A DNA stretch of 64,000 bases, from positions 1,178,001 through 1,242,000 of the forward strand of contig NZ_ATVQ01000001.1 of NCBI RefSeq assembly GCF_000420805.1, given 5' to 3'. The notes under the pieces were generated by a model that did no database searches, had not been told where the DNA came from, and saw nothing but the letters and a program-made list of their open reading frames with translations. Below are positions 1 through 64,000 of the stretch, piece by piece. This DNA is from Yaniella halotolerans DSM 15476 (lineage in GTDB: Bacteria; Actinomycetota; Actinomycetes; Actinomycetales; Micrococcaceae). The position numbers and the translations under genes are program-made. Every line of letters starts with the position of its first letter. The first letter of the stretch is position 1.

Positions 1-93
1 GATCAGTTCATTCGCGTGTCTTTTGCTGCCGGATACGAGGCCGTGGAACGCGCCATCGAACGCATCGTCGAATTCAACAAGACCATTGACTAA
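1..93 (+). CDS. PLP-dependent aminotransferase, C-terminal fragment
   Basis: The window opens inside a gene. The first reading frame gives 30 residues ending with TAA: it begins DQFIRVSFAAGYEAVERAIE and finishes with an amphipathic helix. This looks like the last strand and helix of a fold-type I aspartate/aromatic aminotransferase, where an (I/L)R(V/L)S(Y/F) strand is followed by a helix that closes the small domain. The active site lies outside the window, so substrate cannot be given. The stop is about 20 bases upstream of the next start, so the two genes may be co-transcribed. Confidence 0.6.
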   Translation, partial: DQFIRVSFAAGYEAVERAIERIVEFNKTID

Positions 94-114
94 TCCCACA
101 GTATGCGAGATTCC

Positions 115-1320
115 ATGGAACATATCGTCCTGGTCGGGGCGGGGTTAGCCAGCACCTATGCTGCAGCTCAGTTGCGCTCATCCGGCTACAACGGCCGGAT
201 CACCATGCTGAGCGAAGAAACAGAACAGCCCTATGACCACGTGCCGCTCTCCAAAGATTTTCTCTACGGCGGGGAGGGCTACCACGAGCTGTATCTGCGC
301 GACGCTGAGTTCTACCGCCAACATGACATCGACTTGAAACTCGACACACCGGTTACCGGCCTCGATGCAGAAGCCAAGGTGCTGCACTTGGGTACCGGCG
401 CAACGATGGACTATTCCTCGGCACTACTGGCCACCGGTGCTACACCACGTCGACTCACTGTACCGGGGGCTGACGAACTCACCGGCGTACAGTATCTGCG
501 TACCCTCAACGATGCTACTGCGCTGCGAAGCCAGCTTTACGATTCCGAGCGGGTCGCCGTCATCGGTGCAGGGTTGCTCGGCTGTGAAGTAGCAGCCAGC
601 GCCGCGATGCTGGGCAAAGACGTCACACTGATCTGCCGGTCATCGCTACCGCTACGCAGTGCTCTGGGTGAGGAGATGGCCACGGTCTACCGCGATCTGC
701 ACGTCGAACAGGGTGTCAGCATCCTGACCAACACCGAGGCGACCGCACTACACGGCAACGGCAGGGTAGAACAGGTGGTGTTGGACAATGGCATGACGGT
801 GGAGGCAGGCACCGTGCTGATTGCGGTGGGAGCGACACCGCGGACTGCGCTCGCAGAACACGCCGGTCTTGAGGTCAACAATGGTATCGTGACGGACGCG
901 TCGTTGGCGACCAGCGTTCCGGACGTCTTTGCCGCCGGTGATGTGGCGTCCGTGTGGAATCCGACGATCGGGCGACACGAACGTCGAGAACACTTCAACA
1001 CCGCGCGGACCCAGGGCAAGGCGGCCGCACGCAGTATGCTCGGCGAAGCAGTCAGCTACGACGTCATCCCATTCTTCTTCTCCGACCAGTACGACGTGTG
1101 GATGGAATACACCGGCACCGCCGGAGGTGACTGTGAAGTGGTGGTGCACGGCGATGTGCCCTCACATCGATTCGTAGCCTTCTGGTTGCGCGATGGACGA
1201 CTCCAAGCCGCGATGAACATGGGGCTCAAAGGCGTGCCTCGCGCGGCCAGGCCCCTGATCCGATCGAGGGAAACCGTCACGGATCAGATGTTGCGGCGTA
1301 TCGTCGAGCAAGCTCAGTGA
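115..1320 (+). CDS. NAD(P)/FAD-dependent ferredoxin reductase-type oxidoreductase
   Basis: Pyridine nucleotide-disulfide oxidoreductase fold of about 400 residues. An N-terminal FAD motif (HIVLVGAGLAS), a central NAD(P) Rossmann motif (VAVIGAGLLGCEVAAS) and a FAD-ribityl motif (DVFAAGDVAS) occur in order. The C-terminal domain has FFFSDQYDVWMEYTG, typical of reductases serving ferredoxins or rubredoxins of oxygenase systems (BenE/rhodocoxin/putidaredoxin reductase type). It should pass electrons from NAD(P)H to a small iron-sulfur protein; no ferredoxin or oxygenase gene is adjacent, so the partner is unknown. An in-frame ATG at 103 is also possible; the ATG at 115 puts the start directly before the first beta strand. 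Neither has a strong ribosome-binding site. Confidence 0.85.
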   Translation: MEHIVLVGAGLASTYAAAQLRSSGYNGRITMLSEETEQPYDHVPLSKDFLYGGEGYHELYLRDAEFYRQHDIDLKLDTPVTGLDAEAKVLHLGTGATMDYSSALLATGATPRRLTVPGADELTGVQYLRTLNDATALRSQLYDSERVAVIGAGLLGCEVAASAAMLGKDVTLICRSSLPLRSALGEEMATVYRDLHVEQGVSILTNTEATALHGNGRVEQVVLDNGMTVEAGTVLIAVGATPRTALAEHAGLEVNNGIVTDASLATSVPDVFAAGDVASVWNPTIGRHERREHFNTARTQGKAAARSMLGEAVSYDVIPFFFSDQYDVWMEYTGTAGGDCEVVVHGDVPSHRFVAFWLRDGRLQAAMNMGLKGVPRAARPLIRSRETVTDQMLRRIVEQAQ

Positions 1321-1550
1321 GGGCAACGCTATTGCACCAGGTCGGAGCTGGAAACCGCACCAGATTATTGAACCGAATGTCCCATATAAGCTTCAACCTC
1401 AAAACGTTACTGACCAGTAGAAAATCCGAACATCTGGTGGATAATGCCTGAAAATTCACTGAATTCGCATGACATTGCGTGACATTTGAGGGTTTCGGTA
1501 GGTAACGTCGTAGACGGAAAACTTTCCGCGAACCTGAGAGGTGAAATTCC

Positions 1551-1769
1551 ATGGGAATTGAAGACAAAGCAGACGCCAAGAAAGACCAAGTAACCGGCAA
1601 GGCGAAAGAGGCCGCAGGTAAAGCCACAGGCGATTCCAAGGCTGAAGGTGAAGGCAAAGCTCAGGATCTCCAGGGCAAAATCAAAGACACCACCGAGCAG
1701 GTCAAGGACACCGCTGGTGACGTCAAAGATAAGGCTAAAGGCTTTACTGACGGCTTCGGTAAGAAGTAG
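1551..1769 (+). CDS. CsbD-like stress protein
   Basis: A 72-residue, highly charged protein rich in Lys, Asp, Gly and Ala with almost no hydrophobic core. The pattern DKADAKKDQVTGKAKEAAGK is typical of the CsbD family, small general-stress proteins of unknown mechanism (sigma-B controlled in Bacillus). GAGAGGTG lies 8-10 bases before the ATG. It stands alone, followed by a clear hairpin at 1793. The 230 bases upstream hold a direct repeat TGACATT-gcg-TGACATT near 1470-1490, which may be a regulator site; I could not assign a sigma factor with confidence. Confidence 0.88.
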   Translation: MGIEDKADAKKDQVTGKAKEAAGKATGDSKAEGEGKAQDLQGKIKDTTEQVKDTAGDVKDKAKGFTDGFGKK

Positions 1770-1792
1770 TACCGAATACGAAGTACTTGAGT

Positions 1793-1827
1793 AGAAACCC
1801 GGGAAGGTGCTCAACCTCCCGGGTTTC
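1793..1827 (+). terminator. Hairpin terminator after the CsbD gene
   Basis: The arm AGAAACCCGGGAAGG pairs with CCTCCCGGGTTTCT around a TGCTCAA loop, with one bulged A. It lies 24 bases after the CsbD stop. The T-tract is short, so termination may be intrinsic but weak. Confidence 0.75.
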
Positions 1828-1895
1828 TCGCTGTCCAGATAGGCTGGGAGGCGCATTCAATGCCCATCCCGGCTATTCACAATCAAAGGAGCAGC

Positions 1896-2459
1896 ATGGT
1901 AGATATCAACGAACTCGCTCGACTTGGCAATGACCAATTCGCCCGACTAGAAGAAGCCGCCGAATTCTCCGTCACTTCCACCACCGTGACGCAAGGACAA
2001 GAATGGCCGGACGCCCAATACTCCGGCGCCATGGGTGTACCCAACGGTCAAGACATCTCGCCACAGCTGTCTTGGTCTGGCGCTCCAGAGGGCACCAAAT
2101 CCTACGCCGTCACCATTTTCGACCCAGACGCACCCACCGGCTCGGGCTTCTGGCACTGGTCAGTCGGAAACATCCCGGCAGACGTCACTGAACTCGCCGA
2201 AAACGCAGGTGCCGATGACGGCTCCGGACTGCCAACCGGTGCCTTCCAGCTCAAACACGATGGCGGTGGCCCAGGCTTCATCGGTGCCGCACCACCAGCA
2301 GGCCACGGTGCACACCGCTATATCATCACCGTCCACGCCCTGGACGTTGAAAAACTCGACATCCCCGAAGATGCCTCCAACGCCTTCTTCGGTTTCAACC
2401 GTCACGGCCACACACTCGGCCGTGCAACACTGACCGTCTACGGAATTGTCGAGAACTAA
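1896..2459 (+). CDS. YbhB/YbcL family (PEBP, Raf kinase inhibitor-like) protein
   Basis: A 187-residue phosphatidylethanolamine-binding-protein fold. Visible family signatures are SPQLSWSGAPEGTKSYAVTI, the ligand-pocket segment FDPDAPTGSGFWHWSV and a C-terminal HRYIITVHALDVEKL segment. Bacterial members are cytoplasmic and their ligand is usually unknown. The start at 1896 is chosen because AAAGGAG ends five bases before it; an upstream in-frame ATG at 1860 has no ribosome-binding site and lies just past the preceding terminator. Confidence 0.9.
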   Translation: MVDINELARLGNDQFARLEEAAEFSVTSTTVTQGQEWPDAQYSGAMGVPNGQDISPQLSWSGAPEGTKSYAVTIFDPDAPTGSGFWHWSVGNIPADVTELAENAGADDGSGLPTGAFQLKHDGGGPGFIGAAPPAGHGAHRYIITVHALDVEKLDIPEDASNAFFGFNRHGHTLGRATLTVYGIVEN

Positions 2460-2486
2460 AAGCCACCCCGCACCGTGGGCGTCAGC

Positions 2487-2492
2487 TAGACT
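2487..2492 (+). promoter_or_regulatory. Candidate -10 (TAGACT) of menG
   Basis: TAGACT ends eight bases before the GTG start of menG. The same hexamer sits 6-7 bases before two other starts in this window and in the two copies of the duplicated small-RNA element, so TAGACT looks like a recurrent -10 in this genome. GGAG at 2493-2496 could still act as a short-leader ribosome-binding site. Confidence 0.45.
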
Positions 2493-2500
2493 GGAGTGCT

Positions 2501-3217
2501 GTGACTACACACCATTCAGCCGTTGACGCCCACGGTGCCACCGTGGCCGAAATGTTCGATAATATTGCCGACCGCTATGACCTGATGAACCTGGTCATGA
2601 CCTGGGGACAAGAACCCAGATTCATTCGCGATACGGTCAAAGCCGTCAAACTCGGCCCGGCACCAAAAGTGCTCGACGTGGCCACCGGCACCGGCGATCT
2701 CGCCTTCGAAATAGCCAATCAGCGCTACGGTGCACAGGTTTACGGCCTCGATATCTCCAACGAAATGTTGGAAGTTGCCCGCTACCGGCCCGGCGGCGCG
2801 AACATCGTTTGGCAAACCGGCGATGCCATGGACCTGCCCTACGAAGACAACACCTTCGACGCCGTGACCCACGGGTATTTGTTGCGCAACGTCACCGACA
2901 TTGCCAAAACACTCGAAGAGCAATACCGGGTATTGAAACCCGGCGGCATGATGTCATGCCTTGAAATGTCGCCTGCCCCGCGCGATATCGTCAAACCATT
3001 TTCGACGGCCTACATCAAGTACGTTGTCCCACGCCTGGCCAATGCGATCACGCAAAACCCAGACGCCTACGAATATCTCTCCCGCACTTCGCGAGGCTTC
3101 CATACTGCAGACCGCATCGAGAACATGATGCAGGAAGCTGGATTCGTCGCCACCGGCTACAAGTCACTGATGTTCGGCACCATGGCAATTCACTGGGCTC
3201 AAAAAACTGCTGCGTAG
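2501..3217 (+). CDS. menG: Demethylmenaquinone methyltransferase (UbiE/MenG family)
   Basis: A 238-residue class I SAM-dependent methyltransferase. Motif I is VLDVATGTGDLAFEIA; the post-I acidic residue is in YGLDISNEML; and the UbiE/MenG-type stretch DLPYEDNTFDAVTHGYLLRN is followed by the usual YRVLKPGG. The expected reaction is the last step of menaquinone synthesis, C-methylation of demethylmenaquinone. The start is GTG with GGAG four bases upstream, behind a TAGACT -10. No other men genes are nearby. The stretch before motif I (MNLVMTWGQE) departs a little from standard MenG, so a UbiE-like methyltransferase for another quinone is the alternative. Confidence 0.8.
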   Translation: MTTHHSAVDAHGATVAEMFDNIADRYDLMNLVMTWGQEPRFIRDTVKAVKLGPAPKVLDVATGTGDLAFEIANQRYGAQVYGLDISNEMLEVARYRPGGANIVWQTGDAMDLPYEDNTFDAVTHGYLLRNVTDIAKTLEEQYRVLKPGGMMSCLEMSPAPRDIVKPFSTAYIKYVVPRLANAITQNPDAYEYLSRTSRGFHTADRIENMMQEAGFVATGYKSLMFGTMAIHWAQKTAA

Positions 3218-3261
3218 GACTTCTCACAATCAATATCGGTACTAGGCGTGCAGGGAATACT

Positions 3262-3389
3262 CAGACGATTCATGCCTGATCTTGAGCAGAACTCAAGTTC
3301 GCGAACAGGATCGTTCCCTAGACTCTTAAGCATCCTCTTCGAGGTGTGAGTGATGAGAGTTCGATGTCCCGGGTTTCAACCCGGGGCAT
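3262..3389 (+). repeat. Duplicated ~130 bp intergenic element, copy 1
   Basis: This intergenic block aligns without gaps to 5404-5537 (about 16 differences over roughly 105 bases before the hairpins). It contains an inverted repeat CTTGAG-cagaa-CTCAAG, a TAGACT -10-like hexamer at 3319-3324, a block of 24 invariant bases (3337-3360) and a GC-rich hairpin at 3364-3389. Conservation covers the promoter-like part as well as the transcribed part, as expected for a duplicated gene rather than a duplicated terminator. Confidence 0.85.
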
Positions 3390-3396
3390 TGTTCTG
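3331..3396 (+). ncRNA. Candidate small RNA, copy 1
   Basis: Transcription is predicted to begin about seven bases after TAGACT (3319-3324). The ~65-base product would hold a small stem (CATC...GATG enclosing CTC-TTC-GAG) and then a terminator-like hairpin, ATGTCCCGGGTT pairing with AACCCGGGGCAT, followed by TTGTTCTGTCTGT. A second copy with the same architecture lies at 5473. No ORF of useful length is conserved between the copies. I do not recognise a known family. It could instead be an attenuated leader of the SDR gene that starts at 3496. Confidence 0.5.
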
Positions 3397-3495
3397 TCTG
3401 TAGGGGTTCCCAAATGTTGCGACCATGTTGGACTCACTCGAGTTGTTCGGCATACTGTCGAAGAACAGACGTATGCGACGACGAGGAGACTCAAC

Positions 3496-4278
3496 ATGGA
3501 CCTTCCGATCGAAGCACCTGCGGGCGGGCTACAATGGACACCGCGACCCAAGAGTAACCGGATCCTTATCACTGGTGCCGCCGGGACCGTCGCGAGCCTC
3601 ATCACCGAGCAATTATCCGCGTCATATGAGCTCGTGGGCACCGATGCCGTAACAATCGACAACCCCGACTTTTCCGAAACGTATCAAGCCGATTTGGACG
3701 ACGACGCCCTGTTGGACCGCCTTGTGTCCGAGGCGGACTACGTCTTGCACCTGGCGACCGGTGCACCCGGCGGTAAACACGCGATCTACGCGACTGAAAT
3801 GGACGCGACGAACCGAATCCTTGCCTTGGCCATGGCATATGGCACGCGCAGGGTTATCCTCGCGTCCAGTAATCATGCGGCGGGCTGGCCCGAGCGCGAA
3901 CTCATGGCCGGAACCGGTGACGGACACGTGAAACCCTCAGATCCACCTCGGCCGGACGGACTCTACGGAGCGGCCAAGGCTTATATGGAAGCCCTCGGAC
4001 GGTTTGCCAGCGATGCATCAGGACTTCCCGTCAGCGTGCTTCGCATTGGAACCATGCGAAACAACATGAGCCTTCAAGAGCTCATTGATTCTGACGAAAT
4101 GCCGCACTTAGGCTTCGGTGAGTTCAGAGCACAACGGCTTCAACGCACGTGGCTGACCGGTGATGACCTTGTGAAAATCCTGGTCGAAGAGTTCACGGCG
4201 GAGGAGCCATACCGACTGCGCTACGCAAGCTCATCGCCGGACCAAGAACAGTGGGACCACACCGTTTACAAGCCCTGA
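3496..4278 (+). CDS. NAD-dependent epimerase/dehydratase (extended SDR)
   Basis: A 260-residue short-chain dehydrogenase/reductase. The nucleotide-binding segment is RILITGAAGTVASLI. The acidic residue ending the second strand (VGTDAV) points to NAD. The catalytic YGAAKAYMEALG supplies Tyr and Lys of YxxxK, with the Ser expected in the ILASSNHAAG region. Overall it resembles uronate dehydrogenase/NAD-dependent epimerase proteins acting on sugars; the exact substrate is not clear. The start at 3496 has GAGGAG seven bases upstream. The frame stays open back to 3346, but that stretch is the duplicated non-coding element, so the longer start is rejected. Confidence 0.82.
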   Translation: MDLPIEAPAGGLQWTPRPKSNRILITGAAGTVASLITEQLSASYELVGTDAVTIDNPDFSETYQADLDDDALLDRLVSEADYVLHLATGAPGGKHAIYATEMDATNRILALAMAYGTRRVILASSNHAAGWPERELMAGTGDGHVKPSDPPRPDGLYGAAKAYMEALGRFASDASGLPVSVLRIGTMRNNMSLQELIDSDEMPHLGFGEFRAQRLQRTWLTGDDLVKILVEEFTAEEPYRLRYASSSPDQEQWDHTVYKP

Positions 4279-4306
4279 ACTTACACCGATTGTCCCGGCG
4301 GGTGGG

Positions 4307-5284
4307 TTATAGGGTCGGTTCTCTAGTGGTCTCGGTATAACCGCTCGGGGCGTACTGGACGGTGTGAGACTCACCTTCCTCGGTGATGACGGTCAAGAGA
4401 TCGACGTCATTGGAATAGGAAGCGATTTTTAGCATCATATTTCCGGCCATGAACTGCGCTGCGGGTACGTATGGGCCGCCCTGCCAGGGACCATTTTCGA
4501 TACGAACGACGATCTCGCCAGCCACTGGGGCCTCGAAACTGGTGATGTAACCGTGCGGATCATCGGGAACACATTGCCGATAGTCTGCAACCGAATCGAC
4601 ACCCCCGCAGAGCCCCTGGTACGTGAAATTCATGGAGCGTAGCCAGTCATCGAACCGCTCATCAGCCCAAGCTTCCAGATCGGCCTCACTTGTCGGGGCA
4701 TCTGAGTTGGTTGCCGTAGGAAGTCTTCCGTGGGTAGCTTGATATTCCCCATCCGGTGTTGTGGTCGTGACTTGCAGCATGCCATCGCTGTGCCTGCCGA
4801 TATAACCGTGCAGAATCTCGGCGAGGTAGGGCACGGTGAACACCCTGTCGGGATCATATTCGCCACCACCCCAGGAATCCGGCAACAGCGTGACGATCAG
4901 CTCGCCTTGGCGGGGTGCTTCGATTGTATCTAAGTATGCGATGGGATCATCAGGACTGCATTCCCGGAATTCCTCAAGCGTTGCAAAGGGAGCATCACAT
5001 TCGCCAGAAAAGTTCCCGTTACCCACATTGTCCTTATAGACCCTGTTTAACGTGGTCAGCAGGTGTTCAAGACTTTCGGCAGCACCAGGCCCCTCGGTGA
5101 CTACATCGGTGGCCGGTGAGCTCTCAGGTTCTTCCGAACTACTTTGTTGGTCTGCATCATTTGTGATGACAGTGGCCTCGGTGCGTGCCGAGCTCTGGGC
5201 GTCATTGGTTTCCTCAGGACTCGCGCCGCAGCCTGCGAACATTAAAGCTGCCACGGCGGCGAGAAGCATCGGTACGCGTTTCAT
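4307..5284 (-). CDS. Lipoprotein with two internal repeats
   Basis: A 325-residue exported lipoprotein: positively charged N-terminus, hydrophobic stretch and lipobox FAGC near residue 19, then a Ser/Glu/Thr-rich linker to about residue 70. The rest is a duplication of a ~90-residue unit. Each unit has Cys-(x)n-FREC/YRQC, then PDDP.(A/G)Y(L/I), then EAP..GE(I/L)(V)V, then W.GG.Y, then a closing beta segment. The two Cys per unit are spaced alike and probably form a disulfide. I do not recognise the fold. The gene is convergent with the SDR gene. Confidence 0.78.
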   Translation of the reverse strand: MKRVPMLLAAVAALMFAGCGASPEETNDAQSSARTEATVITNDADQQSSSEEPESSPATDVVTEGPGAAESLEHLLTTLNRVYKDNVGNGNFSGECDAPFATLEEFRECSPDDPIAYLDTIEAPRQGELIVTLLPDSWGGGEYDPDRVFTVPYLAEILHGYIGRHSDGMLQVTTTTPDGEYQATHGRLPTATNSDAPTSEADLEAWADERFDDWLRSMNFTYQGLCGGVDSVADYRQCVPDDPHGYITSFEAPVAGEIVVRIENGPWQGGPYVPAAQFMAGNMMLKIASYSNDVDLLTVITEEGESHTVQYAPSGYTETTREPTL

Positions 5285-5403
5285 TGCTCGATCCTCTGAA
5301 CGGTGTGGTGTGACGCTGCCACGCTAGCAGATCAAAAAACCCCGAGAAACAGCGGAATTACCGTCTGGACCTGGCGAAATAAGATCGTCTTTGAGGAATT
5401 GTC

Positions 5404-5537
5404 CAGACAATTCAGCCCTGATCTTGAGATGAATTCAAGTTCGCGACCAGGACCGTTGCCTAGACTCTTAATTATCATCTTCGAGGTGTGAGTGATGAGA
5501 GCATGATGCCCCGGGTTTTGAAACCCCGGGGCATCAT
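5404..5537 (+). repeat. Duplicated ~130 bp intergenic element, copy 2
   Basis: Gap-free partner of 3262-3389. The promoter-like part (CTTGA-gatgaat-TCAAG, TAGACT at 5461-5466) and the central invariant block at 5479-5502 are kept. The hairpin has compensating differences from copy 1 and is longer here. It lies between the divergently read lipoprotein (start 5284) and the 3' end of the LCP gene. Confidence 0.85.
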
Positions 5538-5546
5538 TCTTATGTG
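5473..5546 (+). ncRNA. Candidate small RNA, copy 2
   Basis: The predicted transcript begins about seven bases past TAGACT (5461-5466) and ends in a strong hairpin: ATGATGCCCCGGG (5503-5515) pairs perfectly with CCCGGGGCATCAT (5525-5537), followed by a T-rich run. The 24 invariant bases shared with copy 1 form the putative functional part. No coding gene follows on this strand (the next gene is convergent), which favours a free-standing small RNA over an mRNA leader. Confidence 0.55.
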
Positions 5547-5571
5547 TTTTTTGGGGCCTGCCCGAATCGTC

Positions 5572-6588
5572 CTAGCGTGGATCGGGCTGGTAGTCGGCGA
5601 GGTCGTCGTTCTTGAACCGTTCTTGGACGTCTTCTAATTCGTCCCAGTCGATGTAGACCACCGATTGGCCACCACCTTCGGTGCCAAGTCCGGAGGTTGG
5701 CAAGGTGAAGCTGGTGATATCGTTGGCACGAACCGACGACATTGAAGTGCCCAGGCCGACCATCGTGCCGGCACCGAAGTCACCATCGAGTGCAACGTAT
5801 GGTGTTGTGGCATCAATGAGGTCATTGAGTTTGCCGGGGCTGGTGAGGGTATCGCGGGACAGGACTTCAGAGGCCATGCCCTTCATGAACAGCTGCTGGT
5901 TCTCTACGCGGGTGTAGTCGCCGTCAGAGAAGTTCCTGCTGCGCACGAATGTGAGTGCTTCATCGCCGTTGAGGGTTATAGGCCCTTGCGCGAACTGGTG
6001 GTCACCGTAGGAGAATGCCTGCGGATTGTTGACCTCGACGCCGCCCAGGGCATTGGTCATGTTCTGGAAGCCATTGAAGTCTGCGACGGCGACGTGGTCG
6101 ATGCGCTGGTCAATGATGTCTTCGACGGTCTCGATCATCAGCGGCACGCCACCGTGGGACATTGCGGCATTGATTTTGGAGTGACCGTGGCCTGGGATTT
6201 CGACCCAGGAGTCACGCATGATCGACATGATCTGTACGCCACTGCGATCCGATGGGATGTGGGCAACCATGATGGTATCGGCACGGTTGCCCAAATCATC
6301 GAGGATAGGCGTTGTTGTATCTGCTCTGGAGTCGGATCCGAGCAGCAGAATATTCATCGACGGGTCGTCTTCCCCTTCGGCGGCCACACTGGCCTCGGGG
6401 CGAGTCGATTCTTCTGGGAATGCGTCGTCGATTGTCTCGAAGTCGCCCAGTTTCGACAGGGCAGCCCAGATAATGCCACCGGCGATGAGAACAAACACCA
6501 AGAAGATGCCCAGGGTCCAGAACAATACTTTTTTCTTAGACTTAGGCCGGCTCTCTGTGCCTGTTGGTTCCAGAAGATTCTCAGTCAT
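5572..6588 (-). CDS. LytR-CpsA-Psr (LCP) family cell-wall glycopolymer ligase
   Basis: A 338-residue type II membrane protein. A basic cytoplasmic tail (SRPKSKKK) and one transmembrane helix at about 20-45 precede a linker and the LCP domain, which begins at MNILLLGSDSRAD and includes RADTIMVAHIP, IMSIMRDSWVEIPG, HSKINAAMSHGG, a GGVEVNNP segment and LTFVRSRNFSDGDYTRVENQ with the conserved Arg and Asp residues. Members transfer lipid-linked glycopolymers to peptidoglycan on the outer face of the membrane. A TATAGT hexamer lies exactly seven bases before the ATG and there is no ribosome-binding site, suggesting a leaderless mRNA. Confidence 0.9.
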   Translation of the reverse strand: MTENLLEPTGTESRPKSKKKVLFWTLGIFLVFVLIAGGIIWAALSKLGDFETIDDAFPEESTRPEASVAAEGEDDPSMNILLLGSDSRADTTTPILDDLGNRADTIMVAHIPSDRSGVQIMSIMRDSWVEIPGHGHSKINAAMSHGGVPLMIETVEDIIDQRIDHVAVADFNGFQNMTNALGGVEVNNPQAFSYGDHQFAQGPITLNGDEALTFVRSRNFSDGDYTRVENQQLFMKGMASEVLSRDTLTSPGKLNDLIDATTPYVALDGDFGAGTMVGLGTSMSSVRANDITSFTLPTSGLGTEGGGQSVVYIDWDELEDVQERFKNDDLADYQPDPR

Positions 6589-6595
6589 ATAAGAG

Positions 6596-6601
6596 ACTAT
6601 A
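6596..6601 (-). promoter_or_regulatory. -10 (TATAGT) placing the LCP gene start at +1
   Basis: On the minus strand TATAGT is separated from the ATG at 6588 by seven bases, with no purine-rich ribosome-binding site. This geometry is the hallmark of leaderless genes in actinobacteria. The -35 region is not convincing. Confidence 0.5.
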
Positions 6602-6707
6602 TAGCGTTGCTTATAACGTAGCTGCTCGAAACAAGTTGTTTACGGGCAGTTTCATGGAGGGCCCATGCTTTGTAAGGTCAGCACGGACCCTCCGAGACTG
6701 GCAGTTG

Positions 6708-7802
6708 CTATGCGGTGGGATAGTGCTGCTTTCGGAATTCGGCGGCGACCTGTAGGGTGCGCTCCATGGCCTCAGGTTCACCGATGCTAATCCGCACACC
6801 GTCATTGAGGTTTCGCACTGCAAGGGATTGAGCCACGCAAGCGTCCTCGAATGCTGTAGAGAGATCACCGAGCGGGAGCCAGACGAAGTTGGCCTGGGCA
6901 TCCGGTATATTCCAACCTTGACCACGCAGTTCGGCGACGAATTGGTCGCGTACTTCCGCCACGGTTTGAGCGCGCTCTAGAACTTCGTCAACACGGTCTA
7001 TTGAAGCGATTGCCGCCTTTTGGCTCGGTGCGGTCACGCTGAATGGGATGAGCGCTTTGCGCACTTGACTAATGATGTGGGGTTTGGCTACAGCGTACCC
7101 AATCCGTAGCCCAGCGAGGCCGTGAGCTTTGGACAGGGTGCGTACCAGGACGAGGTTGTCATAGTCGTTGAGCGCTGCCAGTCCGTTGACTGCTGCGGGG
7201 TCGGTGATGAACTCCCAATAGGCTTCGTCCAACACGACGAGTACATCAGAAGGTATCCGGGTCATGAAGTCGTCGAACTCACTTTTACTGATCGTCGGAC
7301 CCGTCGGGTTATTTGGTGAACACAGCAGGACTAACCGAGTGCGATCGGTGATGGCGTCGGCCATCGCTGTGAGGTCGTGCTTGAACTCGTTCGTGAGTCC
7401 AACCGGTTTTTGGGTTGCTCCGTTGAGCGCCGCAGCCTGAGCATAGAGTTCGAAGCTGGGGGAGGGGTACACAACTTCGGTTCCGGCCTCAAGGGTGATG
7501 TGACTGATGGCGGTAAGCATCTCTGAACCACCGGCTCCGACGATGAGATGATCGCTTGGCACCTGTAAATAATCGGCGAGCACGGAGATCAGCGCGTTCG
7601 CAGACGGGTCCGGGTAATTGGCAGGGTTGAACGGCTCCGCTGCCGATTCCAAGACACCAGGTAGTGGTTGCAGGCAAAGCTCATTGGACGACAGTTTATA
7701 TGGCGTGAGGCCGGGGGCTGCTGCCGGCTGCTTGCCTGCTTTATAGGTCGGTACGTTCGCCAGTGCGGGGCGGAACGGGGAGTTGGTTGTTGTTTGTGTC
7801 AT
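6708..7802 (-). CDS. HisC-like aminotransferase (histidinol-phosphate/aromatic amino acid)
   Basis: A 364-residue class II PLP aminotransferase. Landmarks are SSNELCLQPLPGVLE and YPDPSANALISVLADYL (N-terminal HisC signatures), LCSPNNPTGPTIS, VVLDEAYWEFI and the Schiff-base lysine in RTLSKAHGLAGLRIGY. Members act as HisC (imidazole acetol phosphate plus Glu) or as aromatic aminotransferases. No his genes are near. It sits eight bases downstream of an NhaC-type antiporter gene, so the pair is probably one operon, which favours a catabolic or aromatic-acid role over histidine synthesis (inference). Confidence 0.85.
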   Translation of the reverse strand: MTQTTTNSPFRPALANVPTYKAGKQPAAAPGLTPYKLSSNELCLQPLPGVLESAAEPFNPANYPDPSANALISVLADYLQVPSDHLIVGAGGSEMLTAISHITLEAGTEVVYPSPSFELYAQAAALNGATQKPVGLTNEFKHDLTAMADAITDRTRLVLLCSPNNPTGPTISKSEFDDFMTRIPSDVLVVLDEAYWEFITDPAAVNGLAALNDYDNLVLVRTLSKAHGLAGLRIGYAVAKPHIISQVRKALIPFSVTAPSQKAAIASIDRVDEVLERAQTVAEVRDQFVAELRGQGWNIPDAQANFVWLPLGDLSTAFEDACVAQSLAVRNLNDGVRISIGEPEAMERTLQVAAEFRKQHYPTA

Positions 7803-7810
7803 TGCTTTGC

Positions 7811-9247
7811 TTACTTTCCTTGACCGCTCAGTTCTTTTTCTGGAATTTCTTGGTTTACTTCGTCGACCGGAGTGGTGCGTTTGATCGTGAATCCGGTGTA
7901 CGCATAAATCAGATTGATGAGTGGTACCAGAATGGCGAAGAAGATAAACGGAATAAATTCTGTTGCGGCTATACCAAAGACGCCGGAAGCAAAGACAGCT
8001 GGAACGGACCAGGGGACCAGGTTAATCCCCACGGTGCCGGTGGCTTCGGCTGTGCGGGTGAGGTTCAGCGGTGACAAGCCCATCTTTTTATAGGGAGTCA
8101 GAAATGCGCGAGCCGGTAATAGAACGGAGACATACTGCTCACCGCTGGCAAACGCCACAACAAAACCTGCGCCGAGTGATCCGGCGACCATGGAGCCTGG
8201 GCGCTTGATGCGTTTGACCAGAGAACCTATGAGGACTTTGAAAGAACCGGTGGATTCGAGCACACCGCCGAGCGCGGTGGCGATGATGACCAACGCGATG
8301 GTGCCGAGGATCGCTTCGATACCACCTCGAGACAGCAAGCTGTCGAGGAAGTCCACTCCTGTTTCTGACGAGTACCCGGAGGTCATGGATTGCAGGACGG
8401 CTGTGACCGTGCTGCCTTGCACCAGAAGTGCAGTGGCGGCGCCGAGCAAGGATACGAGAAGCAAGGTGGGCAGTGCTGGCATCCTCAGGAACATGAGTCC
8501 CAACGCGAGAACCGGCACGATCAGGAGGGCAGGGTGGATCACGAATTGCTCGTTGAGACCCGACATGAGGGCCGTGAGATCGCTGGTATCTGCGCTGGAG
8601 CTGGACGACATCGAGGAGCCGATGAACCAAAAGATCAAAGCACTGATGACCAGTGCGGGCACGGTGTCCCAGAGCATGTGGCGAATGTGCGAGAAGAGCT
8701 TGACCCCGCCCATGGCCGCTGCCAGGTTGGTGGTATCAGACAGTGGTGAGAGTTTATCGCCAAAGAATGCGCCGGAGATGACGGCGCCCGCAACGATGGC
8801 TGGTGGGAAGCCCATGCCTTCGCCGATGGCCATGAAGGCAATGCCGACGGTCGCGATGGTTGTCAGCGAGCTGCCCAAGACCAACGAGACTACGGCCGGT
8901 ACTAGACAGGCTAGTGCTAGGAAGAAGTGCGGTGAGATAGCTTGCAGACCGTAGTAGATGATGGCTGGAATGAGACCGCCTTCGATCCACGTGCCGATGA
9001 TCGTCCCGATCAAAAAGAGGATGAACACCGCGGGGAGTGCTCGGTTCACGCCCTGTGCGAGCGAGGTTTCGAGTTCATTCCAGGTATATCCGAGACTTTT
9101 TCCAATAAGGAGTGCAATGGCGACCGCTGTCATTAGCGGGATGAGCATGCCGATGTCCCAGAAGGAGATCGAGACTAGAGCCATGATGACCAAAACAGCG
9201 ATCGGCAGTAGCGCGATCGGAATGGAGGGGAGCTTATGTGCTTGCAT
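7811..9247 (-). CDS. NhaC-family Na+/H+ (or substrate/proton) antiporter
   Basis: A 478-residue polytopic protein of about eleven to twelve hydrophobic segments with NhaC-family features: GTWIEGGLIPAIIYYGLQ, a SGAFFGDKLSPLSDTTNLAA segment and GVLESTGSF. Family members are Na+/H+ antiporters or exchangers such as malate/lactate. The start at 9247 has AAAGGA five bases upstream; an in-frame ATG at 9286 lacks such a site. The downstream aminotransferase begins eight bases after the stop, so the transporter may supply or export an amino- or oxo-acid (inference). Confidence 0.85.
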   Translation of the reverse strand: MQAHKLPSIPIALLPIAVLVIMALVSISFWDIGMLIPLMTAVAIALLIGKSLGYTWNELETSLAQGVNRALPAVFILFLIGTIIGTWIEGGLIPAIIYYGLQAISPHFFLALACLVPAVVSLVLGSSLTTIATVGIAFMAIGEGMGFPPAIVAGAVISGAFFGDKLSPLSDTTNLAAAMGGVKLFSHIRHMLWDTVPALVISALIFWFIGSSMSSSSSADTSDLTALMSGLNEQFVIHPALLIVPVLALGLMFLRMPALPTLLLVSLLGAATALLVQGSTVTAVLQSMTSGYSSETGVDFLDSLLSRGGIEAILGTIALVIIATALGGVLESTGSFKVLIGSLVKRIKRPGSMVAGSLGAGFVVAFASGEQYVSVLLPARAFLTPYKKMGLSPLNLTRTAEATGTVGINLVPWSVPAVFASGVFGIAATEFIPFIFFAILVPLINLIYAYTGFTIKRTTPVDEVNQEIPEKELSGQGK

Positions 9248-9381
9248 GGATTCCTTTGGATGCGAATCGTTTGAGATGTAGAACACATAATCCGCAATAC
9301 GGTTGGTGAACGCAAACTAAATTCTACAAATATTGGCAAAATGCTCAACGGTATCGTGATCCGCCTCTCAGAATGCACAAC

Positions 9382-10557
9382 TTATGACCTACGGTTGGCT
9401 CTTTCCGCGAAGGCGTCGAGGGCATCCGTCAGGACCCGGACGGACCATACCGACTGACCTCCAATCTTGCTCTCGGTCCGCAGTAGATTGCGCTCAACGA
9501 GCCTGTCGAGAATCTTGTACGCAGTGGATAGTGCCACACCTCGCTCTTGCACCATGCCAACGGTAAAAGCAGGCTCCATGACACATAGGTTCGCAACGAT
9601 TTGGAGATTTTTCGTTTTTCTTTGGGCGGTTGCATAAATTTCGGCGCGTAAAGTCTCGATATCGTTCAGAAGTACCTGGACATTGGCCATTGAGCTACGA
9701 GTAGCCGCGACAAATTGCTCGATGATGGGAATGATGGACCCGCGTCGATATGCGTTCAGTGCTTCAAAGTATTGTTCCGTGTCAGTGAGTAGTCCCGAGG
9801 ATAAAGGCACCGTAAAGTTCTGCGTTGTGCCTCGGGAGCGCAGGATTGCCGAAACTAGCGCTCTGCCGGTCCTGCCATTGCCGTCGGTGAAGGGGTGAAT
9901 GGTTTCGAACTGTGCGTGCGCAATGGCTGCTTGAGCTATTGCCGGGATGTCGGTGCGTTGCATGAATTCGACAAGATCCTCGAGCGATGAGCTGACTGTT
10001 GAGTGCTCCGGAGGTACGAACATCGCGCTAACGGGGGAGTGTCCGCCGATCCACACTGGCTCTTTGCGCAATCGGCCTGCTTGTTTGGGGTCCGAGTCAT
10101 TGAGTAGAGCACGGTGCATCTCGAGCATCGCGTTCACGGTGAGGTCGTCGGCGAGTTGCAGTGCTGCTTCGAGCGCCATGGTGTTTCGCGCAATGAGACT
10201 CGCGTTTCGTCTCGTGTTATCGCCGAGTCGGGCTAAAGCGATTCGTCGTGCATTCGCGGTTAAGTGTTCGATTTGGGAGCTGGCGGAAGATTCGCTGCGA
10301 AGTAGTACCGCGCTAAAGGGTGCGCCACCTTCGTACTGCGCATCGAAGCGGGCCAGATCTTCGTTCACGGTTTGTGCCATGGACGCTATGTCGGAGGGCA
10401 GGTTTGTCGTGATGTGAGCGATGTGCGGTACAACTGCCTGTTGATAAGTTCCCTTATTTGCTTGGCGCCGTCGCTTGGACCACAGGGGGTCAGTCGTTGC
10501 TTCCGACTCAGGCCATTGTTGTTCGCGGTATTGTACAGGCGGCCAAGAGTGCGTCAA
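9382..10557 (-). CDS. Fic family AMPylase with C-terminal winged helix
   Basis: A 391-residue Fic/DOC protein. The core motif HPFTDGNGRTGR (about 221-232) is intact, so the catalytic His and phosphate-binding loop are present. An N-terminal SSQIEH at about 93-98 matches the inhibitory-helix pattern (S/T)xxxE(G/N) of class II Fic proteins, with His instead of Gly/Asn. The C-terminus looks like a winged helix (VGMVQERGVALSTAYKILDR). I chose the TTG at 10557 because GAGGAAGGGGG lies four bases before it and the product then starts at the usual THSWPPVQY. The frame stays open to 10890, but that part is the operator palindrome and the divergent gene. Confidence 0.85.
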   Translation of the reverse strand: MTHSWPPVQYREQQWPESEATTDPLWSKRRRQANKGTYQQAVVPHIAHITTNLPSDIASMAQTVNEDLARFDAQYEGGAPFSAVLLRSESSASSQIEHLTANARRIALARLGDNTRRNASLIARNTMALEAALQLADDLTVNAMLEMHRALLNDSDPKQAGRLRKEPVWIGGHSPVSAMFVPPEHSTVSSSLEDLVEFMQRTDIPAIAQAAIAHAQFETIHPFTDGNGRTGRALVSAILRSRGTTQNFTVPLSSGLLTDTEQYFEALNAYRRGSIIPIIEQFVAATRSSMANVQVLLNDIETLRAEIYATAQRKTKNLQIVANLCVMEPAFTVGMVQERGVALSTAYKILDRLVERNLLRTESKIGGQSVWSVRVLTDALDAFAERANRRS

Positions 10558-10587
10558 TGTGCCCCCTTCCTCTGTTTGTTCGATGCT

Positions 10588-10638
10588 AATGAGAAAATTC
10601 TTTTCAATTTTCTCATTAAGTTTACTAATGAGAAAATT
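10588..10638. promoter_or_regulatory. Triple 12-bp operator upstream of fic
   Basis: AATGAGAAAATT occurs at 10588-10599, inverted (AATTTTCTCATT) at 10606-10617, and again direct at 10627-10638. The first two form a perfect 12-bp dyad with a six-base spacer. The array is 31 bases upstream of the TTG start of fic and about 100 bases from the divergent regulator. The winged helix of the Fic protein, or the regulator at 10747, is the obvious candidate binder. Confidence 0.7.
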
Positions 10639-10711
10639 ATTCTTGCAGATCCAGTACAATTTCGGGGCGGCCATTCTTAGGTTGTGTTGGTGCCTTGAGG
10701 GCGCGACACCG

Positions 10712-10740
10712 TTCGTCATGAAATGTCCGCTTGATACGAT
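10712..10740 (+). promoter_or_regulatory. Promoter of the SufR-like regulator (leaderless)
   Basis: TTCGTC (10712-10717) and TACGAT (10735-10740) are separated by 17 bases, and the ATG follows TACGAT after six bases with no ribosome-binding site. The geometry predicts that transcription begins at or next to the start codon. Confidence 0.5.
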
Positions 10741-10746
10741 GTAAGC

Positions 10747-11505
10747 ATGCCTCGCAGAGTTAAAGATTTCCGGGGGCTCACAGAGGAATCCCGGGTACGC
10801 CTTCTCCACGCTGTCCAGCTTCATCCGGGACAAGCGCTCAAGGATCTCGCCTCCGAAGCTGACGTTCATGTCAATACGGCGCGTGACCATTTGCGGGTCC
10901 TAGAAGCTGAAGGATTCGTGGTGAGCGCCCCGGTGGACACCGGCCGCCGCGGTCGTCCTCCGATGGGGTATTGGCCGGTTGAGCGTAGCGAACATAGTCC
11001 AGCGGCGCAGGAGCGTGCGGAAGAAGCGAGCGCTCGCGGCGAATTGTTGCGACGGCTCGCGCCGGATCGTGATCACGGCCAAGCGCTTGAGGTGGCCGCG
11101 GCTCATCAACTCGATGTGCTGTATGAGCATCTTGAGGACGCCGGTATGGATCCCGTGGTCAATAGTGATGATCTGACAGTCGGTGTGCGGCCGTGTATTT
11201 ATCAGGGATTATTGGAGTCAGAGCGGCCAGTGGTGTGCTCCGTGCACGCAAAGCTAGTGCGTCAGCAGCTGGAGCAGGTGGACGGTCCACTGAAGTTGCG
11301 GCGTTTGCATCCATTCACTACAGCGCACAGCTGCCTGTTGGTGTTGGATTCGGACGAGCAGGAGCCGCTTGTGTCTGAAGAAAACGCTGCGGTACCGGGT
11401 ATTGCTGCGGATCGTAGTGATGTTGAACTTGGCGAATTTGCTCTCGAGGCGCAGCGTCGTGCCGAAGACGGCTCAGGCGGGGACGGGCCGTCCTGTCCAC
11501 TGTAG
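10747..11505 (+). CDS. Winged-helix regulator with C-terminal Cys/His cluster (SufR-like)
   Basis: A 252-residue regulator. Residues 10-75 form a winged helix (LKDLASEADVHVNTARDHLR, then a GRRGRPP wing). The C-terminal half carries Cys150, Cys164, His167 and Cys196 in the arrangement C-x13-C-x2-H...C, recalling the metal or iron-sulfur site of SufR-type regulators, though one of the four Cys of classical SufR is not evident. It is probably a redox or iron-sulfur responsive repressor. The suf operon is not in the window. It is divergent from fic and precedes the hydantoin cluster, so the target may be local. The last 30 residues are acidic and look disordered. Confidence 0.65.
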   Translation: MPRRVKDFRGLTEESRVRLLHAVQLHPGQALKDLASEADVHVNTARDHLRVLEAEGFVVSAPVDTGRRGRPPMGYWPVERSEHSPAAQERAEEASARGELLRRLAPDRDHGQALEVAAAHQLDVLYEHLEDAGMDPVVNSDDLTVGVRPCIYQGLLESERPVVCSVHAKLVRQQLEQVDGPLKLRRLHPFTTAHSCLLVLDSDEQEPLVSEENAAVPGIAADRSDVELGEFALEAQRRAEDGSGGDGPSCPL

Positions 11506-11534
11506 GTTGGCTGCGTCGCACATATATCCGACGC

Positions 11535-11562
11535 AAATATTTGGGTTGTTCAACAAATATTT
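11535..11562. promoter_or_regulatory. AT-rich inverted repeat (operator candidate)
   Basis: AAATATTTG (11535-11543) and CAAATATTT (11554-11562) form a perfect 9-bp dyad with a ten-base spacer that itself includes GTTG/CAAC. The arm centres are 19 bp apart, close to two helical turns, which suits a dimeric regulator. It lies 30 bases after the regulator gene and about 360 bases before the amidohydrolase. Confidence 0.5.
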
Positions 11563-11883
11563 CTGCTGACTTTTTCAGCGCTTCATGGCGTTCAGGCTCT
11601 CGTGGTTGTGAATTTTTCCGGGCCGCCAGAGCGTCTTGTTTCATTTGCCGAGCAGCCTTCGGTTCGGAGCCCTCGGCCTAGTCATTGCCCGCTGTCTGCT
11701 CAATGAGGTCGCTCTTTTTGTGGTCAGAAGTGGGGTTGTCTTACTCGCGAGTAGGTGGTCGGATGTATCGCGGCATTCTGGTTGGTTGCAATTAACTCGA
11801 TTCGAAAATTGTTCTGGGCGGCAAATTCCCACCATTGTTGTTTGCTGCAGTAGCAACTAAATTGTTCCAGTATCAACGCAAAG

Positions 11884-11899
11884 CGTGATTCACATCACA
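11884..11899. promoter_or_regulatory. CRP/GlxR-type binding site
   Basis: CGTGA-TTCACA-TCACA matches TGTGA-N6-TCACA at nine of ten fixed positions. It lies 23 bases before the start of the carbamoylsarcosine amidohydrolase-like gene, so close that it may overlap the transcription start. Two further sites with the same core occur at 30423 and 53039, each before a catabolic or uptake gene. Confidence 0.6.
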
Positions 11900-11922
11900 A
11901 ACTTTCTGAATGGAGCATGACA

Positions 11923-12714
11923 ATGGTCGACAATATCTACGCATCCGACGAGAACTACAAAGATACCGAACGTCAACTTGAAGAGATGCTAGATAAAGCC
12001 TTCGGTCAGGGTGCTGAAGAAATGGAACGCCGCGGTTTCAAGCGTCGCGTTGGTTTCGGCAGCCGTCCGGCCGTGATTCACATTGACATGGCAAACGCCT
12101 GGACACGTCCAGACCACGCGTTCACATGCCGCAATATGGATACAATCATCCCGGCCTGCCAGGACCTGAACGCAGCGGCTCGTGCCAAGGGTGTACCGGT
12201 CATTTTCATTACCACCGCATACGAAGTTCTAGATACCTCTCTGCCGTCGGATATGGGCCTGTGGTCCCAGAAGATCCCATTGGAAACCCTGGATCCGTCA
12301 ACCGGTGCCGCCGATATCGACGACCGCATCGCCCCACAGCCAGGCGAATTGGTCATCACCAAGAAGCGCGCCTCAGCTTTCCCAGGTACCTACCTCAACC
12401 AGTTCTTGACTGCCAACCGCATCGACACGCTCATCGTGACCGGTGTGACCGCTTCGGCTTGTGTTCGCAACACAGTTGAAGACGCTATGGCAGAAGGCTT
12501 CCGTCCAATCGTCGTTAAAGAAGCAGTTGGCGACCGCGTTGCAGGCACTGTCGCATGGAACCTCTTTGATATCGACAACAAGTTCGGCGACGTCGAAAAC
12601 CTCTCGACCGTTGTGGACTACCTCGGTAACCTGCCGAACTTTGAAGACACCGTTCCAACTCCAACAGCACAGGTTGTTGATCAGCGTCCTGCTGATGCTG
12701 AGTTCGCTGTCTAG
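11923..12714 (+). CDS. Isochorismatase-fold amidohydrolase, N-carbamoylsarcosine amidase-like
   Basis: A 263-residue cysteine hydrolase. The Asp-Lys-Cys triad is visible: Asp in VIHIDMANAWTRP, Lys in VITKKRASAF, and Cys in VTGVTASACVRNT. The length and N-terminal extension fit N-carbamoylsarcosine amidohydrolase, which splits N-carbamoylsarcosine to sarcosine, CO2 and ammonia. The next gene is an ATP-dependent hydantoinase, the enzyme expected one step upstream. Start 11923 is preferred because GGAG lies seven bases before it; the ATG at 11917 is only one base from GGAG. Biuret or ureidoacrylate-type amidases are alternatives. Confidence 0.78.
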   Translation: MVDNIYASDENYKDTERQLEEMLDKAFGQGAEEMERRGFKRRVGFGSRPAVIHIDMANAWTRPDHAFTCRNMDTIIPACQDLNAAARAKGVPVIFITTAYEVLDTSLPSDMGLWSQKIPLETLDPSTGAADIDDRIAPQPGELVITKKRASAFPGTYLNQFLTANRIDTLIVTGVTASACVRNTVEDAMAEGFRPIVVKEAVGDRVAGTVAWNLFDIDNKFGDVENLSTVVDYLGNLPNFEDTVPTPTAQVVDQRPADAEFAV

Positions 12715-12783
12715 TACCAACCTGCCCACCACGGGTTCACAAGCACGACACCCTTTACCCGGACTCTCCCCGGAAGGAAAATT

Positions 12784-15700
12784 ATGAAACGCATTGGCGT
12801 AGACGTCGGCGGTACTTTTACGGATTTGTACTATGTTGACGATCAGACTAACGAAGGCGCGGTTGAGAAAGTTCCCTCAACCCCAGACGATCCCTCGATT
12901 GCGGTAATCGACGGATTGAAACGCCTCAGTCAAAAAGCCGGCATCAAACTGTCGGAAGTAGACCAGGTGGTCCATGGAACCACAGTCGCAACCAACACCG
13001 CGCTGACCCATAAGGGCGCCGAGGTCGGTATGATCACGACCGAGGGTTTCCGCGATATCCTTCACATTGCGCGTCACAAGAAGCCATATAACTTCTCGCT
13101 GCAGCAGGACCTTCCGTGGCAGACCCAGCCGCTGGTCAAACGTCGTCATCGGCTGACGATCAAAGAGCGCATTACCGCACCGCACGGTGACGTGCTGCGA
13201 GCACTGGATGAAGACGAAGTGCGTACCCGGGTACGTGAGCTCAAGGCCGCCGGCGTGGAAGCCATCGCCGTGTGCCTGTTGCACTCGTACCTGAACCCGG
13301 CTCACGAGCAGCGGGTAGGGGAAATCGTCAAAGAGGAATTCCCCGAAGCGTACCTATCGTTGTCCAGCGAAATTGTTCCGCTGTACCGCGAATACGAACG
13401 CTTCTCAACCACTGCACTCAATGCCTACGTCGGACCACGCGTTTCACGTTACGTGCGTCGTCTGCAGTCCGAAATTGAGGCACTGGGCTACGACCGTGAG
13501 ATCCTGCTAATGCAGTCATCGGGCGGTATGGTCCCGGTCGATGAAGCGGCCAAGATCCCGGTTTCGCTCATGATGTCCGGTCCGGTCGGCGGTTTGATCG
13601 GCGGTATGTGGGCAGGTAAGAAATCCGGTTATGAGAATACCGTGACCCTGGACATCGGCGGTACATCTGCTGATATCGGGGTTTCCTATCAGGGTGAGCT
13701 TCGCATGCGTCACCTGCTGGATACCAAGATTGGTGATTATCAGGCGATGATCCCGATGGTCGATATCGACACGATCGGTGCCGGTGGTGGCTCGATCGCT
13801 TACGTTGATGCCGGTGGGGTCTACCGTGTTGGACCACAGTCGGCCGGTGCCGATCCAGGTCCGGTGTGTTATAACCGCGGTGGTACTGAACCGACCGCAA
13901 CCGATGCGCAATTGCTCCTGGGTCGTATGCGCCCAGAGCGCATGCTGGCAGGTTCCGGCATCGATTTGCGTCCGGACCTCTCCAAAGAAGCCATGGAAAA
14001 GGTTGCCGATACGCTCGAGATGTCGGTAGAAGAGGCAGCACTCGGTGCCCTGCAGGTCATGCGTTTCGGTATGACCCAGGCAATCGAAGAAAACTCTGTT
14101 CGCCGCGGCTATGACCCTCGCGACTTCACCCTGGTTGCTGCCGGGGGAGCTGGTGGCCTGTTCGCTTGCGAAATTGCGTCCGAACTCCAGGTGCCAAGTG
14201 TGCTGGTGCCAGCGAATCCGGGCATTATTGCTGCCCTTGGTCTGCTGGCGACGGATGAGCGCTACGAATTTGTCAGCACTGTCCGCTTCCCACTCGCCGG
14301 TGCCGATAAACCTGCACTCCAGAAATCCTATGAAAACCTGGAAGCCAAAGCCACGCACCAGTTGGATACCGAAAAGGTCGAGCAGGGTCGGCGCAAACTG
14401 CAGCGCCTGGCCGATGCCCGGTATGAAGGCCAGGGCTATGAAGTTCGCTTCGATGTGCCAGACGGCGATATCGACGACGCTTGGTTGGATGAGGCCGAAC
14501 GCCGCTTCCACGCTGCCCACGAGGAAGAATACGGTCACCGTTTCAGCCACGTCCCAGTTGAACTGATCAACATTCGTGTTGAAGCCACCGCCGAAATGAA
14601 CGAACTGCCCGTCGTGGCTGGCGAGAGCACCGGCTCACTCGATGCGGCACTCGTGGAAACCCGCGACGTAATCTTCGACGAGGTTGGCAAACCAGTCACC
14701 CACGCGACGCCGTTCTATGATCGCCAGAAACTCATGGTCGGTCAGACCTTCGAGGGCCCAGCGATTATTGAACAGTACGATGCGACCGTCGTGGTTCCAC
14801 CACGCTTCAAGGGTCGCATCGACGAGGTCGGCAATATCGTCATCGATTGCCCAGCCAATGAAGATTCCGCAGAAGAACTGGCCACCCCAATTCTGATGCG
14901 CGTGATCGGTGGTGCGCTGAACTCAGCCGCCAAAGAGATGGCCTCGGTCTTGTTCCGCATGGCGTACTCGTCGATTATTCGCGAATCTGAAGACCTCGGT
15001 GCCGGACTCTTCGACATTAACGGTAACGTGCTGGCCGAATCCGACTCGACCCCGATGTTCATGGGATCGATGCCGAAGATCGTCAAAGGTGTGATCTCGG
15101 TGCTTGGCGATGACATCCACGAAGGTGACATCATCCTGCACAACGACCCATACCTGGGCGCCACCCACTCACCAGACGTGGCGATTATCAAACCGATCTT
15201 CCACGATGGTCAACTCGTTGGCTTCTCGGGAGCTTCCGGTCAGCTGATCGATAACGGTGGTGCGTTCTCGGGGCTGATGGTCGATATTCAAGACGTGCAG
15301 TCTGAAGGCCAGATGTTCCGTGCGGTCAAGATCTACGAAAAGGGTGTTCGCCAAGAATCCCTGATCAAACACATTCTGAACAACACCCGCACACCGACCT
15401 CCAACCAGGGCGATTTCCAAGCCATGATTGCCGCAACCGAGCTCGCCTCGAATCGGTATCTTGCGCTGGTGGAACGCTACGGCCTGGACGCGGTGCGCGA
15501 TTCCGGTCAGGCATGGATCGACTACTCCGAACGCATGCTGCGCCAAGAAATCGCCAAAATCCCAGACGGTGTATACGAAACCGAAATGGGCTACCTCGAC
15601 GACGACGGTCGCAACTACGGCAAGAAACTGCCGATCGCGGTCAAAGTCATTGTCGAAGGCGACGAGATCACCTACGACCTAACCGGCTCGTCCGAACAGG

Positions 15701-16647
15701 TCCCAACCGCATATAACTGTGCGTTTGAAGGTACGACCGTCTCAGCGTTCACGTTCATTACCAGGATGATGTTCCTCGACGAAGTCGCCTTCCCGGTCTT
15801 CGTACCCCAGAACGAGGGCATGCTCAAACCGCTCAAGGTAATCGCACCCGAGGGCACGATCTTCAATCCGAAATACCCGGCGGCCACGTTCTCGCGGTTC
15901 TCGCAGGTTCAGCGTGCTGTGGACCTCGCACTGCGAGCCCTGTCCCCGGTCATCCCGGAGAAGGTCACGGCCGGTAACTCGGCACACATCCACTTCATGT
16001 CCTACTCCGGTTGGGATGAAGCACAGGGTGAATACTGGGTCTACCTGGAGGTCAACGAAGGGTCCTACGGTGGTCGTCAGACATCCGATGGTCCGGACTC
16101 GACCGACAACCTGATCGCCAATACCCGTAACAACCCGATCGAAGAGCTCGAATGGCGCTTCCCAATGCGCACGGATCGCTACGAATTGCGTGATGAACCG
16201 GCAGCAGCAGGTGAGTTCCGCGGCGGCATCGGCATCGTTCGTGAAAACACCTTCCTCACTGACACCATGATCACGTGTGAGGGCGAACGTCACGAATCGG
16301 ATCTGCCGTGGGGCGCGTTCGGTGGTCATGATGGTTTGAACGCGTCGATCGTGAAAAACCCTGGCCGCGAAGGCGAAGAAGCCTGGCCGTCCAAGGTTAC
16401 CGGCCGCACCTTGGATGCCGGCGATTCGATCCAGATCACCGTCCCATCGGGTGGTGGCTTCGGCGAACCTTCGAAGCGCGATGCCTACAAGGTACTTGAG
16501 GACGTGCTTGACGGGTTCACCACCAAGCAGGCCGCCTTCGACGACTACAAGGTCGCACTGGCAGAACGCGACGGCAAACTCCAGGTTGATGAGGAGGCCA
16601 CCGCCAAACTCCGGGCGGGTGTCGTCACCGCATCAACCAACGCATAA
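12784..16647 (+). CDS. Fused HyuA-HyuB ATP-dependent hydantoinase/oxoprolinase
   Basis: A single 1287-residue chain joins both subunits. Residues ~1-690 are HyuA (RIGVDVGGTFTDLYYVD, the ATPase loop VTLDIGGTSADIGV, and GAGGGSIAYVD). Residues ~700-1270 are HyuB (RVIGGALNSAAKEM, HNDPYLGATHSPDV, SGASGQLIDNGG, ending in IQITVPSGGGFGEPS). The layout equals that of one-chain 5-oxoprolinase. With the preceding carbamoylsarcosine amidase-like gene, the best guess is N-methylhydantoin (from creatinine) opened to N-carbamoylsarcosine using ATP; 5-oxoproline or another hydantoin is possible. Seventy bases separate it from the amidohydrolase; GGAAGG lies before the ATG. Confidence 0.85.
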   Translation: MKRIGVDVGGTFTDLYYVDDQTNEGAVEKVPSTPDDPSIAVIDGLKRLSQKAGIKLSEVDQVVHGTTVATNTALTHKGAEVGMITTEGFRDILHIARHKKPYNFSLQQDLPWQTQPLVKRRHRLTIKERITAPHGDVLRALDEDEVRTRVRELKAAGVEAIAVCLLHSYLNPAHEQRVGEIVKEEFPEAYLSLSSEIVPLYREYERFSTTALNAYVGPRVSRYVRRLQSEIEALGYDREILLMQSSGGMVPVDEAAKIPVSLMMSGPVGGLIGGMWAGKKSGYENTVTLDIGGTSADIGVSYQGELRMRHLLDTKIGDYQAMIPMVDIDTIGAGGGSIAYVDAGGVYRVGPQSAGADPGPVCYNRGGTEPTATDAQLLLGRMRPERMLAGSGIDLRPDLSKEAMEKVADTLEMSVEEAALGALQVMRFGMTQAIEENSVRRGYDPRDFTLVAAGGAGGLFACEIASELQVPSVLVPANPGIIAALGLLATDERYEFVSTVRFPLAGADKPALQKSYENLEAKATHQLDTEKVEQGRRKLQRLADARYEGQGYEVRFDVPDGDIDDAWLDEAERRFHAAHEEEYGHRFSHVPVELINIRVEATAEMNELPVVAGESTGSLDAALVETRDVIFDEVGKPVTHATPFYDRQKLMVGQTFEGPAIIEQYDATVVVPPRFKGRIDEVGNIVIDCPANEDSAEELATPILMRVIGGALNSAAKEMASVLFRMAYSSIIRESEDLGAGLFDINGNVLAESDSTPMFMGSMPKIVKGVISVLGDDIHEGDIILHNDPYLGATHSPDVAIIKPIFHDGQLVGFSGASGQLIDNGGAFSGLMVDIQDVQSEGQMFRAVKIYEKGVRQESLIKHILNNTRTPTSNQGDFQAMIAATELASNRYLALVERYGLDAVRDSGQAWIDYSERMLRQEIAKIPDGVYETEMGYLDDDGRNYGKKLPIAVKVIVEGDEITYDLTGSSEQVPTAYNCAFEGTTVSAFTFITRMMFLDEVAFPVFVPQNEGMLKPLKVIAPEGTIFNPKYPAATFSRFSQVQRAVDLALRALSPVIPEKVTAGNSAHIHFMSYSGWDEAQGEYWVYLEVNEGSYGGRQTSDGPDSTDNLIANTRNNPIEELEWRFPMRTDRYELRDEPAAAGEFRGGIGIVRENTFLTDTMITCEGERHESDLPWGAFGGHDGLNASIVKNPGREGEEAWPSKVTGRTLDAGDSIQITVPSGGGFGEPSKRDAYKVLEDVLDGFTTKQAAFDDYKVALAERDGKLQVDEEATAKLRAGVVTASTNA

Positions 16648-16676
16648 ACCTCCAAGATAACTGAATACCGAACACA

Positions 16677-16728
16677 CTCACCCGTGGCAAGGACGGAAGC
16701 CACTTCCTTGCCGCGGGTGAGTTTTTTA
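16677..16728 (+). terminator. Intrinsic terminator after the hydantoinase gene
   Basis: A long hairpin pairs CTCACCCG-t-GGCAAGGA with TCCTTGCC-g-CGGGTGAG, followed directly by TTTTTT. It lies 30 bases past the hydantoinase stop and about 60 bases before the MFS gene, so the transporter is transcribed separately or by read-through. Confidence 0.9.
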
Positions 16729-16790
16729 TCCCCAAAGCCAAAACCGTGACATCACTTCTATAGCTCAAACACCTTTTCCTAGGAGCCATC

Positions 16791-18167
16791 ATGGCCAACC
16801 AAAGTTATGCATTCCGGAAAATAAGTCTCAAAGAAACTCGAATCGTCACCCTCATCGCCTTTCTCGCCTGGGTCATTGCGGTCTACGACTACATTCTCTT
16901 CGGCACGTTGTTGCCACGCATTGAAGAAAGTTTCGGCTGGGACAACAGCCAAGCCCTGTTCGTTTCCACCCTGGTCAGCGTGGGCGTCTTCCTCGTCATT
17001 ATCCTGTTCGGGCCACTTATTGACCGTCTTGGTCGACGCAAAGGCATGATGGCCTCGGTCGGTGGATCCGCTGCGGCAAGTGGCGCCAGTGCACTGGCCG
17101 TCGGGGGTGCCAGCCTCGTTGGTATTCGTGCGCTTTCGGGTGTTGCCTTGGCAGAACAGTCGGTCAACGCGACTTACCTTAACGAGGTCTATGCGCTGTC
17201 GGAAGATAAGAAGGTCAAAAAGAATCAGGGTTTGATCTACGCATTTGTTCAGACCGGGTGGCCCGTCGGCGCACTGCTGGCGGCAGGTTTCGTCAGTCTG
17301 GTGACCATGTGGTTCGGTCCTGAAAGCTGGCGGATGGCCTTTTTGATCTCGATTATCCCTGCGGCCGCGGTCTTTGTGCTCATCTACGTGTTCCTGAAAG
17401 AGACCCCACAGTTTGTGGCGATGAAGCAGATGAAGCTCCTGCAGAAAGCCGGCGATCATGCCGGTGCCCAAAAGATTTCAGACGAAACCGGCCTGAAACT
17501 GTCGACCGAAGCGCCACTGCGTCAGATCTTTAATTCGGTACACCGTCGCAACACCATCGTGTTGTGTGTCGTATGGATACTCAACTGGATGGGCATCCAG
17601 ACCTTCTCGGTTCTGGGAACCACCGTATTGGAGAGTGGCAAGGGCGTGGATGCTTCAAGCGCGTTGCTGATGATTATCGTCGCCAACGTGGTTGGTGCAC
17701 TCGGCTACATCACCCACGGGTGGTTGGGCGACAAACTCGGCCGCAAGAATGTGATCGTGGGCGGCTGGATTATCGCCGGCATCGCGTTCACCACCATGAT
17801 GCTCGGGCCAAGTACCCCAGGGTTTGTGCTGCCGATGTACATGATCGGTCTCTTCTTCCTGCTCGGGCCCTACGCGGCCATCATGTACTTCCAAGCAGAA
17901 TGCTTCCAGCCGGAGTGCCGTGGTACCGGCTCGGCCTTCATCGTCTCGATGAGCCAGCCCGGGGCTGTTGTCGGTGGGTTTATTCTTACCGCACTGGTCA
18001 CCGCCAACTTCGGACTGACCAATGCCACGATTGTGATTGCCCTGGGAGGTATCTTGCTGTCCGGTCTGATCATGATGCTAGCTCGCCCGGTCAAGACTTC
18101 CGGTGATGACCTCGAGGAGGAAGAGCAGCCGGTTGTGGCACAAGCGCCCATAACCCCGCAGCCGTAA
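16791..18167 (+). CDS. MFS transporter, possibly for hydantoin/creatinine-type compounds
   Basis: A 458-residue major facilitator with twelve predicted membrane helices. The loop 2-3 motif GPLIDRLGRRKGM and its repeat in the second half, HGWLGDKLGRKNVIVGG, are present, as in the sugar/metabolite-H+ symporter group. The C-terminus ends in an acidic cytosolic tail. The substrate is inferred only from the neighbouring amidohydrolase and hydantoinase. TAGGAG lies about seven bases before the ATG. Confidence 0.82.
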   Translation: MANQSYAFRKISLKETRIVTLIAFLAWVIAVYDYILFGTLLPRIEESFGWDNSQALFVSTLVSVGVFLVIILFGPLIDRLGRRKGMMASVGGSAAASGASALAVGGASLVGIRALSGVALAEQSVNATYLNEVYALSEDKKVKKNQGLIYAFVQTGWPVGALLAAGFVSLVTMWFGPESWRMAFLISIIPAAAVFVLIYVFLKETPQFVAMKQMKLLQKAGDHAGAQKISDETGLKLSTEAPLRQIFNSVHRRNTIVLCVVWILNWMGIQTFSVLGTTVLESGKGVDASSALLMIIVANVVGALGYITHGWLGDKLGRKNVIVGGWIIAGIAFTTMMLGPSTPGFVLPMYMIGLFFLLGPYAAIMYFQAECFQPECRGTGSAFIVSMSQPGAVVGGFILTALVTANFGLTNATIVIALGGILLSGLIMMLARPVKTSGDDLEEEEQPVVAQAPITPQP

Positions 18168-18177
18168 CCGCTATACA

Positions 18178-18222
18178 AAAATACTGGTGCCGCGCCCCGT
18201 ATGGGCGCGGCACCAGTATTTT
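18178..18222. terminator. Bidirectional terminator between MFS and flavohemoglobin genes
   Basis: A perfect 20-bp stem: AAAATACTGGTGCCGCGCCC (18178-18197) and GGGCGCGGCACCAGTATTTT (18203-18222) with a CGTAT loop. The A-run and T-run at the two ends let it act on both strands, which fits the two convergent genes it separates. Confidence 0.93.
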
Positions 18223-18229
18223 GCGGTAT

Positions 18230-19441
18230 TTAAGCGTCGGGGTTTTGTGCCCACATGTCCGGACCAAAGACCTCGTAGTGGATCGAAGCGCTTGGCACTC
18301 CCTGATCCATGAGGGTCTTGCGAGCAATCTGCATAAATGGCAGCGGACCGCACATGAACACCTGAGCTTCGGCTGGTAGTTCGACGTCGGATAGGTCCAT
18401 GAAACCTGGTCGAGCCGGGTGCAGGGTAGGAGCTTTTTCGGCGCCTTCCTCGTACCAGTTCTGTGCTCGCGCATCGGACATTGCGAGGACTTGGCGGCGC
18501 AGGCCGTCGTACAGTGCGTGGTGCGAGTGGGTTTTATCGGCGTGGAAGAGACGAACGGTACGGTCCGGATTGCGACGCGAAAGGTCTTCCATGATCGCAG
18601 CCACCGGCGTGATGCCGATACCGGCTGAGACGAGCACCAGGGGAGCCTCAGACTCATCGAGAATGACGTCGCCGGCTGGTTGCGAGACATCCAGGATCGT
18701 GCCCGGTGTGGCGTTTTCGTGTAGCCAACCGGAGACCCGGCCATCAGGGTTGCCGTTGATACCGCGAACGCGCTTAATGGTGACGCGCAGGGTGTCGCCA
18801 CGCGGCCCAGACGAGATGGTGTACTGGCGTGGTTGGCGACGTCCGTCTGGCAGGTCCACGGCGAGACCGACGTACTGGCCGGTGCGGTGGGCCGGAACAG
18901 TTCCCGAAACCGGGGAGAGCAACAGGGAGAAAACTTCGTCGGATTCCTCGAAGCGTTCCACCACACGGTATTTGCGGTAGGGTTCCGCTGGATCGGTCCC
19001 AGCTTCGGCGTAGAGGCGTGCTTCTTCGGCGATGAGTGCGGTGGCGAAGAGCCAGTAGACCTCATCCCAGGCCGTGGCGATTTCCGGGGTGGCTGCATCG
19101 CCAAGGATTTTGGCTACTGCGCCGAGCAGATAGTGCCCAACGATCAGGTATTGCGGTGCGCTAATGCCCAGGGAGACGTGCTTATGGGCGATGCGCTGCA
19201 TGACCGGTGTGAAGTCTGGTGCATCCGGGTCGATCAGGTTCACCGCAAACGCCACGACTGAGGCGGCGAGTGCTTTTGGCTGCTCACCGATGGCCTGGTT
19301 GGCCTCGTTGAAGACGTTGAGGAGTTCGGGGTGGGCCTCGAACATATCGCGGTAGAACAATACGGTGGCGTCATCGGCGATTTCTGCAACGACTCCGGCG
19401 GTTTCTTTAACAACGGCTTCTGATGCGGGTGACAGTTTCAT
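18230..19441 (-). CDS. hmp: Flavohemoglobin (nitric oxide dioxygenase)
   Basis: A 403-residue three-domain protein. The globin domain (1-140) has FYRDMFEAHPELL (B10 Tyr), GEQPKALAASV (distal Gln) and the proximal His in IAHKHVSLGI. The FAD domain has RQYTIS and the NAD domain has VSAGIGITPVAAIMEDL plus a C-terminal FMCGPLPFM. It oxidises NO to nitrate using NADH and O2. AAGGAG abuts an ATG at 19453, too close to serve it; the ATG at 19441 is 12 bases away, so both starts are imperfect. A nested palindrome (19462-19503) sits directly upstream and is a likely NO-sensor operator. Confidence 0.92.
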   Translation of the reverse strand: MKLSPASEAVVKETAGVVAEIADDATVLFYRDMFEAHPELLNVFNEANQAIGEQPKALAASVVAFAVNLIDPDAPDFTPVMQRIAHKHVSLGISAPQYLIVGHYLLGAVAKILGDAATPEIATAWDEVYWLFATALIAEEARLYAEAGTDPAEPYRKYRVVERFEESDEVFSLLLSPVSGTVPAHRTGQYVGLAVDLPDGRRQPRQYTISSGPRGDTLRVTIKRVRGINGNPDGRVSGWLHENATPGTILDVSQPAGDVILDESEAPLVLVSAGIGITPVAAIMEDLSRRNPDRTVRLFHADKTHSHHALYDGLRRQVLAMSDARAQNWYEEGAEKAPTLHPARPGFMDLSDVELPAEAQVFMCGPLPFMQIARKTLMDQGVPSASIHYEVFGPDMWAQNPDA

Positions 19442-19461
19442 GGACGGGTTCATCTCCTTGG

Positions 19462-19503
19462 GACAATGATTCTCTCGACCATTTCGAGAACATCATCATT
19501 GTC
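19462..19503. promoter_or_regulatory. Nested palindrome upstream of hmp
   Basis: The outer arms GACAATGAT (19462-19470) and ATCATTGTC (19495-19503) are perfect complements, and inside them TCTCGA (19473-19478) and TCGAGA (19484-19489) form a second dyad. The block lies just before the hmp ribosome-binding site on the minus strand, so it could be an operator or an mRNA hairpin. It does not match the NsrR consensus I know. Confidence 0.6.
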
Positions 19504-19558
19504 TCCCGTCCGAGAATTCGGCGGTTGGTTTTTCACCGTGTTTATTCAGTGTCCCTAG

Positions 19559-20470
19559 TCAACTCGTGCTCTCCTGTTGGAAATCATCCCAGATCTCTTG
19601 GACGTCGATATCGAAAGCAGTATTCTTGAGCCCGCCAATGTAGTTGTCGAACCATTCTTGTACTTCGTTTGACTGGTAGGCGTCACGCAATGCTTCGTAT
19701 TTCTCCGGCTCGTTTTCTGCAAAACCGGGAGCCGCCGCGATCACCACCGTGTAGGGAAGTTGAGCTTCAGCATCTTCCTCGATAATCAGCGGGTCTGTGG
19801 CGTCGACCTCAACGTCTGATTCGGCGATAAGCCGGGTGAAGGAAAATCCAGCGTCTACGTCTGGAAGCGTCTGTGCTAGTGACTGTTGATCCACTTCGAT
19901 AAATTCGAAGTCACGAGGGTTGTCGATGATGTCTTCTTGTGAAATCTCCGTGACGTCCTTGGAGTCATCGATTGTCAATACTCCTGCCTCATGTAACAAC
20001 AGCAGACCTCGTCCATTATTGGCGCGATCAACCGGGAGGGCGATCTTAGCGCCCTGTGGTAGATCTTCTAGGGCATCGTGGTGCTCTGAGTATATGCCCG
20101 CAGGGGCCTGAAATACGGCGAAAAGTGGTTCGACGTCAAGGTTGTAGTCCCTGTTGAACTGCCGCAAATACGCTAGGTGTTGGAAATAATTGACGTCGTA
20201 TTCCTCGTTAGCCACGACCTGGTTCGGCTGCACGATATCTGTGACATAGGTGGTGTCTAACGTCCAGCCTTCGGCTTCGAGTGTATCTTTTGCGATCTCA
20301 GTGGGCTCTTGGAAGGGACCCGACTCAGTGAGGATCATTGAAATACGCTGTTCATCGTTGTCGGCGAGACCGCATGCGCTCAGTGTTAGTGTGCTTGCAG
20401 CAGCAAGACTGCCAAGGAGCAGTCGTTTCGGGGAGCGGAAAGTGTTCAAAACGTTGCAGAAAGAAATCAC
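19559..20470 (-). CDS. metQ: Methionine ABC transporter substrate-binding lipoprotein (MetQ/NlpA), orphan copy
   Basis: A 303-residue lipoprotein: signal peptide with lipobox LSAC near residue 33, then the NlpA/MetQ fold (TYVTDIVQPNQVVANEEYDV, YFQHLAYLRQFN, ALPVDRANNGRGLLLL). It should bind methionine (or a derivative) at the membrane surface for MetN/MetI, which are not adjacent here. Two close relatives lie at 62749 and 63666 behind metN-metI. Start is GTG with GGAGG six bases upstream; that site overlaps the 3' strand of helix P1 of a SAM riboswitch, so translation is probably shut off when SAM is plentiful. Confidence 0.88.
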   Translation of the reverse strand: MISFCNVLNTFRSPKRLLLGSLAAASTLTLSACGLADNDEQRISMILTESGPFQEPTEIAKDTLEAEGWTLDTTYVTDIVQPNQVVANEEYDVNYFQHLAYLRQFNRDYNLDVEPLFAVFQAPAGIYSEHHDALEDLPQGAKIALPVDRANNGRGLLLLHEAGVLTIDDSKDVTEISQEDIIDNPRDFEFIEVDQQSLAQTLPDVDAGFSFTRLIAESDVEVDATDPLIIEEDAEAQLPYTVVIAAAPGFAENEPEKYEALRDAYQSNEVQEWFDNYIGGLKNTAFDIDVQEIWDDFQQESTS

Positions 20471-20477
20471 AAGTATC

Positions 20478-20563
20478 CTCCATCGTTGCTGGCGGTAGCA
20501 CCGGGCCTGTAGGCAGGTTGCTGCGACGTCGTAGAGCCAGATCTCTCGGTCGCTCTGGATGGG
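20478..20563 (-). ncRNA. SAM (S-box type) riboswitch upstream of orphan metQ
   Basis: Read on the minus strand the element begins CCATC-CAGAG, continues with GAGAGATCTGGCTC, then GTCGCAGCAACC, then CGGTGCTA...GCCAG and ends GATGG. These are the SAM-I clan landmarks (GA..GGGA.TGGC, GCAACC, GGTGC.A..CC). P1 pairs CCATC (20558-20562) with GATGG (20480-20484); the second copy at 61126 has CCATT/AATGG at the same places, a covariation that supports P1. GGAGG (20477-20481) shares two bases with P1, implying translational control. Confidence 0.85.
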
Positions 20564-20593
20564 TGTTTATTCGCCATAGCGAAGTGGTCAGTC

Positions 20594-20599
20594 ACTATA
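20594..20599 (-). promoter_or_regulatory. Candidate -10 (TATAGT) for the riboswitch-metQ transcript
   Basis: TATAGT on the minus strand lies about 30 bases before the riboswitch, inside the dyad TCACT-atac-AGTGA (20592-20605). A repressor bound to the dyad would cover the -10. No good -35 is visible. Confidence 0.35.
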
Positions 20600-20713
20600 C
20601 AGTGATGAGGGCACGCTTGCTTGTTGGGCTTCACAAACTGTAAAACAGGCTGTGAGGCATGTCGACGCTGGCGTTAGGGGACCCTTGAGCCTTCAACAAT
20701 GGCAAGGAGTGTC

Positions 20714-21298
20714 TTAATTTTTCGTTTTGCGCAGACTCAGACGATATTGTTCCGGATCCCGGTCCAGGTGGCCGGCGATGTGTTGCAAAAAGGGCTGCAA
20801 AAGAACTTGTCCTAATTGGACGAGCATGACCTGCATGACCTGATCTTCGGCCTCGCGAGAGGTGGAGGCGATACCTCGGGAACGCAGATCCTCAATCTGA
20901 TCCAGCGCCATGCGCGTGAACCGCTCGGTGATGTCGGTGCCCTCACCGTTGGTTTCGATCAGCATCATGCGGCGCAAGTAGGCTACGACTAGCGGGTTCT
21001 CATCGACGTGGTCCATGAGGCGCTGGTCCAGTGCTCGCACGACGCCGTCCACGTTTGCGTCGGATGGTTTATAGGCAATCGCTCGTTGAATGCCGTCAAT
21101 AATGTCGTCTTCAACGGCTTGTATCAGGCCAGCTTTGGTGCCAAAGTGGTGAGTGATAAGACCAACCGTGACGCCGGCGCGTGACGAAATCGCGCGCATC
21201 GAGGTGGCATCGGCGCCGTTGAGGGCAAAGAGTTCCAGAGCCACCTGGCGGATGCGTGCCTTAGCGGTGAGATCTGCGTTGAGTTCTGCAGTGGACAT
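20714..21298 (-). CDS. TetR family transcriptional regulator
   Basis: A 194-residue TetR protein. The helix-turn-helix is clear in ALELFALNGADATSMRAISS followed by RAGVTVGLITHHFGTKAGL; the C-terminal ligand domain is not diagnostic. It is divergent from the etfB-etfA-cytochrome-acyl-CoA dehydrogenase operon and the shared ~125-base gap holds a dyad at 21367-21386, so it probably represses that operon and itself, perhaps with an acyl-CoA ligand as in FadR-type TetR proteins (inference). Start 21298 has AAGGTAG upstream; the ATG at 21322 has none. Confidence 0.88.
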   Translation of the reverse strand: MSTAELNADLTAKARIRQVALELFALNGADATSMRAISSRAGVTVGLITHHFGTKAGLIQAVEDDIIDGIQRAIAYKPSDANVDGVVRALDQRLMDHVDENPLVVAYLRRMMLIETNGEGTDITERFTRMALDQIEDLRSRGIASTSREAEDQVMQVMLVQLGQVLLQPFLQHIAGHLDRDPEQYRLSLRKTKN

Positions 21299-21366
21299 AC
21301 GGTCTACCTTATTGGATGGCACAGGCGTCGCTGTTCGATGAACTTAAAAAATATGGGACGCCTAAA

Positions 21367-21386
21367 TTGTACGGTATATTGTACAA
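21367..21386. promoter_or_regulatory. TetR operator candidate in the tetR/etfB gap
   Basis: TTGTAC-ggtatatt-GTACAA: six-base arms, eight-base spacer, total 20 bp, the usual size for a TetR dimer site. The right arm extends to the 8-bp palindrome TTGTACAA. It lies 40 bases before etfB and includes TATATT, a plausible -10. Confidence 0.6.
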
Positions 21387-21425
21387 CCATATAGTCCACG
21401 TGAACGACGTCACTTTGGGGTGGTT

Positions 21426-22196
21426 ATGAAAGTCGTAGTGTTAGTCAAGCAGGTGCCGGATACCTATGAGAAGCGTTCGATTGCTTTGGATACGGGTATG
21501 TTGGCCCGTGAGGCGTCGGAGAACATCGTTGATGAGATTGACGAACGCGTGTGTGCGGTGGCTGCGGAGCTGAAAAAGGCTGGCACTGCTACTGAAGTTG
21601 TTGCGGTGACGATGGGCCCGGCAGGTGCTGACAAGGCTATTCGTAAAGTGCTCGCACTGGCTGCCGATAGCGCGGTGCATATTGTTGATGATGGGCTGGC
21701 GGGCTCGGATATGATCCAGACGGCTCGTGTGCTGGCCGAGGCTGCCAAGGATGCTGACCTGATCCTTTCCGGGGCCGAGTCCACCGATGGTGGTGGAGGT
21801 ATGGTTCCGGCGATGATGGCTGAGATTCTCGGTCGCGCTCATATTCCGTATGCTGACTCGATTGAGGTTGCCGAGGGTTCGGTGACGGCTGTGACCAATA
21901 CTGATACACAGAAGCTCACCCTTTCTGCTGCCACGCCTGTGGTGGTGTCGTTGACTGAGAAGGCTGGCGAGCCGAAGTTGCCGAACTTTAAATCCATTCG
22001 TGAGGCCAAGAAAAAAGACATCACGGTGACGTCGTTGGCAGATCTTGGTGTCGCTGCGGGACCGGGGGCGGCGTATGTGCGCAATGTGATGGTGTCGGCG
22101 GCGGAACGGCCGCCGAAAGAAGCCGGTGTGAAGGTTTCTGGTGACACCGCTGCTACTGAACTTGTTGACTTTCTTGCCACTCGGCACTTGATCTAA
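21426..22196 (+). CDS. etfB: Electron transfer flavoprotein beta subunit
   Basis: A 256-residue EtfB/FixA protein: KVVVLVKQVPDT at the N-terminus, the beta-subunit signature region ENIVDEIDERVCAVAAELKK, AMP-site segment MGPAGADKAIRKVLALAADS and LSGAESTDGGGGMVPAMMAE. With EtfA it accepts electrons from acyl-CoA dehydrogenases. Start 21426 follows GGGGTGG by a few bases. First gene of a four-gene operon. Confidence 0.95.
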   Translation: MKVVVLVKQVPDTYEKRSIALDTGMLAREASENIVDEIDERVCAVAAELKKAGTATEVVAVTMGPAGADKAIRKVLALAADSAVHIVDDGLAGSDMIQTARVLAEAAKDADLILSGAESTDGGGGMVPAMMAEILGRAHIPYADSIEVAEGSVTAVTNTDTQKLTLSAATPVVVSLTEKAGEPKLPNFKSIREAKKKDITVTSLADLGVAAGPGAAYVRNVMVSAAERPPKEAGVKVSGDTAATELVDFLATRHLI

Positions 22197-22208
22197 AGGA
22201 GTCCTGAG

Positions 22209-23156
22209 ATGACTAAAGTGCTTGCTGTTATAGCTGATGCTGACCCTGCTGAGGTATTGGGTGCCGCCTCGATTGTTGGTGAACCTGTTGCTGTGGTGAC
22301 CCAAACCCCTGATGCGCAGACGCTTTCAGAGCTGGGTGCCGCCGGCGCTACCGAGATTTTTGTTCATGCTGGTCCGGAAGATCAGTTGGGTTCAGCGGTG
22401 GTGGCTGCCGGGGTTGCCGCAGTACGTCACTACGGTGCCTCGCTACTGTTGGCTACGCAGAATCCGGTGAATGCTGCGATCGCTGGACGGATTGCTATCG
22501 GTGCCAAGGGTGCCGTGGCCGTTGATGCGACCGGGTTGTACTGGGACGAAGACGGTCAGGAACCGGTTGCCCAGCACGCGGTATTTGGTGGGGATTACAA
22601 CACCGAATCCACCGTGGAGGGTGGTCTGATGATCGTCACGATCCGTCCGGGTGCTATCGAGGCTCGAAGGGATGCGGTGGCTGATCCTGCCGTGGTGCAC
22701 TCGGATGCTGAGATTTCCACGGCTGTCGGGGCCACGATTGTGTCGGCCGAGGAAGTCGAGGTCAGCGGGGACCGGCCAGCATTGACTGCTGCTTCCGCGG
22801 TGGTGTCGGGTGGTCGTGCGTTGGGTTCGGCAGAGAATTTCTCGTTGATTGAGGATCTGGCGGATCAGTTTGGTGCGGCTATTGGTGCATCGCGTGCTGC
22901 CGTGGATTCTGGGTATGTGCCGCATAATTTGCAGGTGGGCCAGACCGGTGTTGCTGTGTCGCCTGATTTGTATATTGCGGTGGGTATCTCTGGTGCGATT
23001 CAGCACTTGGCCGGGATGCAGACTGCTAAAACCATTATTGCGATCAACAAAGACGAAGACGCGCCAATTTTTGATGTGGCCGACTTTGGTGTGGTGGGGG
23101 ATCTGTTTGAGGTCTTGCCACAGGTTGTTGACGAACTCAAGACTCGTAAAAGCTGA
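22209..23156 (+). CDS. etfA: Electron transfer flavoprotein alpha subunit
   Basis: A 315-residue EtfA/FixB protein. The C-terminal FAD-binding region is standard: [28 protein letters not shown], then [20 protein letters not shown] and [12 protein letters not shown]. The N-terminal half has the expected ETF fold. It starts twelve bases after etfB with AAGGAGT eight bases upstream, so the two subunits are made together. Confidence 0.95.
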
Positions 23157-23161
23157 TATTT

Positions 23162-25018
23162 ATGTCGAAACGTCGCATGGTCGGCTGGCAACCCCTGGCG
23201 GTAGAAAACACTGATGCGCCAACTCCGGCGCCAGCTGACACTGACCCCCAACCTCCCGTTGAGCCAGTTACATCCGAACAAGCCACCTCGGAACCCACAC
23301 CAGCGCCCGCTGCACCGGTAGCTGAAGCACCGGTCGAACAACCCGCAGAACAGCCAGCGGCCAATGTTCAGGCGCCTGCCTCGTCTGGTCCGGTGCAAGA
23401 CCCTGCCGTGGCCCGGCGCCGGATGGCAGGTTGGCAGCCACTCACAGTTGCCAATACTGCCGCACCTGACACTGTTGCTGGTGCCGCTCCGTCCTCTGCT
23501 GCAGAGCAGTCTGTAGCAAGTTCGGCTGAACCAGCTCAAACGCAAGAAGCTCCAGAGCAGGCGATTACCGGTGAGGTTCCGGCGCAAACGGTGCAGTCTT
23601 CGGGTCCGATTCAGGATCCGGATGTTCCGCGTCGTCGGATGGCTGGTTGGAGGCCGTTATCGGTAGCTCATGATGGCCCACCAGCTGTCGTTGCTAGCGG
23701 GACGGCTTGGCCGCAGGCTGGTGTGGCAGAGTCTGAGCCAGTCGTAGCTGCTGAAACAGCTCCTGCTCAAGAGGCGGTTCCGGCAGGGTCAACCAATGCT
23801 GCGCCTGCTCCGGTTACCGAGGATCTGCCACGACGACGGATGCAAGGGTGGCAACCACTTGCGGTAGGCCATCCCGACAGTATTGCTTCACCTGCTGTTA
23901 CTAAAGAGCCTCCTGTTGCTGACCCGCAGCCTGCCAAGCAGCGTATGGACTCGCCAACGCCAGAAACTGCACCGGTGAAGCAGCGTATGGGTGCACCCGC
24001 GGCGTCGTCACCGGTTGCTGAGCCTGAGGTGAAGATGCCGGAAGTGGTGACGCCGCCACCGGCGGCTCAGCCTGCGGCGACCGAGACCGTGGAAAAGGAC
24101 GTCGTCAGGCAGCCATCGAAGCTTCGCAAGGCATTGCTCTCGTTGCTGGGTGTGGCGCTTGTTGCTGCCGGTGTGGTCTTGTTGGCTCAGTGGTTGCGAA
24201 CCTTGGATCCGGTGGCGGAGTTTATTGGTACGTATGATGGCACCCCCACGCATCGGGATGGTGTGACTGCTGGTATCCCCGGTTGGGTTGGTTGGCAGCA
24301 CTTCTTCAACTTCTTCATTATGGTCATGGTGATTCGTTCAGGGTTCTTGATACGCAATCAGGAGCGACCGGAGGCGTATTGGACCCCCAATGCTGGTGGT
24401 TTCTATTCGCCTGGGAAGAAGAACACTCCACAGAAGGTGTCGATCCAGCAATGGATCCACCAGTCGTTTAACGTGCTGTGGGTAGCCAATGGACTGTTCT
24501 TTTACATCATGGTGTTTGCCACTGGCCACTGGATGCGGATCGTGCCGACGAATTGGGATATTTTCCCCAATATTGTCTCGGCTGGGCTGCAGTATGTGTC
24601 GTTGGACTGGCCGGAAGAACACTCGTGGGTGTACTACAACGCCCTGCAGATCATGACGTATTTCCTGACGGTGTTTGTTGCGGCACCGTTGGCGGTGTTG
24701 ACCGGGTTGCGGTTGTCGACTTGGTGGCCACAGCATGCCGGGATCAACAAGGCTTTCTCGTTGCCAGTGGCGCGCAAGATCCACTTTGGCACCATGGTGT
24801 ATTTCATCGTGTTCATCCTGGTGCACCTGTTCTTGGTCTTCACGACAGGTATCCTGTCGAATCTGAACATGATGTTTACCGCCCGCGATGCTGGCGACTG
24901 GTGGGGGATCGGAGTCTTTGCCGTCTCTGTTGCCGTCACCGTTGGTGTTGCCTGGTTGATCAAACCCATCTTTATCTCCCCCATTGCCGAAAAGACCGGA
25001 AAGGTCTCAACACGCTAA
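23162..25018 (+). CDS. ETF-linked cytochrome b with repeat-bearing disordered N-terminus
   Basis: A 618-residue protein in two parts. Residues 1-320 are Pro/Ala/Glu-rich and look disordered, but carry four copies of a (K/R)RRMxGW(Q/R)PLxV motif at 4-14, 85-96, 157-168 and 224-235; two are preceded by SSGP(V/I)QDP. Residues 323-618 form a membrane cytochrome b/b6-type domain (formate dehydrogenase gamma/b561-like) with five or so helices; candidate haem ligands are in QHFFNFFIM, WIHQSFNV, RKIHFGTMVYF and FILVHLFLVF. It starts five bases after etfA and ends nine before an acyl-CoA dehydrogenase, suggesting that it takes electrons from ETF to menaquinone. The function of the repeats is unknown. 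Confidence 0.8.
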   Translation: MSKRRMVGWQPLAVENTDAPTPAPADTDPQPPVEPVTSEQATSEPTPAPAAPVAEAPVEQPAEQPAANVQAPASSGPVQDPAVARRRMAGWQPLTVANTAAPDTVAGAAPSSAAEQSVASSAEPAQTQEAPEQAITGEVPAQTVQSSGPIQDPDVPRRRMAGWRPLSVAHDGPPAVVASGTAWPQAGVAESEPVVAAETAPAQEAVPAGSTNAAPAPVTEDLPRRRMQGWQPLAVGHPDSIASPAVTKEPPVADPQPAKQRMDSPTPETAPVKQRMGAPAASSPVAEPEVKMPEVVTPPPAAQPAATETVEKDVVRQPSKLRKALLSLLGVALVAAGVVLLAQWLRTLDPVAEFIGTYDGTPTHRDGVTAGIPGWVGWQHFFNFFIMVMVIRSGFLIRNQERPEAYWTPNAGGFYSPGKKNTPQKVSIQQWIHQSFNVLWVANGLFFYIMVFATGHWMRIVPTNWDIFPNIVSAGLQYVSLDWPEEHSWVYYNALQIMTYFLTVFVAAPLAVLTGLRLSTWWPQHAGINKAFSLPVARKIHFGTMVYFIVFILVHLFLVFTTGILSNLNMMFTARDAGDWWGIGVFAVSVAVTVGVAWLIKPIFISPIAEKTGKVSTR

Positions 25019-25027
25019 GGAATTACC

Positions 25028-26188
25028 ATGATTCTGGACAACTACAACCCCATCTGGGAAACCGAAGAGCACACTGACCTTCGCGAAATGGCTCGCGACT
25101 TTATCGCCAGTGAACTGACTCCAAACCAAGAGCGCTTCGCCGAAAACCACGAAGTCGACCGGGAGCTCTGGAACAAAGCCGGCGACAACGGCCTTCTACT
25201 GGTCTCAGTGCCCGAAGAATATGGTGGCGGTGGCGCAGACTTCTCCCACGAAGCCGCCATCCTCTACGAACAGGGCCTAGCCGGAGATGATTCTTGGGGC
25301 TACAGCATTCACTCGACCATCGTCGCTCACTACATCGTGGCCTACGGTACCGAAGAACAGAAACAGCGCTGGCTGCCCAGACTGGCAACCGGTGAACTCG
25401 TCGCCGCCATCGCCATGACCGAACCAACAACCGGCTCGGATCTGCAAGCCATCCGTACGACCGGAACCCCCGACGGCGACGACCTGGTGATCAACGGTTC
25501 CAAGACGTTCATCACCAACGGATCCCAGGCCAACCTCATTGTGATTGTGGCTCGCACTAACGACAATCCTGGTGGCAAAGGCGTCTCACTAGTCGTGGCC
25601 GAAACGGACGGTCTCGAAGGATTTGCCCGTGGCCGTGTACTGGAAAAACTCGGTGCTCACGGTCAAGACACCCGCGAACTGTCCTTCACGGACATGCGTG
25701 TGCCAGCAGCAAACATCATTGGTGGGGAGGCCGGCGACGGTCAAGGCTTCCGCCAACTCATGCAGCAGCTGCCACAGGAGCGTCTAGCGGTGGCCATTAC
25801 CGCGGTTGGTCAAGCCGAAGCAGCGGTTCGTCAGACCATTGAATACACCAAGGAACGCAAACTCTTCGGCCAGACCGTGATGGATTTCCAAAACACCAAG
25901 TTCACTCTGGCCGAGTGCGCAACCGAAGTACTGGCTACCAAAACGTTTGTCGACTACTGCATTGCCGAACACGATAAAGGCAACCTGACCAGTGAACAGG
26001 CATCCGCGGCAAAATACTGGGCGACCGACGTCCAGAACTCTGTGCTCGACCGCTGCCTCCAGCTGTGGGGCGGCTACGGGTTCATGATGGAATACCCGAT
26101 CGCCCGCATGTACGCTGGCGCCCGCGTCCAGCAGATCTATGCTGGCACCAACGAAGTGATGAAGGAACTCATCGCCCGCGGGTTCTAA
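25028..26188 (+). CDS. Acyl-CoA dehydrogenase (long-chain/isovaleryl-type active site)
   Basis: A 386-residue flavin acyl-CoA dehydrogenase: AMTEPTTGSDLQAIRTT, FITNGSQANL, RKLFGQTVMDFQNTKF, and CLQLWGGYGFMMEYPI. At the C-terminal catalytic-base position, where many family members have YEGT, this protein has IYAGTNEVMKELIAR. As in long-chain and isovaleryl-CoA dehydrogenases, the base is probably the Glu in QQLPQERLAVAI instead. It is the last gene of the etfBA-cytochrome operon and is the obvious electron donor to that ETF. Chain-length preference cannot be read from sequence. Confidence 0.93.
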   Translation: MILDNYNPIWETEEHTDLREMARDFIASELTPNQERFAENHEVDRELWNKAGDNGLLLVSVPEEYGGGGADFSHEAAILYEQGLAGDDSWGYSIHSTIVAHYIVAYGTEEQKQRWLPRLATGELVAAIAMTEPTTGSDLQAIRTTGTPDGDDLVINGSKTFITNGSQANLIVIVARTNDNPGGKGVSLVVAETDGLEGFARGRVLEKLGAHGQDTRELSFTDMRVPAANIIGGEAGDGQGFRQLMQQLPQERLAVAITAVGQAEAAVRQTIEYTKERKLFGQTVMDFQNTKFTLAECATEVLATKTFVDYCIAEHDKGNLTSEQASAAKYWATDVQNSVLDRCLQLWGGYGFMMEYPIARMYAGARVQQIYAGTNEVMKELIARGF

Positions 26189-26219
26189 GGCTCAGGTGAA
26201 CTAATTGCTCCTAGTAAAT

Positions 26220-26263
26220 CAACCCCGGTGTCACAGCGGAACGGCGCGATGACACCGGGGTTG
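26220..26263 (+). terminator. Hairpin after the acyl-CoA dehydrogenase operon
   Basis: CAACCCCGGTGTCA pairs perfectly with TGACACCGGGGTTG over a 16-base loop, 31 bases past the stop. There is no real T-tract, so it may be a weak terminator or an mRNA-stabilising stem. Confidence 0.65.
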
Positions 26264-26540
26264 AGATCCATAGTTACCTCGTGGGATATGGATGGTGAGG
26301 AAGTTTTAGCGGGCGTACATCCACAGGGCAGCATTGAGAATGCGCAATGGTTCGGTGTGTCAGATTTGCGATCATCGACATGGAGCGCTTTTAAGCTAGC
26401 CGGGTTCGGTCGGCAGAAGATGTTCCAGGATGTGCAGTCAGACGTAGCGTGATGTGGCCCGCTCAGAAAGCGTCGTGAGGCTCCTTGGCAGATGGCACTA
26501 ATACTAGACTCCACGATTTGGTTGTAGGCTCGAGAGGTCT

Positions 26541-26593
26541 ACCCTTATCTACCGCGGAATCCGCGTGAGTCATGTATAGCTCAATAAACATGC
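26541..26593 (+). repeat. Upstream block shared with the decayed copy at 30581
   Basis: The block runs CTATCTACCGCGGAAT...GTCATGTA...CAATAAACA-like and is similar to 30581-30633 (CTATCTGCCGCAGAAT...GTCATGTA...CAAATAAACA). Both sit 140 bases before a related ATG. Copy 1 includes a CGCGGA-A-TCCGCG palindrome that is disturbed in copy 2. It is likely the promoter region of the lipoprotein gene. Confidence 0.7.
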
Positions 26594-26680
26594 CATAAAC
26601 TGCCTTGCGATCATTGACGATGGAGTCCGCCCCGGTCGAAACTGTGTAGACAACATCCGGCTGAGGAGAGGACCAGCACG

Positions 26681-27415
26681 ATGACACGCACACCAAAACC
26701 CGCACTGGCGGTATTGAGTTTATTTGTTTTAACGGCTTGCGGAGCAGGGGGCGACGAGGCTCCCGAGGTGACCCCAAACCAGGACCAAACTGAGCCGGGA
26801 GACGTCGCTCCCGACGAGGGGGCAGCTGAAGGCGCGGATGCGGAAGAAGAATCCGCCGATGCTCAGGATGGTCCGCAGGACGGCACCCGGAGGATGGACG
26901 ACGCGATGGAAACCATCACCTATCCGATGCAAGGCTATGACGGAGAAATCACGATGGGACTGTTGCCCCCGGAGGTTCAGGGTGACTCGATGCAGGTTTC
27001 CGTCGTGTTTGAGCCGCAATTTGAAAACGAAGATGAAAGCGTGGAGTTCAGGGAGCTTCACGGCGAGATCGGCTCCGTGCTGGCACCCGTGGTGAATGAC
27101 CGTGAGAACATGAAGGCGTATCACGTACCGCGAGTATCGACCAACCCGCACGTTCAAGGTGGCGGCTGGTTTGCTGGACGGTTTGCACCAGAAACGTGGG
27201 CATCAGCAATCGGTGACGTTGAAGTTCGCTCGGGTGAACAGTATGTGCACTGGGCACACTTCCCGGTCCCTGAAGACGACATCGACACCGTAGACGTCGC
27301 TGTGGTTCCAGGCGCTCAAGAATTCCAGAACGTGCAAATCGACTGGGGCGACACGCAACCCGGTTCGGGAGACACCGGTGAAAGCACCGACGACGAGGAT
27401 GATGACGATGCGTGA
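26681..27415 (+). CDS. Acidic lipoprotein upstream of an OmpA-domain gene
   Basis: A 244-residue lipoprotein: signal peptide with lipobox LTAC at about residue 20, then a very acidic Glu/Asp/Ala-rich linker (about 25-75), a beta-rich globular part of about 130 residues, and an acidic tail ending DDEDDDDA. No family recognised. Its end overlaps the start region of the OmpA-domain gene, so the two are translationally linked and probably work together at the cell surface. A truncated, frameshifted relative fused to OmpA remnants lies at 30721. Confidence 0.82.
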   Translation: MTRTPKPALAVLSLFVLTACGAGGDEAPEVTPNQDQTEPGDVAPDEGAAEGADAEEESADAQDGPQDGTRRMDDAMETITYPMQGYDGEITMGLLPPEVQGDSMQVSVVFEPQFENEDESVEFRELHGEIGSVLAPVVNDRENMKAYHVPRVSTNPHVQGGGWFAGRFAPETWASAIGDVEVRSGEQYVHWAHFPVPEDDIDTVDVAVVPGAQEFQNVQIDWGDTQPGSGDTGESTDDEDDDDA

Positions 27416-28010
27416 TGCGCGTTGTGGTATGTCAGTTGGTGTGCTAGCTGCAGGTTGTATCGGTGCGCTGTTGTTGACCGGAGCGCTCCCGGCCGACGCC
27501 GAGCCGGAGTCCCCGTCGCCCGAGGCGACCGAGCAGCCCGACCTTTCAGGTGAGAGCTGGGAGAACGCTGTGGTTGCCTATGACCCCGAAAATGCGATCA
27601 TGCGTTATGATCTCGACCGATTCATTGAACGTCTCGGCGACAGGGAATCGGAAGAAGACAACGTGATCGTCTTGGAAACCGACATCCTGTTCGAGCCCAA
27701 CAGTTGGGAACTGCCGGACAGCGCTTCGGATGAGATCAATGAACTTGTCGCCGACGTTGCTGATGGCGCCACGGTAGAAGTCACCGGGCACACAGACTCC
27801 AGGCCCGTGCCCGATTCCTTTGACTTCGACAACCAGGAGCTGTCCGAGCAGAGGGCCGACGCCGTCGCGGAGGTACTCGAAGCCGAGCGGTCCGATTTCG
27901 CCCTCACCGTTGAGGGCTTGGGCGATTCGGACCCGGCAGAAACCGAGGATGTCGAAGAGCCCGGGACCTTTGCAGCTAACCGTCGAGTTGAAATCCACTA
28001 CGACGGCTGA
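27402..28010 (+). CDS. Exported OmpA-domain protein (peptidoglycan-associating)
   Basis: About 202 residues: signal peptide (AAGCIGALLLTGALPADA), a short linker, and a C-terminal OmpA/MotB domain with ILFEPNSWELPDSASDEINE, VEVTGHTDSRPVPDS, LSEQRADAVAEVLEAE and NRRVEIHYDG. The TGHTD and NRRVE elements contact the diaminopimelate or lysine stem of peptidoglycan in known structures. The start is uncertain: ATG codons at 27399, 27402 and 27408 follow GAGGA; all overlap the 3' end of the lipoprotein gene in a different frame. Confidence 0.85.
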   Translation: MTMRDARCGMSVGVLAAGCIGALLLTGALPADAEPESPSPEATEQPDLSGESWENAVVAYDPENAIMRYDLDRFIERLGDRESEEDNVIVLETDILFEPNSWELPDSASDEINELVADVADGATVEVTGHTDSRPVPDSFDFDNQELSEQRADAVAEVLEAERSDFALTVEGLGDSDPAETEDVEEPGTFAANRRVEIHYDG

Positions 28011-28022
28011 CTGGAAAAGAAG

Positions 28023-28391
28023 TTATGCCTGAATGCTGTCTTGTCTGCGAGCGGTGACCATGGAGCGTATGCCGACGATCACGTAGATGATGAGCAGGAT
28101 GAAGGTCAGGGTGCTGGTGATAACGGCGGCTGGCCGTTCGGCGTCACCGGCAAACAGTTCACCCAGTTGCATGACATTCATCGAGGTCCCGAGTATGCCT
28201 AAGACCGCAACGACTAGCGCAATGATGAGGCCGACTTTGGCGTTCTTGAGGGCAATGAGACCGCAAATCAGCATGATGAGTCCAAGGATGGCTGGAATCA
28301 GCGCCGTCCAACTGGCAAATGCGGTAGCGATATAGGCGATAATCCCCATCACGATGAGGACGGCGCCGGTTCCGATGGTGGTGCGAGGCAT
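28023..28391 (-). CDS. Small four-helix membrane protein
   Basis: A 122-residue protein made of four hydrophobic segments joined by short loops (for instance GAVLIVMGIIAYIATAFAS and LIPAILGLIMLICGLIAL) with a basic C-terminus. I do not recognise a specific family. Start 28391 follows TTAGGA; the frame is open upstream to 28454 but without a ribosome-binding site. It is convergent with the OmpA-domain gene and downstream of dodecin. Confidence 0.7.
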   Translation of the reverse strand: MPRTTIGTGAVLIVMGIIAYIATAFASWTALIPAILGLIMLICGLIALKNAKVGLIIALVVAVLGILGTSMNVMQLGELFAGDAERPAAVITSTLTFILLIIYVIVGIRSMVTARRQDSIQA

Positions 28392-28470
28392 GGTGTTCCT
28401 AACGTAGAAATGGTTACGCGGTGCAACTCTAATCGAGGCTGCACCGCGTACCAATGTGTCCTAGTGGGCG

Positions 28471-28689
28471 TTACTCACCTTTGGTTTCGTGGCGGAAGCC
28501 GATCTTGATGGTGACTTGCCAGTCGACGACGTGTCCCTCATTGAGATTTCCGCGGACCGACTGCACCTCAAACCAATCGAGGTTGTGCAGGGTTTTGGAC
28601 GCCTCTTCGATGGCGTTGGCAATGGCGGTGTCAGTACCGTCGGGTGACGTGCCTACGATTTCGGTGATGTTATAAATATTGTCGACCAT
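28471..28689 (-). CDS. Dodecin family flavin-binding protein
   Basis: A 72-residue dodecin: NIYNITEIVGTSPDGTDTAI, AIEEASKTLHNLDWFEVQ and a C-terminal VVDWQVTIKIGFRHE strand. Dodecins assemble as hollow 12-mers that store or buffer flavins or CoA. The aromatic Trp in NLDWFEV is the usual flavin-stacking residue. AGGAGG lies six bases before the ATG. Confidence 0.93.
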   Translation of the reverse strand: MVDNIYNITEIVGTSPDGTDTAIANAIEEASKTLHNLDWFEVQSVRGNLNEGHVVDWQVTIKIGFRHETKGE

Positions 28690-28863
28690 GATTTCCTCCT
28701 GGTTGTCGGCCCTGGGCCGGTTCCCTTTGAGGGCCTGGTGTTTGCAACGCTACGTGGCCAAGAGGTGGTCGTCTACCCCGGAACAGCGACGCCGCCGCAT
28801 GCACCCGAAGAGGAAGAGGAAGGGTACACGCGACGGCGAAGTCGTGTTTTGGTGTGCTGGTTG

Positions 28864-30366
28864 CTAGGAGGGTGGCGAGTTCTTGCCGACACCGTAGTTG
28901 CGCGAGGAGCCGACGACGTCGCCGGATTTCCATTCGTCCCATCCGGGCCGACCAGCCATGAACGTTTCGATTTGGTCGGCATCTGCTTCGAGCTTCGGAT
29001 CGTGCTTGAGGTAGTGCTTCGTCTCTCGCACAATGAGTCCCGACAGGATTGCCAGACCGATGAGGTTTGGCAGCGCCATCAGACCATTGAAGATATCCGA
29101 GAAGAGCCAGACGACCTCGAGTTCTGCGGTAGCGCCAATGAAGACGACCAATGAGAAGAACACGCGGAACGGCATGACCAGGCTACGTCCGAAGAGGCGT
29201 TCAATGTTGCGCTCGCCGTAGTAGGACCAGGAGAGCATGGTGGAGAACGCGAAGAGCACCAGCCCGATGGTCACCACCCAGTGGCCCCATTGGCCGGGAA
29301 GACCGTGGCTAAACGCTTCGCCGGTCATCAGTGAGGCTTCGATTTGTTCACCGGTCTCGGGGTCGGACTGGCTCCAGGTACCGGTGGTAATGATCACCAG
29401 TCCGGTGAAGCTGACCACAATGATGGTGTCGATGAAGGTCTGTGTCATGGAGACCAGACCCTGGCGGACCGGGTGGCTTGTTTGAGCTGCAGCTGCTGCG
29501 ATAGCGGCGGAGCCGAGGCCGGATTCGTTGGAGAACATACCGCGAGCCACACCGAACTGAATGACGATAATGATGGCAGAGCCAGTAAATCCACCAGCTG
29601 CTGAGGTGCCGGTAAACGCGTCGGTGAAGATCTGGGCGAGCGCGCCTGGCAGAGCGTTCAGGTTTGCCAACAGAATGAAGATCGCGCCGGCGACGTAGAA
29701 GATCACCATAATTGGCACCAGGCCAGCAGTGACTCGACCGATGGATTTAATGCCACCGACCAATACCAGCATGACGCATATGGTGAGTATCAGGCCGGTG
29801 ATCCAAATGGGGACGCTCCAGCTGCTCTCCACGTTCGAGGCGATGGCATTGCCCTGGGTCATGTTGCCGATACCGAAGCACGCGATGACTGCGAAGATAG
29901 CAAACGAGAATGCAAGGATTTTACCGATTGGCCCCTTAATGCCGCGGGAGAGGTAATACTGCGGGCCACCGGATTTCTCGCCGGCGGTATCTGTGCCACG
30001 GAACCGGACGCCGAGATATGCTTCGGCATACTTCGAAGCCATGCCGACGAGACCGGTCACCCACATCCAGAACAGCGCACCGGGTCCACCGATGGCCAAG
30101 GCTGTGGCAACGCCAACGATATTACCGGTGCCGATCGTGGCCGCTAACGCCGTCGTCAACGCCTGGAACTGTGAAATATCGCCTTCGGAGCCGGGATCTT
30201 TTCGCCGAATGATGCCCAGTGTCAGTGCCGGGATCAGTTTCGTGAACTGTAACCCGCCAAGACGAATGGTGAGATATAACCCCACACCGAGCAGGAGGGG
30301 GATGAGGAAGAACGGCCCCCAGACGAAGGAACTAATCTGATCAAGGATGTCGAGAAGTTGAGTCAT
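28864..30366 (-). CDS. Alanine/glycine:cation symporter (AGCS family)
   Basis: A 500-residue transporter with about eleven helices. Family features include FLIPLLLGVGLYLTIRLGGL, TALAATIGTGNIVGVATALA, GGPGALFWMWVTGLVGMASK and FSNESGLGSAAIAAAAA. It imports alanine or glycine with Na+ or H+. AAGGGG lies about six bases before the ATG. A CRP/GlxR-like site (30423-30438) lies about 60 bases upstream. Confidence 0.93.
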   Translation of the reverse strand: MTQLLDILDQISSFVWGPFFLIPLLLGVGLYLTIRLGGLQFTKLIPALTLGIIRRKDPGSEGDISQFQALTTALAATIGTGNIVGVATALAIGGPGALFWMWVTGLVGMASKYAEAYLGVRFRGTDTAGEKSGGPQYYLSRGIKGPIGKILAFSFAIFAVIACFGIGNMTQGNAIASNVESSWSVPIWITGLILTICVMLVLVGGIKSIGRVTAGLVPIMVIFYVAGAIFILLANLNALPGALAQIFTDAFTGTSAAGGFTGSAIIIVIQFGVARGMFSNESGLGSAAIAAAAAQTSHPVRQGLVSMTQTFIDTIIVVSFTGLVIITTGTWSQSDPETGEQIEASLMTGEAFSHGLPGQWGHWVVTIGLVLFAFSTMLSWSYYGERNIERLFGRSLVMPFRVFFSLVVFIGATAELEVVWLFSDIFNGLMALPNLIGLAILSGLIVRETKHYLKHDPKLEADADQIETFMAGRPGWDEWKSGDVVGSSRNYGVGKNSPPS

Positions 30367-30422
30367 TGCTATGGAACCCCTTAAGGCTGGTCCATAAAGG
30401 ACTTCGGTGAGTGATGATATTG

Positions 30423-30438
30423 GGTGATGTGTGTCACG
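30423..30438. promoter_or_regulatory. CRP/GlxR-type site upstream of the AGCS symporter
   Basis: GGTGA-TGTGTG-TCACG keeps the full GTGA-N6-TCAC core; both outermost bases differ from TGTGA-N6-TCACA. It lies 57-72 bases upstream of the AGCS start on the minus strand, a suitable place for activation or repression by a cAMP-responsive regulator. Confidence 0.5.
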
Positions 30439-30580
30439 TTATTTGGATAGCCTACCGGAGGAGTCAAGGATTCAATAGACCTTCGAGACTTCTCGGCCTA
30501 GCGCACTTCCTGCAGATCAGCAGGGGCTTTGCGCGGATTCTGGATATCCTGCGCGCCACGAGTTCAGGACCCAGTAGTCC

Positions 30581-30633
30581 TCATCTATCTGCCGCAGAAT
30601 CCGCATGCGTCATGTACGCGCAAATAAACAATG
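30581..30633 (+). repeat. Second copy of the lipoprotein upstream block
   Basis: Similar to 26541-26593 and at the same 140-base distance from the ATG of the related (here broken) gene, showing that the duplication included the promoter. Confidence 0.7.
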
Positions 30634-30720
30634 TCTCAACGTGTCTCGCGCATTAACCCTACTGTCTGCTCCAAAGGAAAATATATAAAGGACATAAAGC
30701 GACGAAGAGGACTCCACTCA

Positions 30721-31013
30721 TGAAGCGTGCGTCCAACCAACCCTCGCGGTCCTTGGGTTATTTTTGTTGAGAGCCTGTGGCGCAGGTGATGACGCTGATC
30801 CGCCGGTGTTGCCACCTCGGGGCAGACGGAACCCGGTGACGTGGCTCCCGAGGACCAGGCACCTGAAGCTTCGGAGGGTTGACCGATTCATTGAGCAACT
30901 CGGGGATGGCGAATCCGACGAGGACACCCGTCGCCGAAGTGCTGGAAGCTGAACGCTCCGACTTTGACCTCACCGTTGAGGGGCTTGGCGATGCAGGGCC
31001 GGCAGGTGACTGA
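30721..31013 (+). pseudogene. Decayed duplicate of the lipoprotein + OmpA gene pair
   Basis: The first ~150 bases follow the lipoprotein gene at 26681 (TATTTTTGTTGAGAGCCTGT here against TTATTTGTTTTAACGGCTTG there, then matching GTGACGTGGCTCCCGAGG-type sequence) but with frameshifts and an early stop. The sequence then jumps to the OmpA gene: a segment equal to the DRFIERLGDRESEED part, another jump, and a segment matching AEVLEAERSDFALTVEGLGD. Thus a two-gene locus has been shortened by two or more internal deletions into under 300 bases. No peptidoglycan-binding motif survives. Confidence 0.8.
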
Positions 31014-31131
31014 CACTTTGATTGAGCAAGTTTCACTTGCAGTAAAAGTGTTAGCATTCCTTCACGGCGAGCCGCCTCTCCGATATTGTGGTGTAGAGCA
31101 CACTGCTTTCTTCCTCGACGTTAGGACCACC

Positions 31132-32787
31132 ATGTCGCCAGTTGTTCACGGTTACCCATCGACCATGCAAGACGACTATCAGCTCACGATGGGCCGGCTC
31201 ATCCGCCAATCCGTCCGTTCTTTTCCGGACACGGAAATCGTGCACCGTAATTCCAACGGCGAATGGGGACGCACCACCTACCGGGAGAACTTTGAACGAA
31301 TTGAACGCGGGGCAGCAGCACTGGCCAAACTCGGCGTGCGCGTCGGCGACCGTGTTGGAGTGATGGACTGGAACTCCCTGCGGCACTATGAACTGTACTG
31401 GGCGGTGCCGGCCATCGGCGCAGTGTTCACGCAACTGAACCTTCGCCTCGGAGATGAGGATCTGCTCTACGTCATGGAGGACACCAAAGCCTCGGTGGTG
31501 GTGGTCGATGAGACGCTGGTGCCGATGATGGAGGCGATCGCCAAGCGTGCCGAGCACGTGAAACATTGGGTCATCCTGTCCGACGGCAAAATTGACCACA
31601 ATCTCCCCAACGCCGTCTACTACGAAGATCTCATCGCGGAGGCCGAACCATTAGATGAGTGGCCAAATATGTCCGAAGACTCCGCATTTGCTGCCGGCTA
31701 CACCACCGGCACGACGGGACGGCCAAAGGGCGTGTTCTATTCGCACCGCTCGCAGTTTCTGCACGCCTACGCGTTTATCAACGGTCTGAATGTTACGCCG
31801 TTTGATGTAGTCATGCCGATTACGCCGATGTTCCATGTGCTGACCTGGGGTACCATCCAGGCTGCCGTGTTGGCCGGTGCAAAACTCGTGCTGCCCGGGC
31901 AGTTCTCTGCTGACACCCTCGGAGATATTACCGGTGCTTTGACTGATGAAGGCGTGACCGTGACCAACGGTGTACCGGCTATCTTCTCGCCGATGCTCCA
32001 GGTGCTCAAATCTAAGGGAATTGAAGACCTGACTGGACTGCGTCTGTTATGTGGTGGAACCGAACCACCGCTGTCGATGATCACCGAGTACAAGGACGCT
32101 TTTAACGCTGAAGTTGTGCACGCCTATGGTGCTTCGGAAACCTCACCGTTGGTGTCAGTCAACCGCATCACCCCGGCTATGCGCGAGCATCTGACCGAAG
32201 AAGAAATTCGAGCCTATGGCTCCAAGCAGGGACGCATTCCGGTCAATGTCGAAATGAAAATCGTCGATGGCGTTGGCAATGAAGTGCCAGCCGATGGCAA
32301 GACCGAAGGCGAGATGCTGATCAAGGGCCCGTGGATTACCGCAAGCTATCACGGCATGTCCGATGAGGAAATGGCCGATAAGTTCGTGGACGGCTATTGG
32401 CGTTCCGGTGATGTGGCGACCATTGACGAAAACGCCTTCATCAAGATCACTGATCGGCTCAAGGATGTCATCAAATCCGGTGGCGAATGGATTTCATCGA
32501 TCGACATGGAAAATGCGATGGTGGGCCACCCGAAGGTCAACCAGGCCGCAGTTGTTGGGCTTGAGCACCCGAAGTGGGATGAGCGACCCTTTATGTTGTT
32601 GGTGTTGCTCGAAGGTGAAGAGATTACCAAGGAAGAAGTTGATGAACACCTGCTGAAACAGTTTGCCAAGTGGCAGCTGCCCGAACAGTTCATGGTGGTC
32701 GATGAAATTCCCGCGACCTCGGTGGGCAAGATCGATAAGAAGGTTATTCGCAGCCAATACGAGGATCTGTACACCGATCAGGGATAA
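31132..32787 (+). CDS. Fatty-acid--CoA ligase (AMP-forming)
   Basis: A 551-residue ANL-superfamily enzyme. The P-loop-like motif is AGYTTGTTGRPKGVFYSHRS; A5 is VVHAYGASETSPLVS; the hinge and core motifs are GYWRSGDVATIDENAF, ITDRLKDVIKSGGEWIS; and the catalytic Lys is in SVGKIDKKVIR. It activates a fatty (medium- or long-chain) acid to acyl-CoA. Start 31132 has TTAGGA five bases upstream; the frame stays open back into the pseudogene. It stands alone but would feed the acyl-CoA dehydrogenase elsewhere in the window. Confidence 0.9.
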   Translation: MSPVVHGYPSTMQDDYQLTMGRLIRQSVRSFPDTEIVHRNSNGEWGRTTYRENFERIERGAAALAKLGVRVGDRVGVMDWNSLRHYELYWAVPAIGAVFTQLNLRLGDEDLLYVMEDTKASVVVVDETLVPMMEAIAKRAEHVKHWVILSDGKIDHNLPNAVYYEDLIAEAEPLDEWPNMSEDSAFAAGYTTGTTGRPKGVFYSHRSQFLHAYAFINGLNVTPFDVVMPITPMFHVLTWGTIQAAVLAGAKLVLPGQFSADTLGDITGALTDEGVTVTNGVPAIFSPMLQVLKSKGIEDLTGLRLLCGGTEPPLSMITEYKDAFNAEVVHAYGASETSPLVSVNRITPAMREHLTEEEIRAYGSKQGRIPVNVEMKIVDGVGNEVPADGKTEGEMLIKGPWITASYHGMSDEEMADKFVDGYWRSGDVATIDENAFIKITDRLKDVIKSGGEWISSIDMENAMVGHPKVNQAAVVGLEHPKWDERPFMLLVLLEGEEITKEEVDEHLLKQFAKWQLPEQFMVVDEIPATSVGKIDKKVIRSQYEDLYTDQG

Positions 32788-32815
32788 CAGCAGGTGCCCG
32801 GCTGCTTCCCGGTCC

Positions 32816-33616
32816 CTAGGGTCTATGCGAATCGTGTTTGGGGAGTCCGGAAACCACGAACCGTGCCGGTGCATGTCGAAGCCCAGCGGGCAGGCGGGGA
32901 TACGTGTGGCGGAGCGTGCGCCACAGAAGGTCTTCGCGTTGAGACTCGGCGCCATTCCAGACCAGGTCGAGCTGGACTCGAATCCGGTCGGGTAAGAGTC
33001 CAGCGGTCAAAAACCTGGCAAGTGGCATGGCGGTTCGTAGCCATGCGGGCGCACTTTGGGCGGCAAAAAGATCCGTCATGATCTGTCGTGCGCCATCAGA
33101 GACCTCCAGGGACGACACCTGGTGATCCCAGTACCGTTGGAAGGCGTGACGATCTTGGGGCCACGCATCGTGAGGCATACCTAGGGCAGTACCTAGTACG
33201 GCGTAGCTGCGGTAGATTTGTTCGGCGTCGGCGGGATGCTGTTCGCCCCAGATGCGCCAGCGAATCTGCTCTGCGGTCCAATACAGGGTTGCGGTGACCC
33301 AGCGCTGCGTATCGGGGTCGGCAGCGCTGTATGGTGACCCGTCAACAAATCCTTCAACCGGTATATGGGCCTGTCTGACCCAATTGGTCACGGTGTGTTC
33401 GGCTGTTTGGGCCTCGGGCAGCACAACCGCGAAGATATATTGCAGCGTGCGAGACAGCCGGCCCAGCGGATCTGCCGTGAAGTTGGAGTGCTGCTGCACC
33501 CCGGCTGCGACCGATCGGTGGGCCACCTGCAGCGCGATAGCAGCCCCGGCACCGGCCAGGACGATACCTTCCCGACCTAACTGGGCGCCGGTACGCGGTG
33601 AACGGACGGGACTCAT
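32816..33616 (-). CDS. MpaB-like/DUF2236 oxygenase family protein
   Basis: A 266-residue protein of the DUF2236 family (MpaB and latex-clearing-protein relatives). Family features are GREGIVLAGAGAAIALQVAH near the N-terminus, the His/Arg-rich IRWRIWGEQHPADAEQIYRS stretch and RHAFQRYWDHQV. Some relatives are haem-dependent oxygenases; activity here is not known. The ATG overlaps the stop of the upstream membrane-protein gene by four bases, so they are translationally coupled. Confidence 0.78.
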   Translation of the reverse strand: MSPVRSPRTGAQLGREGIVLAGAGAAIALQVAHRSVAAGVQQHSNFTADPLGRLSRTLQYIFAVVLPEAQTAEHTVTNWVRQAHIPVEGFVDGSPYSAADPDTQRWVTATLYWTAEQIRWRIWGEQHPADAEQIYRSYAVLGTALGMPHDAWPQDRHAFQRYWDHQVSSLEVSDGARQIMTDLFAAQSAPAWLRTAMPLARFLTAGLLPDRIRVQLDLVWNGAESQREDLLWRTLRHTYPRLPAGLRHAPARFVVSGLPKHDSHRP

Positions 33617-34794
33617 GGTGCGGCTTTCGCAACCGTGGTGTCCGCGTGCCCGTTGAGCTCTTGATCGGGTTGCACGTCGGACTGTTGCCGGGTGGCATCG
33701 AAGACCATGCCGTCAACAGTTCGAATCAGGACAACCAACCAGGCGAAAATGATCCCAGCGAACGCCAGTTCGAGCGCGGTGAGGTTGTAGTAACCGAAGG
33801 GCTTCCACAAGGCCACCGCAAAAACTCCGAGCCCTAGCATCAGGTAGCTGATGACATACATTGCTGCGGGTGCGCCCGGTAACCAGATTGGAGCGCTCAA
33901 CAACAGGATGACAAATGTGACCGCCAAGATTTGCACGAAGCTGGTGTGGATCGGGTCATGGAGGTGAATCGAGATCACGGAGAGGCCAATCATGCAGATC
34001 CCCATTACGATCATGCCGACTTTGAGCATTCGGACGAACCCGGGACGCTTGCCCTGACGCTTTCGGTGGGCGATCCACGTGTAGAGGTCCTGGGAGATGA
34101 AGTTCGCCAGCGTGATCAGGACGATCCCGGAGACCGTGATGGTGGTATTGAACGTCCAGAAGGACAGCACGCCAGCCTGCAGGGTCCCCAGTTCGGAGAA
34201 GAATCTATGCCACCAGTATGGGTTTTCCGCCAGGAGCATCGAGGCCAACACCCCGGCGCCCATGAACAGTGCCAGGAGTGTGGAAATTGAGGTCGTAGAG
34301 ACTCGTGAGGCAGAACTGAACCCGAAATAGGCCGCCGCAGCGCCGACGATGCACAGCATGACGGTGGCTGCAATGGCGTCGACGACTAGCCCTTGAAACG
34401 CTTGCTGAAAGAGCCGGAATGTACTCAGCGAGGCCAGTGTCGCGATGGCCCCGTGGGTGATCATCAGTCCAGTGAAATCAATGATCCACCAGCCCCAGAA
34501 TCTGCGCCGCATCCATCGCAGGCTGCCCTCTTCTGGACTGGTGGCAATGATGAGTCCTAACAGAGCAGAGATGCCGGCGGCGATGCCTGCTGTGATACCA
34601 GCGATCGTCCCCACGGAGTAGTCGGCAGAAAGTGGCGTGAGTTTGCCGGAGAAGGTGAGCAGGCCCGTCGCAACCGCCAATGTAGCGAATGCGATGGCAA
34701 CCCAAATTGCTCGGGATTCTAGCCCGGCCCCGGACTTTCGGGTCCGGTCCACCGGGGCTGCACTCATCTTTGGTTCTAGCTCGATATTGCTCAC
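33613..34794 (-). CDS. Polytopic membrane protein, unassigned
   Basis: A 393-residue protein with about ten hydrophobic segments and short basic loops (SLRWMRRRFWGW, HRKRQGKRPGFVRML). Both ends are polar. I do not recognise a family with confidence. Its stop overlaps the start of the MpaB-like gene (ATGA), suggesting that the membrane protein and the oxygenase-like protein function together, perhaps on a membrane lipid (inference). Confidence 0.75.
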   Translation of the reverse strand: MSNIELEPKMSAAPVDRTRKSGAGLESRAIWVAIAFATLAVATGLLTFSGKLTPLSADYSVGTIAGITAGIAAGISALLGLIIATSPEEGSLRWMRRRFWGWWIIDFTGLMITHGAIATLASLSTFRLFQQAFQGLVVDAIAATVMLCIVGAAAAYFGFSSASRVSTTSISTLLALFMGAGVLASMLLAENPYWWHRFFSELGTLQAGVLSFWTFNTTITVSGIVLITLANFISQDLYTWIAHRKRQGKRPGFVRMLKVGMIVMGICMIGLSVISIHLHDPIHTSFVQILAVTFVILLLSAPIWLPGAPAAMYVISYLMLGLGVFAVALWKPFGYYNLTALELAFAGIIFAWLVVLIRTVDGMVFDATRQQSDVQPDQELNGHADTTVAKAAP

Positions 34795-34846
34795 ACCACC
34801 ATCCTAATTCGACACAGTATGACAGGGATTTAGAGCCTATGGCCAT

Positions 34847-35626
34847 TTAGCCGCGGCGGATATGCGGCTCGAGGCGGCGAATCGTTGCTGCCAGCGAGAG
34901 CGCCGTCGTTCCAGAGGTCGCCGGATTGATCGGGCTGGGGGAGGATACAAATTCGAACGTGAATTTCCCAGCGTCACCGGAAACTTCGATGTGGTGGGCG
35001 GAATCAGTGCGCACCGGATCTGCGACCAACTGGACCTGGACGCGTTGCAGCGAGGTAGTCAGAGGTTTTGAACCGCGCGTGGCATAGGCGAGTGCGGCCG
35101 CGACATTGACGTTGCCGGGGAATCTTTCGATCGCATCAATTGGATTGCCAGTGAAGATGGTTTCAGGCTCGGTGAGTTCTTCTAGCCGATTAGCCTCGTG
35201 CTGTGACATCCACGATTGAATCAGTCCGGTCGGGGCTTTTGAGGTGGTGATCGAGACGTGGTCGAGTTGGTCCGCCACGGCCTCAAAGAGGTCGAAGCCA
35301 CCGATGGCGCCATTGGTCACGTGTAAATGCGGGGTCATTAACTGCTCGGCGGTTGCCGGATCCGCCAGGGCACCAACCGAAGTGAGGACGAAGGGCTTAT
35401 CAACTCGCGGCAGGAACTCCTTGGCGACGGGAACGCCTGCGGCCTCGACCACCAGATCGGCTTCGGCAACGGCTTGTTCAAAGTGCTGGGCAGTGATCAG
35501 CCGGACACCGTGGGTACCGCGCTCCCGGTGCCCACCGATATCGCGCACCATCGCGGTGAACTCGTGGTCGAGCAACCGAACGATGTGCCGACCAATGGAG
35601 CCAAAGCCCAACAGCAAAATCTTCAT
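34847..35626 (-). CDS. L-aspartate dehydrogenase-like protein
   Basis: A 259-residue NAD(P)-dependent dehydrogenase of the DUF108/aspartate dehydrogenase family: KILLLGFGSIGRHIVRLL, LVVEAAGVPVAKEF, TNGAIGGFDLFEAV, NVNVAAALAYATRG and DSAHHIEVSGDAGKFTF. It converts aspartate to iminoaspartate/oxaloacetate in known members, sometimes for NAD synthesis; no nad genes are adjacent. The unusual acidic residue after strand 2 is missing, so NADP use is possible. Confidence 0.82.
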   Translation of the reverse strand: MKILLLGFGSIGRHIVRLLDHEFTAMVRDIGGHRERGTHGVRLITAQHFEQAVAEADLVVEAAGVPVAKEFLPRVDKPFVLTSVGALADPATAEQLMTPHLHVTNGAIGGFDLFEAVADQLDHVSITTSKAPTGLIQSWMSQHEANRLEELTEPETIFTGNPIDAIERFPGNVNVAAALAYATRGSKPLTTSLQRVQVQLVADPVRTDSAHHIEVSGDAGKFTFEFVSSPSPINPATSGTTALSLAATIRRLEPHIRRG

Positions 35627-35963
35627 GTGCCCAACTGTAGTGAATCCACAGCCATAAATGTTCCACGGCAGTGTCCTGGGTCACCAAGCTAAACGACGAA
35701 TGAACCAAACCACGCTGAAGTTGACCGGATCTGTCTATGACAATGTCCAGTTTGGCGCGACATACTGCGCTTTACGCGGGAATGTTTGTGCTGAAAAAGG
35801 TTCGAAAAAGAGTTGTTGCCGTATTCACTCGGTGGTGTTTTTCGCGTTATACAGCTTCCTTACAGTGAAGTCTGGTCGCCCCCATGAGGGTGGCCGACAG
35901 CCAGACTGCACAACCGGTTTGGCTTATGGAAACCTCTCATCATCGTGAACGGAAGATTCCTAC
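35627..35963. other. Intergenic region upstream of the alkaline phosphatase
   Basis: 337 bases without a gene. It is AT-richer than its surroundings between 35760 and 35870 and contains candidate -10 boxes (TATACA, TACAGT) near 35853-35870, then a stem AGTCTGG...CCAGACT (about 35873-35908) with an inner GCCCCCATGAGGGTGGC hairpin in the leader of the phosphatase mRNA. No clear Pho-box direct repeats are visible. Confidence 0.5.
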
Positions 35964-37877
35964 ATGTCGAAGATTAGTATCCAGCGCGCCGCGACCGGTG
36001 TGTTGGCAGCTGCCGTGGTTGCCGGTGCCGTTGTTGCACCCGCCAACGCAGATCAGAACAGCGCCGAAGCTCCCAAAAACGTGATCGTCATGATCGGTGA
36101 CGGTATGGGCTACAACCACGTGGTCAATACCAACCTCTATGAAACCGGTCAGTCGCAATACATTACTTCCGGTGAGGCAGGCGACGTCACCGAACACGAC
36201 GGCGATGCCGTCCAGGTCTACGAAAACTTCAACCACCTGGGCCTGACCACCACCTCGTTGACCAGCCTGGCTGCAGATCGGGAATATGACTCAACCGACG
36301 CGTGGGGTGACTTCAACTGGGCGAAAGACAGCCCAACAGACTCCGCCGCTGCAGGTACCGCCATGGCCACCGGCACCAAGGTCGAAAACGGCGCCCTGAA
36401 CGTGGACCCGGAAGGCAACGAGCTCAAGACCATGTCCGAGCTCGCGCATGAAACCGGTCGTTCTGCAGGCGTGGTTTCCTCGGTCCAGTACAGCCACGCG
36501 ACTCCAGCTTCCTACGCGGTAGCTAACGAGAACCGCAACAACTATCTTGAAATCGGCGACTCGATGGTCAACGCCGAATACCTCGACGTTGTCATGGGTG
36601 CAGGCCACCCAGAATACGATGACAGCGGCCAAGAAAAATCCGCCTCGTACGATTACATCGCTGAAGACACCTACAATGCGGTTTCCAACGGCGAGACCGA
36701 CTGGGACTACGTCGAATCCAAGTCTGACTTTGAAGCGCTCGCCAACGGTGAGATCGGAACCGAGAAGGTCTTTGGTCTGGCCCAGGTTGAAACAACCTTG
36801 CAGCAGGCTCGTGGCGGCGACTCAGAAGGCAAGCTGCCGGGCGAAGTGCCATTTAATGACAATGTTCCAGACCTGCCAACCATGTCCGAAGGCGCACTCG
36901 AAGTTCTTGGCCAGAATGAAGACGGTTTCCACCTCATGATCGAAGGTGGCGCGATCGACTGGACCGGTCACGCAAACGAAACCACTAGGAACATCGAAGA
37001 AACCCAAGACTTCAACGCCTCCGTTGAATCCGTAGTCAACTGGGTCGAAGAAAACTCGTCCTGGGATGAAACCCTGCTCGTGGTCACCGCTGACCACGAA
37101 ACCGGATACCTGGGCGGTGCCGAAGACGATCCAGCGTTCACCGAAATGACCGGTGAAGCCGGTGAGCTACCAACCGTTGGCTGGTCATCCGGTAACCACA
37201 CCAACCACCTGGTCCCATACTTCTTCAAAGGCGCCGGCTCGGATGCCATCTTGAACTCGACCGTCGGTGAAGATGATGTTCGCGGTGGTTACATCGATAA
37301 CACCACCGTTGCCAACCTCTTCAAGGATGAACTCTGGGTTGAGCAGGACGACGGTTCTGAGGAGCCGGCTGAGGGTGATATTCCTGTTGAGGCCGATGTT
37401 CGCGGACTGGGCGATAACAATGATGGCGAAAACCCTGACCCAGGCTCACTGGTGCTGTCTGTTTCTGAAGGCTCTGCCTCGTTGGGCAACCAGCGCAACG
37501 CCGGTGACCGCCTGCGTATGACCGGTCAAATGCCCTCGGTAGCTGTCACTGACACCCGCAATGAAGCTAATGGTTGGTCTGTTGCCGGGCAGTCCTCGGA
37601 TCTGACCGCCGGTGATGAAACTGTCTCCGCTGATCACTTGGGTTGGGTACCAAACGTCGTCGATGAAGACGAGAACCCCATCCCAGGTGGCGCAGTAGCC
37701 GGAACCTTGACCGGTGGCGAAGGCCTGGCCACGCCACAGACCCTTGGGCAAGCCGACGCTGACAACCGCATGGGCTCGACCGAACTGGCCGCTGACCTGA
37801 ACCTGGAAGTCCCAGTCGACACCGCATCTGGCACCTACGAAGGCGCCCTGTCGGTCTCACTATTCCCAGTTGACTAA
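35964..37877 (+). CDS. Alkaline phosphatase with C-terminal WxL-like wall-binding domain
   Basis: A 637-residue exported protein. A signal peptide (1-29) precedes a PhoA-type domain: VIVMIGDGMGYNHVV (metal Asp), nucleophile Ser127 in DSAAAGTAMATGTK, EGGAIDWTGHANE and TADHETGYLGG. After an acidic linker (about 455-485) comes a ~150-residue domain reading GSLVLSVSEG...VTDTRNEANGWSVAGQSSDL and closing VDTASGTYEGALSVSLFPVD. That order (VxDTR...GW.V...; ...LEVP...GTY.G.L.V.L) resembles WxL surface domains. The next gene is a DUF916-type protein, the usual partner of WxL proteins. Confidence 0.85.
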   Translation: MSKISIQRAATGVLAAAVVAGAVVAPANADQNSAEAPKNVIVMIGDGMGYNHVVNTNLYETGQSQYITSGEAGDVTEHDGDAVQVYENFNHLGLTTTSLTSLAADREYDSTDAWGDFNWAKDSPTDSAAAGTAMATGTKVENGALNVDPEGNELKTMSELAHETGRSAGVVSSVQYSHATPASYAVANENRNNYLEIGDSMVNAEYLDVVMGAGHPEYDDSGQEKSASYDYIAEDTYNAVSNGETDWDYVESKSDFEALANGEIGTEKVFGLAQVETTLQQARGGDSEGKLPGEVPFNDNVPDLPTMSEGALEVLGQNEDGFHLMIEGGAIDWTGHANETTRNIEETQDFNASVESVVNWVEENSSWDETLLVVTADHETGYLGGAEDDPAFTEMTGEAGELPTVGWSSGNHTNHLVPYFFKGAGSDAILNSTVGEDDVRGGYIDNTTVANLFKDELWVEQDDGSEEPAEGDIPVEADVRGLGDNNDGENPDPGSLVLSVSEGSASLGNQRNAGDRLRMTGQMPSVAVTDTRNEANGWSVAGQSSDLTAGDETVSADHLGWVPNVVDEDENPIPGGAVAGTLTGGEGLATPQTLGQADADNRMGSTELAADLNLEVPVDTASGTYEGALSVSLFPVD

Positions 37878-37930
37878 CAGGCAGGTTCAGCCACGCTAAC
37901 CCACCACGCACCCACCATGTGCACTCCACA

Positions 37931-37983
37931 CGACGTCGGTCTACCATCGGCCCGCTGCACGCGGTCCGAGGGGGCCGACGTCG
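37931..37983 (+). terminator. Stem structure after the phosphatase gene
   Basis: CGACGTCGG (37931-37939) pairs with CCGACGTCG (37975-37983); a smaller GGCCCGC/GCGGTC-type hairpin lies inside. It is about 50 bases past the stop and 40 before the DUF916-type gene. The T-tract is poor (TTGGTATTTCC), so partial read-through into the next gene is likely. Confidence 0.55.
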
Positions 37984-38023
37984 TTGGTATTTCCGTTTAC
38001 TTCACTGACGAAAGACCCTGACG

Positions 38024-39103
38024 ATGTCCTCCAAATCCGCTGCTACCACCCATCGCACAACTTTCGCCGCCCTGTTTGCGGTGCTGCTGATGCTTGTGGC
38101 GACTATACTCCTTGCACTGCCTGCCGCTGCTGATGGCGAAGAAGCGCCATCCACCGTATGGTCGCTGACCCCTGCTGCGCAGGAGGACGAAGACGACCGA
38201 GTGTCATTCCGCTTTGATGTGCCTCCGGGTGAAAGTGTCGAAGACGCCGTCGAGCTCACAAACTTCTCCGCCCAGGAGGCCACCTTCACGTTAGAAGCCG
38301 CCGACGGGATTGTCTCGGATTCCGGGGTGTTCGACATCTTGCCGCCGGGTGAAGACAACGAGGCAGCAGGCCAGTGGGTTGAGCTTGAACAGCAAGAGGT
38401 CACCGTCCCAGCCGATGAGACTGTGACCGTGCCGTTCACCGTGACCGTCCCCGAAAACGCGACCCCCGGCGACCAACCGGCGGGTATTGCCGCTTCGGTC
38501 TCCTCAGGGGCCGACGAAGATGTTTCAATGGTGTCCCGCGTCGGAACTCGCATTCACCTACGTGTTGACGGCGATATTATGCCCACGCTAGCTGTGAAGG
38601 ACATGGATGTTGACTATCAGCAGAACTGGAATCCCTTCGCGCCGGGCACCGCAACCATTACCTACACTGTTGCCAACGAAGGAAATGTGCGCCTCGGTGC
38701 TCAACAAGCGCTGCACTTGTCCGGCCCGTTTGGCATTGCCGGGGCTGATGAACAGCCCGAGCCCATCCGCGAAGTGCTGCCCGGTAGTGAAGCCCAGGTA
38801 CAGGTAGAACACGATGTGTGGCCATTATTTGCGCTGAATTCGACGGTGGAGCTTGAGCCGCAGATCGTTGGCGAGGACGAGGTCGATGCCGAGCTCACCA
38901 CAAGTTCCGGTGAAACCACTGCTGCAGCCATTCCGATTCCGCAGTTGATCATTGTGCTCATCCTCGGCGTACTGATCTGGTGGCTGGTCTCCAGCAAAAA
39001 ACGCAAGCAGAAGAAATTTGAGTCAGCCGTCGCTGCGGCAGCTGCCAAACGTACTGGCGAAACGGATACTGACGATGAGGCCACCACTGCTTCACGCGAA
39101 TAG
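38024..39103 (+). CDS. DUF916/WxL-interacting-type membrane-anchored protein
   Basis: A 359-residue exported protein: signal peptide (1-36), an Ig-like domain with WSLTPAAQEDEDDRVSFRFD and VELTNFSAQEATFTLEAADG, a stretch VPADETVTVPFTVTVPENAT then GDQPAGIAASV, a second beta domain beginning RIHLRVDGDIMP, then a C-terminal transmembrane helix (LIIVLILGVLIWWLV) and basic tail. This is the DUF916/DUF3324-like layout of proteins that associate with WxL proteins and peptidoglycan. It follows the phosphatase, which has a WxL-like tail, by 146 bases. Confidence 0.8.
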   Translation: MSSKSAATTHRTTFAALFAVLLMLVATILLALPAAADGEEAPSTVWSLTPAAQEDEDDRVSFRFDVPPGESVEDAVELTNFSAQEATFTLEAADGIVSDSGVFDILPPGEDNEAAGQWVELEQQEVTVPADETVTVPFTVTVPENATPGDQPAGIAASVSSGADEDVSMVSRVGTRIHLRVDGDIMPTLAVKDMDVDYQQNWNPFAPGTATITYTVANEGNVRLGAQQALHLSGPFGIAGADEQPEPIREVLPGSEAQVQVEHDVWPLFALNSTVELEPQIVGEDEVDAELTTSSGETTAAAIPIPQLIIVLILGVLIWWLVSSKKRKQKKFESAVAAAAAKRTGETDTDDEATTASRE

Positions 39104-39121
39104 CGATGATGACTTCGTGTT

Positions 39122-39655
39122 TTAGGAGCGCAGTACGAGCCGGTAGTGCACATGCGGTGCTTGTTCCCCGGACGGCGTCTTGTCCATGCCGCGGGCGACC
39201 TCTTCAAACCCTGCACGTTCCACGACGTACTTGGAGGCGTAGTTGTCTTCGACATTTCGTGCGATGAGCTCACGCAGCCCGCTTTGCTTCGCGAACGTGG
39301 CCGCAAGTTTGAGGGCACCCAGTGCATGACCGGATCCACGCTCCTGGGGTAGCAGCCAGACCCCTACCTCGGCGCTATCCCGAGTCGCGTTGAACAACAC
39401 CAGACTGCCGAGAAAGGTGTCCGAGTCATCGACAATGCTCAACAACCCCAAATCGCCACGGGACAGTCCTAGCGGCGCAACGGTCTCGGCGAGTTGTGCG
39501 ACCGATCGCTCCGTATGTTGTGCCGCTGGTAGATAGCCAAACTCCTGGATGAGTGGATCCTGGACAGCCGCGAGGTAGCGTCCGGTATCCTGGGCCGCAA
39601 ACACCCGCAGTGTGCGGATACCGTCGCTCAGAGGCAAGAACGAGGAATTTAACAT
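39122..39655 (-). CDS. GNAT family N-acetyltransferase
   Basis: A 177-residue RimJ/RimL-type acetyltransferase: LLSIVDDSDTFLGSLVLFNA, DSAEVGVWLLPQERGSGHAL (acetyl-CoA loop Q/RxxGxG/A) and a NVEDNYASKYVVERAGFEEV segment. Substrate unknown. Convergent with the DUF916-type gene. Confidence 0.88.
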   Translation of the reverse strand: MLNSSFLPLSDGIRTLRVFAAQDTGRYLAAVQDPLIQEFGYLPAAQHTERSVAQLAETVAPLGLSRGDLGLLSIVDDSDTFLGSLVLFNATRDSAEVGVWLLPQERGSGHALGALKLAATFAKQSGLRELIARNVEDNYASKYVVERAGFEEVARGMDKTPSGEQAPHVHYRLVLRS

Positions 39656-39837
39656 ATTCCCAAACTATCACGGTTCATGGTATAAGCCCATGGTCAAAGT
39701 TGTGGAGCTGGCTGCGCACTAGTTTGTCGCTGATGAGGCCCTGGTTTCGCTGGGCTCCAATATTACAGTGAGAACTAGCTGACCCGCATCTGTCCGATGC
39801 GCACGGCAGCAGACCCTTTTGAGAAGGAGCTTTGAGC

Positions 39838-40722
39838 ATGGCAAAGAAAATCTACATTGCAGTAGGTGTCGATGTTGACGCCGTCGGAGGCTGGCTAGGT
39901 TCATACGGTGGCGAAGACTCACCGAACGATATTTCTCGCGGACTCTTCGCGGGTGAAGTCGGTGTCCCACGCTTGCTGCAGTTGGCCCAGCGACGCAAGA
40001 TCCCGTTCACCTGGTTCTGGCCGGGCCATTCGATTGAAACCTTCCCCGAGCAATTCGACCAGGTAGTCCAAGCTGGTCACGAGATTGGACACCACGGCTA
40101 CTCACACGAGAACCCGCTGGAGATGTCTCCGGAGCAAGAGACCGAGGTTTTTGAATATGTGTTCGACCTGATTCAACGTCGAGCGGGCAAGGCGCCCGTG
40201 GGTTATGTTGCACCGTGGTGGGAGATGTCCCATTACACGAACGAGCTGCTCTCCAAAGCAGGTATGCTGTATGACCACTCATTTATGCACCGTGACTTCA
40301 CCCCATATTATGTGCGTGTCGGGGATACCTGGACGAATATCGACTACCAGGCGGAGTCTGCTAAGGAATGGATGAAACCATTGGCGCGAGGTGAAGAGAC
40401 GGACCTGGTCGAGATCCCGGCGTCCTGGTATATCGATGATCTGCCACCGATGATGTTCATCAAGTCCAGTCCGAACTCACACGGGTTCGTGAACCCACGA
40501 GATATCGAAGAACTCTGGCGGGACCAGTTCGACTGGGTATACCGGGAAATGGACTATGCGGTGTATCCGATGACACTACACCCCGATGTTTCTGGTCGTC
40601 CGCAGGTGTTGCTGATGCTCGAACGGCTCTTTGATCATTTCGCTTCCCACCCGGGCGTGGAGTTTGCGTTCATGAAGGATATCGCTCAAGACTTCAAGCA
40701 GCGATATCCGCGCAACGCATAG
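39838..40722 (+). CDS. Polysaccharide deacetylase family, HP0310/PgdA-like
   Basis: A 294-residue NodB-fold protein. The metal-site residues are in [16 protein letters not shown] and [16 protein letters not shown]; further family features are [25 protein letters not shown] and [13 protein letters not shown]. From memory of the family, the sequence and length correspond closely to the Helicobacter HP0310-type cytoplasmic deacetylase group, whose in vivo substrate (peptidoglycan, an imide, or other) is debated. There is no signal peptide. AAGGAG lies nine bases before the ATG; a TTG six bases earlier is too close to it. Confidence 0.88.
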
Positions 40723-40742
40723 TCAACGCATGTTCTAGCAAG

Positions 40743-40788
40743 CGGTCGCTGCAGTTCAACGGATCTCAGAACTGTAGCGGCCGTTTTG
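40743..40788 (+). terminator. Intrinsic terminator after the deacetylase gene
   Basis: CGGTCGCTGCAGTTC (40743-40757) pairs with GAACTGTAGCGGCCG (40769-40783) with two wobble pairs, followed by TTTT. It lies 20 bases past the stop. Confidence 0.82.
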
Positions 40789-40914
40789 TGTTCGATACCC
40801 TTTCACCGAATATTCAGCCCATTATCCTTCAACTTCACCATGCTCCAAGCAAAATTTGTGGTACTCTATAGTGCTTTAGTCACCTACAAGAGTTTTTGTT
40901 AGGAATGTTGTCCT

Positions 40915-41523
40915 GTGAACATACCTTGGGTCCCAATTATCGCTGGCGTAGTTGTCCTCGTCCTGGTCATTTGGTTGATCAGCACGTACAACCGGTTGGT
41001 GAAGTCGCGCAACTCCTCGACCGAGGCGGTACGCGGTATCGATGTGGCATTGGAAAGTCGCTTTGATCAGATTAAAGCGCAAGCCGATGCCGTATCCGGC
41101 ATAGTGAAAAAAGAAGTCGATCTGGTGCTGGATGCCACCGCGCTGCGTACCGGTCGCACTATTGATCAGTTGACCATCTCCGAAAAGATGGAAGTCAACG
41201 CCGCGATGGAAGACGCCGAGCAGAAACTCATGAACGCTGCAGCTCAGGCCAGTCCAGGACGTCTTGCATCGATCGAAAATTATCCGGAAATCCAGACCCA
41301 CGTCAACGTGGAGCTGTTGCAGCGCACCATCAATGAGGCGGAAGAGCGTTTGCAGGCCGCACGCCGGGTCTACAACCGTTCGGCCACCGTATATAACACC
41401 CACCGTCAGACATTTCCTACGATGCTGATCGCTGCACCGATGGGATTCAAACACCACGAACTCTTTGAGCTAACCGATCAGCGCAAGCAGGCCGGTTATA
41501 ACTTGGAAGGCTACCTCGACTAA
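40915..41523 (+). CDS. lemA: LemA family protein
   Basis: A 202-residue LemA protein: a short N-terminal extracellular part, one transmembrane helix (IPWVPIIAGVVVLVLVIWLI), then a cytosolic helical bundle with YNRLVKSRNSSTEAVRGIDV, E.RFDQIKAQADAV and TINEAEERLQAARRVYN. Start is GTG behind TTAGGA at a rather long distance. Its TAA shares one base with the ATG of the DUF3137-like gene, so the two are co-translated. LemA function is not established. Confidence 0.93.
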   Translation: MNIPWVPIIAGVVVLVLVIWLISTYNRLVKSRNSSTEAVRGIDVALESRFDQIKAQADAVSGIVKKEVDLVLDATALRTGRTIDQLTISEKMEVNAAMEDAEQKLMNAAAQASPGRLASIENYPEIQTHVNVELLQRTINEAEERLQAARRVYNRSATVYNTHRQTFPTMLIAAPMGFKHHELFELTDQRKQAGYNLEGYLD

Positions 41524-42734
41524 TGCATGATCGTATCTCCGCCCCAGACTTCGATACCGTCTGGACGAAAATTGAACAAGACGCTGGTCAGCTCTCCCGC
41601 AATACTGCGTGGATGGGATCATGGAGCGGCAAAGGTCTACTCCTTGGGCTTCCGGCTGTCCTCGGCGTCGTACTGATCTTCGTTGCGCTCCTGTCTTTTT
41701 TCATCGGCCAGCCCCTGTTCGCGCTACTTTGCATCGTCGTCGGTCTCGCGCTGATGATCCCATCGGTCATGATTGGCCTTCGCCATCATAAGCAAGCTTC
41801 CGATCAACATGCGCAACAAGTGGTCGCGCCCATGATCGAAGCACTGGCTGAAGGCATGACGGCGACGTCAGCTACCGGCCAGCAAGCCGAGTTGAAAGCC
41901 AGCTACGACCCACAAGGCGGCATCCCGGTCTCGGTGCTGAGCACCTCCGGTTTCATCCGGGATCCAAAAGCCCGTCAAGAAGACTTCATCAGCGGCACGT
42001 TTGGTGACACCCGGTTCATGCTGTCAGATGTGAAATGGCAGAGCTCGGAAGTAGAACTCAGCGACGAGTCGAAAGCCCGCCTGGAGCGCAAGCGACGTCG
42101 CGAAGAACGAGCGAACGACCGTGAGCTACGCGAAAAACACGGGGTGCACTGGCGGTACTACAAAGAGCGTCAGCAACGCGGTGGTTCGCTGTTAGATTTC
42201 GTACCAGACTCCATCAAAAACTCGGTGCAGGAAAAGTACAGCGAGTTCGAAGCCATGTCCGAAGCCGCCGGACCATCCATGGTGATGTTCGCCGCCGATT
42301 TCCACAAGGACTTTAGCTCGAAAACCTACCTGCTGCCTCGCAAAACAGAATCCCAGGCGATTCGGAACTTCACCGAAGACAGCGCGGCAGGCGACGGCAT
42401 GGAACCGATGGAACTGGAAGATCCAGGTATTACCAAGCGCTTCGCCGGTTGGACCAGCGATCAGGTGGAAGCCCGCTACCTGCTGTCCCCTGAGCTGATG
42501 TTGGCCATCAGCGACGTCTCCGACCGGATGGGGTCGGAGCGTATCGCCGTGTCCTTCCGTGGTTCGTGGATGTACTTCGCGGTGGTGTTGGATGAAGACC
42601 GTTTCAGTTTCCAACTGGATACTGACAACGACGGCGGATATAGCGTCGCCAAAGCTATCTACGAAGACCTGGTGACCTTTTTATCGTTGGTCGAACACTT
42701 CAACCTCAACACCAGGATCTGGTCCAAGGCCTAA
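41523..42734 (+). CDS. DUF3137-like membrane protein, LemA partner
   Basis: A 403-residue protein with two adjacent transmembrane helices at about 40-85 (LLLGLPAVLGVVLIFVALLS, ALLCIVVGLALMIPSVMIGL) and a large cytosolic domain. DUF3137-type elements include the middle FISGTFGDTRFMLSDVKWQS and the late ISVSFRGSWMYFAV-like strand (RIAVSFRGSWMYFAVVL). A charged helix with many Arg/Glu follows (KARLERKRRREERANDRELR). DUF3137 genes commonly sit behind lemA, as here. Confidence 0.8.
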   Translation: MHDRISAPDFDTVWTKIEQDAGQLSRNTAWMGSWSGKGLLLGLPAVLGVVLIFVALLSFFIGQPLFALLCIVVGLALMIPSVMIGLRHHKQASDQHAQQVVAPMIEALAEGMTATSATGQQAELKASYDPQGGIPVSVLSTSGFIRDPKARQEDFISGTFGDTRFMLSDVKWQSSEVELSDESKARLERKRRREERANDRELREKHGVHWRYYKERQQRGGSLLDFVPDSIKNSVQEKYSEFEAMSEAAGPSMVMFAADFHKDFSSKTYLLPRKTESQAIRNFTEDSAAGDGMEPMELEDPGITKRFAGWTSDQVEARYLLSPELMLAISDVSDRMGSERIAVSFRGSWMYFAVVLDEDRFSFQLDTDNDGGYSVAKAIYEDLVTFLSLVEHFNLNTRIWSKA

Positions 42735-42737
42735 CGG

Positions 42738-44048
42738 CTACTGGCCCTCGACGCCTCCGCCTTCGGTTTTATAGTCGATCTCAGGCTGGTAGTCCACCGG
42801 CTTGACGGTAATGACTACGCGACGGTTCTCCTGACGACCCTCTTCTGAGTCGTTACTGGACCGTGGGTTTTCATCGCCCAGACCTTTGGCGGAGATGTCG
42901 TCGTTCGCGACGTCGGCGTTCTCCTGCAACCAGGTGACCACCGATTGGGCACGCTTCTCAGAGAGGTCGGTGTTATCGGCATATTCCTGGCTCGGCAGGT
43001 CGTCGGTGTGCCCTTCCACGGTGATGGTGTAGTCGTCCTCGCGCAGGGCAATGTCATCGGCGATCGCCTTCAGCTCGCCCTCAGCTTCGGAGCGTAGCGC
43101 GTGGTCATCGCTGTCGAAGAGCACATCGCCCTCGGTGGTGTAGGAAATGACCTGGTCGTCTTCGGCGTAATCGGTGTGATCTGCGCCGTCAACCTTGTAG
43201 GTCTCTAAGAGGTCGGATTCTACGAATGCAGAATCAACCGTGATGGTCGGTACCTGGTAGCTCGGGACGACTTCTCCAGGCACTGAGGCGCCACTTTCGG
43301 TAATATCCGATGAACGGTTGATGCTTTCGGTCATCGAGAACGAGGCCATGATGTAGGGACGCGAAATATGTGGACGAATCACCTGGGCCACGTAGTCGCT
43401 TTCACCGGCCTCGGGCTCGGTCTGGCACACCTGTTCTTGGAACACACCCTCTTCCTTGATGGGTTCGGACTCAAACGCAGGTTGGACTTCTTCTTCGATC
43501 ACTGTGCCGTCGGGTAGTTCAACCGCGGGCAGCTTGCGTTCCGGGACGCGATACCCCGGAATATATGAACCCGAGACTTCTACGGCCGGTAAGCAGCCGC
43601 CCGGTGCCGCGTATTCGATCACACAGCCGGATTGGCCTACGATCTCAGGGATCACCAGTTCAGGCATACCCGGTACGGTGACCTGCTCGCCATCAATCTC
43701 TACGGTCTGATCACCAACGGCATCGATGCGCTGTTCTTCTATGACGACGTCATCGAGCCACTCAACGGTTGCACCGGGTGTTTCTTCGGCTTCCTTACAC
43801 TCGGTAAATTCCACCGGGTCATCAATCTCAGCAACCAGGGCGTCACCGTAGTCGGGATCGGTCTCCGTCGGGTTCTCTTTGGAACCATCGGTTCGTTCTG
43901 CCGGAGTCGTGCTGCCCCCGTCATTTTTTGTGATGTCCTCGTCGTCAAAACCGGCCTGCTCGTCGGTGGCGCACGAGGTCAATGCGAACGCGCCCACCAG
44001 TGCAAGGCCTAATGTGCTGCGAAGGATTGCGGTCTTTCGGGTGGTCAT
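42738..44048 (-). CDS. OmpA-domain lipoprotein
   Basis: A 436-residue lipoprotein: signal with lipobox LTSC near residue 27, an acidic linker, a ~250-residue region with repeated Val-Pro-Glu/Pro-rich strands and several Cys, then an OmpA domain (VLFDSDDHALRSEAEGELKA, ITVEGHTDDLPSQEYADNTD, LSEKRAQSVVTWLQ, RRVVITVKP). It should bind peptidoglycan from the membrane surface. Start 44048 has GGAG six bases upstream. The small lipoprotein gene lies 25 bases upstream and begins with a similar signal peptide. Confidence 0.87.
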   Translation of the reverse strand: MTTRKTAILRSTLGLALVGAFALTSCATDEQAGFDDEDITKNDGGSTTPAERTDGSKENPTETDPDYGDALVAEIDDPVEFTECKEAEETPGATVEWLDDVVIEEQRIDAVGDQTVEIDGEQVTVPGMPELVIPEIVGQSGCVIEYAAPGGCLPAVEVSGSYIPGYRVPERKLPAVELPDGTVIEEEVQPAFESEPIKEEGVFQEQVCQTEPEAGESDYVAQVIRPHISRPYIMASFSMTESINRSSDITESGASVPGEVVPSYQVPTITVDSAFVESDLLETYKVDGADHTDYAEDDQVISYTTEGDVLFDSDDHALRSEAEGELKAIADDIALREDDYTITVEGHTDDLPSQEYADNTDLSEKRAQSVVTWLQENADVANDDISAKGLGDENPRSSNDSEEGRQENRRVVITVKPVDYQPEIDYKTEGGGVEGQ

Positions 44049-44073
44049 AGTGTCTCCCAAGGTAGTGGTGATG

Positions 44074-44268
44074 CTACGTTCGTTCATTGATTGCTGATTC
44101 ATAATGGATGACGGTTTCGTGCGCGTCGGCCGGCACCGTTGGGGGTAACGTCTGCACCCCGTCCTCCAAGAACCCCGACGGGATATCGGTGCCGCACCCC
44201 GTCAGAGTCAGCACGCCGAAGAGTACGAATCCTATGATCGTGCGCTTCAAGGTGGAGCGGGTGGTCAT
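44074..44268 (-). CDS. Small lipoprotein, N-terminal paralogue of its neighbour
   Basis: A 64-residue lipoprotein with good AAGGGG site before ATG and lipobox LTGC. Its N-terminus MTTRSTLKRTIIGF...LTGCGTDIPSGF parallels MTTRKTAILRSTLG...LTSCATDEQAGF of the OmpA lipoprotein next door, so it seems to be a truncated duplicate that kept only the exported leader. The mature peptide would be about 40 residues. It might be functional or a relic. Confidence 0.65.
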   Translation of the reverse strand: MTTRSTLKRTIIGFVLFGVLTLTGCGTDIPSGFLEDGVQTLPPTVPADAHETVIHYESAINERT

Positions 44269-44369
44269 GAGTTTCCCCTTACCGATTCCGTGCAGAAGTG
44301 ATGTTCTACCCGTAAGTCGGTGGGGAGATGCAAAAAGTTGCCCACATTTTCAAAAAATTTTTAGCGCGG

Positions 44370-45617
44370 TTATTCCGTGACCGTCACGCGGTGGCGAACC
44401 TCCATCTCATCGCCATCTGGGCTGCGAGCACGCAGAATCACTTCGGTAGTGCCTGGTTCGGTAGCGGTCATAGTTGCCTCGGCATCATCGACGATGCTCG
44501 TCCCGGTGGGCAGCGACCAGATCCAACTGTGCACGCCGTCGGTTTCAGCCTCAAAGGTGGCGGCTTCACCCACTTCGACTTCCTCGGGTCCATTAATGGC
44601 AATCGAAGCGTCATCGATCTCCGAAGGATAGTGGTCGCCACCAAAGAACATGCCGGCGACCAATCCGATGATCCCGGTAACGATGGCCAGACCAATCAAC
44701 AGCAGAGTCGAGGTGCGCAGCGGTTCACCACTGGTGGGGGTGGGAATGGAATCCGGAAGGTCGTCCCCCTGAGTATTGGGGTAGTTATTTCCCCGGTGTT
44801 GCAGCTGTGGCGGGGGAGGAGCCTGGATTTTTGGTGGCGGCGGGGCCAGTGCGGCCTCAATGTCGGTCAACCACTCAATAATGGTTTGGTGACGGCGGCC
44901 CGGGTCAGTTTCCAGGCCGCGTTGGAGTACATTGTGGAAGTCTTTGGGTAGGTTCGCGCCCTCAACCACCCAGGACATCAAAGCGGACGCGGCCCAAATA
45001 TCGGCGCGTGTATCAACCATGCCGGGCTGGGATTGCTCTGGAGGACGGAATCCTGCGGTCCCACCGGAAACCGTTAACCCAGAGTTGATGGCCAGGTCTT
45101 TGCACATGCCCAAATCCGACAGCAAAAGCCGTTCATCAGCACCAACCAGTTGTGCCCCTGATCCATCCGCGACGGCAGTTGGTTCGGTCGCGAGCAAGAG
45201 GTTGCCCGGACTCAAATCGCGATGCACGAGTTGGGCCGCGTGAATGGCTTCGAGCGCTTGGGCCAGCGGGCGGGCCATACTCAGCAGATCTTGGGCATTT
45301 GGGTGCCACCCTTGCGCTCGCAGTTTGCGTACCCGGCCCGCGAGTGTGCCGCGATCGGCTAATTCCAAGACGAGGAATGGCTGTTGGCGTTCGGCTTCAC
45401 CGATGTCATGCACGGTGATGACGTGTTCCGACGCTACGCGACGTAGGCTGCGCCCCTCGGCGATGAAGCGTTCCCGGATTTCGGGGTTCAGACTGTGGTT
45501 TTCGGCCAACATTTTGACCACCACGGTGTCTTCCAGCAGGTCATCGGTGGCGCGGTAGACGGTGGCGAATGAGCCTACCCCCATGACTTCACCCAGCTGG
45601 TAGCGCCCGGCGATCAT
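44370..45617 (-). CDS. PknB-type Ser/Thr protein kinase with atypical catalytic loop
   Basis: A 415-residue kinase: Gly-rich loop LGEVMGVGSFATVYRA, Lys in VVVKMLAEN, catalytic loop HRDLSPGNLLL (Ser where most have Lys), SDLGM for DFG, and GFRPPEQ for APE. After about 255 residues come a Pro-rich juxtamembrane stretch (APPPPKIQAPPPPQLQ), one transmembrane helix (TLLLIGLAIVTGIIGLVAGM) and an ~85-residue extracellular Ig/PKD-like domain. The Asp of HRD and DLG, the Lys and the Asn are kept, so it may be active. Its ATG overlaps the sigma-factor stop by four bases. Confidence 0.87.
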   Translation of the reverse strand: MIAGRYQLGEVMGVGSFATVYRATDDLLEDTVVVKMLAENHSLNPEIRERFIAEGRSLRRVASEHVITVHDIGEAERQQPFLVLELADRGTLAGRVRKLRAQGWHPNAQDLLSMARPLAQALEAIHAAQLVHRDLSPGNLLLATEPTAVADGSGAQLVGADERLLLSDLGMCKDLAINSGLTVSGGTAGFRPPEQSQPGMVDTRADIWAASALMSWVVEGANLPKDFHNVLQRGLETDPGRRHQTIIEWLTDIEAALAPPPPKIQAPPPPQLQHRGNNYPNTQGDDLPDSIPTPTSGEPLRTSTLLLIGLAIVTGIIGLVAGMFFGGDHYPSEIDDASIAINGPEEVEVGEAATFEAETDGVHSWIWSLPTGTSIVDDAEATMTATEPGTTEVILRARSPDGDEMEVRHRVTVTE

Positions 45618-46276
45618 CCGGCAACTCCGGTGTCACGCAGGTGTGCGGCAACCATGGCGCGACCACGCGCGATCTGCGCTTTGACCGTGCCTTCTGGTCG
45701 ATCCAACCGTTCGGCAATCACCGCATAGGCGTGGCCTTCAATATCACGCAACACGACGGGCACTTTATACAGCTCAGGCAGTGCGTCCAACGCTTCGTGC
45801 ACGGTAGCCCGTGTGGCAATAATAGAGCTCATCCGGGCAGCAGGCGAGATATCATGATCTTCCAACGGCACCGTGGAACGCTGTCGGCGCAGATGATCCA
45901 CCACCCGACGCCGAACGATACTGTGCACCCACGTGGTGACCTTACTGCGGCCGTCATAGGAGCCGACCGAATCGGCAACCGAAATCAGTGCATCCTGACT
46001 GACATCATCGACGGCGGCCTGGTCTAGCAGAGCACCTGCTGCGAAACGGCGAACCGTACCGGACGCATCGAGTGCCTCGACCAACAGCTCAGTTGCTTGC
46101 GGTTGCGACTTGGCATACCGCGCGAGCATATCGAGCACGGTATCCAAGTCGGGCGACGTCGTCAGTCCGGTGGTCAATTTGCGAGCGGTTATGTAGTTGG
46201 CGTTTTGGAGTGCCTGATCTAGTGTCTCGACGGTCTCAGAGACATCCTGAGGAAGATCATCATTGGCTCGCATCAT
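45614..46276 (-). CDS. RNA polymerase sigma factor, ECF-like
   Basis: About 220 residues. The N-terminal ~75 residues are an extra helical part; region 2 spans AAVDDVSQDALISVADSVGS and TTWVHSIVRRRVVDHLRRQ; region 4 is ALPELYKVPVVLRDIEGHAY then AVIAERLDRPEGTVKAQIAR. It overlaps the kinase gene downstream, so the kinase may regulate this sigma factor or answer to the same signal. A TAGACT hexamer is seven bases before the ATG at 46276 and no ribosome-binding site is seen, so translation may be leaderless (ATG at 46273 is alternative). Confidence 0.82.
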   Translation of the reverse strand: MMRANDDLPQDVSETVETLDQALQNANYITARKLTTGLTTSPDLDTVLDMLARYAKSQPQATELLVEALDASGTVRRFAAGALLDQAAVDDVSQDALISVADSVGSYDGRSKVTTWVHSIVRRRVVDHLRRQRSTVPLEDHDISPAARMSSIIATRATVHEALDALPELYKVPVVLRDIEGHAYAVIAERLDRPEGTVKAQIARGRAMVAAHLRDTGVAG

Positions 46277-46283
46277 GGAGCAA

Positions 46284-46289
46284 AGTCTA
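46284..46289 (-). promoter_or_regulatory. -10 (TAGACT) of the sigma factor gene
   Basis: On the minus strand TAGACT is followed by seven bases and the ATG. No good housekeeping -35 is seen 16-18 bases upstream. Confidence 0.45.
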
Positions 46290-46355
46290 TTGGCACAGGG
46301 GTTGCATTTGTAGTCTTTTACCAACGTGTCCGAACCCAACCGTGATTCGTATGTT

Positions 46356-46361
46356 TAGACT
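46356..46361 (+). promoter_or_regulatory. -10 (TAGACT) of the aldo/keto reductase gene
   Basis: TAGACT, six bases, then ATG at 46368, with no ribosome-binding site: a second leaderless-type start, divergent from the sigma factor promoter 70 bases away. Confidence 0.5.
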
Positions 46362-46367
46362 GGGCCT

Positions 46368-47171
46368 ATGCGCTCAGATCTCATTGGATTCGGAACACTC
46401 GTACAAGCCGGTAAAGGCGACCCAGACGTATATCGTACGGCAGCACTGTCTGCTCTCGACATCGGGTATCGAACGCTGGACACGGCGCTGCGATATCAAA
46501 ACGAAGTCCAGGTGGGCCAAGCCATCGCGCAAACCGATGTGGCCCGTGAAGATATCACCGTCACCACCAAAATCCCGGGACGTTTTCAGGGTTACCACGA
46601 AGCCAAAACATCAATTATCAGATCTCTGAATGATCTGAAGCTGCCGTTTGTTGATGCTGCGCTGATTCACTGGCCGCTACCGGACCAGCACAAATACGTT
46701 GATACCTGGCGGGCCATGATTGAAATGCGTGATGCCGGACTGATCCGGACCATCGGTGTTTCAAACTTCCTGCCAGAACATCTGCAGCGGTTAGCTGATG
46801 AAACCGGCGAGATGCCCGCCATCAACCAGGTGGAGATGCACCCATACTTTGGGCAGGCCGAACTGCGGGAGTTTCACCAGAAATACGACATCCAGACTCA
46901 GGCATGGTCACCACTGGGTCGCACCGCAGACATGATCGAAGATCCGGTACTCGCCACCGTCGCAGACAAACACAGCACCACACCGGCGGCCGTCGTTTTG
47001 GCCTGGCATGTGCACCACGGCTCGATGCCGCTGCCGGCCTCATCCCATCCGGAACGCCAACGAGCTAACCTCTTCTTTGATGTCGAGCTCGATAACGATG
47101 ACCTCACGGCTCTCGACGGTCTCGAACGCGGTCGGCTCTTCCAAGACCCAGCCGAGCACGAAGAGTTCTAA
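46368..47171 (+). CDS. Aldo/keto reductase
   Basis: A 267-residue AKR with the full tetrad: Asp in YRTLDTALRYQNE, Tyr in the same stretch, Lys in VTTKIPGRF and His in ALIHWPLPD. IGVSNFLPEHL, INQVEMHPYF and TQAWSPLGR are the standard (beta/alpha)8 landmarks. NADPH-dependent reduction of carbonyls such as 2,5-diketogluconate or methylglyoxal is typical. Predicted leaderless start. Confidence 0.92.
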   Translation: MRSDLIGFGTLVQAGKGDPDVYRTAALSALDIGYRTLDTALRYQNEVQVGQAIAQTDVAREDITVTTKIPGRFQGYHEAKTSIIRSLNDLKLPFVDAALIHWPLPDQHKYVDTWRAMIEMRDAGLIRTIGVSNFLPEHLQRLADETGEMPAINQVEMHPYFGQAELREFHQKYDIQTQAWSPLGRTADMIEDPVLATVADKHSTTPAAVVLAWHVHHGSMPLPASSHPERQRANLFFDVELDNDDLTALDGLERGRLFQDPAEHEEF

Positions 47172-47307
47172 CCGGCAGTGTGTGAGCGTAGCAAAAATGC
47201 GCAGATGTGCGCTTAAACACGCTCTCAATCCGCGGATACGTGTCTTAAATTGAGCCGACATCCAGGCAGCTAAAGTAATCTATGTCCGATCAAAGGATTG
47301 TGAGTAG

Positions 47308-48237
47308 ATGACCCAAACACCCCAGAGACAAACGTCGCTGCTAGGAAACCTCATTCGCGGTGCCCTCATCGGCATCGTCGAAACCATCCCCGGCATTTCC
47401 GGGGGCACCGTCGCCCTCGTCGTGGGGATCTACCAAGGGCTCATCGAATCTGCTTCAGCCCTGATCCGTTGGGCACTGTCTTTGGTCCGTGGCCGTCGCG
47501 CAGAAGCCCGTGAATACTGGGGCACTATCTCCTGGCGTCTGCTGATCCCCTTGGGCATCGGTATGGTTGCCGCGGTATTTACTGTTGCCGGGCCGGTGGT
47601 GAACCTGGTCGAGACCTATCCGGAACAGATGCGCTCGTTGTTCTTTGGCATGGTCGCTGCTTCGGTACTGGTGCCGCTGCTCATGGTCCGCGACGACGTC
47701 AGTTTTCGTCGCAAGCGACTCGGTATCAAACACCTCATCTTCTTCATGGTTGCCGCAATCGTCACATTCGTCGTACTGTCGCTGCCTGCGACACTGTCGT
47801 TAGAACCGCACTGGTACACCATCATGCCGGCCGCCGCAATTGCTGTTTCTGCGCTGGTGCTGCCCGGCCTGTCTGGTTCGCTGGTTTTGTTGACGGTCGG
47901 GCTTTATGAGCCCACTTTACGTGCGGTCGAAGCGCTGGACCTCGGGTATATCGCGGTCTTCGGGGCAGGTCTCGTGCTTGGCGCGGGTGTCGTGGTGCAA
48001 CTTATGAAGTGGTTATTGGATCACCACCATTCAACGACGCTGATCGTACTTTCCGGTTTGATGATCGGTGCGCTTCGAGCCTTATGGCCCTATCAAACCG
48101 AAGACGGCGGGCTGCAGCCCATTGGCGATACTCTCGGCCTCGACATACTCTTGGTTATCGGCGGTGCCGCAGTTGTGCTCACCATGATCTGGGCGGATCG
48201 GAAAATGAGCCGACGTGCACCCCAGCCCGCCTATTAG
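47308..48237 (+). CDS. DUF368 membrane protein (PopT-type undecaprenyl-phosphate translocase)
   Basis: A 309-residue polytopic protein with the DUF368 signature GALIGIVETIPGISGGTVAL followed by VVGIYQGLIES, about eight further helices and LPGLSGSLVLLTVGLYEP as the second half-repeat. DUF368 proteins were recently shown in some bacteria to recycle undecaprenyl phosphate across the membrane. The NUDIX gene downstream starts inside its last 23 bases. Confidence 0.87.
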   Translation: MTQTPQRQTSLLGNLIRGALIGIVETIPGISGGTVALVVGIYQGLIESASALIRWALSLVRGRRAEAREYWGTISWRLLIPLGIGMVAAVFTVAGPVVNLVETYPEQMRSLFFGMVAASVLVPLLMVRDDVSFRRKRLGIKHLIFFMVAAIVTFVVLSLPATLSLEPHWYTIMPAAAIAVSALVLPGLSGSLVLLTVGLYEPTLRAVEALDLGYIAVFGAGLVLGAGVVVQLMKWLLDHHHSTTLIVLSGLMIGALRALWPYQTEDGGLQPIGDTLGLDILLVIGGAAVVLTMIWADRKMSRRAPQPAY

Positions 48238-48637
48238 AGTCTCGGCCGTCGTCCTCAGCGACAGCGACGGACGCATCGCACTGGTACGCAAGCATCACAC
48301 CAGGTTTTTTATTTTCCCGGGCGGTAAACCTGAGGTCAATGAAAACGGCGTCGCCACTGCGGTCCGTGAAGTGTACGAGGAACTCGGGGTACCGCTTGAT
48401 CGCACCGATCTCGTCCACTTGGGAAACTACACGACCCCGGCCGCCAATGAAACCGGGATGGAACTGTTCTCACAGGTGTATCAAGCTGGGTTGCCCGTTG
48501 ACGTTCCTGTCATTGCTCAGGCTGAAATTGACGAGCTGATCTGGGTGGATCCCGCCGAGATCAGGCTGCCGGTTGGCACCGACCTGGCCCCGCTGAGCCG
48601 AATGATGCTCGAAAAAATAGTCCAACGCCCGTCGTGA
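48215..48637 (+). CDS. NUDIX hydrolase
   Basis: A 140-residue NUDIX protein. The Nudix box is GGKPEVNENGVATAVREVYE then ELGV, a full GX5EX7REUXEEXGU. GTG start overlaps the end of the DUF368 gene by 23 bases in another frame; a coupled start is likely. Substrate (NTP derivative, NADH or capped nucleotide) is unknown. Confidence 0.88.
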   Translation: MHPSPPIRVSAVVLSDSDGRIALVRKHHTRFFIFPGGKPEVNENGVATAVREVYEELGVPLDRTDLVHLGNYTTPAANETGMELFSQVYQAGLPVDVPVIAQAEIDELIWVDPAEIRLPVGTDLAPLSRMMLEKIVQRPS

Positions 48638-48652
48638 GCCGAGGCGGGTGGA

Positions 48653-49069
48653 TCATGCTTCGCAGGAAAATGCCCACATCACGCCGAAGCGATCAAAGAC
48701 CTGCCCATACCAGTCGCCCCAGGGTGCTTTCTGGAACGGCATGCCGATGCTCCCGCCGGAACGCAGCTGCTCGATAAGCTGCTCGGCTTCTTCTGGTGTA
48801 TCGGTCGTGTAAAGCAGGGAATATGCGGTGCCTCGGATGGGATACTCGTCTTCTGAATCCATGGAGTCCCCGGCTGCAATTACCCCGTGGGGGAGCGTCA
48901 ACGTCGAATGTGCAACAGCACCCGGATCAGGTTCGAAACCCAGATCCTCCATCGGCGTATCTTTGTAGTACAGAATTTCTAAGTCCCCACCGAATACTTC
49001 GTGCCAGTGGGTCATGGCTTCAGCAGTCGTGCCGGGAAGTGCAATGTATGTTGCTAATGAGGTAGCCAT
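48653..49069 (-). CDS. VOC family (PhnB-like) protein
   Basis: A 138-residue glyoxalase-fold protein of the PhnB/YjdN type: TYIALPGTTAEAMTHWHEVF, HSTLTLPHGVIAAGD, a DTPEEAEQLIEQLRSGG helix and C-terminal WGDWYGQVFDRFGVMWAFS. Substrate unknown. Start 49069 is preceded by GAAGGA; an upstream frame to 49168 lacks a ribosome-binding site. Confidence 0.9.
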   Translation of the reverse strand: MATSLATYIALPGTTAEAMTHWHEVFGGDLEILYYKDTPMEDLGFEPDPGAVAHSTLTLPHGVIAAGDSMDSEDEYPIRGTAYSLLYTTDTPEEAEQLIEQLRSGGSIGMPFQKAPWGDWYGQVFDRFGVMWAFSCEA

Positions 49070-49268
49070 CGGTGATTCCTTCGATTGAGGTAGCAAGAGT
49101 CTAAAACTCGACGAGACACGATGACAAGAGCGTTTCTGCAGGCCCTGATACAGGCTGAAGCGAGTCACGATATTGCAGGCCGTGGCCGGTCCGCAATATC
49201 GCAGCGTTTAGACTTGTGGGCACCGCAGAAAGCGACGACGTGGTCCGAGAGGATGCTCAGGAGGACAG

Positions 49269-49820
49269 TTGAGTCGGTACTTTATTGGGCTTATGATGCC
49301 ACGAGAAATCCGGCAACAATTGCGCCCATTTATCAAGATGCTGCATGCCAATACCCTGACCCTTGAGAACCATAAGATCACGTGGACCGCGGAGGCTGAC
49401 CTGCACTGCACGCTGCTATACATCGGCGAGTATGGTGACCGCCAAGATCTTCTGCGGCAGGTGGAACGCGTAGCCCGAGAGTTGCCGCCGATCACCATGA
49501 GTTTAGGGCGACCGACGCGTTGGCTGGGCATCAATCTGGTCTTGCCGGCATCGGGTCTCGATGAGGCTGGCACAACGTTCATTGCAGAACTGGGGCACTT
49601 ATCGTCGAATCAACGCGCGGAAGATCGCCCGTTCTACGGGCACCTGACACTCGGCAAAGTGCGTCCAAAACCCACGGGGGAGGCCGACCAGTTGGACGGA
49701 CAAGCAACGGATGAGCTGTCTTGGATAGCTAAACGCGTGCAACTGGTCGAAAATCCAGGTCGTAGCTCAGGGGCGCGGTATCGGGTAGTGGCCGATGTGC
49801 CGCTGGGGCGGAACGGGTAA
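49269..49820 (+). CDS. thpR: RNA 2',3'-cyclic phosphodiesterase
   Basis: A 183-residue 2H-phosphoesterase with both HxTx motifs: HCTLLYIGE and HLTLGKVR. RYFIGLMMP is the typical N-terminus. It opens 2',3'-cyclic phosphates on RNA or nucleotides. Start is TTG, with AGGAGG four bases upstream. Confidence 0.88.
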   Translation: MSRYFIGLMMPREIRQQLRPFIKMLHANTLTLENHKITWTAEADLHCTLLYIGEYGDRQDLLRQVERVARELPPITMSLGRPTRWLGINLVLPASGLDEAGTTFIAELGHLSSNQRAEDRPFYGHLTLGKVRPKPTGEADQLDGQATDELSWIAKRVQLVENPGRSSGARYRVVADVPLGRNG

Positions 49821-49977
49821 TAGCCCTCGCAGCGGGTCTGTCCGTCCACGTCAACCTGAATATCGGCAGTTGTGTCCTCGGAACGCTCCAACCGTCGATG
49901 CCGAAAGCTTTCGAATAGGCCGTCGAAAACATGAAGTCTGTACTACTATTGCATGGCCAGGATAGGAGGGAAGACGC

Positions 49978-50325
49978 ATGGACATGACGCTTGACGACTT
50001 CGAAGCCGAAGTGTCGGAGCAATTCGACCGGCTTCCCGAGGAAGTCGTAGGTGGTTTGGACAACGTCGTCTTTGTTGTCGAAGACCGCCCCGAGGACGGT
50101 GCCATGGATTTGCTCGGCACCTATGAGGGGCATGACCGTTTTGGTCGTGCGGATTATGGTTATGGGCAGTTACCTGACGTCATTGCGATCTTCCGTGACC
50201 CTATACTGGCTATCTGTGAGAACGTAGAGCAGTTGCGTCATCAGATTCACGTAACGCTTGTTCACGAGATCGGGCATTACTACGGGCTGAGTGACGCTCA
50301 GCTCCACGACCTTGGGTGGGCATAA
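49978..50325 (+). CDS. Zincin-like metallopeptidase family protein
   Basis: A 115-residue small zincin: the active site is LVHEIGHYYGLSDAQLHDLG (HExxHxxG...D). The N-terminal part (FDRLPEEVVGGLDNVVFVVED) is typical of this short actinobacterial family. AGGAGGG lies nine bases before the ATG. Substrate not known. Confidence 0.9.
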   Translation: MDMTLDDFEAEVSEQFDRLPEEVVGGLDNVVFVVEDRPEDGAMDLLGTYEGHDRFGRADYGYGQLPDVIAIFRDPILAICENVEQLRHQIHVTLVHEIGHYYGLSDAQLHDLGWA

Positions 50326-50381
50326 TCCCCACACCGGAGCCGTCCTAACCCCACATTGGCACAACAATCAGGAGATCAATC

Positions 50382-50717
50382 ATGAGCCAGTACCAGCAGT
50401 ATCAGCAACAGCCACTGCCGCCGAGCAATCTGCCATACGCGCCACCACCGCAGCAGCATACAGAGGGTCTTGGCAGCTGGATGCTTGCCATCTTCTTGAC
50501 GATGATTCCACTGGTCAACATCATTTACCTGTTGGTACTCGCTTTCGGCGGCAGCGTCTCTGTTGCGAAGAAAAACTACGGCCGGGCGATGCTGATCTGG
50601 ACTGCCATTGGCATCGTGCTCTGGATCCTTGTGTTCATCCTCTTCGCGAGCTTTGGGGTCTCTATATTCAATGAACTTTCCGAGACCTACCCCACGAACT
50701 ACGAGTACAACTACTGA
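50382..50717 (+). CDS. Small two-helix membrane protein
   Basis: A 111-residue protein. A Gln/Pro/Tyr-rich head (SQYQQYQQQPLPP) precedes two transmembrane helices (SWMLAIFLTMIPLVNIIYLL and MLIWTAIGIVLWILVFILF) separated by a short basic loop, and an acidic Tyr-rich tail. No function assigned. Its end overlaps that of the convergent Usp gene by seven bases. Confidence 0.78.
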   Translation: MSQYQQYQQQPLPPSNLPYAPPPQQHTEGLGSWMLAIFLTMIPLVNIIYLLVLAFGGSVSVAKKNYGRAMLIWTAIGIVLWILVFILFASFGVSIFNELSETYPTNYEYNY

Positions 50718-51676
50718 GTTTTCCTTGGGTGGTCATCCGGCAGTGGAACAACCATGATGGCTCCGCGGGCGTGAGCCAAGGTAGTGCATGAGACGGACCC
50801 GAGTAAGAGGCTGGTAAAACCGCCACGACCGCGGGTCCCCAAAACTGTTAATTGGGATCGTTCACTGCACTCAATCATGACTTCTGCCGGTGCGCCGCGC
50901 ATAGCAGTGGGTTTCATGTCTACACCCGGCACCTGCTCCTGTAAGAACTCGATTTCTTCGGCGAGGAACTCCAGTGTGTTCTGCGTTGTTTGCTGCTCGA
51001 GGTCTTCATGTTGTTGCAGATACCAGACACTCGAGGTGCCGGTAAACGGCGGTTGTGCGTGCACGACCTCAAGACCAACGCCAAGGCGTTTTGCTTCTTG
51101 AGCAGCGGTGAGAGCGGCATGACGGGCATGAGCAGAACTATCCACGCCAACGCAGATATCGCGAGTATCCCGGGCTGTATCCGGCCTCTCGCTGAGGTCA
51201 CCCGCTTTACGTTCAACCTCGTCTGGAGAGTGGACAACCACCGTTGGGCAGTGGGCGTAGGCGGGGAGGGCTGCCGCGACCGAGCCGAGGACTCGTCCCC
51301 AAAACCGTCCGAGTCCGCGCCGTCCCACGACCAGGAGTTCAGCATCGGCCGAGACGCTGACGAGCCCGGCTGTCGCATCGCCGATGATGGCTAGGTAATC
51401 GACCTCGCCTTGATGCCCATCGTCTTTCAGGAGTTGTTTGGCTTCAGCCAGCATGCCGTCGGCTATTCGCTGGGAGACATCATCGTCTGGACCCGGCGCG
51501 ACACTATGCAGATAGTCGCTGTATGGAAAGAGATAGGCCGAAGCGACCGTCAGGGGCATGTTGCGACGAGTGGCTGCGCGCGCAGCCCAGCGGAGTGCGT
51601 GTTGTGCATGCGGTGAGCCATCAAAACCTACGACGACACCGAGATTGAGCGTTTCACCGGTTGAAGAGCTAGCCAT
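50711..51676 (-). CDS. Tandem universal stress protein (two UspA domains)
   Basis: A 321-residue protein of two UspA folds. Domain 1: VVGFDGSPHAQHALRWAARA and the nucleotide loop VVGRRGLGRFWGRVLGSVA. Domain 2: CVGVDSSAHARHAALTAAQE and VLGTRGRGGFTSLLLGSVS. Both loops fit G-x2-G-x9-G-(S/T), so ATP binding is likely in each. Tandem Usp proteins are common in actinobacteria, often hypoxia or stress induced. Confidence 0.92.
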   Translation of the reverse strand: MASSSTGETLNLGVVVGFDGSPHAQHALRWAARAATRRNMPLTVASAYLFPYSDYLHSVAPGPDDDVSQRIADGMLAEAKQLLKDDGHQGEVDYLAIIGDATAGLVSVSADAELLVVGRRGLGRFWGRVLGSVAAALPAYAHCPTVVVHSPDEVERKAGDLSERPDTARDTRDICVGVDSSAHARHAALTAAQEAKRLGVGLEVVHAQPPFTGTSSVWYLQQHEDLEQQTTQNTLEFLAEEIEFLQEQVPGVDMKPTAMRGAPAEVMIECSERSQLTVLGTRGRGGFTSLLLGSVSCTTLAHARGAIMVVPLPDDHPRKTQ

Positions 51677-51776
51677 GACCTTGTACCTCCAGGTCCGTTG
51701 GGCTTCGTGTTCTTCAATACTAAGTCAGCACGATGTAATGCGCATCATGTTTTTAGGCGCGGAGGATGCAAGCAGG

Positions 51777-52994
51777 TTAGCTAAATGCGGCTTCGCCGGT
51801 GAGTTTGTGGCCAACGATCAGGGTGTGGACCTCATCGGTGCCTTCGTAGGTGCGAACGGATTCCAGGTTGTTGGCGTGACGCAGTGGCGAGTAGTCGCCG
51901 GTAATGCCATTGCCGCCCAAGATGGTGCGGCACTCGCGTGCGATCTCAATGGCGACGCGGACGTTATCGAGTTTCGCCATCGAAATCTGGTGTAAGTCCA
52001 TGGTGCCGGCGTCATTGGCGCGACCCAGCTGCAGGGCCATGAGCTGCCCCTTGTTCAAGGCGATGGTCATGTCGGCCAGTTTCTTCTGCGTCAGCTGGTA
52101 TGCGGTGAGCGGCTTGCCAAACTGCATGCGGTTTGAAGCGTAATCCAGAGCGGATTCAATCGAATCACGTGCAGCACCCAGTGCGCCCCAGGCGATACCG
52201 TAACGGGCCTCGTTCAGGCACGAGAATGGCCCACGAAGTCCGGGGTTGTGCGGCAGAATCGCCTCGACCGGTAGTTTGGCGTCTTTGAGCCAGATATCGC
52301 ACTGCAGCGAAGCGCGCATCGACATTTTCTGTTCGATGGCTTCGGCGTGATAGCCCAGCGTGTCGGTTGGAACGATGAACCCGCGAACCACCTGAGCGTC
52401 ATCGGGCTTGGTGTCGTTTTCGGGGTGCACGCCGGCTGCCTTGGCGTCGGCAACGGAAACTTTCGCCCAGATGATGGTGATGTTGGCAATTGTGGCCAGC
52501 CCGATCCAGCGCTTGGCGCCGTTGAGCACCCATTCGCCGTCGACCAGTTTGGCGTTGGTGGTCATCGATGATGGATCTGAGCCCGCGGTTGGTTCGGTGA
52601 GGCCGAAGGCGCCGATCACTTCACCCTTGGCCATTTTGGGTAGCCAGGTCTGTTTCTGCTCTTCTGAACCGTTTTTGGCGATTGCGGTCATCGCCAGAGA
52701 GCCCTGTACGGAGATCACGGTGCGCAGACCAGAGTCGCCGGCTTCCATCTCCTGCATGGCGATACCGTATTCAACGGCGGAGCGCCCCCCGCAGCCGTAA
52801 CCGTCAATATGCATACCAAAGAGCCCCAACTCAGCCATTTCCGGAATCAACTCTGTAGGCAGGTGGGCATCGTCGAACCATTTGGCAATGTTCGGACGGA
52901 CGCGACGGTCTACGAATTCCGCGACGGTATCGCGAACTTCTAGCTCCTGCTCGCTGAGCATCGAGGCGATATTGAAGAGGTCTGTTTTCGACAT
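51777..52994 (-). CDS. Glutaryl-CoA dehydrogenase-like acyl-CoA dehydrogenase
   Basis: A 405-residue acyl-CoA dehydrogenase of the glutaryl-CoA dehydrogenase branch: AFGLTEPTAGSDPSSMTTNA, RWIGLATIANITIIWAKV, FSCLNEARYGIAWGALGAAR, and catalytic Glu in RTYEGTDEVHTLIVGHKLTG. The branch also covers decarboxylating and some other CoA esters. It is divergent from a CoA-transferase and an amino-acid-type permease, a grouping that suggests glutarate (from lysine) use. GGAG is five bases before the ATG at 52994. Confidence 0.88.
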   Translation of the reverse strand: MSKTDLFNIASMLSEQELEVRDTVAEFVDRRVRPNIAKWFDDAHLPTELIPEMAELGLFGMHIDGYGCGGRSAVEYGIAMQEMEAGDSGLRTVISVQGSLAMTAIAKNGSEEQKQTWLPKMAKGEVIGAFGLTEPTAGSDPSSMTTNAKLVDGEWVLNGAKRWIGLATIANITIIWAKVSVADAKAAGVHPENDTKPDDAQVVRGFIVPTDTLGYHAEAIEQKMSMRASLQCDIWLKDAKLPVEAILPHNPGLRGPFSCLNEARYGIAWGALGAARDSIESALDYASNRMQFGKPLTAYQLTQKKLADMTIALNKGQLMALQLGRANDAGTMDLHQISMAKLDNVRVAIEIARECRTILGGNGITGDYSPLRHANNLESVRTYEGTDEVHTLIVGHKLTGEAAFS

Positions 52995-53038
52995 GAGTGC
53001 TCCAATGGTCTGACCGAACAACGGCCGGATGAAATCTA

Positions 53039-53054
53039 TGTGATCACCTTCACG
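53039..53054. promoter_or_regulatory. CRP/GlxR-type site in the glutarate divergent promoter
   Basis: TGTGA-TCACCT-TCACG matches TGTGA-N6-TCACA at nine of ten fixed positions. It is 45 bases upstream of the dehydrogenase start and 112 upstream of the CoA-transferase, so one site could serve both. Confidence 0.6.
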
Positions 53055-53165
53055 GTAGCCAACGGACCACATCCGGGCAACAATGGCTCGGATCGTTGCA
53101 CAGAACGTGGGTCATCAATGTTGTTGGAGCATCAATCTTGCAAATGTGTTGCGTTACACACGACG

Positions 53166-54335
53166 ATGGACGACATGACCAAACATGCGCAGACTGAAAC
53201 ATCCGGTGTACTCGACGGCATCATTGTTGCTGATTTTTCCCGGGTGCTTGCCGGTCCCTATGCCACGATGATGCTGGCTGATATGGGAGCAACCGTGATC
53301 AAGGTGGAATCACCCGGTGGTGACGACACCCGCGCGTGGCAACCACCGGTGCGTGATGAGCAGTCTACGTATTTCCTCTCGGTCAACCGCAATAAACAAG
53401 CCATTGCGTTAGATCTGAAAGATGACGACGATCTTGCTGCCGCCCACAAACTATTGGCCAAAGCTGATGTATTCATCGAGAACTTCAAACCCGGCGGGCT
53501 TACCAAATTCAACATGGACCCCGACTCAGTGGCGCAGCGGTATCCGCACCTCGTGCACGCTTCGATTACCGGTTTCGGTACCACCGGCGGCGCTCACCTG
53601 CCCGGCTATGATTTGCTGGCACAAGCAGCTTCGGGGCTCATGGATATTACCGGCGAACCTGAGTCCCAGGGGCAGAAGGCCGGGGTGGCGATTTTCGACG
53701 TTGTCACCGGTCTGCATGCCACCGTGGGTATTCTCGGTGCACTGCAGGAGCGCAACCGGAGTGGCAAAGGCCAGCACGTTGCCGTGAATCTGATGTCCTC
53801 TGCACTGTCTGGATTGGTCAACCAAACCTCTGCCTACGTTGCCGGGGGAGTGGTGCCAACCCGTATGGGCAATGATCACCCGTCCTTGGCGCCGTATGGG
53901 CCTTTCGCGGCATCGGATCAGCCGCTCATCATTGCGGTCGGCAACGATACACAGTTCCGTCGTCTCGTCGATGCTTTGGGGGCATCGGAGCTTGCTGACG
54001 ACGAGCGCTACGCGACCAACCCGGCCCGCAACCAGCACCGTGATCACCTGCGAACCGAACTCGAGCGGCACCTGCAACACAAGACTGCCTCCGGTTGGGT
54101 CGAAGAGCTACGCGAACTCGGGATCCCGTGTTCGGAAGTTTTCTCGATTGCCCAGGGCGTGGACTTCGCTGATGAGATCGGCCTGGAACCGGTGCAACCT
54201 GCCGGTGCAGAGCAGATCCCCACGATCAAACACCCGGTTGACTACTCACGTAGCCCGGTTGCCTACGACAAGGCACCACCGACGCTGAACCAAGACCGCC
54301 AAAGCATTCTGGATTGGCTCAACTCCGAAAGCTAG
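53166..54335 (+). CDS. Class III (CaiB/BaiF) CoA-transferase
   Basis: A 389-residue family III CoA-transferase: VLDGIIVADFSRVLAGPYAT, MGATVIKVESPGGDDTR, SVNRNKQAIALDLKDDDD, ASITGFGTTG and GYDLLAQAASGLMDITGEP with the catalytic Asp. By context it could move CoA from succinyl-CoA to glutarate, giving the substrate of the divergent dehydrogenase. Two ATGs (53166, 53175) are possible; neither has a clear ribosome-binding site. Confidence 0.88.
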   Translation: MDDMTKHAQTETSGVLDGIIVADFSRVLAGPYATMMLADMGATVIKVESPGGDDTRAWQPPVRDEQSTYFLSVNRNKQAIALDLKDDDDLAAAHKLLAKADVFIENFKPGGLTKFNMDPDSVAQRYPHLVHASITGFGTTGGAHLPGYDLLAQAASGLMDITGEPESQGQKAGVAIFDVVTGLHATVGILGALQERNRSGKGQHVAVNLMSSALSGLVNQTSAYVAGGVVPTRMGNDHPSLAPYGPFAASDQPLIIAVGNDTQFRRLVDALGASELADDERYATNPARNQHRDHLRTELERHLQHKTASGWVEELRELGIPCSEVFSIAQGVDFADEIGLEPVQPAGAEQIPTIKHPVDYSRSPVAYDKAPPTLNQDRQSILDWLNSES

Positions 54336-54378
54336 CCCCCAGCATCCCGCGCACCACGGACGAAAGAACAGACACACG

Positions 54379-55851
54379 ATGACGAAAACGCAACAGCAGT
54401 CGGGCGCCATCTCACTGGCCAAGACCCTATCGAATAGAGACGTCCTGGCCCTGGGGTTCGGTGCCATGATCGGCTTCGGGTGGGTGGTCCTGACCAAGGG
54501 ATGGCTCCTGGATGCCGGCCCCGGAGGCGCGTCACTGGCGTTTCTCGTCGGCGGTATCATCATGGCCTTTGTGGGCCTGGTCTATGCCGAACTGACCTCG
54601 GCGATGCCCAAAGCAGGTGGCGCCCATAACTTCATTCTTCGTGCTCGTGGACCCCGTGGAGCATTTATCGGTTCATGGGGATTCATCGGTGGGTACGTCA
54701 CGATTATTGCGTTCGAGGCCGTTGCCGTCCCGAATACCGTCGAATATATTTGGCCCAACATCAATCACATCCCGCTGTGGACTATCGCAGGTTTTGAAGT
54801 GAACCTGACGTGGGCGTTGATCGGTGTGGTGACCGCGGTCGTCCTCACATGGATCAATATTCGCGGCACCAAAATCGCTGGCATGGTTCAAACCTTCGTG
54901 GTGTTGTTCTTGCTGCTGGTCGGCCTCATGCTCATTACCGGAGCCTTCACCGGTGGGGAAGCTCGCAACTTGGAACCGCTGTTTACCCCGGGTGTGGGTG
55001 GGTTCTTCGCGGTGATGATCGCCGTCCCGTTCCTGTTCGTTGGATTCGACGTCATCCCGCAGTCGGCAGAGGAAGCCAATGTTCCACCGCGTCAGGTCGG
55101 ACGTCTGGTCGTCATCTCGGTCATTATGGCCACCATCTGGTACGTCGGCGTCATCTTCACCTCGGCGCTGGGACTATCCGCTGAACAGCTGGAGGCCTCA
55201 CACTTGGCAACCGCCGATGCGGTGTTCAACATGTTCAATTCGCAGGCTGCAGCAAACTTCCTGATTGCCGGTGGGCTGGCAGGCATCTTGACCACGTGGA
55301 ACTCGCTGTTGATCGGTGCATCGCGCATGATTTATGCGCTGTCTCGGACCGGCATGCTGCCACAACGGTTATCGAAGCTGCATCCGAAATATAAGACCCC
55401 GGTCAACGCGCTGGTGCTGTTGGGCGTTATCTCCTGTGTTGCACCGTTCTTCGGAACTGCCCTGTTGGACTGGATGGTGGAATCCGGGTCGCCGATGATC
55501 GTCATCACGTACATGCTGGTTGCGGTGTCATTCCTGATCCTGCGCCGTCGTGAACCAACGATGGATCGTCCGCTGCGGGTCGGCGGTAAGGGCCGCGGTG
55601 GTGAAGTGATTGGCTGGTTCGCCGTGGTCCTGACCATCGCACTGCTGGTCCAATATCTGCCCGGCATGCCCGCTCAACTGGGCTGGCAGCCCTGGGTCAT
55701 TTTCCTGGCCTGGTGGCTTGCGGGTGCCTTCTTCTACTTCCGCATACCGAAGGGCATCCGTGCCGGTGAAGACGTCGAAGAACGGCTCGAACGGGCACTG
55801 CAGGAGCGCGAACGTCAGCGCATCACCTCGACGCGAGTGGAGAAACACTAG
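54379..55851 (+). CDS. APC family permease
   Basis: A 490-residue amino acid/polyamine/organocation transporter with twelve or so helices. The N-terminal GFGAMIGFGWVVLTKGWLLD and helix 6 VPFLFVGFDVIPQSAEEANV are typical. The charged C-terminal tail (EDVEERLERALQERERQRIT) is cytosolic. It begins 43 bases after the CoA-transferase, so probably imports the acid or amino acid used by this cluster. Its stop overlaps that of the convergent Ltp-repeat gene by four bases. Confidence 0.88.
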   Translation: MTKTQQQSGAISLAKTLSNRDVLALGFGAMIGFGWVVLTKGWLLDAGPGGASLAFLVGGIIMAFVGLVYAELTSAMPKAGGAHNFILRARGPRGAFIGSWGFIGGYVTIIAFEAVAVPNTVEYIWPNINHIPLWTIAGFEVNLTWALIGVVTAVVLTWINIRGTKIAGMVQTFVVLFLLLVGLMLITGAFTGGEARNLEPLFTPGVGGFFAVMIAVPFLFVGFDVIPQSAEEANVPPRQVGRLVVISVIMATIWYVGVIFTSALGLSAEQLEASHLATADAVFNMFNSQAAANFLIAGGLAGILTTWNSLLIGASRMIYALSRTGMLPQRLSKLHPKYKTPVNALVLLGVISCVAPFFGTALLDWMVESGSPMIVITYMLVAVSFLILRRREPTMDRPLRVGGKGRGGEVIGWFAVVLTIALLVQYLPGMPAQLGWQPWVIFLAWWLAGAFFYFRIPKGIRAGEDVEERLERALQERERQRITSTRVEKH

Positions 55852-56804
55852 AGACCCGTCTGATTGACTCCGTATTCTGCCTGAGACTGAGTGAACCCCT
55901 CGAACAGCAGTTGGTCAATGAGTCCAGAGCGGGAGAAGGACGAGTAGTCAAGATAATCTTGGGCGGCCTCTGCTGCCTGTTCATTCCAGTCAACGCTCAC
56001 ACTGTCGACCGCCGCGGAGGCGTCGGTATTCGAGAAGCCCTCGAACTCTAATTGGCCGATAAGACCTGAGCGTGAAAACGCCGAGTATTCCAGATACTGG
56101 TCTGCTGACTTGATAGCCTGCTCGCTCCAGTCAACGGTTATATTATCGACGGCCCACGTCGCGTCGGCGGTGGAGTAACCCTCAAATTCGAGTTGATCAA
56201 TGAGCCCGCTGCGGGAAAATGCCGAGAAGCTGAGATAGTCTTCCGCAGCTCCAAGTGCGTTTCGCTGACTCACCGAGCCATCTTGCGTGGCCTCCGGCGT
56301 TTCACTAGAAGGTTCCGGTGTGGGCTCTTGGCTCGTGGCGCTCGGCGTTGCTGCAGGGGTGGTCTCCGGTGCTGATGAGGACTCTTCGGTCTCGGTGGGA
56401 CTTGGACTTTCCGAGGCTGAGGCCGTGGGGGACTCGCTTGGTGAGGCATCGGGTGACGACGTGACTTCCGTTTCCGGAGCCCGTTCGCCCTCATCCAGAG
56501 CGCTGATGACGAGGCCCGTGGCGACCGCGAGAATGATCGACACGAGCATTGCCAGACCACCGGTCACAATACCGGTAACGCTTACGCCCTTCGGCTGTGC
56601 CTTCCGTAGCGCTACGATGCCGATAACCACACCTGCGGCGCCAACAACCAGGCCCACGATGGGCACCCAGGCCAAAAGCAGCCCGATGATGCCGACAATC
56701 AGCGCCGCAATCGCTAGCCCTTTTGGTGCAGCTGACCCAGGGGGCGGCATAGGACTGTACTGCTGGTGTGGTGGTGGCGGGGGTGGAGGATATCCCTGTG
56801 TCAT
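55848..56804 (-). CDS. DUF4190 membrane protein with three Ltp-type repeats
   Basis: A 318-residue protein. A Pro-rich head (PPPPPPPHQQYSPMPPPGSA), two transmembrane helices of DUF4190 type (about 28-95), a ~75-residue Ser/Thr/Glu/Pro stalk, then three tandem ~48-residue repeats, each with A..YL..SAFSRSGLI.QLEFEG followed by A...V(D/N)...VDW.EQA. The repeat is that of the host-cell-surface-exposed lipoprotein (Ltp) family, some phage members of which block DNA entry by other phages. Here it is membrane-tethered, facing out; function is unknown. Confidence 0.85.
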   Translation of the reverse strand: MTQGYPPPPPPPHQQYSPMPPPGSAAPKGLAIAALIVGIIGLLLAWVPIVGLVVGAAGVVIGIVALRKAQPKGVSVTGIVTGGLAMLVSIILAVATGLVISALDEGERAPETEVTSSPDASPSESPTASASESPSPTETEESSSAPETTPAATPSATSQEPTPEPSSETPEATQDGSVSQRNALGAAEDYLSFSAFSRSGLIDQLEFEGYSTADATWAVDNITVDWSEQAIKSADQYLEYSAFSRSGLIGQLEFEGFSNTDASAAVDSVSVDWNEQAAEAAQDYLDYSSFSRSGLIDQLLFEGFTQSQAEYGVNQTGL

Positions 56805-56849
56805 GCTGATGCTCCAAGAACTTCAAGGTGAGTGAGTGTCCTTGGAACC

Positions 56850-57194
56850 CTAGCCCAGCGTCGTAGGAGTCAACAGGGTTGATGACTGTTCTTCGATGCA
56901 ACCACACGGCTCTTCGACGTGGAGGAAAAACCCGGCGGTGGTGGTCAGATAGAGGGAAATCACCAGGCCTATAGTGCCGGTGATGATACCGAGAATACTC
57001 AGCACCTGCGCTTGTGAGCGGCGTCGAGCGATGATGCCCAGCACCACTGCGAGCACACTGATCACCATGCCGACAATCGATAGCCAACTGACAACCAGTG
57101 CGACGAGGCCAAGCAGCAGTGATATCGTTGCCAACCCTTTGGACCGCGAAGCAGGTGACTCGGGTAGGGGAGGTGGAGCATATTCCTGTGTCAC
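56850..57194 (-). CDS. Small DUF4190 membrane protein
   Basis: A 114-residue protein with a Pro-rich head (TQEYAPPPLPESPASR) and two transmembrane helices (ATISLLLGLVALVVSWLSIV and an ILGIITGTIGLVISLYL stretch), similar to the N-terminal part of the neighbouring Ltp-repeat protein and probably its paralogue without the stalk and repeats. It ends with a short Cys-containing tail. GTG start has GGAG at good spacing; the frame is open upstream but lacks a start signal. Confidence 0.78.
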   Translation of the reverse strand: MTQEYAPPPLPESPASRSKGLATISLLLGLVALVVSWLSIVGMVISVLAVVLGIIARRRSQAQVLSILGIITGTIGLVISLYLTTTAGFFLHVEEPCGCIEEQSSTLLTPTTLG

Positions 57195-57282
57195 GACGTC
57201 ACTCCGATGGTTCAAGGTGGTGTGCTTGATTGACAGGCTAGCCCAGCCTCGTGTGCTGCAACAGGGTTGATGTTGCGGCAGG

Positions 57283-58068
57283 TCAGACCATATCGGTGTG
57301 CTGTGCAATCTCGTCTGAGGAAAATGCAGCTTGTGCTTCATGCTGCACTGTCAGGAGCGCATCGGAAATCTCGCGACGGCTCGTGGCGGAGTAACGGGCC
57401 AGTGGCAAGGCGACACTCAGCGCAATATGTTCACCACCGATGTGTCCCAGCGATACGGCCAAAGCCACTAAGCCCTGCTCGGTCGATTCAACATTGACGG
57501 CAAACCCTTGGGTGCGAACCTTGTCGAGTTCTTCGTGGAGGTCTCGGAGATTAAACGCGACCGCCTGGGGTATCGCTCCCTGATCGGTCGGGGCGTAGCG
57601 CGTGTTGACGACCGCCGGAGCGAGATCAGCCAGCATGGCTTTGCCCGACGACGCAAGGTGCGCTGGCAGCCGTTTTCCGAGTCTGCTGGCTAAGATCAGT
57701 GCCCGGTCTGTTGCGACGATGCAGTCATTATGGTGCACCGTTGTGCCAACCATCGTGGCCACATGCACGGTTTCATGGACCAAGCTAAAGAGCCGTTCCA
57801 AGTGCGGACGCAAGCGTTCGTGTAGCGGGGGAGTGACCAGCGCTTGGCCAAAGTGCAATGCACTGGCGCCCGGGAAGAAGCGCTGCTTTTCACCCCGTAC
57901 CGCAAACCCGTCGGCCGCGATGGTTGCCAAGATGCGCGATGACGTCGACGGGTTCACGTCGAGGTGTTTGGCCGCCTCAGAAACGCTCACCGAGCCCTGG
58001 GATGCCATGAGTCGCAAGACCTGCAGTGCACGGTGAATTGCCTCAATTCGCGGGGTGGATTTGCTCAC
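57283..58068 (-). CDS. IclR family transcriptional regulator
   Basis: A 261-residue IclR protein: N-terminal winged helix (IHRALQVLRLMASQGSVSVS, AKHLDVNPSTSSRILATI) and C-terminal GAF-like effector domain (VHVATMVGTTVHHNDCIVAT, RLGKRLPAHLASSGKAMLAD). It is divergent from an aromatic hydroxylase 100 bases away; IclR proteins often control aromatic degradation, so that is the likely target. Confidence 0.9.
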   Translation of the reverse strand: MSKSTPRIEAIHRALQVLRLMASQGSVSVSEAAKHLDVNPSTSSRILATIAADGFAVRGEKQRFFPGASALHFGQALVTPPLHERLRPHLERLFSLVHETVHVATMVGTTVHHNDCIVATDRALILASRLGKRLPAHLASSGKAMLADLAPAVVNTRYAPTDQGAIPQAVAFNLRDLHEELDKVRTQGFAVNVESTEQGLVALAVSLGHIGGEHIALSVALPLARYSATSRREISDALLTVQHEAQAAFSSDEIAQHTDMV

Positions 58069-58168
58069 ACCGCAAATTTAGCAGTTGTCGTTGCGTTTGT
58101 CGCATGTTTGGGCGTACGGTCCAGCAGAGAATGTGTTGGAGCGCACGAGCGCAGAATGGAAGAACAGC

Positions 58169-60103
58169 ATGCAATACCACCTCAACGGTTACACCTTCGG
58201 AGACCCCAGCATTGCCCCGGCGGCACCGCGGTATATGCGGCAAGACGCCGAGTTGCCCGCAACCGTCGATGTCCTCGTCGTAGGGACCGGGCCCGCAGGT
58301 GCCGTGCTGACCGCTCAACTCTCCCAGTATCCCGAGTTATCGGTGGCCACGGTGGATCGTCGTGCCGAACCACTAGCCCGTGGTCATGCTGACGGGGTTG
58401 CCTGTCGAACCGTGGAAATGTTTGAGGCCTTTGGTCTGGCCGATAGGCTCGTGCGCGAAGCGCTCTGGGTCAATGAAACTGCGTTCTGGTCGGTTGAAAA
58501 CTCCGATGAGGGCATCACCCGCACCGGCCTGGTCCAAGACGTTGCCGATGGACTGTCCGAATTCCCACACGTCATCGTGAACCAGGCGCGCATGCAGGAA
58601 TTGCTCTTTGACGTCGCTGCAAATTCACCGTCCCGTTTTGCCGTCGACTACGGCTGGCAGTACGTTTCTCAGACCATCGACGAATCGGACGAGTACCCCG
58701 TCGAGGTGACCCTGGAAGCTACTGCCGAGGAACAGGCCGGTACAACTCGCACCGTCCGCGCAAAATATGTGGTCGGCTGTGATGGTGCCCGTTCTGCGGT
58801 GCGCGAGTCGATCGATCGCAAGCTCCACGGAGATGTGCAAAACCATGCGTGGGGCGTCATGGACGTCCTGCTGGTCACGGATTTCCCAGATATTCGCAAG
58901 AAGGCCGTGATCAGCTCGGATGCAGGTTCGATCATTCTGATCCCACGTGAAGGCGGCTATTTGGTGCGGCTCTACGTTGACCTCGGTGCCGTCCCCGAAG
59001 GCGATACCGACTTCCGGAAACGCACCACGGTCGAACAGATCACCGAATCAGCCAACAAGATTCTGGACCCCTACAGCATCGAGGTCCGCGATGTTGCCTG
59101 GTGGTCAATTTACGAGGTCGGCCAGCGCATCGCCGATGGTTTCGATAACCTCAACGACGACGAACGTGCCGACCAGCAGCCGCGTATTTTCATTGCCGGC
59201 GATGCCTGCCATACCCACTCGGCAAAAGCCGGTCAGGGGATGAACGTGTCGATGCAGGATACGTTCAACCTCGGTTGGAAACTGGGCGCTGTGCTGACCG
59301 GCCAGGCTAAACCGGAGTTGCTGCACACCTACTCGGAAGAGCGCAAAGTCACCGCTCAAGAACTCATTGACTATGACATTCGTTGGTCCAAGATGGTGGG
59401 TTCACGCGATGCTGATCAACCGGTCACCCCGGAAGAAGTCGAAGCACAGTTTGTGCGCGGCGGGCAATTTACTGCGGGACTCGCGACCCGGTACACTCCC
59501 GAATTTTCGACGCTGACCGGAGCCGACACGCATCAGGATCTGGCACCGAAGTTTGAAATCGGCACCCGCTTCCACTCGGCACCGGTCATTCGGGTCGCCG
59601 ATGCCAAACCTTTGCAGCTTGGCCACGTCCACCGGGCAGACGGACGGTGGCGCGTTTACCTCTTCGCTGATGATGCCGGGCTGGCGCCAGGGTCGGCCAT
59701 CGCCAACTGGTGTGAACGCATGCTCACCGATGACGCCAGCGCGATCAACCGGTTCACCCCGCAGAGCACCGATACGGATTCGGTCTTCGACATCTACGCC
59801 GTCACTCAGCAGTCGCATACCGAGGTCGATATCAACGCTCTGCCCAAATTGGTGCAGCCAGCTAAAGGCATCTTTGGGCTTACCGACTATGAGAAAGTCT
59901 TCTCAGCCGAAAAGACGAACGGTAGCTTGCTGGGCAATATCCCGGGGCTGGAGGCCACGCAGGATATCTATGACCTGCGCGAAATCGATCGCACCCGCGG
60001 AGCCGTCGTCATTGTCCGCCCCGACCAGTACATTGGCCACGTATTGCCGTTGGAAGACTACGAAGCGTTCGATGCCTACTTTGCTGCGTTTCTGAAGGGC
60101 TAA
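58169..60103 (+). CDS. FAD-dependent aromatic monooxygenase (phenol/3-hydroxybenzoate type)
   Basis: A 644-residue group A flavin monooxygenase: FAD motif VDVLVVGTGPAGAVLTAQLS, the DG motif VVGCDGARSAVRESI, and GD motif FIAGDACHTHSAKAGQGMNV then SMQDTFNLGWKLG. The C-terminal thioredoxin-like domain and total length fit phenol 2-monooxygenase or 3-hydroxybenzoate 4-monooxygenase rather than shorter PHBH. Start 58169 follows GGAAGAA; the frame is open back to 58085. Regulators flank it on both sides (IclR, LysR); no ring-cleavage genes are visible. Confidence 0.88.
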   Translation: MQYHLNGYTFGDPSIAPAAPRYMRQDAELPATVDVLVVGTGPAGAVLTAQLSQYPELSVATVDRRAEPLARGHADGVACRTVEMFEAFGLADRLVREALWVNETAFWSVENSDEGITRTGLVQDVADGLSEFPHVIVNQARMQELLFDVAANSPSRFAVDYGWQYVSQTIDESDEYPVEVTLEATAEEQAGTTRTVRAKYVVGCDGARSAVRESIDRKLHGDVQNHAWGVMDVLLVTDFPDIRKKAVISSDAGSIILIPREGGYLVRLYVDLGAVPEGDTDFRKRTTVEQITESANKILDPYSIEVRDVAWWSIYEVGQRIADGFDNLNDDERADQQPRIFIAGDACHTHSAKAGQGMNVSMQDTFNLGWKLGAVLTGQAKPELLHTYSEERKVTAQELIDYDIRWSKMVGSRDADQPVTPEEVEAQFVRGGQFTAGLATRYTPEFSTLTGADTHQDLAPKFEIGTRFHSAPVIRVADAKPLQLGHVHRADGRWRVYLFADDAGLAPGSAIANWCERMLTDDASAINRFTPQSTDTDSVFDIYAVTQQSHTEVDINALPKLVQPAKGIFGLTDYEKVFSAEKTNGSLLGNIPGLEATQDIYDLREIDRTRGAVVIVRPDQYIGHVLPLEDYEAFDAYFAAFLKG

Positions 60104-60990
60104 GTAAAGAGCTCTTCGGCAGTATCGATGACCGTCTGCAATACCGGATTCAGCGCATCGCGTCGCCACACGAGCCGCAGCGGAATGGGCGTATTGGTCG
60201 GATCATCGATCTCTAAGAACTTCACATCGTCAGCCGGCACCGAGGAAGCCACAGACGACAGTGTCAGCGATGCACCCATGCCAACACCCACCAGGAGCAT
60301 GACGGTCCATGAGTCGGGCACCGTCTGATTGCGTTTCGGCACGAATCCCGCATTGAGTGACAAGTTGCGAAACCGGTTTTGCAGCGCAGAGTTGTAGCCC
60401 CCGGGCAGATTAATCCAGGCATCTTGAGCAAGCTGTGACATGCTCACCCGGTCGTATTTGGCCAGCGGATGGTTTTCATGGACGGCAACTAGAACATCGT
60501 CGTCGCCCAGGTGCAGGGCATCGAGTTCGGACGGCAGGAATTCCCAGAGTCCAATCGAGAAATCCAAGGATTTATCGAGCACCTTCTTCAAAGCGTCGTC
60601 GGCAAACTGTGATGACGTGACTTCAAAGCGTAGTCGGGGAGTCTTGATCGCCAATTGCCGTGCTAAAGCGGCAACTTCAGCGTTCGAACTGGCTCCGGCA
60701 AAGCCCAGGGAAACGGTGCCGATTTGTCCGGTCATCGTAGATTTCACCGATTCGACGGCGCGTTCGGATGCGGCGATCAGTTCACGGGCCGGCTCGATGA
60801 GCGTTTGCCCGGCCACGGTGAGCTCGACTTGGCGGGAAGTCCGTTTGAACAGCCTGGTCCCCAGAGCTCTCTCGAGCCGTTGAATTTGGCGAGATAGCGG
60901 TGGTTGTCCCATTTGCAGGCGCTGGGCAGCACGACCGAAGTGGAGTTCTTCGGCCAGAACTAAGAATGCTTTAGCGTCTACGACGTCCAT
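60100..60990 (-). CDS. LysR family transcriptional regulator
   Basis: A 296-residue LysR protein with N-terminal winged helix (AFLVLAEELHFGRAAQRLQM, PPLSRQIQRLERALGTRLFK) and effector-binding domain (GTVSLGFAGASSNAEVAALA; DDVLVAVHENHPLAKYDRVS). It resembles BenM/CatR-like members of aromatic pathways. Its stop overlaps that of the convergent monooxygenase by four bases. Confidence 0.92.
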   Translation of the reverse strand: MDVVDAKAFLVLAEELHFGRAAQRLQMGQPPLSRQIQRLERALGTRLFKRTSRQVELTVAGQTLIEPARELIAASERAVESVKSTMTGQIGTVSLGFAGASSNAEVAALARQLAIKTPRLRFEVTSSQFADDALKKVLDKSLDFSIGLWEFLPSELDALHLGDDDVLVAVHENHPLAKYDRVSMSQLAQDAWINLPGGYNSALQNRFRNLSLNAGFVPKRNQTVPDSWTVMLLVGVGMGASLTLSSVASSVPADDVKFLEIDDPTNTPIPLRLVWRRDALNPVLQTVIDTAEELFT

Positions 60991-61084
60991 TGGTGTTCCC
61001 GATCGAGTTGTGGTGTTCTACTCATCATAGGCCGATCTGGTGCCAGACGTTGTGACTTTTTATGACTCAATTTCATGTGATCTC

Positions 61085-61114
61085 TTGCTCATTTGCCTGT
61101 GGTGCGCATAAGAT
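61085..61114 (+). promoter_or_regulatory. Promoter of the metNIQ riboswitch transcript
   Basis: TTGCTC (61085-61090), 18-base spacer, TAAGAT (61109-61114). Transcription would begin near 61121, six bases before the riboswitch P1 strand, which is just where the leader should begin. Confidence 0.6.
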
Positions 61115-61125
61115 ATGCGGAGTAA

Positions 61126-61221
61126 ACCATTCAGAGCGACTGAGAGATCTGGCTCGTAGACGTCGCAGCAACCCCTCCACCATTTCTGGTGTCGGACGGT
61201 GCTAACGCCAGAAACAATGGA
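61126..61221 (+). ncRNA. SAM (S-box type) riboswitch upstream of metN
   Basis: The element holds CAGAGCGACTGAGAGATCTG, GCTC, GTCGCAGCAACC and CGGTGCTAACGCCAG, the same core as 20478-20563 on the other strand. P1 is CCATT (61127-61131) with AATGG (61216-61220). The variable stem-loop between GCAACC and CGGTG is longer here. GGAG (61219-61222) overlaps P1 by two bases and is eight bases from the metN ATG, so SAM binding should hide the ribosome-binding site. No terminator stem follows. Confidence 0.87.
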
Positions 61222-61229
61222 GTGATTCA

Positions 61230-62054
61230 ATGATTTCTCTGCGTCATCTATCGACCACTTTTGCCGCCCGCGGCAAAGATCCCATCACCGCAGTTGACGA
61301 TGTCAGCCTCGAGATTGCTCGCGGAAGTATCCAGGGGATCATCGGGTTTTCTGGTGCTGGTAAATCCACCCTGCTACGCAATATCAACCTGCTCGAACGC
61401 CCAACCACCGGCGAAGTCATCATCGACGGCGTTGATCTGATGAAACTTTCTACTGAGGACCTGCGCCAGTCCAGACACCAGATCGGCATGATTTTCCAGG
61501 GCTTCAACCTCGTCAACAACCTCACGGTTGCCCAAAACGTGGAACTGTCGTTGAAATTCGCCGGGGTCAGCAGTGCAAACGAACGCCGTGCTCGGGTGGC
61601 AGAAGCGCTCGAGATTGTCGACATATCAGACAAAGCTACCGTGTATCCGGCAAAACTCTCCGGTGGACAACAACAGCGGGTGGCGATTGCCCGTGCCCTG
61701 GCTACCCGCCCTCGGGTCCTGCTCTGCGATGAGCCGACCTCGGCGCTGGACCCGTTCACCACGGCCACCGTGCTGCAATATTTGGCGGACATCAACCGGG
61801 AACTTGGGATCACCGTTGTGGTGGTCACCCACGAAATGGAAGTCATCAAAGCGCTGACCGACCACGTTGCCGTGATGGAATCCGGGCGCATTGTCGAGCG
61901 CTTTGCCGCAGATCGTTTACACGATAAAACCTTCGCACCGACTACGCCAATCGGCAGGTATTTGACCTCCGACGGTATCCACGTAGACCGTGGTCAGCAC
62001 GCCGCTGCCGTGGACGCCGAAGCAGCCGAATTGGCAGTGGGAGGGCGCGTCTAA
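61230..62054 (+). CDS. metN: Methionine ABC transporter ATP-binding protein
   Basis: A 274-residue ABC ATPase: Walker A GFSGAGKSTLL, Q-loop MIFQGFNLVNNLTV, signature LSGGQQQRVAIARAL, Walker B VLLCDEPTSALD and the H-loop in VVVTHEME. The domain order and the MetN-like start (ISLRHLSTTFAARGKDPITA) with a SAM riboswitch in the leader fix it as methionine uptake. The usual C-terminal ACT-type NIL domain is missing: the chain stops about 25 residues after the ABC domain, so methionine trans-inhibition through MetN is not expected. Confidence 0.92.
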   Translation: MISLRHLSTTFAARGKDPITAVDDVSLEIARGSIQGIIGFSGAGKSTLLRNINLLERPTTGEVIIDGVDLMKLSTEDLRQSRHQIGMIFQGFNLVNNLTVAQNVELSLKFAGVSSANERRARVAEALEIVDISDKATVYPAKLSGGQQQRVAIARALATRPRVLLCDEPTSALDPFTTATVLQYLADINRELGITVVVVTHEMEVIKALTDHVAVMESGRIVERFAADRLHDKTFAPTTPIGRYLTSDGIHVDRGQHAAAVDAEAAELAVGGRV

Positions 62055-62716
62055 TGCAACGTATCGTAGAACTCCGCCCCGAACTGATCCAGGCCATGTT
62101 AGAAACCTTCGCCATGATCGGCGTGGCCATTCCTGTGGCTGTGCTGCTTGGCACCCCGCTGGGTATCTGGTTATTCGTGCATGCTCCCGGTTCGATCGCT
62201 CCCCAACCAAAACTGCATGCTTTTGTCAGCGGCCTGGTCAACATGCTGCGGTCATTTCCGTTTCTGATCTTGTTGATCGCCATCATCCCGCTGACCCGAC
62301 TGTTGGTTGGCACTACCGTTGGGACGGCAGCGGCGATCGTGCCGCTGACCATCAACGCGATCCCGTACTTCGCACGGCTGGTCGAACAGAACATCTCTCA
62401 GTTGGGCGCCGGTGCGGTGGAGGCATCCCGAGCCATGGGAGCAACCCGCCGCCAAATCATCCGCAACGTGCTGCTGGTCGACGCCCGATCCGGCATTATT
62501 GGATCGATCACCATCACCACCGTGAGCTTTATTTCCTACTCGGCCATGGTTGGCCTGGTCGGGGGCGGTGGCATCGGCGACTTCGCCATCCGCTACGGCT
62601 ACTACCGATACGAAACCGTGGTCATGTTCGTCGCCGTCGTCCTCATGGTGTTGCTGGTCAGCGCGGTCCAGTGGGGCGGAAACTCCCTGGCACGCGTTGC
62701 CGATAAACGCATCTAA
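62054..62716 (+). CDS. metI: Methionine ABC transporter permease
   Basis: A 220-residue MetI-type permease with five predicted helices. The EAA-like loop is GAGAVEASRAMGATRRQIIR, and SFISYSAMVGLVGGGGIGDF is typical of MetI. Its ATG shares one base with the TAA of metN (TAATG), so the two are translationally coupled. Confidence 0.93.
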   Translation: MQRIVELRPELIQAMLETFAMIGVAIPVAVLLGTPLGIWLFVHAPGSIAPQPKLHAFVSGLVNMLRSFPFLILLIAIIPLTRLLVGTTVGTAAAIVPLTINAIPYFARLVEQNISQLGAGAVEASRAMGATRRQIIRNVLLVDARSGIIGSITITTVSFISYSAMVGLVGGGGIGDFAIRYGYYRYETVVMFVAVVLMVLLVSAVQWGGNSLARVADKRI

Positions 62717-62748
62717 CGCTCTTCTCATCACAAACTTTAAGGTTTTCC

Positions 62749-63648
62749 ATGCCAATTTTACCTACCCAAAAACCGATCCGCCGCAATCTGACGACCGGTA
62801 TCGTCGCCATCGCCGCACTGGCTTTGACGAGCTGCGAGCTGACCTCAGCCGGAGGTAGTGAGGATCGCACCATTAGCATCATCGTCACCGAATCAGCGCC
62901 GTATCAAGAGCCCACCGAGATTGCAAAAGAACTACTGGCCGAAGACGGTTGGACGTTGGAACCCACCTACGTGACCGATATCGTGCAACCCAACCAAGTA
63001 GTTTCTCAGGGCGAATACGACGCGAACTTCTTCCAGCATTTGGCATACCTGCGTCAGTTCAATGAAGACAATGGCACCGAGGTGGAACCTGCATTCTCCA
63101 CGTACTACTCATCGTCTGGTCTCTTCTCGCTTGAGCATGATTCATTTGACGACCTACCTGATGGAGCAGAAATTTCTTTGCCCGTCGATACCGCTAATAA
63201 CGGGCGCGGTATCAAACTACTGGCCGAGCATGGTCTGCTGGAGATCGATGAATCGGTGCCGGTAACCGCACTGTCCCAAGCTGACATTACTGCTAACCCC
63301 AAGAACCTGGAGTTCATTGAGATCGACCAGCAATCCTCGGCGCACACGCTGAGCGACGTTGATGCCGGATTCGTGTTCGCCCGTCTGATCGCCGAAGCAG
63401 GCCACGACATCAACGAAACAGCATTGGCATTGGAAGAAGACGAGGAAGTACGCCGCCCATATACGAATGTCGTGGCGGTTCAGCCGGGTGACCAGGACTC
63501 TGAGAAAACCCAGGCACTCCAGGATGCCTACCAGTCGCCAGAGGTGCAGCAATGGTTCGAAGACTATCTCGACGGCGCAACTGAATACAACGGGGATATC
63601 ACTACCAACGACGCCCAGGACATTTGGGCAGAGTTCACAGCAGAATAG
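62749..63648 (+). CDS. metQ: Methionine ABC transporter substrate-binding lipoprotein (MetQ), first tandem copy
   Basis: A 299-residue NlpA/MetQ lipoprotein with lipobox LTSC, then ESAPYQEPTEIAKELLAEDG, TYVTDIVQPNQVVSQGEYDA, FFQHLAYLRQFNEDNGT and SLPVDTANNGRGIKLLAEHG. It follows metI by 32 bases. It is closely similar to the next gene and less so to the orphan at 19559, which suggests a recent tandem duplication. Confidence 0.92.
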   Translation: MPILPTQKPIRRNLTTGIVAIAALALTSCELTSAGGSEDRTISIIVTESAPYQEPTEIAKELLAEDGWTLEPTYVTDIVQPNQVVSQGEYDANFFQHLAYLRQFNEDNGTEVEPAFSTYYSSSGLFSLEHDSFDDLPDGAEISLPVDTANNGRGIKLLAEHGLLEIDESVPVTALSQADITANPKNLEFIEIDQQSSAHTLSDVDAGFVFARLIAEAGHDINETALALEEDEEVRRPYTNVVAVQPGDQDSEKTQALQDAYQSPEVQQWFEDYLDGATEYNGDITTNDAQDIWAEFTAE

Positions 63649-63665
63649 CGTTTGGAGAAAGCATC

Positions 63666-64000
63666 ATGACTATCACTAGGCTCACGCGTTCTGGCGTCAT
63701 AAGTGCCCTTGCTGTTCTGGCTCTGTCCGGTTGTGGGCTGGCTTCGGCTGGTGACGGCGACCGCACCATCAGCATCATCGTGACTGAATCGGAGCCCTAC
63801 CAAGAGCCCACCGAGATCGCCAAGGAACTCCTGGCCGAAGAAGGCTGGACGTTGCAACCCACGTACGTTACCGACATCGTCCAGCCCAACCAGGTTGTAT
63901 CCGAGGGCGAATACGACGCGAACTTCTTCCAGCATGCCGCTTATCTGCGGCAGTTCAATGAAGACAACGACACCCTCGTGGAGCCTGCATTCACCGTGTA
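63666..64000 (+). CDS. metQ: Second tandem MetQ lipoprotein, cut by the window edge
   Basis: The first 111 codons are present: a signal peptide with lipobox LSGC, then RTISIIVTESEPYQEPTEIA, KELLAEEGWTLQPTYVTDIV, QPNQVVSEGEYDANFFQHAA and YLRQFNEDNDTLVEPAFTV. It starts 17 bases after the previous metQ with GGAGAAA before the ATG. The rest lies outside the window, so I cannot say whether it is intact. Confidence 0.88.
   Translation, partial: MTITRLTRSGVISALAVLALSGCGLASAGDGDRTISIIVTESEPYQEPTEIAKELLAEEGWTLQPTYVTDIVQPNQVVSEGEYDANFFQHAAYLRQFNEDNDTLVEPAFTV

Follow-up and report, generated by a model that had tools for sequence, protein, structure and literature searches.

An etfBA-Linked Cytochrome b Gene

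The window, a 64,000-nucleotide stretch of the Yaniella halotolerans DSM 15476 genome, holds an operon in which etfB, etfA, a cytochrome b gene, and an acyl-CoA dehydrogenase gene follow one another on the plus strand (Table 1). Its nearest named relatives put the host in the Yaniella/Enteractinococcus group of Micrococcaceae. The operon is tight, as the preliminary description had reported, with intergenic gaps of 12, 5, and 9 bases and open reading frames as claimed, and the cytochrome frame encodes a 618-amino-acid protein. At the distinct loci of the genus that were read, etfB and etfA lie upstream of the cytochrome in 9 of 9, and in 7 of these the cytochrome is followed next by the dehydrogenase; within the 1.5-kb flanks of loci L021 and L040, no dehydrogenase was seen downstream. 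These two loci come from a single genus genome (G005) that carries the etfBA-cytochrome unit twice, the second copy having three motifs in its cytochrome and not four. A scan of cytochrome neighbors found etfBA and acyl-CoA dehydrogenase only, and no partner gene for a hydrogenase, formate dehydrogenase, or molybdenum enzyme. Upstream of the operon in the window (positions 18230 to 20470, minus strand) are genes that look by eye like those for a flavohemoglobin and a MetQ-like lipoprotein.

Table 1. Features of the etfBA-cytochrome operon in the window
Feature	Position	Strand	Basis
TetR-like regulator, divergent, possible operon regulator	20714-21322	-	ORF; family by eye
etfB, ETF beta subunit	21420-22196	+	PF01012, 96 bits
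etfA, ETF alpha subunit	22209-23156	+	PF00766, 117 bits
Cytochrome b gene with N-terminal putative disordered arm, proposed ETF:menaquinone oxidoreductase	23162-25018	+	PF01292
Arm, Pro/Ala/Glu-rich, residues 1-320	23162-24121	+	Sequence; weakly conserved between motifs
Motif copy 1, residues 4-14	23171-23203	+	Motif match
Motif copy 2, residues 85-96	23414-23449	+	Motif match
Motif copy 3, residues 157-168	23630-23665	+	Motif match
Motif copy 4, residues 224-235	23831-23866	+	Motif match
Short degenerate copy KQRMDSP, residues 259-265	23936-23956	+	Sequence; KxRMG mini-motifs recur in relatives
Short degenerate copy KQRMGAP, residues 273-279	23978-23998	+	Sequence; KxRMG mini-motifs recur in relatives
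Extra first transmembrane helix, residues 320-345	24119-24196	+	Model helix 4-29; 1kqf_C match begins at model residue 54
Four invariant histidines H380, H433, H541, and H555, probable ligands of two b hemes	24299-24826	+	105/105 relatives
Acyl-CoA dehydrogenase	25028-26188	+	PF00441, PF02770, PF02771

The Arm and Its Repeated Motif

The arm carries four copies of RRMxGW(Q/R)PLxV, at residues 4 to 14, 86 to 96, 158 to 168, and 225 to 235, with an additional arginine ahead of copies 2 to 4, and the element SSGP(V/I)QDP precedes copies 2 and 3; the earlier account of four motifs, two of them so preceded, was therefore accurate. When the arm was shuffled 10,000 times, nine shuffles contained one R[ML]xG[WYIL] and none contained two, compared with four in the real arm. 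Direct DNA repeats of at least 18 bases were not found within the arm, and so the motif copies look as though they have been kept at the protein level and not freshly duplicated. Pairwise identity among nine proteins of the genus is 80% in the motif columns, 41% in the linkers, and 85% in the cytochrome domain. Because the motif is rare in shuffles, lacks an underlying DNA repeat, and is conserved above its linkers, it looks selected as protein.

The motif is also largely private to this gene. All four matches to a DNA pattern for RMxGWxPL in the organism's own genome lie inside the cytochrome gene. Across nine genus genomes, the pattern gave 38 matches, 35 of them in the cytochrome gene (G005 contributing two gene copies), and the remaining 3 equal the number obtained with a reversed control pattern (3). 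One of the nine genomes, which is 71% complete, has zero matches.

A Predicted Six-Helix Cytochrome

PF01292 is the only family found in the window cytochrome (33.7 bits, with a cut-off of 30.1; three relatives score 33 to 49 bits), and the protein has no PF05187, CCG, or [4Fe-4S] domain. An AlphaFold2 model of residues 317 to 618 has a mean pLDDT of 90. Structural comparison of this model with VIA-align placed FdnI of E. coli formate dehydrogenase N first (1kqf_C, Z 12.5 over 172 residues at 3.6 Å) and HyaC of hydrogenase 1 second and third (6g94_A, Z 10.7; 4gd3_A, Z 10.0), with the next rows at 7.5 and rmsd values of 3.6 to 4.1 over the top three, scores to be read with the caution that below roughly Z 13 helical bundles may match by arrangement. 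Foldseek by itself gave only weak matches (best E 0.1, with HyaC sixth), and a sequence search of solved structures returned no useful relative. The window cytochrome shares its core fold and four histidines with FdnI (1KQF) and HyaC; unlike them, it has no dehydrogenase or hydrogenase partner gene, and it has an extra first helix. The last two invariant histidines are 14 residues apart. We take the heme ligands of FdnI to be H18, H57, H155, and H169, on which the equivalence to the window histidines rests, and by order the H433/H541 pair presumably matches the electron-receiving heme of FdnI.

Charge distribution gives a consistent picture of topology. The loops at residues 398 to 432 and 515 to 541 and the C-terminal tail carry a net positive charge in all 105 cytochromes, as does the N-terminal flank in 92 of 105; the outer loops (349 to 379, 455 to 489, and 566 to 580) are net positive in 0 of 105. 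This bias suggests a protein of six helices whose C-terminus and N-terminal arm are both cytoplasmic. The N-terminus of FdnI is also inside. Since the match to FdnI does not include the extra first helix, the shared core would sit in the membrane the other way up from that of FdnI, and the heme of the H433/H541 pair would then face the cytoplasm, where ETF is.

Electron Acceptors in the Genome and the Class

ETF-ubiquinone oxidoreductase (ETF-QO) is a flavo-iron-sulfur protein characterized by PF05187, a domain that the window protein lacks, and the role proposed here for the window protein is the same. PF05187 was not found in the organism's genome, in line with the earlier statement that ETF-QO is absent. 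This genome has a single EtfA match, a search for EtfD, the ETF acceptor of mycobacteria, gave 0 matches, and the CCG domain gave one weak match, located elsewhere in a 960-amino-acid frame.

Among 196 genomes of the class, EtfD was detected in 173; a full orthologue of the cytochrome (E below 1e-60) occurs in 12, none of which has EtfD (hypergeometric 3e-13, kinship ignored). These 12 genomes represent two families of one order and hence few events, so the P value overstates the case. Among the remaining 184 class genomes, 11 have neither EtfD nor this cytochrome. Nine weaker, partial cytochrome matches (E 5e-42 to 6e-56) all occur in EtfD-bearing genomes, and by length they resemble L042, the sole own-genome paralogue scanned, which carries a fused molybdopterin domain (PF00174). 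L042 (G000:C1:1021621-1022130) is one of two further cytochrome b paralogues in the genome, the other being at G000:C1:1000867-1001385. A 1020-amino-acid frame with CCG matches in genome G014 was considered as an EtfD and rejected, as by eye it is a LutA-like protein read through with upstream sequence.

The absence of EtfD from every orthologue-bearing genome suggests that the cytochrome probably replaces EtfD as an ETF:menaquinone oxidoreductase. Given the single EtfA, the lack of a detected ETF-QO or EtfD, and the distribution complementary to that of EtfD, an alternative ETF:menaquinone oxidoreductase, as the preliminary description had proposed, is the best reading of the cytochrome, and gene content gives good support to its role as an ETF acceptor. 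The cytochrome might instead serve some other dehydrogenase and stand beside etfBA by accident, as members of the PF01292 family serve hydrogenases, formate dehydrogenase, and molybdenum enzymes, and 33 of 105 relatives lie away from etfA within the stretch read; we consider this unlikely, however, because EtfD is missing from 12 of 12 class genomes with the cytochrome, no such catalytic partner occurs among the neighboring genes scanned, and the molybdenum-domain paralogue of this genome is encoded by a different gene.

Arms Track etfA among Relatives

The cytochrome domain was matched in 169 of 245 genomes of the family (E 1e-40). For comparison of arms, 105 cytochromes were drawn from named loci, relatives, and the family-wide search, a chosen and not random sample with duplicates removed; 80 regions were taken from the family-wide matches listed, namely, open frames of at least 400 plus part of the short ones, with region L178 left out. 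Dropped from the count were L001 to L006, whose contigs are already represented by six other loci, and L179 to L184, which encode identical proteins. A cytochrome was scored as beside etfA when a same-strand tblastn match to the window EtfA ended no more than 2.5 kb upstream, some loci having a 1.5-kb flank only. A few assignments required judgment. L016, whose arm is broken by frame changes, was counted as armed by eye; L029, with a chance regular-expression match in a short N-terminus, and L132 to L135, with an out-of-gene upstream reading where an arm would be, were counted as armless; and L014 (partly masked) and L010 (an arm without the motif) were counted as without a motif arm. L016 (positions 4130 to 5010), from a Microbacterium genome, has its arm split over two frames by error or decay. 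L010 is a Corynebacterium cytochrome away from etfA with a Pro/Ala-rich arm of about 257 residues.

Motif arms are present on 51 of 71 cytochromes beside etfA versus 0 of 33 elsewhere (Fisher 2e-13, for a chosen sample); the one remaining protein, L140, is armed and lies at a contig edge. The idea that the motif is restricted to cytochromes beside etfA thus holds, as a correlation, across the 105 loci read. Conversely, 20 of 71 etfA-linked cytochromes are armless, which indicates that the arm is not required for the pairing and is at most an aid. Outside this count, the class search added four GLPR-armed cytochromes beside etfA (L220, L222, L223, and L225), L226, which is armed and lies at the edge of a contig, and unarmed cytochromes with no etfA within 1.5 kb.

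Among 50 intact etfA-linked arms, 39 have at least two full motifs, 9 have one (RMxG[WYIL] or GLPR), and 2 have short forms only. The first full motif falls at residues 3 to 35 in the 48 armed proteins scored, with start codons set by rule. The motif originally described, RRRMxGWQPLxV, fits the window protein but does not extend to the wider family: RMxGWxPL is the form of the genus and one close relative (G024), and elsewhere the form changes by clade. Many relatives have RMxGY, which L031 and its kin continue as FRGxPWPP; L108 and L122 have RMxGL or RMxGI; L028 has runs of SRMG; and Arthrobacter relatives, among others, have RRGLPRxxGGEPWPP. L108 and L031 look intermediate, which suggests that the RM and GLPR types derive from one ancestral motif. 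In a quick, midpoint-rooted tree of the cytochrome domain, RM-type arms form one group (38 rows, all armed, support 100), and GLPR-type arms occur on several deeper branches, so that under this rooting the arm probably has an early origin, with a loss in the armless group.

These patterns bear on what the arm might do. With its cationic and aromatic residues, the motif might be a membrane-surface anchor that folds the arm onto lipid, or the arm might be a mere spacer, in either case with no protein partner. The basic and aromatic composition of RRRMxGWxPL and the existence of armless etfA-linked relatives would fit such a role, but the GLPR class of motif (RRGLPRxxGGEPWPP) is by eye unlike a membrane anchor, and a lipid anchor leaves unexplained why arms track etfA linkage, which makes this proposal improbable. 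It is slightly less probable still that the cytochrome accepts electrons from ETF while the partner of the arm is a FadE, either the acyl-CoA dehydrogenase of the operon or another one, so that the donor enzyme is kept at the membrane, since, despite the dehydrogenase being the next gene at 7 of 9 distinct genus loci, no dehydrogenase relative was found within 1.5- to 5-kb flanks at armed, etfA-linked loci L007 to L009, L015, L026, L028, L031, L035, and L037.

Evidence Bearing on ETF as a Possible Motif Ligand

The docking role that the preliminary description gave to the motif was not reflected in a predicted contact between the arm and EtfAB. The modeling drew on relatives whose etfB, etfA, and cytochrome genes lie in one frame, with stops read as glycine. 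In an AlphaFold2 model of the EtfB-EtfA-arm chain of L008, an Arthrobacter relative, the ETF part was predicted with moderate to good confidence, and the arm and its three motifs stayed at block-mean pLDDT values of 26 to 35; this run was of low power, as the alignment had 17 rows, the arm was present in 3 of them, and the chain is an artificial read-through.

Comparison of ETF sequences between motif classes offers a hint at most. EtfA residue 118 is E in 36 of 36 RM-type loci and G in 13 of 13 GLPR-type loci, and D129 is present in 35 of 36 RM-type loci. More broadly, EtfA positions 112, 118, 126, and 129 are W/Y, E, F, and D in most RM-type loci and R, G, Y, and mostly A in GLPR-type loci. 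The corresponding EtfB comparison left out 13 rows of less than 200 amino acids, and L097 was absent from it. Because RM-type arms form one clade, the EtfA class residues are confounded by descent, and the class-specific residues of EtfA and EtfB are suggestive only. Docking of the motif to ETF is plausible. A second type of etfBA in Micrococcaceae (L095 to L098) has no cytochrome directly adjacent; by eye, it adjoins an HtrA-like protease in 4 of 4 loci and a PIG-L-like deacetylase in 3 of 4.

Repeat-Bearing Arms on Mycobacterial and Other EtfD Proteins

The preliminary description regarded a repeat-tethered ETF branch as new. It is not wholly so: a report on Mycobacterium smegmatis describes EtfD as the shown link from ETF to menaquinone, with a 30-kDa disordered C-terminal region bearing interspersed repeats, and an AlphaFold3 model there puts ETF in contact with this disordered region (PMC13083937). 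In Mycobacterium tuberculosis, EtfD coprecipitated EtfB, according to a second report (PMC8593149). The idea of tethering therefore has a precedent.

EtfD (Rv0338c/MSMEG_0690) resembles the window protein in being an integral membrane ETF acceptor, a role that is proposed for the window protein here, with a b heme and a long putative disordered repeat region. EtfD also has a probable menaquinone site, and menaquinone would likewise be the acceptor for the window cytochrome. The two proteins differ in that, in addition to its heme, EtfD contains two CCG domains and two [4Fe-4S] domains, whereas the window protein has PF01292 only; the arm is C-terminal in EtfD and N-terminal in the window protein; the cytochrome cores are unrelated; and the motif letters are KGLGIAAGAKRPG-like in EtfD versus RRMxGWQPLxV in the window protein. 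The repeat-bearing arm of mycobacterial EtfD thus has a counterpart in the four motifs and Pro/Ala-rich arm of the window protein, which would work like it and is not homologous to it.

EtfD tails were compared across 46 fetched loci, which are the best scorers plus long frames and not a random sample. Tails of at least 100 residues occur in 23 of the 46. Twelve of these 23 long tails bear KGLGIAAGAKRPG-like repeats in 2 to 9 copies, 11 of them with a copy no more than 3 residues from the C-terminus. The genomes with such repeats we take to be mycobacteria; families f19, f17, and f38 are, by our guess, mycobacteria-like, Microbacteriaceae-like, and Nocardioidaceae-like, respectively. SLFD repeats occur in 7 of the 23, in 5 to 8 copies; three complete tails (L203, L209, and L213) end in the motif, and the remaining four comprise three truncated where the stretch stops and a masked one. 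Neither motif is present in the other 4 of the 23 long tails. The seven SLFD-bearing loci (L203, L209, L213, L202, L210, L211, and L215) belong to one actinobacterial family, in which the C-terminal tail of EtfD is 300 to 500 residues long, looks disordered, and carries GGSLFDL-type repeats. EtfD tails at L242 to L246 carry the variant repeats KGLGMKGAAKAPG and KGFGMAAGKKRPG.

Two unrelated ETF acceptors would therefore bear multicopy motif arms at opposite termini, and in many of these arms a copy stands at the free end. Reports of such arms on ETF acceptors beyond mycobacteria were not found in searches of an open-licence library.

A Proposed Mechanism for ETF Capture

We propose that the six-helix diheme cytochrome b accepts electrons at the cytoplasmic face of the membrane, with reduced EtfAB as the donor, and that its two b hemes would pass them on to menaquinone, the cytochrome standing in for the EtfD that is missing from this lineage. 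The putatively disordered cytoplasmic arm would be a capture device in which ETF docks weakly at each motif, and several copies at different reach would keep ETF close to the entry heme. We think it moderately probable that this explanation is right as a whole, i.e., that the protein is the membrane acceptor of the only ETF detected and that its arm captures ETF.

A broader proposal, which we advance more tentatively and rate at a little short of an even chance, is that the cytochrome typifies a class of ETF:menaquinone oxidoreductases free of flavin and iron-sulfur clusters, in which an inverted, FdnI-like diheme cytochrome b with a cytoplasmic entry heme accepts electrons directly from ETF with the aid of a multivalent arm, and that repeat-tethered capture of ETF is general and convergent. 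The second part of this proposal draws on the observation that unrelated actinobacterial acceptors, namely, the cytochrome, mycobacterial EtfD, and the EtfD with GGSLFDL repeats, each have motif arms of their own.

Significance

Searches of an open-licence library did not find an acceptor class of this kind. If the proposal is true, then ETF capture could be tested with single peptides in harmless species, and convergence would point to a function for the repeats that the tail of mycobacterial EtfD carries. For the bacteria themselves, it would mean that part of the Micrococcales feeds electrons from acyl-CoA oxidation into respiration via a further class of acceptor.
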